A stretch of DNA of 15,039 nt from Alphaproteobacteria bacterium (GTDB lineage Bacteria > Pseudomonadota > Alphaproteobacteria > Micavibrionales > Micavibrionaceae): positions 1-15,039 of the forward strand of contig JAUICS010000005.1 of assembly GCA_030427765.1 (NCBI GenBank), read 5' to 3'. Positions 1 through 15,039 of the stretch are shown here, one piece after another (position 1 is the stretch's first letter; the number at the start of each line of letters is the position of its first letter). Below the pieces are notes generated by a model that was not told the origin of the DNA, made no database searches, and was given only the letters and a program-made list of their open reading frames with translations. Both the position numbers and the translations under genes were made by a program.

Positions 1-716
1 TGGTGGGAACAATTATCGCGGTGCATGGGGCATGGTCGGGGCAAATTGGGAATAGGGCCATTGCCGATACGCTGTCTAAAAATGATGCGCCGATTGTGCT
101 GGAGCTGTTCACATCACAAAGCTGCTATTCCTGCCCGCCCGCCGATACGTTGCTAGGGGACCTTGGGCAGAATGACAATGTTATTCCGCTCTCCTGCCAC
201 GTGACATACTGGAACCACTTGAATTGGAAAGATACGTTTTCGCAGGAATTCTGTACGCAGCGTCAACGTGTTTACGGTAGCCGTATAACAAACGGGCGTG
301 TGTTTACCCCGCAATTGATTGTGAACGGCCGTGAAAGTGCCGTTGGTTCGCGCCGCAGTGAGGTTGCAACCGCACTGCGTAAGGCAAATGCCAGTACGTT
401 AAAGCCCATCAATGTGAAAGAGCGCGCTGGCGGGTATGATCTATCCTTGCAGAAGGGGCTAAATGATCACGTTGAATTAGTGGTGTTTTCGTACACGAAT
501 GAAAATACGGTGACGATTCCGCGCGGGGAAAATGGTGGTAAACGCCTGACCTATCATTATTCCGTATTATCCATGGAACGCATTGCGGATTGGGATGGGG
601 CGGAACGGGAATTCAAGATCAATCCGGACATCCCCAATAATGCGGATGGCATTGCGATATTGGTCCAAGAGGCGGGCGGCAAGCATATCCTCGCTGCAGG
701 TAAACTCGATTTTTGA
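1..716 (+). CDS. DUF1223 thioredoxin-like exported protein (5' end probably cut off)
   Basis: The protein reads VLELFTSQSCYSCPPADTLL near its N-terminus, the signature of the DUF1223 family (thioredoxin-like fold, usually exported). It carries a CxxC pair (Cys41/Cys44 counted from the GTG at position 3) in the place of a thioredoxin-like redox site. The rest (TYWNHLNWKDTFS, the segment RQRVYGSRITNGRVFTPQLIVNG) also fits the family. The frame stays open to the left edge. A GTG at 3 would give 237 residues, but family members normally begin with a full signal peptide, and here only a short, weakly hydrophobic stretch precedes the core, so I think the true start lies outside the window. The family's biochemical role is not established; a disulfide or redox role in the periplasm is inference. 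Confidence 0.85.
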   Translation, partial: VGTIIAVHGAWSGQIGNRAIADTLSKNDAPIVLELFTSQSCYSCPPADTLLGDLGQNDNVIPLSCHVTYWNHLNWKDTFSQEFCTQRQRVYGSRITNGRVFTPQLIVNGRESAVGSRRSEVATALRKANASTLKPINVKERAGGYDLSLQKGLNDHVELVVFSYTNENTVTIPRGENGGKRLTYHYSVLSMERIADWDGAEREFKINPDIPNNADGIAILVQEAGGKHILAAGKLDF

Positions 717-727
717 TATAATCTCCA

Positions 728-800
728 TTTGTCATCCCCGCTTTATGCGGGGATTCGGATCCCCATATAATTTTTTTAAAAAATTTCAGGGCATGACAAA
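728..800. repeat. Small palindromic repeat with 8-bp terminal inverted repeats (REP/MITE-like)
   Basis: The ends are TTTGTCAT (728-735) and ATGACAAA (793-800), perfect reverse complements. Just inside the left end is a perfect 8-bp hairpin, ATCCCCGC (734-741) and GCGGGGAT (747-754) with a 5-nt loop, followed by a further ATCCCC at 759-764 that could pair alternatively with GGGGAT. The centre is a T-run/A-run stretch. This resembles the dispersed GTCAT-CCCCGC type of intergenic palindromic repeat found in many proteobacterial genomes. No second copy is visible in this window. It may also act as a transcription barrier behind the DUF1223 gene. Confidence 0.6.
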
Positions 801-816
801 TTAACGACGAAACGTT

Positions 817-847
817 TTGCATAATTTGGTTGCATTCACGATATAAT
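817..847 (+). promoter_or_regulatory. Possible promoter for the deaminase operon
   Basis: TTGCAT (817-822) and a perfect TATAAT (842-847) are separated by 19 bp, slightly long for a sigma-70 promoter. A 7-bp dyad ATCTTAT/ATAAGAT with a 2-nt centre lies downstream at 878-893 in the untranslated leader and could be an operator. The -10 box is convincing; the -35 assignment is weak. Confidence 0.4.
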
Positions 848-908
848 ATTGTTATTTGTCATATCGAAATTTAGAAAATCTTATGAATAAGATGTTTAGG
901 GGATCGAT

Positions 909-2261
909 ATGACCTACCAGTTCGAAAATTCCGAACCGCAGAAACCAATTGATTTATACCGTCTGGCCGTCGAGCGTGCCGAGGCCGCACATGATGGAGG
1001 AACGTTCGGTGTTGGCGGTGTTTTGGCGGATAAGGATGGCCGTGTCGTAAAATCGTTCCAGAACCGCGTGATTGAAGACGGTATCGTCAGTAACCCGACC
1101 GCGCATGTGGAGCGTCAAATCCTGACATGGTATTACGAGATGGAAAACGATGGCGCGCAATTGCCGCCACTTGAGGACCTGGTGATTGTATCATCCCTCG
1201 ACCCATGCATGATGTGCGCAGGAACAATTTTAACGTCCGCCGCACGTCTGAAGGTTATGGCACTGAAAACCGTCTATGACTTTTCTGTTCGTACCATTGC
1301 CGCCGATGGTTTTGCGGGAATTAGCTGCAATGCCGCCCATGATGACGGAAGTATTGATGTCGATAAAGTTGATTTTGAGCGTTTGCCAAAGGGGCTTCGT
1401 GGATTGGCAGAAGATCACTTTGTATATGAGCTGGTTGAAGAAGCTGACATGGAGGCGTTTCGTGATCTGCAGCGCCGTTCCGGTGAGACGTTTGGAAGCA
1501 GTCTTGAAAACGTGCGTGACATTATCAACCGTTCCGGTGGTAAGGGGTATGAGGATTTAAGCAACCTTGTATATACCGATTTTGATCATACGGACGGAAA
1601 GCTTGATGCCCTTATTGATCGGTACGATGTTCTGCCGGAAGGCGTTTGTTTTGGATCGCCGGATAAGGTTGACGAGGTTCTGGCCCCGGTATTGGTGCAT
1701 GAGGCAAAAAAGGCCGTTGAAAATGGTGTGACGAAAAAATTTAATGCGGCTGCGCTGGTCGACTCTGCCGGCAATCTGCTTATGGTCCGCGCGGGGAATG
1801 AGGACGAGGTACCGCACAATACGGCTCTTGCCAATTTGTTGCAGGACTACGCCGCGTTCCGTGCCGATGTTATGCGCGGGGATGATGCAAACGGTACTGA
1901 AAATATCAAATTCTTCGAACATCCGAAATTCTGTAAACTTGTCATGCTTCAAGGGCCGGGTGAAGAGACAACAGACGTCATGGATATTGGACTGTATGGT
2001 TCAAGCATAGAAGGGCCACTTGCCAATAACATGCCATATCATCTGGAATGGATTGTGAACGGTGTTACGTCGGATGGGCAGGAATTTTCACAAGATGATG
2101 TTGCGAATATGATTTCCCATTTTCCACCTTTTTACACGGATTTGGTGGGTATTAAGGGACGCCAGCAGGAAAATTACAGTTTGTTTGAAGATACAATTTC
2201 GCTGGCTCGTGACTATGATGACACATTATTTGACGGCGCGTCCTTTGATCCGGCACCGTAA
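909..2261 (+). CDS. Two-part nucleoside/base deaminase: catalytic CDA domain plus degenerate second half
   Basis: 450 residues. The N-terminal half has the zinc-deaminase motifs of the CDA fold: a His-x-Glu site (TAHVERQ, His66/Glu68) and PCxxC (SLDPCMMCAGTIL, Cys100/Cys103), the set used by TadA, guanine and cytosine deaminases to bind zinc and shuttle a proton. The substrate cannot be told from sequence. The C-terminal half (about 254-370) appears to repeat the fold: FNAAALVDSAGNLLMV parallels FGVGGVLADKDGRVVK, and LVMLQGP parallels LVIVSSL, but His, Glu and both Cys are replaced, so this half should be catalytically dead. At 450 residues it is far longer than a single-domain deaminase (roughly 150). 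The start has a good Shine-Dalgarno, AGGGGA at 898-903, 5 nt before the ATG. The next gene begins 14 nt after the stop, so the two are probably cotranscribed. Confidence 0.8.
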   Translation: MTYQFENSEPQKPIDLYRLAVERAEAAHDGGTFGVGGVLADKDGRVVKSFQNRVIEDGIVSNPTAHVERQILTWYYEMENDGAQLPPLEDLVIVSSLDPCMMCAGTILTSAARLKVMALKTVYDFSVRTIAADGFAGISCNAAHDDGSIDVDKVDFERLPKGLRGLAEDHFVYELVEEADMEAFRDLQRRSGETFGSSLENVRDIINRSGGKGYEDLSNLVYTDFDHTDGKLDALIDRYDVLPEGVCFGSPDKVDEVLAPVLVHEAKKAVENGVTKKFNAAALVDSAGNLLMVRAGNEDEVPHNTALANLLQDYAAFRADVMRGDDANGTENIKFFEHPKFCKLVMLQGPGEETTDVMDIGLYGSSIEGPLANNMPYHLEWIVNGVTSDGQEFSQDDVANMISHFPPFYTDLVGIKGRQQENYSLFEDTISLARDYDDTLFDGASFDPAP

Positions 2262-2275
2262 GCCGCAGGTTTATT

Positions 2276-3370
2276 ATGCCTGACCGCAATAAATCCAGCC
2301 GTCTTTCAAATTTTCTAACCGATTCATACCGTGATAACGGCCTGTTGTTTACAATTGGCCATGTTGTCATGTTTTCCATTATAGGCGGTTTTCCGCTGTA
2401 TCTTATGGTGGGGAATTTGGTATTGTCACTCGCCGTGAAGGCAAGTAAGCATGGGTTGTTACCACATATGCCGCTTTCCGGCATTGGCGGCGGGGTACAG
2501 CATGTTACAAGCCGGTATTTGTCGAAGGATAAATCGGCCCTTGAAATGAACGGGACGATTATGTTTGGTGTTTCTGCCTTATCGGTTGGGATGGGACTGT
2601 TTGGCGGTATATCCGCACCGCTTTGGCAATGGGGATTGCCTGCGGTTGGTGGATTATTATTCGGGGCGGCAAATGTAAAGAAGGCATACGAATTATTCCC
2701 GAATGAACGTCCGGAAAGGACAGGGTTCGGCCGTTTGTATCATTCGTCTATGGCTATGCTTGGACCGTCTGAAATTACCGCGGCGCTTGGCGCGGTGGCG
2801 TATAACCTTGTGGCCGGTAGCTGGGCATTGTTAAGTCTTGTGGCGCTTGTTCCCGCCAACATGCTCGCCATGTCGATGAAAAACGGGCAAAAATCATTTA
2901 TGGATCGCCTTTTGGGGGCATCCCGTCCAACCTTATCCGATGCGGGCATGTCACGTTACTTGTCAATTGGGTCGGCGATTCCGGTTGTGCTTACGGCATT
3001 TCTAACGGGTAACGTGAATGCGGTTCATATTTTTGTGATGAATATTTGTGCGTCGATTGCAAATATCCGTTTTGGAATTTCCTGTGACGCCGAATATAGA
3101 AAAGATTCTGATGTAAAACGTGATTTTGCCGATAATAATAATGACGATGGCCCTGATATTACAGGCGGGGATGAATACGTACCGCCATCACCGTCAACGC
3201 GTTTGGGGGCCGATGTGGACCGTGCGTCTGCGTCGCCATCTACGCCACATGTATCGAGTGAATTTAACCGCGATCCATCTGCCGACGATAGAAGCGGCGG
3301 TGCATTACGTGTTACACCCGATGATGGCTTGGACGATGATGGCTTGGAGCCTGACGAATTGAAACGCTAA
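2276..3370 (+). CDS. Polytopic membrane protein with acidic disordered C-terminal tail, function unknown
   Basis: I do not recognise the family. The 364-residue protein has about five to six hydrophobic segments (roughly 22-54, 93-113, 117-133, 166-200, 229-245, 248-268), rich in Gly, Ala, Val and Leu, connected by short loops. From about residue 275 to the end the chain is polar and low-complexity, with many Asp, Ser, Pro and Gly and several DD pairs, so probably disordered and most likely cytoplasmic. There is no N-terminal signal peptide; the first residues are basic. It starts 14 nt after the deaminase stop with GCAGG upstream, which suggests an operon and perhaps a membrane partner for that enzyme, but this is inference from spacing. 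The gene ends 10 bp from the convergent methyltransferase gene, and I see no terminator in between. Confidence 0.75.
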   Translation: MPDRNKSSRLSNFLTDSYRDNGLLFTIGHVVMFSIIGGFPLYLMVGNLVLSLAVKASKHGLLPHMPLSGIGGGVQHVTSRYLSKDKSALEMNGTIMFGVSALSVGMGLFGGISAPLWQWGLPAVGGLLFGAANVKKAYELFPNERPERTGFGRLYHSSMAMLGPSEITAALGAVAYNLVAGSWALLSLVALVPANMLAMSMKNGQKSFMDRLLGASRPTLSDAGMSRYLSIGSAIPVVLTAFLTGNVNAVHIFVMNICASIANIRFGISCDAEYRKDSDVKRDFADNNNDDGPDITGGDEYVPPSPSTRLGADVDRASASPSTPHVSSEFNRDPSADDRSGGALRVTPDDGLDDDGLEPDELKR

Positions 3371-3380
3371 ACTTTCCCTT

Positions 3381-4601
3381 TTAAACTTTTCGGCAGTGTA
3401 TCAAAACATGCTTTCCGTCATTAAGCGTGCAGGCAAAAAGATATTCCTGACCGCCGTCTTTGATCCCGAACTTCTTTTTCAGCGCATCAATTGGCATTGG
3501 AAAATTCCGAAGGCTCAAATTGGCTTTTCCATCTGGCAAAATCGATTTCAGGGATTTTTTATCCGCTGCAATAACGTTCTGGATTTCAAATGCCCTGCCC
3601 GGAAAGTCATTATTCAATTCTGCGCTGGTATAAAGATGCGTATGTGCTTGAATTTTATGTGTGTTTGTTCGGTTACTTAATAAGTTGAATGCACCGGATT
3701 TCATTAATGCGGGGCGCGGTTCATATAAATATTTCAATGGCTTGGAAGGTAATAATGATTCCTGTTCTTCGCCGGATAGTGTGAATTCAAAATTCAGCGT
3801 CGGTTTTCCATTGTTATCAATCTGAATAGCATGGATGGGAATGTCATTTAATGGGGCTTTGTTTTCTGCCGATAGGATGAGGAGGATTTCTTTTACCTGC
3901 CCGTCCCATTCAACGATATGGCATTCTGACACATGCCCGTTTAAATCGTCATATGCCTTCGATATATCCAGAATCGGCGACGTTTTAACCATCACCGTTT
4001 TTGCTTTTTTCAGCAGAAGGGGAAGGAGGGAAATAACATTCGGCTGGCAGGATGAAAGGTTGTATTTCCCCTTGCCCGATTGATCACGGCGGGCAGGGTC
4101 GACATAGATAAAATCGACATTTGGCAGGGTTTCTAAAATCACTTCTGACGACTCATTTATCACATTGATATTGCTTTGTTTTAATGAGTTAAGGTTGTGC
4201 GTAAGTATATTCGCAGAATGTGCATTAATTTCAATCGCATATCCATTTGAAAAGACACGTGAAAAGGCATATGTGTCAACGCCGGCCCCAGCCGTCAGAT
4301 CGGCAAAATTTTTGCCCGATACTAATGATGCTTTGTATGTTGCTGCGGCCTCGGATGATGCCTGCTCGATCACATCCGAATGGGGAAAAATGATGCCGTC
4401 AGTTTTATGCCATGTTGGCAGTTTTGATGCGGCCTTTTGCCGTGCTTTTATCTGGTTCAAAATCTCGGGGCGCGGCCAGTTTGGGTTAGGCAGTTTTTGT
4501 AATGCCAGAGCCTTTACATCGCCATCTTCGTGCTCGCGAATAAAAGTTTGAATATTTTTATCGAGAATTTGATGAGAATCTCTTGATTCTGTCATAAGCA
4601 T
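3381..4601 (-). CDS. Class I SAM-dependent methyltransferase with THUMP-like C-terminal domain
   Basis: 406 residues. A Rossmann methyltransferase core occupies about 95-245: motif I is DLTAGAGVDT (101-110), followed by AIEIN (122-126) as the acidic SAM-ribose position and DPARRD (168-173) as the motif IV region. The C-terminal part, from about 289 (YLYEPRPALMKSGAF, HTHLYTSAEL, DFPGRAFEI, SLRNFPMP, DGKHVLIHCRKV), matches the THUMP-like domain that accompanies this methyltransferase family, which I know best from Bacteroidota. THUMP domains bind RNA, so an RNA base is the likely substrate, but the target is not established. The start could be Met1 or Met3, two codons apart. It is transcribed away from groES, and its first codons overlap the groES promoter. 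It converges on the membrane-protein gene with 10 bp between stops. Confidence 0.85.
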   Translation of the reverse strand: MLMTESRDSHQILDKNIQTFIREHEDGDVKALALQKLPNPNWPRPEILNQIKARQKAASKLPTWHKTDGIIFPHSDVIEQASSEAAATYKASLVSGKNFADLTAGAGVDTYAFSRVFSNGYAIEINAHSANILTHNLNSLKQSNINVINESSEVILETLPNVDFIYVDPARRDQSGKGKYNLSSCQPNVISLLPLLLKKAKTVMVKTSPILDISKAYDDLNGHVSECHIVEWDGQVKEILLILSAENKAPLNDIPIHAIQIDNNGKPTLNFEFTLSGEEQESLLPSKPLKYLYEPRPALMKSGAFNLLSNRTNTHKIQAHTHLYTSAELNNDFPGRAFEIQNVIAADKKSLKSILPDGKANLSLRNFPMPIDALKKKFGIKDGGQEYLFACTLNDGKHVLIHCRKV

Positions 4602-4611
4602 GTAATATATA
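4583..4611 (+). promoter_or_regulatory. groESL promoter
   Basis: TTGATT (4583-4588), 17 bp, then TATATA (4606-4611). Transcription would start around 4617, inside the left arm of the CIRCE operator, the usual position for HrcA repression. The -35 region also reads CTTG (4582-4585), the core of alphaproteobacterial RpoH promoters, so heat-shock sigma control cannot be excluded. The promoter lies partly inside the 5' end of the divergent methyltransferase gene. Confidence 0.6.
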
Positions 4612-4613
4612 TT

Positions 4614-4640
4614 TTAGCACTTGGATTATTTGAGTGCTAG
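4614..4640. promoter_or_regulatory. CIRCE operator (HrcA binding site)
   Basis: TTAGCACTT, 9 bp, GAGTGCTAG. This is the CIRCE consensus (TTAGCACTC-N9-GAGTGCTAA) with exact spacing and one change at the last base of each arm. HrcA represses groESL through this element and is titrated away by misfolded protein via GroEL. The right arm is also half of a 14-bp perfect palindrome (4632-4645), giving a third half-site. Confidence 0.93.
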
Positions 4641-4664
4641 CACTCTTGATTCGGGTGTAGTAGG

Positions 4665-4699
4665 GGTCGTGATCAGGCTTACTCTTGCTGATAACGACC
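4665..4699 (+). promoter_or_regulatory. Hairpin in the groES 5' leader
   Basis: GGTCGTGATCAG (4665-4676) pairs with CTGATAACGACC (4688-4699) at 11 of 12 positions, with an 11-nt loop. It sits between CIRCE and the Shine-Dalgarno AAGGAGG (4720-4726), which stays outside the stem. It could stabilise the mRNA 5' end or respond to temperature; it does not bury the ribosome site, so a classic ROSE-type thermometer is not obvious. Confidence 0.55.
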
Positions 4700-4731
4700 T
4701 GCTGAATATAACACAAACTAAGGAGGATGAT

Positions 4732-5046
4732 ATGAAATTCCGTCCATTACATGACAGAGTACTTGTTCGCCGCATAGAGCAGGATGAAAAAACTGCCGGT
4801 GGTATTATTATTCCAGACACAGCAAAAGAAAAGCCGATGGAAGGTGAAGTTGTTGCTGTTGGTTCTGGTGCACGTGACGAAACTGGAAAAGTTGTTGCGC
4901 TAGACGTTAAAGAAGGCGATCGCATTCTTTTCGCAAAATGGTCAGGTAACGAAGTAACGCTAGATGGTGAAGAACTTATCGTGATGCGTGAATCTGACAT
5001 CATGGGAATTCTAGAAGGTAAAAATAAGAAGAAAAAAGCTGCCTGA
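4732..5046 (+). CDS. groES: Co-chaperonin GroES (Hsp10)
   Basis: 104 residues starting [19 protein letters not shown], with the mobile loop region [20 protein letters not shown] that contacts GroEL and the typical ending SDIMGILEG. Family members are about 95-105 residues, so this is full length, with a short Lys-rich tail (NKKKKAA). The heptameric lid closes the GroEL chamber for ATP-dependent folding in the cytoplasm. The frame is open upstream to 4621, but the start at 4732 is clear: AAGGAGG lies 5 nt before this ATG, and the upstream part overlaps CIRCE and the leader hairpin. First gene of a bicistronic heat-shock operon, 68 nt before groEL. Confidence 0.98.
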
Positions 5047-5114
5047 AACCTACCCGGGTTAACGGTCGTTTCTTCTAACGAAAACTAATCAATTTATAGA
5101 AAGAGGTAAAAATT

Positions 5115-6773
5115 ATGTCTGCTAAAGATGTACGTTTTTCAACTGAGGCACGTAACCGCATCCTTAAGGGTGTTGATACAATTGCCAACGCAGTGAAAGT
5201 CACATTGGGTCCAAAAGGACGTAATGTTGTTATTGAAAAATCATTCGGCGCACCACGCATTACAAAAGACGGTGTGACTGTTGCGAAAGAGATCGAGCTT
5301 GAAGACAAGCTTGAAAACACTGGCGCACAAATGATTAAAGAAGTTGCCACAAAGCAAAATGACGCTGCCGGTGACGGTACAACAACTGCAACAGTTCTTG
5401 CACAGCGCATTATCCGTGAAGGTGTTAAGGCCGTTGCGGCCGGTATGAACCCGATGGATCTTAAGCGCGGTATCGACAAAGCCGTTGAAGCCGTAGTTGA
5501 AGATCTTAAAAAACGCGCCAAGCCAATTAAAACGAGTAGTGAAATTGGTCAGATCGGAACGATTTCCGCAAACGGTGACAAAGAAATCGGCGACATGATT
5601 GCCGAAGCCATGGATAAAGTTGGCCGCGAAGGCGTTATCACAGTTGAAGAGGCAAAATCATTGGCAACAGAACTGGATGTTGTTGAAGGTATGCAATTCG
5701 ACCGTGGTTACCTTTCACCATACTTTGTTACAAACTCGGAAAAAATGATTGCTGAGCTTGAAAACCCATACATTCTTCTTCATGAGAAGAAATTGTCAAA
5801 CTTGCAAGCAATGCTTCCGGTTCTTGAAGCGGTTGCGCAGTCTGGCCGTCCATTCTTGATCATCGCAGAAGATGTTGAAGGCGAAGCATTGGCAACATTG
5901 GTTGTTAACAAGCTACGTGGTGGCTTGAAAGTGGCTGCCGTTAAGGCACCTGGTTTCGGTGACCGTCGTAAGGCAATGTTGGAAGATATGGCGATCCTAA
6001 CAGGTGGTCAGGTTATTTCCGAGGATGTTGGTATCAAACTTGAAAACGTAACAGTTGACATGCTTGGTACAGCGAAGAAAGTCACAATCAGCAAAGATGA
6101 AACAACAGTTGTTGACGGCGCTGGTAAGAAAAAAGAGATCGAAGCACGTTGTGCCCAGATCCGCGCTCAGGTTGAAGAAACATCTTCTGACTACGACCGT
6201 GAAAAACTGCAAGAGCGTCTGGCTAAACTGGCTGGCGGTGTTGCTGTTATCCGCGTTGGTGGTGCGTCCGAAGTTGAAGTGAAAGAGCGTAAAGACCGCG
6301 TTGACGATGCAATGCATGCGACACGCGCGGCGGTTGAAGAAGGCGTTGTTGCTGGTGGTGGCGCTGCGCTTCTATACTCTCGCGGCGTTCTGGACAAAGT
6401 CAAAGGTGATAACGAAGATCAGAATGTTGGTGTTCAGATCATCCGTAAGGCTCTTGACGCTCCTGTTCGTCAGATTGCTGAAAACGCAGGTACAGAAGGG
6501 TCAATCGTCGTTGGTAAAATGACAGACCAGAAAGATACTGACTTCGGTTTTGATGCTCAAAAAGGTGAGTACACGAACCTTGTGAAAGCCGGTATTATCG
6601 ATCCAGTGAAAATCGTACGTACTGCTATTCAGGATGCGGCATCTGTTGCAGGTCTTCTTATCACAACAGAGGCTGTTGTGACTGAACTTCCAGCAAAAGA
6701 TGATGCTGCAGGCGCCGGTGCCGGCATGGGCGGCATGGGCGGCATGGGCGGTATGGGCGACATGATGATGTAA
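5115..6773 (+). CDS. groEL: Chaperonin GroEL (Hsp60)
   Basis: 552 residues, full length. The start [20 protein letters not shown], the ATP-binding segment ([12 protein letters not shown], then [12 protein letters not shown] with the conserved Asp), the apical-domain substrate-binding stretch ([13 protein letters not shown]) and [10 protein letters not shown] are all as expected. The C-terminus carries the Gly-Gly-Met repeat that extends into the folding cavity. It forms the double-ring ATPase that folds proteins with GroES. Shine-Dalgarno AAAGAGG lies at 5099-5105. Codon use shifts toward GTT, GGT, ACA and CTT compared with flanking genes, as expected for a very highly expressed gene. Transcription ends at the terminator at 6802-6829. 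Confidence 0.99.
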
Positions 6774-6801
6774 TCCATATTCCCGACTAAGGAATAATAA
6801 G

Positions 6802-6829
6802 AAGCCGGGCTTTAATGTCCGGCTTTTTT
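6802..6829 (+). terminator. Rho-independent terminator of groESL
   Basis: AAGCCGG (6802-6808) pairs with CCGGCTT (6819-6825) around a 10-nt loop and runs into a T tract ending at 6829. It is 29 nt after the groEL stop. Read from the other strand there is no T tract, so it works in the plus direction only. Confidence 0.9.
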
Positions 6830-6841
6830 GTTGTCTGGTGT

Positions 6842-7381
6842 TTAACGGCTGAGCGTTTTGTATTCTTCGGATGCCAAAAATGCGCGGACTTCCGGGTCCA
6901 TCGGGTCCCAATGTGTAAGGGCCAGTTTTCCTGTATCTAGTATCCCATTGGCATCCCACGGGAACATATCATCTATGACAAGTTCCAGTACGTATGATGC
7001 TCTAGCCTTAAAATCTGATTTTCTCTCTAATCCTTCGTAGATAGCATTATTGTCTTGTTTTTGCCTTACATAAGCGTCATGGAAAGTATCAGATTTTTTA
7101 CGGATGCCTGCTGCATCAATCTCGTTTAGGTTGATTCCAAGTTTATTGAATTCCGCCTGCATGCCTTCCGGATCACCAGATAAAATGGTTATAGGTGCAG
7201 TCCCTGTGTCATGGCACCATTTCAGAAAACGCCATAAATTGAGATTAATCCCTCCTGAATCTTCAAATTCATATGGATCTATAAGTGTTCTGCCCGCATC
7301 GGAAAACACACCACGTATAATGGGAATGCCTTTGGCTTCCATTTCTCTAACGCGTTCAAAATGCTGCTCTAGTATTGACAT
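6842..7381 (-). CDS. Hypothetical protein with HAD-like motifs, probably divergent
   Basis: 179 residues, no signal peptide or membrane segment. The order of motifs resembles the HAD phosphatase superfamily: GVFSDAGRTLID (24-35) in the position of the DxDGT nucleophile loop, ITILSGD (64-70) as the motif II Ser/Thr, and LVIDDM (134-139) as the terminal DD motif. Motif I is one residue longer than usual and does not give a clean DxD, so catalysis is doubtful. The C-terminal LALTHWDPMDPEVRAFLAS is not recognised. The stop lies 13 nt from the groESL terminator. Upstream there is no Shine-Dalgarno, and the best promoter puts the transcript start within a few nucleotides of the ATG, so the mRNA may be leaderless. 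HAD assignment is tentative; the ORF itself looks real. Confidence 0.6.
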   Translation of the reverse strand: MSILEQHFERVREMEAKGIPIIRGVFSDAGRTLIDPYEFEDSGGINLNLWRFLKWCHDTGTAPITILSGDPEGMQAEFNKLGINLNEIDAAGIRKKSDTFHDAYVRQKQDNNAIYEGLERKSDFKARASYVLELVIDDMFPWDANGILDTGKLALTHWDPMDPEVRAFLASEEYKTLSR

Positions 7382-7389
7382 AATGCAAT

Positions 7390-7418
7390 TTTCTACATAA
7401 GTCTAGACAATATGTCAA
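7390..7418 (-). promoter_or_regulatory. Promoter for the HAD-like gene
   Basis: On the minus strand, TTGACA (complement of 7413-7418), 17 bp, TAGAAA (complement of 7390-7395). The -35 box is perfect; the -10 matches 4 of 6. A start point about 7 nt further on falls at 7383-7384, next to the ATG at 7381. An 8-bp palindrome GTCTAGAC (7401-7408) lies between the two boxes and could be an operator. Confidence 0.5.
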
Positions 7419-7494
7419 ATAAAATTATTCTTGTTCTGATTTCGATGGTGCTTTTCCCAAAAAACATATAAAACAGAAAAAAATGGAGGCCTTT

Positions 7495-7902
7495 ATGACA
7501 GATGTATCTTTGAACGTCGGTGACACGGTTAATTATGATTTTTGTCCGGAATCAAAAGTCGTTGGTGTGGACCGGTACACAATGCGTGCGTTTGATGGGC
7601 AGACACGGCATTGGGATAGTTACACCCTGACATCAGAAGATAATGGGCAATTTTCACGTTGGTGGATTGTCAATGTTCCTGATCTGGGGGCCCATTATTA
7701 CGTTGCTGTTGAAGATAAGCCGGAGGGTTGCTCATTCAATAATCGTTTAAGTGGGTTTGTAAATTTGAACAGTGAAGGGAATTCAGACCTGTCATCCGAA
7801 TTTGGCGCGTTGGCAACATATGAATACGGCAAAGTCTTGTATGCGGAAGAGGTATTTAACGGTGCCGACAGGATCGTCTTTGCCGGATATAAAATGGCTT
7901 AA
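7495..7902 (+). CDS. Small hypothetical protein, weak resemblance to DUF4178
   Basis: 135 residues from the ATG at 7495. An in-frame ATG exists at 7483, but GGAGG at 7485-7489 sits 5 nt before 7495, so I choose the shorter form. The pattern LNVGDTVNY, then VDRYTMRAFDGQTRHWDSYTLTSE and FSRWWIVNV recalls the DUF4178 layout (short beta-rich fold with a W-x2-Y-x-L stretch and a later WW/WL); this is pattern recognition, not proof. There is no signal peptide, no membrane segment and no catalytic motif I can point to. It is divergent from the HAD-like gene and converges on the acyltransferase gene with 9 bp between stops. A TATAAA at 7467-7472 may be its -10, without a clear -35. Confidence 0.6.
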   Translation: MTDVSLNVGDTVNYDFCPESKVVGVDRYTMRAFDGQTRHWDSYTLTSEDNGQFSRWWIVNVPDLGAHYYVAVEDKPEGCSFNNRLSGFVNLNSEGNSDLSSEFGALATYEYGKVLYAEEVFNGADRIVFAGYKMA

Positions 7903-7911
7903 AGTGTATTG

Positions 7912-8973
7912 CTAAGCAGCATTTTTATTTTGTGTTGCGATCACAGGCTTGTATGTTTTTAAATGCATGCTGTGAACCGGCGCAAATTTACGCTTGTAAC
8001 GGTCAAGCCCATCTGTTTCCGAACCACCCAGACACAGATAATCAATATTGTGTTTCACAAGCTCTTCACACGATTTGTAAATGAGCAATGTGCTGAGATT
8101 TGTAATGTTCTTTGTATTTAGTTGGGATGCAAAATGACATGCGATTTTTGAATTGTTGTATGGCTTATCCCAAATGGAAAACCCGACTGGCTTACCTTCC
8201 ATGTATAGAAGTATACCATCGATGTGACTATGTTTGTTTGCGCCTAATTTGCAAAGGCCCTTGAAGTATTTTGATGCTAAATCATAATTTTCAAAATACT
8301 CTGGGCTATCCTGCGTCCAGACATTGGCAATCGATAGGATGATGTTCTTATGTGCATCGAAATCAATACGGCGTGTTGTAACGTTTTGCTTGGCAAATTT
8401 ATTGACCGTCTGACGGATAACGCCAAAATCCTTACCCTCTTTTGCCAGGACCTTGTGACAATCAATAGTATGTGATGGGTATTTCCAGTCCAGAACATGT
8501 TCCGGTATTTTGCGATATTGTTGGTTTTGTGATGGTATGTCCTGAAAACGGGACATTTCAATACGTAGGCCGCTTTTATTCAATATGGCCAGAAGTTCCG
8601 AGTAATCCGGATTGTCTTGCTGCGTGTACGCTGGAAATACCAGAATTGTGTCTTTCTTATTTGGGTGGAGACAGAAAATCACAGCAATTTCATTCTTCGC
8701 GTAAACCCACATCCCACGGCGACCTGTAATAATCATATAGACTGGGGAGTTACAAAAATAATCATCAGAAAATTTCAATGACAGTACATATTTAAGTGCG
8801 GCCAGATGATCTTCTTCAAGAGGAAGTATGAAGCTGTGTTCAGCCAAAATGCCTTGTAGCCGGTTTTCTTTGCTTGTCATGTCCGGTTTTTGGAAACTGG
8901 ATCCGCCAGTGTGGCTTGCAGTTTTTGATGCACTGGTCTGTAGTGTATATGATGCGTTGCTCATCTGAAACAT
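7912..8973 (-). CDS. DUF2156 / GNAT-fold acyltransferase (phosphatidylglycerol lysyltransferase C-terminal type)
   Basis: 353 residues, soluble, with a Ser/Thr-rich N-terminal 35 residues of no visible domain. The C-terminal part IDGILLYMEGKPVGFSIWDK (251-270) and LCLGGSETDGLDRYKRKFAP (313-332) is characteristic of the DUF2156 family, the double-GNAT fold that in MprF transfers lysine from Lys-tRNA to phosphatidylglycerol; FemAB-like enzymes share the fold. YPSHTIDCHKVLAKEGKDF (165-183) also fits. The MprF membrane part is absent, so the substrate is unknown: an aminoacyl or acyl group to lipid, peptide or sugar is all that can be said. A strong Shine-Dalgarno GAGGAG inside the end of the upstream regulator gene lies 6 nt before this ATG, and the gap between the genes is 3 nt, so they are cotranscribed and probably translationally coupled. 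Confidence 0.75.
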   Translation of the reverse strand: MFQMSNASYTLQTSASKTASHTGGSSFQKPDMTSKENRLQGILAEHSFILPLEEDHLAALKYVLSLKFSDDYFCNSPVYMIITGRRGMWVYAKNEIAVIFCLHPNKKDTILVFPAYTQQDNPDYSELLAILNKSGLRIEMSRFQDIPSQNQQYRKIPEHVLDWKYPSHTIDCHKVLAKEGKDFGVIRQTVNKFAKQNVTTRRIDFDAHKNIILSIANVWTQDSPEYFENYDLASKYFKGLCKLGANKHSHIDGILLYMEGKPVGFSIWDKPYNNSKIACHFASQLNTKNITNLSTLLIYKSCEELVKHNIDYLCLGGSETDGLDRYKRKFAPVHSMHLKTYKPVIATQNKNAA

Positions 8974-8976
8974 TGC

Positions 8977-9612
8977 TTACTCCTCAACCTTTTGGGCATG
9001 ATCCCATACAAAATTGAATGTGATTTTCATTGTTTCTGCGAAAAACGGATTTTCGAACAACAGGACTTTTGGTTCACTGTTGCGCAGTAACAAGGCAATT
9101 TTATTGGCATATATATACACGGTGTAAGTTGAAAAATAGGCCTTTGGAACATATCTGTACCATGATTTTGGTGCAATAAAGTTAGTTGTACCTTCTTCAA
9201 TAAGGATACGTTCGCGCTTATTAATCTCTTGTAGGCGTTTAACCTGCTCTTGTGTCTTTTTGTAGTTGTATTCTTCCTCGGGCCCGATTTCGACAATGCC
9301 GAGAAGGCAGACTTCATCATCTTTATCTTCTTCTAGTGATGTGAAAATATCATTTTGTAACCGAGCCAGACTATCATCACCCTCTATTACTAAGAGACGG
9401 TCTTTTGATTTGCGAACACCACCTTCTATAAATTCGATACCGTTTGCCTCGAAAACAAGCTGGATTTTTTGCAGTGTTGTTATTGTCGGCGTCTGGGTTC
9501 CTATCTCAATACGGGCAATTCCTGTTTGAGACAAGCCAGCATGCTTAGCGAGCTCCCCCTGAGACCATCCAAGGAGTGCGCGTGCTGCTTTTATTTGCTC
9601 AATAGTTACCAT
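8977..9612 (-). CDS. XRE-family HTH regulator with TrmB-like C-terminal sensor domain
   Basis: 211 residues. Residues 1-64 are a Cro/C1-type helix-turn-helix: IKAARALLGWSQGELAKHAGLSQTG then IARIEIGTQTPTITTL and the usual ending ANGIEFIEGG. After a linker, about 72-206 looks like the PLD/TrmB-type effector domain: LLVIEGDDSLARLQNDIF at the start, a helical KTQEQVKRLQEINKRERILI, then YRYVPKAYFSTYTVYIYANKIALLL and LLFENPFFAETMKITFNFVW. The last two match, in order, the pattern of the C-terminal domain in archaeal TrmB-like regulators (IYGDKV, IEN, AETF, LFELLW). It probably senses a small ligand and represses its own operon. First gene of a two-gene operon; Shine-Dalgarno GGAAGTAGG precedes the ATG. 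The HTH is certain, the TrmB-like call moderate. Confidence 0.85.
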   Translation of the reverse strand: MVTIEQIKAARALLGWSQGELAKHAGLSQTGIARIEIGTQTPTITTLQKIQLVFEANGIEFIEGGVRKSKDRLLVIEGDDSLARLQNDIFTSLEEDKDDEVCLLGIVEIGPEEEYNYKKTQEQVKRLQEINKRERILIEEGTTNFIAPKSWYRYVPKAYFSTYTVYIYANKIALLLRNSEPKVLLFENPFFAETMKITFNFVWDHAQKVEE

Positions 9613-9645
9613 GCCTACTTCCAGTGTGTATATTTAACTGCTTTG

Positions 9646-9679
9646 TTATTATTTATGCACGATGCGTTATAAATGATAA
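9646..9679. promoter_or_regulatory. Inverted repeat, candidate operator of the XRE regulator
   Basis: TTATTATTTAT (9646-9656) and ATAAATGATAA (9669-9679) are inverted copies matching at 10 of 11 positions, with a 12-bp spacer. The minus-strand -10 box for the regulator gene falls inside it, an ideal place for autorepression. The DNA is AT-rich, so chance pairing is possible. Confidence 0.5.
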
Positions 9680-9694
9680 ATTTTTAGTTGACAA
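9666..9694 (-). promoter_or_regulatory. Promoter of the XRE regulator / acyltransferase operon
   Basis: On the minus strand TTGTCA (complement of 9689-9694), 17 bp, TATAAC (complement of 9666-9671): one mismatch to each sigma-70 consensus box with ideal spacing. The start point would be near 9659, giving a leader of about 47 nt before the ATG at 9612. Confidence 0.7.
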
Positions 9695-9716
9695 CCCCTA
9701 ATTTCAATGTTATTAA
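9688..9716 (+). promoter_or_regulatory. Divergent plus-strand promoter
   Basis: TTGACA (9688-9693), 17 bp, TATTAA (9711-9716). The -35 box is perfect and overlaps the -35 box of the minus-strand promoter, so the two should compete. The rpsT promoter in this window uses the same pair of hexamers (TTGACA, TATTAA), which supports the call. No ORF follows before the terminator at 9805. Confidence 0.6.
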
Positions 9717-9721
9717 AAATG

Positions 9722-9839
9722 CACCATACGGTATTTTTTATGCATTAGTGAATATCTGATTGGTTAAATAATACACACACACAAGTTAAGTTTCCCCACA
9801 CACGGACCACTCTAAGTTTCTTAGAGTGGTCTTTTTTTT
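9722..9839 (+). ncRNA. Candidate small RNA ending in a strong orphan terminator
   Basis: A good promoter (9688-9716) and a strong terminator (9805-9839) enclose about 118 nt without a convincing coding sequence; the only ATG-initiated frame I see is 9 codons and has no ribosome site. The 5' part can fold weakly (AAAAAT and ACC with GGT and ATTTTT around 9715-9738). The middle has an (AC)5 run at 9773-9782 and a C-rich unpaired patch (TTTCCCCACACAC), the kind of exposed segment a base-pairing regulator uses. Alternatively this is the leader of the membrane-protein gene at 9909 with an attenuator at its end. I recognise no known RNA family (not tRNA, 6S or SRP RNA). Confidence 0.5.
9805..9839 (+). 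terminator. Strong Rho-independent terminator with no upstream gene
   Basis: GACCACTCTAA (9805-9815) pairs perfectly with TTAGAGTGGTC (9821-9831), an 11-bp stem with a 5-nt loop, followed by eight T residues (9832-9839). The minus-strand reading has no T tract after the stem, so it terminates plus-strand transcripts only. The nearest plus-strand gene upstream ends at 7902, beyond two minus-strand genes. Confidence 0.9.
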
Positions 9840-9851
9840 GGCGTTATACTT

Positions 9852-9880
9852 TGTTCAAATGTGGCGTTTTTTTTTGAACA
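9852..9880. repeat. Inverted repeat ahead of the 9909 gene
   Basis: TGTTCAAA (9852-9859) and TTTGAACA (9873-9880) are perfect 8-bp inverted copies with a 13-bp spacer. It lies between the orphan terminator and the next start codon, so it may be an operator or an mRNA leader hairpin. I found no convincing separate promoter for the downstream gene. Confidence 0.45.
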
Positions 9881-9908
9881 GGCGTAAAATGGTCGTGAGT
9901 ATAGTAAC

Positions 9909-10664
9909 ATGACAAACGATATTCCATCACAAGGCTCCGGACAGAGGCCGCCGGCGAAAGAAAACCGGATGCGTAAACCACCGATTAAGACGCCGGTTAA
10001 ACCACCTGTGTCAAAATCAAAAAAAACAGCAACACCCAAAGCCAGGCAATCAGCACAACATTTTGTCGGATACGGTATATTTGGTGTCGGTGTGTTGCTA
10101 TGCATGGTAATGGCGTATTTTGCCATACAGAGATTTTCTAATCCTCTGTCCGAAGGTCTGACAGATGTTGACGTTGCACGGCCGGCAATCAATGTTGAGG
10201 ATTTGGAGAGCGTAAAACGGCAAAAGGCGGCCGAGGAAACGCGCCGCAAAAGCAAAAACATTGTTCCGAATTCTCTGCGCCCGGTTGCAAATCTTGATGG
10301 ATATTGGACGGTGTCCCTGGATCCCCATTTTGCTGAGCTATATATAAAAGACGGGGTATACCAAATTATATACGGAAATGCATTGAACAGCATCCGTCAT
10401 TATAATGTTGGAAGAGTCGAAAAGATTGGCAATACATTAAAGCTTTCGCGTGACCAGTCATTGGGTGTACCAAAGGATGGAGGCAGTTTTTATAATTATA
10501 TACCGTTTGGGCAACGGTATTCTGCATCAAATATCTATATCTATAACGGCGAATATGTATGGGACGCAGGCCAGTATGAGCCGTTGGCGCAGGGTTTAGA
10601 GAAAAGTAAAATATTTACATTAATGAATTCCGACATAATACTTTGGTCACCTTATAAAAAGTAA
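9909..10664 (+). CDS. Single-pass membrane protein with periplasmic C-terminal domain, unknown function
   Basis: 251 residues, family not recognised. Residues 1-50 are Lys/Pro-rich and basic (KPPIKTPVKPPVSKSKKT), so cytoplasmic; one membrane helix follows at about 51-74 (YGIFGVGVLLCMVMAYFAI). Residues 95-118 are charged and probably helical. From about 128 there is a compact, Tyr-rich, likely beta-rich domain (NLDGYWTVSLDPHFAELYIKD, KIGNTLKLSRDQ, NIYIYNGEYVWDAGQYEPLAQ) whose start recalls small lipocalin- or META-like beta domains, but I cannot assign it. The orientation predicts that domain outside the cytoplasm. The ribosome site is weak (GTGAG); a later start at residue 21 is possible. It ends 13 nt before mutM, so it probably shares an mRNA with it. 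Confidence 0.65.
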   Translation: MTNDIPSQGSGQRPPAKENRMRKPPIKTPVKPPVSKSKKTATPKARQSAQHFVGYGIFGVGVLLCMVMAYFAIQRFSNPLSEGLTDVDVARPAINVEDLESVKRQKAAEETRRKSKNIVPNSLRPVANLDGYWTVSLDPHFAELYIKDGVYQIIYGNALNSIRHYNVGRVEKIGNTLKLSRDQSLGVPKDGGSFYNYIPFGQRYSASNIYIYNGEYVWDAGQYEPLAQGLEKSKIFTLMNSDIILWSPYKK

Positions 10665-10677
10665 TTGGTGATGTTTT

Positions 10678-11556
10678 ATGCCAGAGTTACCGGAAGTTGA
10701 AACCGTCCGTCGCGCGCTTGAGATGACAATTGATAACGCATCGTTTGAAGATGTCGCCATTGACCGTTTTGATTTGCGTTTTCCATTACGGACAGATTTT
10801 GCCGATATTATTACGGGGCGCCGTATACAAAATATTGATCGGCGCGGCAAATACATTCTTATCAATACAATTTCAAAGAACGGCGATGATGCCGCCATTC
10901 TCAGCATACATTTGGGGATGTCCGGAAATGTATTCGTGCGCGATGGGCAGATGCGCGGATATAACCGCCGTAAACATGATCACTTGTTATTTCAAATGTC
11001 GAATGACAGGACGATGATATTTAATGACCCAAGACGGTTTGGGTATATCGAATATTATCCGGGTATTGATGCAAATGAATTTGCATGCAGGAAAAAATTG
11101 GGGCCGGAGCCGTTAAACGATAATTTCGGTCCGGAGCGATTGCGTGCATCCCTTTCATCACGGAAAGGGCCGATAAAAAATGTCCTGCTGGATCAATCGG
11201 TAGTGGCGGGGCTGGGAAACATATATGTGTGTGAGGCATTATATGATGCCGGTATTCGTCCGGACAGGTCCGCGGCATCATTAACAAAGGATGAGTGTGG
11301 TAGACTCGTTCCTGCAATTCGTGATGTATTGGGCCGCGCGATTATGGCAGGGGGCAGCACATTAAAGGATTACACCCATATCGATGGCGGCACGGGGTAT
11401 TTCCAGCATTCGTTTTCTGTCTATGGACGTGATGGTTTGGTATGCCCCGATTGCGAATGTAAAACGTCGACCGGGCAGGAAAAAAAGGACAACTGCATAA
11501 TCCGTATTGTTCAATCCGGGCGCTCTACGTATTATTGTCCATACAAGCAAGTCTAG
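10678..11556 (+). CDS. mutM: Formamidopyrimidine-DNA glycosylase, with an altered zinc finger
   Basis: 292 residues; removes 8-oxoguanine and formamidopyrimidines and nicks the site by beta/delta elimination. The N-terminus MPELPEVETVRR supplies the catalytic Pro (after Met removal) and Glu. Lys58 in RRGKYILI is the conserved beta-hairpin lysine; LGMSG (79-83), NDPRRFG (116-122) and LLDQSVVAGLGNIYVCEALY (170-189) are the other family blocks. GRSTYYCP (281-288) is the zinc-finger hairpin with its DNA-contacting Arg. The finger is unusual: CPDCEC is followed by an insertion of about 11 residues, and the last CPxC reads CPYK, so the fourth Cys is missing. The usual length is about 270; the excess is this insertion and loops. 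Middle gene of a likely three-gene run leading to rpsT-dnaA. Confidence 0.95.
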   Translation: MPELPEVETVRRALEMTIDNASFEDVAIDRFDLRFPLRTDFADIITGRRIQNIDRRGKYILINTISKNGDDAAILSIHLGMSGNVFVRDGQMRGYNRRKHDHLLFQMSNDRTMIFNDPRRFGYIEYYPGIDANEFACRKKLGPEPLNDNFGPERLRASLSSRKGPIKNVLLDQSVVAGLGNIYVCEALYDAGIRPDRSAASLTKDECGRLVPAIRDVLGRAIMAGGSTLKDYTHIDGGTGYFQHSFSVYGRDGLVCPDCECKTSTGQEKKDNCIIRIVQSGRSTYYCPYKQV

Positions 11557-11573
11557 GAAACGGTAGAAAACAT

Positions 11574-11993
11574 ATGCATTTTCTAAGAGCACTTTTTATA
11601 ACAGCGGCATTGATCTGCACTATTGGAATGTATCCATATCAGTTGCATGCAAATGCGGATGTTGAGTATTTTACTGTTCTGGAAGATGTTCCGCTTATGC
11701 CTGCGCTCACATATATGCCAGAGGATACGGTTGTCTTTGATAAACCCACAGGACGTATTGTTGAGGAAGTCGCGCTAGTGAATGATTTGCCAGTCAATGG
11801 TGTACCAGCCAATGATGCATATGATGATGTGGTGTTTTCGTTTTATGACGACGTTTTGCCACAATTAGGTTGGAAGGTGATTTTAAAGGGACATTATATC
11901 AGAGAAGACGAACGTCTTGTTTTGACTATCAATTCAGTGGACGGAAAAAAACTGGTAAAATTCAAGCTATCGCCATCTGATCAAACGGATTGA
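11574..11993 (+). CDS. Small exported protein of unknown function
   Basis: 139 residues from the ATG at 11574. A longer frame opens at 11535, inside the end of mutM, but the shorter start gives a clean Sec signal peptide: basic MHFLRA, hydrophobic LFITAALICTIGMYPYQ, then LHANA, with probable cleavage after residue 26 or 28. GGTAG (11562-11566) and AGGAAA (11555-11560) are possible ribosome sites. The mature part has VFSFYDDVLPQLGWKV (87-102) and GHYIREDERLVLTI (106-119), a pattern I associate loosely with uncharacterised alphaproteobacterial proteins but cannot name. It starts 17 nt after the mutM stop, so cotranscription is likely. No terminator is seen before the rpsT promoter. Confidence 0.7.
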   Translation: MHFLRALFITAALICTIGMYPYQLHANADVEYFTVLEDVPLMPALTYMPEDTVVFDKPTGRIVEEVALVNDLPVNGVPANDAYDDVVFSFYDDVLPQLGWKVILKGHYIREDERLVLTINSVDGKKLVKFKLSPSDQTD

Positions 11994-12024
11994 AAATAAA
12001 GCGATTCGGTATGTACATTAGTGC

Positions 12025-12054
12025 TTGACAATTGGGTTTGGAAAAGAGTATTAA
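12025..12054 (+). promoter_or_regulatory. rpsT promoter
   Basis: TTGACA (12025-12030), 18 bp, TATTAA (12049-12054). The start point would be near 12061, giving a leader of about 37 nt before the rpsT ATG. Confidence 0.7.
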
Positions 12055-12097
12055 TCTTTGATCTTTAAAAAACGAAAGAGAAAATTAGGTTTTAACA

Positions 12098-12370
12098 ATG
12101 GCAAATTGTAAATCGGCAGAAAAAAGAATTCGTAGAAATGCACGTCGTGCAATCATCAACCGTGACAGACGTAGCGGTATGAGAACACAAATCAAAAAAG
12201 TGCGTTTGGCGATCGAAGCTGGTGACTCTGCTTTGGCAGAAAAAGAGTATGCCGCGTTGCAACCTGTTATCATGCGTTCTGTTGCAAAAAACATTTTGCA
12301 CAAGAATACATCTTCTCGTCTTTTATCCCGCTTGTCAGGTCACATTAAATCCTTAAAACAAGCAGCCTAA
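12098..12370 (+). CDS. rpsT: 30S ribosomal protein S20
   Basis: 90 residues beginning MANCKSAEKRIRRNARRAI, the standard S20 opening (MANxKSAxKR), highly basic and helical throughout, ending LLSRLSGHIKSLKQAA. The usual length is 85-90. S20 binds 16S rRNA early in 30S assembly. AGGT at 12087-12090 is a modest ribosome site 7 nt upstream. Its position directly before dnaA is typical of Alphaproteobacteria. A 6-bp hairpin (CCTAAA 12366-12371, TTTAGG 12380-12385) overlaps the stop codon but has no T tract, so it is not a standard terminator; readthrough toward dnaA is possible. Confidence 0.98.
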   Translation: MANCKSAEKRIRRNARRAIINRDRRSGMRTQIKKVRLAIEAGDSALAEKEYAALQPVIMRSVAKNILHKNTSSRLLSRLSGHIKSLKQAA

Positions 12371-12919
12371 ATCTTCAGGTTTAGGAAATTAAACAAAAAC
12401 AAAAATTTATACTTGTTTTCTATTTTAGCGATGTAAGTAATTACTTCGCTAATACTTCTGTTGCGCGGGTTTTGTGCGTACGATTATTACTTTTTTTACA
12501 TTTCTCTATTTGTTCTCATTGCAATGAATACGATTCCTGTTGTAACCTGTTTTTAGATTTCAGGGGTACATATACGGACCTTAAAAAAATCGAATTTTTC
12601 GAATTTTTTTCAGGGTTCAGAGTAGGAGAACATATAGGTCGCTTGGTCTATATATTTACTCGTGATGTATGAAATGCGGCATTGTGTTGAACAGGAAAAA
12701 TACTTCACAACGCATGTAATTTTGAATGGATAATAAGTGGATGCAATGCAAACTTTACGTGTTTGCAAACACTTTTCCTGTGCCTCTGATATTCAAAGTG
12801 TGGGAAGCCGACTTTGAAAGAACTGGCCTGAAATTGGGCCCGTTTTTGACGTGTCAAATTGACGCGTTGAAAACAATTTTATGCAGAATGTAAACTTTAA
12901 AAGTATGGAGAAAGTAAGG
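12371..12919. other. Long AT-rich gap between rpsT and dnaA with several palindromes
   Basis: About 550 bp with no convincing gene. It holds a bulged dyad at 12425-12452 (TTAGCG/CGCTAA outside, AAGTAATTACTT inside), a perfect 12-bp palindrome TCATTGCAATGA (12516-12527), a GATTC (12532-12536) that would be a CcrM-type GANTC methylation site, tandem CGAATTTTT near 12590-12610, one weak DnaA-box-like TGGATAA around 12727-12733, a perfect 14-bp palindrome GTGTTTGCAAACAC (12759-12772), and TTTGAC-GT-GTCAAA (12845-12858). dnaA promoters must lie here, but I cannot pick one with confidence. Too few DnaA boxes are visible to call an origin. Confidence 0.6.
12759..12772. promoter_or_regulatory. 14-bp perfect palindrome upstream of dnaA, candidate operator
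   Basis: GTGTTTGCAAACAC is a perfect palindrome about 150 bp before the dnaA start. Its core TTGCAA recurs in the palindrome at 12516-12527, so both may bind the same dimeric regulator. Which protein binds is unknown. Confidence 0.45.
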
Positions 12920-14374
12920 ATGAAGGATCTTGCAGCTAAAGGTGCTATGAAAAAATCAATGGAAACCGTGTTGCCTGGAGATCCTCTTGAGCCGACAGCC
13001 GAGATCAAAACGTCTTGGGAAAAAGTGTACCAGAATATGAAGATCGAATTCGGCGAGGCCGTATTCCGTAGCTGGTTAAAGCACCTTACTCTGCAAGCCT
13101 ATTATCCGCAAAGCGGAACATTAGAAGTGTCTGCGCCAACACGTTTTATGCGTGAATGGGTTGAAAAGCATTATGCCGAGCAAGTTCTTAAAATGTGCAC
13201 TGGTCTGAATGAAGACATTAAAGAGCTTAAGATCGTTGTTGTTCCGACAAATGTTGTGAAGTTTGATACTGATGCAGGTGTAGACGGCTCTAATGGTTCT
13301 GTGGCCGCAAAGCCAAAAGCCGCTGCCGATATTCAGGCCGTTATTGAAGAATTGTCATCTCCTTTGGACAAGCGTTTCACGTTTGAGTCGTTTGTTGTTG
13401 GCAAGCCGAATGCATTGGCGCACGCCGCCGCTCGTCGTGTGGTGGAAAGTCCATCCATTCCGTTTAACCCGTTATTTCTATATGGCGGTGTTGGTCTTGG
13501 TAAAACACATTTGATGCAGGCGATTGCATCTGCCATTTCTGAGCGTGAGCCGGAAAAGAAAATCCTGTATTTATCAGCCGAAAAATTCATGTATCACTTT
13601 GTGCGTTCCCTTCGCCGTGATGAAATGATGGCGTTTAAGGAGCAGTTACGTTCCGTTGATGTCATGATGATTGATGACATCCAATTCATTGGCGGTAAAG
13701 AAACAACACAGGAAGAATTCTTCCACACATTCAACGCTCTTGTTGATCAAAATAAACAAATCATTATTTCAGCCGACAAATCACCATCTGATCTTACCGG
13801 TCTTGAAGAACGTCTTCGTTCCCGTCTGTCATGGGGATTGGTTGCCGATATTCACCCGACTACATATGACCTTCGTCTTGGTATTTTGCAGTCAAAGCGT
13901 GAGCAGCTTGAAATCGACGTGCCGGAATCTGTTCTTGAATTCCTTGCGTTGAAAATTACATCTAGCATTCGTGAGCTTGAAGGTGCGTTAAACCGTATCG
14001 CGGCGCATGCCGAAGTGTCGGGTCAGCCGGTTATGCTGGAAACAACGCAGGAAGTTCTGCAAGATCTTCTTCGGGCACATGATCGTCGCATCACGATTGA
14101 TGAGATTCAGCGTAAAGTGGCTGAGCATTACAATCTACGTATTCAGGATATGCATTCTGTTCGCCGTTCACGTAACGTTGCGCGCCCACGTCAGATTGCG
14201 ATGTACTTATCCAAGCAGCTTACACCGCGTTCACTTCCGGAAATCGGCCGTAAATTCGGTGGCCGTGACCACACAACGGTGATGCATGCCGTGCGTAAGA
14301 TTGAAGAGCTTATGGGCGATGATGCGCAGATCGCACAGGATGTGGATATTATCCGTCGTGCTCTTACGGGCTGA
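12920..14374 (+). CDS. dnaA: Chromosomal replication initiator DnaA
   Basis: 484 residues from the ATG at 12920. Domain I (about 30-110) has the W-x(17)-SWL pattern for oligomerisation and helicase contact; domain II (110-148) is a short linker. Domain III is the AAA+ ATPase: Walker A GGVGLGKTH (189-197), Walker B VMMIDDIQF (248-256), and RLRSRLSWG with the Arg finger region (298-306). Domain IV ends with the DnaA-box-binding helix-turn-helix, GRDHTTVMHAVRK (448-460). The frame is open to an ATG at 12881, but that has no ribosome site, whereas GGAG at 12907-12910 lies 9 nt before 12920. A start at 12947 (AAAGG ahead of it) is a second option. It melts oriC and loads DnaB. Confidence 0.97.
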   Translation: MKDLAAKGAMKKSMETVLPGDPLEPTAEIKTSWEKVYQNMKIEFGEAVFRSWLKHLTLQAYYPQSGTLEVSAPTRFMREWVEKHYAEQVLKMCTGLNEDIKELKIVVVPTNVVKFDTDAGVDGSNGSVAAKPKAAADIQAVIEELSSPLDKRFTFESFVVGKPNALAHAAARRVVESPSIPFNPLFLYGGVGLGKTHLMQAIASAISEREPEKKILYLSAEKFMYHFVRSLRRDEMMAFKEQLRSVDVMMIDDIQFIGGKETTQEEFFHTFNALVDQNKQIIISADKSPSDLTGLEERLRSRLSWGLVADIHPTTYDLRLGILQSKREQLEIDVPESVLEFLALKITSSIRELEGALNRIAAHAEVSGQPVMLETTQEVLQDLLRAHDRRITIDEIQRKVAEHYNLRIQDMHSVRRSRNVARPRQIAMYLSKQLTPRSLPEIGRKFGGRDHTTVMHAVRKIEELMGDDAQIAQDVDIIRRALTG

Positions 14375-14419
14375 TAATGGCTGGCAAGTGGTCGGTTAAT
14401 TCTTAAATATACCAGAGTT

Positions 14420-15039
14420 TTATGAGGGGATGCTTGTGTATGATGTGAAAACATCATGCGCAAGCTGCGCTCGTAAATGATCAAAATCTCTCAAGCGATC
14501 GGCGCAATCCCGTAAATGGCTGTTTCCAGTGAATGTCGCCCCGCCATCCAGTTCCGCATGTGAAATTTCCGGATGTATTCCGAAAATGGCCAGCTTCCCC
14601 TTGCCGATTGTTAATTCTACGGCCGCGGCCGGTTGATGCTCAATATCCGTATAGCGCGCTATTACTCTGACCGGATACATATTATCCGCTTGATCGAAGT
14701 GCAGGGCGGGGCCGTTGCCATAGCATATGTTGGTGTCATACGCGCTTCCGTCCGGATTGGTCACTGTTATTTTTGTAATATCAATGTCGCTGTAACGGTC
14801 GCCATCCTGGTATTGCAGGCCGCGTCCGGGTATCGGCCCTGCGGCCAGCGCATTAAACGGAGATTCCGGGTTGTAGCGTTTTTTGTGAAAACCGTCGGAC
14901 CGTAAAAACTCAACACGCTGGCACATATGGCTGGCACCGGCGCAGAGAGTGATGACATTACCGCCGTTTTCAAGAAAGGTTTTGATGTCCCGCAGCACAT
15001 CTTCCGTGAACATATCGGGGTAGGGGCTATCCTCCCCCA
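14420..15039 (-). CDS. BPL_N (biotin-protein ligase N-terminal-like) amidotransferase-fold protein, 5' end cut off
   Basis: An ATG at 15013 would give 197 residues, but the frame continues to the window edge (GEDSPYPD precedes that Met), and the expected N-terminal strand of the domain is missing, so the gene is partial. Visible motifs are FLENGGNVITLCAGASHMCQ, where the Cys sits in the nucleophile-elbow position of class I glutamine-amidotransferase folds, NICYGNGPALHF, and GKGKLAIFGIHPEISH with the late His. These fit the BPL_N family, whose members stand alone in many bacteria and whose function is largely unknown; the name comes from the N-terminal part of eukaryotic biotin-protein ligase. 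No ligase domain is present. It converges on dnaA, 45 bp between stops, with no clear terminator between them. Confidence 0.7.
   Translation of the reverse strand, partial: GEDSPYPDMFTEDVLRDIKTFLENGGNVITLCAGASHMCQRVEFLRSDGFHKKRYNPESPFNALAAGPIPGRGLQYQDGDRYSDIDITKITVTNPDGSAYDTNICYGNGPALHFDQADNMYPVRVIARYTDIEHQPAAAVELTIGKGKLAIFGIHPEISHAELDGGATFTGNSHLRDCADRLRDFDHLRAQLAHDVFTSYTSIPS

Follow-up and report, generated by a model that had tools for sequence, protein, structure and literature searches.

The window, i.e., the whole stretch of 15,039 nt that was analyzed, carries two minus-strand genes for an enzyme and a regulator, located between groEL and mutM, and a small RNA predicted on the opposite strand, divergent from them. 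The features described in the initial annotation were confirmed, and a broader system became apparent from relatives. The following features were assigned:

5115..6773, plus strand: groEL, one flank of the site (named by sequence recognition)
7912..8973, minus strand: soluble DUF2156/PF09924 acyl- or aminoacyl-transferase, first part of the proposed plug (PF09924 match and structure model)
8977..9612, minus strand: regulator with an XRE head and a PLD/TrmB-fold sensor (HTH_3, structure model, relatives)
8980..9405, minus strand: sensor of the regulator, residues 70-211, PLD/TrmB fold without the PLD catalytic His, second part of the proposed plug (fold; its tree tracks the enzyme class)
9427..9612, minus strand: XRE head of the regulator, residues 1-62, proposed socket (its tree tracks the chromosomal site)
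9666..9694, minus strand: predicted regulator promoter, TTGTCA-17-TATAAC
9688..9716, plus strand: predicted promoter of the divergent RNA, TTGACA-17-TATTAA
9722..9839, plus strand: predicted small RNA of about 114-118 nt (promoter, fold z of -3.9, recurrent motif and terminator)
9791..9803, plus strand: predicted seed UUUCCCCACACAC, single-stranded in the predicted fold
9804..9839, plus strand: intrinsic terminator
10678..11556, plus strand: mutM (Fpg), the other flank of the site (named by sequence recognition; neighbor cluster 5, 23 regulators)

Domain architecture of the regulator and the enzyme

The head of the regulator scored over the curated cutoff of HTH_3 in Pfam. For the sensor, the structure comparison revealed a PLD-like ligand-binding fold of the TrmB type, by which the TrmB-like tail described in the initial annotation could be confirmed. 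The winged-helix domain of TrmB was not found, the head being HTH_3 and no TrmB family being among the Pfam matches. The regulator therefore shares with TrmB and TrmBL2 a PLD-fold domain adjoining a DNA-binding head and differs from them in its XRE helix-turn-helix, which replaces the winged helix. The catalytic HxK motif of PLD was not found in the sensor family: among 88 sequences, three have H at residue 169, two positions ahead of K171, and 62 have K at position 171. A reading as a defense system was rejected; PADLOC, which was given four proteins, matched the regulator solely in its HTH part.

The enzyme matched PF09924 (LPG_synthase_C/DUF2156) with an E-value of 2.5e-8 and 33.8 bits at a gathering score of 27.5, and its structure model (pLDDT 86.8) resembled 2hqy, the soluble domains of MprF, FemX and Sba18/Sbb17. 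With MprF/LPG_synthase_C, FemX and Sba18/Sbb17 it has the PF09924 match and the fold in common; it differs from MprF-type and aminoacyl-tRNA-dependent ligases in having its own regulator and no membrane flippase part. The N-terminal flippase domain of MprF was not found in the protein of 353 aa, which was modeled from residue 34 as a soluble fold.

In the envelope reading of the initial annotation, a membrane lipid would be aminoacylated by the enzyme, and the regulator would respond to the state of the envelope. The PF09924 match and the fold of the MprF soluble domain agree with this function, which is highly improbable nevertheless: with 353 aa, soluble from residue 34 in the model, the enzyme lacks the flippase part, the sensor has a soluble PLD/TrmB fold, and other members of the regulator family are paired with methyltransferases and cyclodipeptide synthases (CDPS). 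A role in envelope lipids is not supported; the many other partners of the family, which mostly match soluble enzymes of these two kinds, speak against it.

Enzyme partners and inheritance of the regulator family

Regulators were compiled from the matches listed in the family search, two named contigs and the window, resulting in 152 regulators on 143 stretches. Among the matches listed, 79 of 95 genomes have relatives at E ≤ 0.001, up to eight per genome and including a few weak ones (near E 1e-5); since many of the sampled genomes are related, the family counts are not independent. Based on genes called by a longest-open-frame heuristic, 120 of the 152 regulators among the matches listed are followed by a gene on the same strand, compared with 523 of 932 control genes, at a median gap of 4 nt.

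The partner enzymes form seven clusters of about four folds, with 38, 24, 13, 9, 8, 4 and 4 members. The largest contains EgtD-like methyltransferases, of which 36 matched PF10017. The second contains CDPS-like proteins, 18 of them matching the CDPS family PF16715 (E ≤ 0.001) and six without a match; S65 (first-row numbering) is invariant in all 24 and presumably corresponds to the nucleophile position of AlbC. The other types, assigned from representatives, are the DUF2156 type of the window (13 members), GNAT, class I methyltransferases and formyltransferase-like enzymes. The pair of regulator and DUF2156 enzyme proposed from the window recurs elsewhere, namely at 13 of 13 places with a full-length enzyme and a visible neighbor.

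A same-strand partner is absent at 32 of the 152 regulators. For regulators without a main partner, 20 neighboring proteins, selected manually out of 42 listed ones, were scanned. Nineteen of these were opposite-strand neighbors of the 32 regulators; 12 had a Pfam match, mostly unrelated-looking (including NUDIX, Redoxin, ribonucleotide reductase and FliP), and seven had none.

In the tree of the sensor domains (100 rows; the enzyme-class counts omit 52 of the 152 regulators, whose partners are of other kinds or on the opposite strand), the enzyme class changes seven times, with a minimum of six and 54.9 changes in shuffles. In the tree of the heads (54 rows, two named sites), the chromosomal site, labeled by neighbor clusters within 4.5 kb, changes once vs. 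17.6 times in shuffles. Each tree retains some dependence on the label of the other, as the enzyme class changes 36 times in the head tree (55 shuffled) and the site eight times in the sensor tree (17.7 shuffled). Heads have a mean identity of 0.65-0.71 at the same site and 0.46 between different sites, whereas the mean identity of sensors is 0.42-0.50 with the same enzyme class and 0.26-0.27 with a different one. Of the 12 heads nearest to that of the window, 11 sit at the mutM site, and the groEL cluster was also found in 17 of the 23 mutM-site stretches.

In related genomes with flanks of 87-88% identity, sensor and enzyme are replaced and head and flanks retained. In the two genome pairs with such an exchange, G051/G021 and G028/G055, the identity breaks off within the regulator gene, after 203 and 128 nt. 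Trees and genome pairs establish, at the level of sequence comparison, that sensor and enzyme are inherited together and exchanged between genomes. Because the trees dissociate and the exchanges spare head and flanks, the head, the operator region and the RNA were interpreted as a fixed socket, whereas sensor and enzyme would be the plug that can be exchanged. The locus is probably a regulatory cassette of this plug-and-socket design. Its socket would be formed by an operator region carrying the divergent promoters and by the XRE head reading this region, joined at many sites by the divergent small RNA; its plug would consist of the PLD/TrmB-fold sensor domain and a small-molecule enzyme.

The exchange might also be an arms race, with enzymes making toxins or antimetabolites (e.g., cyclodipeptides) and the regulator timing their production. 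Single-enzyme cassettes are indeed polymorphic, and the window enzyme has the fold of the natural-product ligases Sba18/Sbb17. Such chemical antagonism is distinctly unlikely, as a weapon would not need the co-inheritance of a sensor, no recurrent self-protection gene or exporter was recognized in a non-systematic look at the listed neighbor clusters, and PADLOC matched the regulator in its HTH part only and gave no match for the three enzymes submitted.

The predicted divergent small RNA and its putative targets

At 40 of the 152 regulator loci, the motif CCCCACA, mostly as UCCCCACACAC, was found ahead of a variable terminator, and an RNA of this type (CCCCACA with terminator) is predicted at 18 of the 23 loci of the mutM site. 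The constancy of CCCCACA in these loci is by construction, because the search demanded the motif; unbiased support comes from a separate word count. In 1.39 Mb, 43 sites with motif and terminator are located divergent to regulators and eight elsewhere, vs. 0-1 and 1-5, respectively, for seven permuted or reversed control motifs. The motif continues as CAC at 28 of the 43 sites. If the motif is ignored, 48 of 149 regulators have a strong divergent terminator, compared with 41 of 917 other genes. A divergent promoter with a score of at least 9.5 was predicted at 37 of the 40 RNA loci vs. 27% of shuffles, and the unpaired probability of the seed in the predicted fold is mostly about 0.9 or higher. 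No known RNA family in Rfam matched the window at gathering score. The covariance model R1 was rejected for counting RNAs: it matched 91 of the 95 genomes at E ≤ 0.1, and since its weak matches resemble plain terminators, only the counts of motif plus terminator were used.

As a separate observation on the operator regions, some motifs are in excess at particular sites, e.g., GCAA-N2-AAAA in 17 of 31 M3-peptidase-site regions vs. 0.8 expected.

With the search for motif and terminator, no RNA was detected at 112 of the 152 regulators, including all eight regulators partnered with a formyltransferase-like enzyme or a methyltransferase of the second cluster. In G021 and G051, none was detected divergent to the regulators; instead, CCCCACA with a terminator is located behind one cassette. 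The divergent terminated RNA described in the initial annotation is thus conserved at part of the loci, where it follows the chromosomal site more than the enzyme. The grouping of regulator, enzyme and RNA as one unit is not supported: the RNA accompanies the three DUF2156 pairs at the mutM site, and none was detected at the other ten. For the trio as described in the initial annotation, this is the outcome named there as refuting it, namely gene pairs kept by relatives without the terminator. Likewise, a -35 element shared by both divergent promoters is not a conserved feature, occurring at 4 of the 40 RNA loci. A regulator choosing between the enzyme operon and the RNA fits the predicted anatomy of the locus.

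In the window, the RNA is located on the same strand as the gene at 9909 and about 70 nt upstream of it, as expected for a mere leader or attenuator of that gene. This explanation can hardly apply, as the next gene is on the other strand at several RNA loci (e.g., L215, L244, and L246) and start sites in other parts of the genomes repeatedly contain the seed complement.

By sequence match, a small hydrophobic protein that recurs among the genomes has the seed complement as its ribosome-binding site; in a few genomes, the complement also forms that of pilus and chemotaxis genes. In 61 genomes of the family, 112 sites GTGTGGGGA-N2-10-ATG were counted vs. 30 reversed controls, part of the 112 being the opposite strand of an RNA, and in 34 other genomes 12 vs. 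10. Of 15 homologues of the small protein that were found independently of the site, nine have the exact site, five a near variant and one is unresolved. G021 and G051, which both contain plugs of the DUF2156, CDPS-like and EgtD-like types, have the small protein with the exact site. Both the predicted RNA and its matching start sites recur across genomes. Duplex energy was discarded as target evidence for lack of discrimination, the two sites in the genome of the window being unremarkable among 46 other start regions; they stand out only by a contiguous match of 13 nt, vs. at most 9 in the other start regions.

In G034 and G058, the site is a variant, for which no matching RNA was found with the one pattern tried; in G058, this pattern merely hit the site again, on its other strand. 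The small-protein site of G049 and G029 contains three G, and a three-C copy is located near a cassette, together with four-C copies. A co-variation of seed and site in these two genomes is only suggestive.

Proposed working and comparison with known systems

In the mechanism that we infer for the ligand, the direction of regulation, the RNA action and cell-to-cell signaling, the enzyme would make or consume a small amino-acid-derived molecule, the sensor would bind it, and the XRE head would then alter how its own operon and the RNA are transcribed. Via UCCCCACACAC, the RNA would pair with ribosome-binding sites GUGUGGGGA; the small hydrophobic protein would be repressed in this way, as would motility or pilus genes in some genomes. 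Since related genomes have different plugs at one and the same site, a pherotype-like specificity between strains may reside in the molecule. It is quite possible, though short of probable, that the cassettes constitute a new class of strain-specific chemical signaling in Micavibrio-like, partly predatory bacteria. One receptor family would have its sensor swapped along with the synthase, the synthases belonging to seven clusters of about four unrelated folds (cyclodipeptide synthase-like, amino-acid methyltransferase-like, aminoacyl- or acyl-transferase, formyltransferase-like and others). The readout would proceed via fixed sockets and sibling RNAs with one seed, by which surface motility and a small membrane peptide would be controlled.

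A private metabolic feedback, in which each intracellular metabolite is sensed to steady its own level and the RNA couples it to other genes, would dispense with a signal between cells. The regulator and the enzymes appear soluble by model or family, the double dissociation of head and sensor agrees with this reading as well, and a local regulator adjoining its enzyme is the common case. We nevertheless consider it rather unlikely, as several enzyme folds under one regulator family at the same site and their wholesale exchange between related genomes resemble specificity types more than housekeeping.

Read as a signaling cassette, the locus can be compared with several known systems. In agr of Staphylococcus, the sensing and synthesis operon is divergent from RNAIII, which uses a C-rich stretch for pairing with ribosome-binding sites. 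The likeness consists in an operon divergent from a C-rich regulatory RNA and in the co-variation of sensor and signal between strains. No part is homologous: the cassette has a one-component XRE regulator and enzymes of several folds, whereas agr has a histidine kinase and a peptide. AgrBDCA proteins were not found, the two window proteins matching HTH_3 and LPG_synthase_C and no Agr family in Pfam. In the ComQXP and ComCDE pherotypes, the sensor part and the signal-making part are exchanged as a unit between conserved flanks, as in the cassette, which differs by swapping an enzyme and a ligand-domain fold that is fused to a fixed DNA-binding head. As in LuxI/LuxR, where the synthase adjoins a one-component receptor-regulator, enzyme and regulator are neighbors, but the enzyme class varies and an RNA is divergent; neither a LuxI synthase nor an autoinducer-binding domain was found by Pfam in the two window proteins. 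Alphaproteobacterial anti-Shine-Dalgarno RNAs such as AbcR likewise direct a C-rich unpaired seed against ribosome-binding sites; the cassette RNA has another seed and is tied to the sites of XRE-PLD regulators.

Every type of component is known, and neither a description of this system nor a precedent for the combination was found in the literature searched (open-licence PMC papers). If the proposal is true, it represents a design in which the DNA-binding head and the RNA output are fixed and sensor and synthase are jointly exchanged across several enzyme folds. Orphan CDPS-like and EgtD-like genes would obtain a role, and cyclodipeptides as well as methylated and aminoacyl compounds would be the ligands to seek. 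In the published ARL-13 study, chemotaxis and flagellar genes are reported to be on in the attack phase and to be switched off during attachment; what its quorum-sensing genes do is left open there (PMC3189940). The cassettes would provide a handle on the switch of Micavibrio-like predators between swimming and attachment.

Components of the window locus

The initial annotation had described two minus-strand genes, a regulator with an XRE head and a DUF2156 enzyme, together with two divergent promoters and a terminator. Each of these parts was confirmed in the window, which is an entire contig of a 1.99 Mb assembly (77% complete); for the promoters and the terminator this was done by promoter prediction and a terminator check. 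The features are:

5115..6773 (+), groEL
7912..8973 (-), enzyme, DUF2156 (PF09924)
8977..9612 (-), regulator, XRE head (residues 1-62) and putative sensor (residues 70-211)
9722..9839 (+), predicted RNA with seed (9791..9803, carrying CCCCACA) and terminator (9804..9839)
9909-10664, gene for a protein without Pfam match, between cassette and mutM
10678..11556 (+), mutM

In the regulator model (pLDDT 93.7) the head resembles C.Kpn2I, and the tail (residues 70-211) has the PLD fold common to NucT, TrmBL2 and TrmB. Since the PLD catalytic histidine is absent in 85 of 88 regulator homologues, the tail is more likely to sense than to catalyse. The enzyme model (pLDDT 86.8) shows structural likeness to Bacteroides 2hqy, to the soluble part of MprF, whose flippase part is absent from the window enzyme, and to the fold of FemX and the aminoacyl-tRNA-dependent ligases Sba18/Sbb17.

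A 13-pair terminator closes the predicted RNA of 118 nt, and all 200 shuffles fold less well. An imperfect direct repeat (10/12; ATGCACGATGCG at 9655-9666, ATGCACCATACG at 9719-9730) lies on either side of both promoters and is a candidate operator; in the mutM-site regions it is not clearly conserved. At 10 regulator places in relatives, a cluster-15 gene occupies a position similar to that of 9909-10664, and no cluster shared with the 9909-10664 protein was found by BLAST.

Recurrence and exchange of sensor and enzyme

The initially proposed regulator-enzyme pair recurs elsewhere. The enzyme has matches in 13 of 95 genomes compared, and all 13 full-length enzyme places have a same-strand regulator homologue as upstream neighbour, a count that leaves out a contig-end fragment in G073 and, in G011, a partial second copy that follows the first directly. 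Regulator matches come from 79 of the 95 genomes, with at most 8 places in any one of them. Among the named-relative matches listed, full-length regulators belong to Micavibrio, two so-called Rickettsiales and unclassified Alphaproteobacteria or Proteobacteria records; Rhizobiales and other matches among the best 80 of 219 cover the head only.

Around the matches listed, 140 stretches were fetched, and 152 full-length regulators were analysed in 143 stretches. A same-strand next gene follows 120 of the 152 regulators versus 523 of 932 other genes in the same stretches (median gap 4 nt). These partners form clusters of 38, 24, 13, 9, 8, 4 and 4 members plus singletons. The largest matches the histidine-specific methyltransferase-like family PF10017 (EgtD-like) in 36 of 38 members, and a cyclodipeptide synthase-like (CDPS-like) cluster matches its family in 18 of 24; the others, judged from representatives, are of DUF2156 type, GNAT, class I methyltransferase (two clusters) and formyltransferase-like. 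This makes about four fold groups, because the DUF2156 type counts as GNAT-like and methyltransferases account for three clusters. One stretch (L154, G026:C14:14209-24290) holds three regulator copies as well as PLP threonine-dehydratase-like and glycine hydroxymethyltransferase-like genes (named by sequence recognition).

Two chromosomal sites recur, one adjacent to mutM (23 regulators, including the window's own; 17 of their 23 stretches contain groEL) and one adjacent to an M3-type peptidase (31 regulators). In the whole-regulator tree the enzyme class changes 8 times (100 labelled rows, 7 classes; minimum 6; at least 51 in 100 label shuffles). In the head tree the site changes once (54 rows; at least 13 in 60 shuffles) and the enzyme class 36 times (shuffles 55), while in the sensor tree the enzyme class changes 7 times (at least 51 in 60 shuffles) and the site 8 times (shuffles 17.7). 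Analysed apart in these sequence trees, head and sensor carry two separate signals: site goes with the head, enzyme class with the sensor. Mean identity of same-site heads is 0.71 with the same enzyme (197 pairs) and 0.65 with different enzymes (374 pairs), compared with 0.46 for heads from different sites; for sensors it is 0.50 and 0.42 with the same enzyme and 0.26-0.27 otherwise. The window head is nearest to mutM-site heads whose partners are convergent, GNAT, methyltransferase, CDPS or DUF2156. The window sensor is nearest to the two other mutM-site DUF2156 sensors (0.51, 0.50), followed by sensors with other partners (0.36); the remaining DUF2156 sensors show no special closeness to it.

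The edges of exchange could be located in related genomes. G051 and G021 share 86.7% identity across 5.2 kb, ending 203 nt inside the regulator gene; from there on sensor and enzyme are replaced, with an EgtD-like enzyme and an additional, convergent second regulator in one and a CDPS-like enzyme in the other. Identity returns just behind the cassette, at a CCCCACA-plus-terminator sequence. At the mutM site, the 88% identity between G028 and G055 stops 128 nt inside the regulator gene and returns past the partner. Three further pairs, more distant and with differing partners, have matching blocks that stop 156-225 nt inside the gene; remaining pairs tried gave no clear edge or were not inspected for one. 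CCCCACA-plus-terminator directly behind the cassette, marking the edge of the exchanged segment in two related genomes, lies at L188:6382-6440 and L152:8338-8410.

The divergent RNA and its putative targets

An unbiased word count found CCCCACAC in 13 of 150 regulator upstream regions versus 0.7 expected, on inspection mostly on the strand pointing away from the regulator and a few bases ahead of an intrinsic terminator. A divergent motif-plus-terminator RNA is predicted at 40 of the 152 regulators, with EgtD-like (14), CDPS-like (7), GNAT (5), DUF2156 (3) and methyltransferase (2) partners; the last 9 have neighbours of other kinds or on the opposite strand. None was found at the 8 regulators with formyltransferase-like or second-cluster methyltransferase partners. 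By site, it occurs at 18 of 23 mutM, 10 of 31 peptidase and 12 of 98 other regulators. In the 1.39 Mb searched, 43 motif-plus-terminator sites run divergently from a regulator, with 8 more at other places; seven permuted or reversed control motifs gave 0-1 and 1-5. A strong divergent terminator of whatever kind is present at 48 of 149 regulators versus 41 of 917 other genes. The seed is recurrent (CCCCACACAC at 28 of 43 sites), and the terminator hairpin varies in sequence and length; a TTGACA-type promoter precedes the RNA in most loci, and for 30 of 40 the predicted length falls between 100 and 160 nt. A genome-wide pattern of CCCCACAC followed by a T tract recovered largely the same loci, with few reversed controls, and the window's own genome has a second seed-bearing RNA (L303:567-627), divergent to an XRE gene truncated at a contig end.

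Copies away from regulators occur as well: for example, sibling RNAs with two C-rich CACACAC seeds lie near polA-like and rplT-like genes in two genomes (L307:1972-2057, L311:1968-2041), with no XRE-PLD regulator recognised within the fetched 4 kb. A different RNA type has CTCCTCCCTCCC upstream of ACCCCACACAC and a terminator (L305:2005-2067, L308:1966-2031). Stretch L310 (G041:C78:25500-29500) contains mutM-like and groEL-like genes with no regulator recognised between them and CACCCACA plus terminator; it is possibly an empty site of this kind.

Two genes of the window's own genome have GTGTGTGGGGAAAAAA(A)ATG at their start, and the window RNA is perfectly complementary to it over 13 nt; among 46 other start regions the longest complement is 9 nt. 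In the 61 family genomes, 112 GTGTGGGGA-N2-10-ATG sites stand against 30 of the reversed pattern; the 34 genomes from other families have 12 and 10. A recurrent gene with the site encodes a hydrophobic protein of 30-53 residues with NGGLYxGTI, membrane-bound by its look. Its profile, built from nine examples selected for having the site, finds it in 24 genomes of the family, some of them closely related, plus one weak match in another genome. Of 15 such genes outside the profile set, 9 have GTGTGGGGA before the start and 5 a near variant; in the 15th the site was not resolved. Matching sites also precede PilT-, PilC- and CheA-like genes in G015; G023 and G053 each have one at a CheY-like gene, and G004 has one at a response regulator (all named by sequence recognition).

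Proposed working

Most likely, head, operator region and RNA would form a socket at a fixed site, wired to constant outputs, and sensor and enzyme a plug that would set the molecule to be read. Most simply, the enzyme would make or remove the sensor's ligand, because sensor and enzyme then must travel together. At GUGUGGGGA sites the RNA would prevent translation, which would couple the signal to the small membrane peptide; in some genomes pili and chemotaxis would be coupled to it as well. That related genomes have exchanged plugs at a single site speaks for a molecule that may act between cells rather than inside the cell. For ARL-13, chemotaxis that depends on the phase, pili and puzzling quorum-sensing genes are reported (PMC3189940).

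By logic, agr/RNAIII and pherotype exchange are the closest analogues; the families of both are unmatched by the parts found here. Searches of an open-licence library turned up no earlier case in which one receptor family serves several enzyme folds and keeps its head and RNA fixed. Each single component is of a known kind, and the function of the architecture is what we infer. In G056, the RNA may also feed back on the plug, because the DUF2156 partner enzyme gene itself has a GTGTGGGGA ribosome-binding site (L007:1066-1073, G056:C33).
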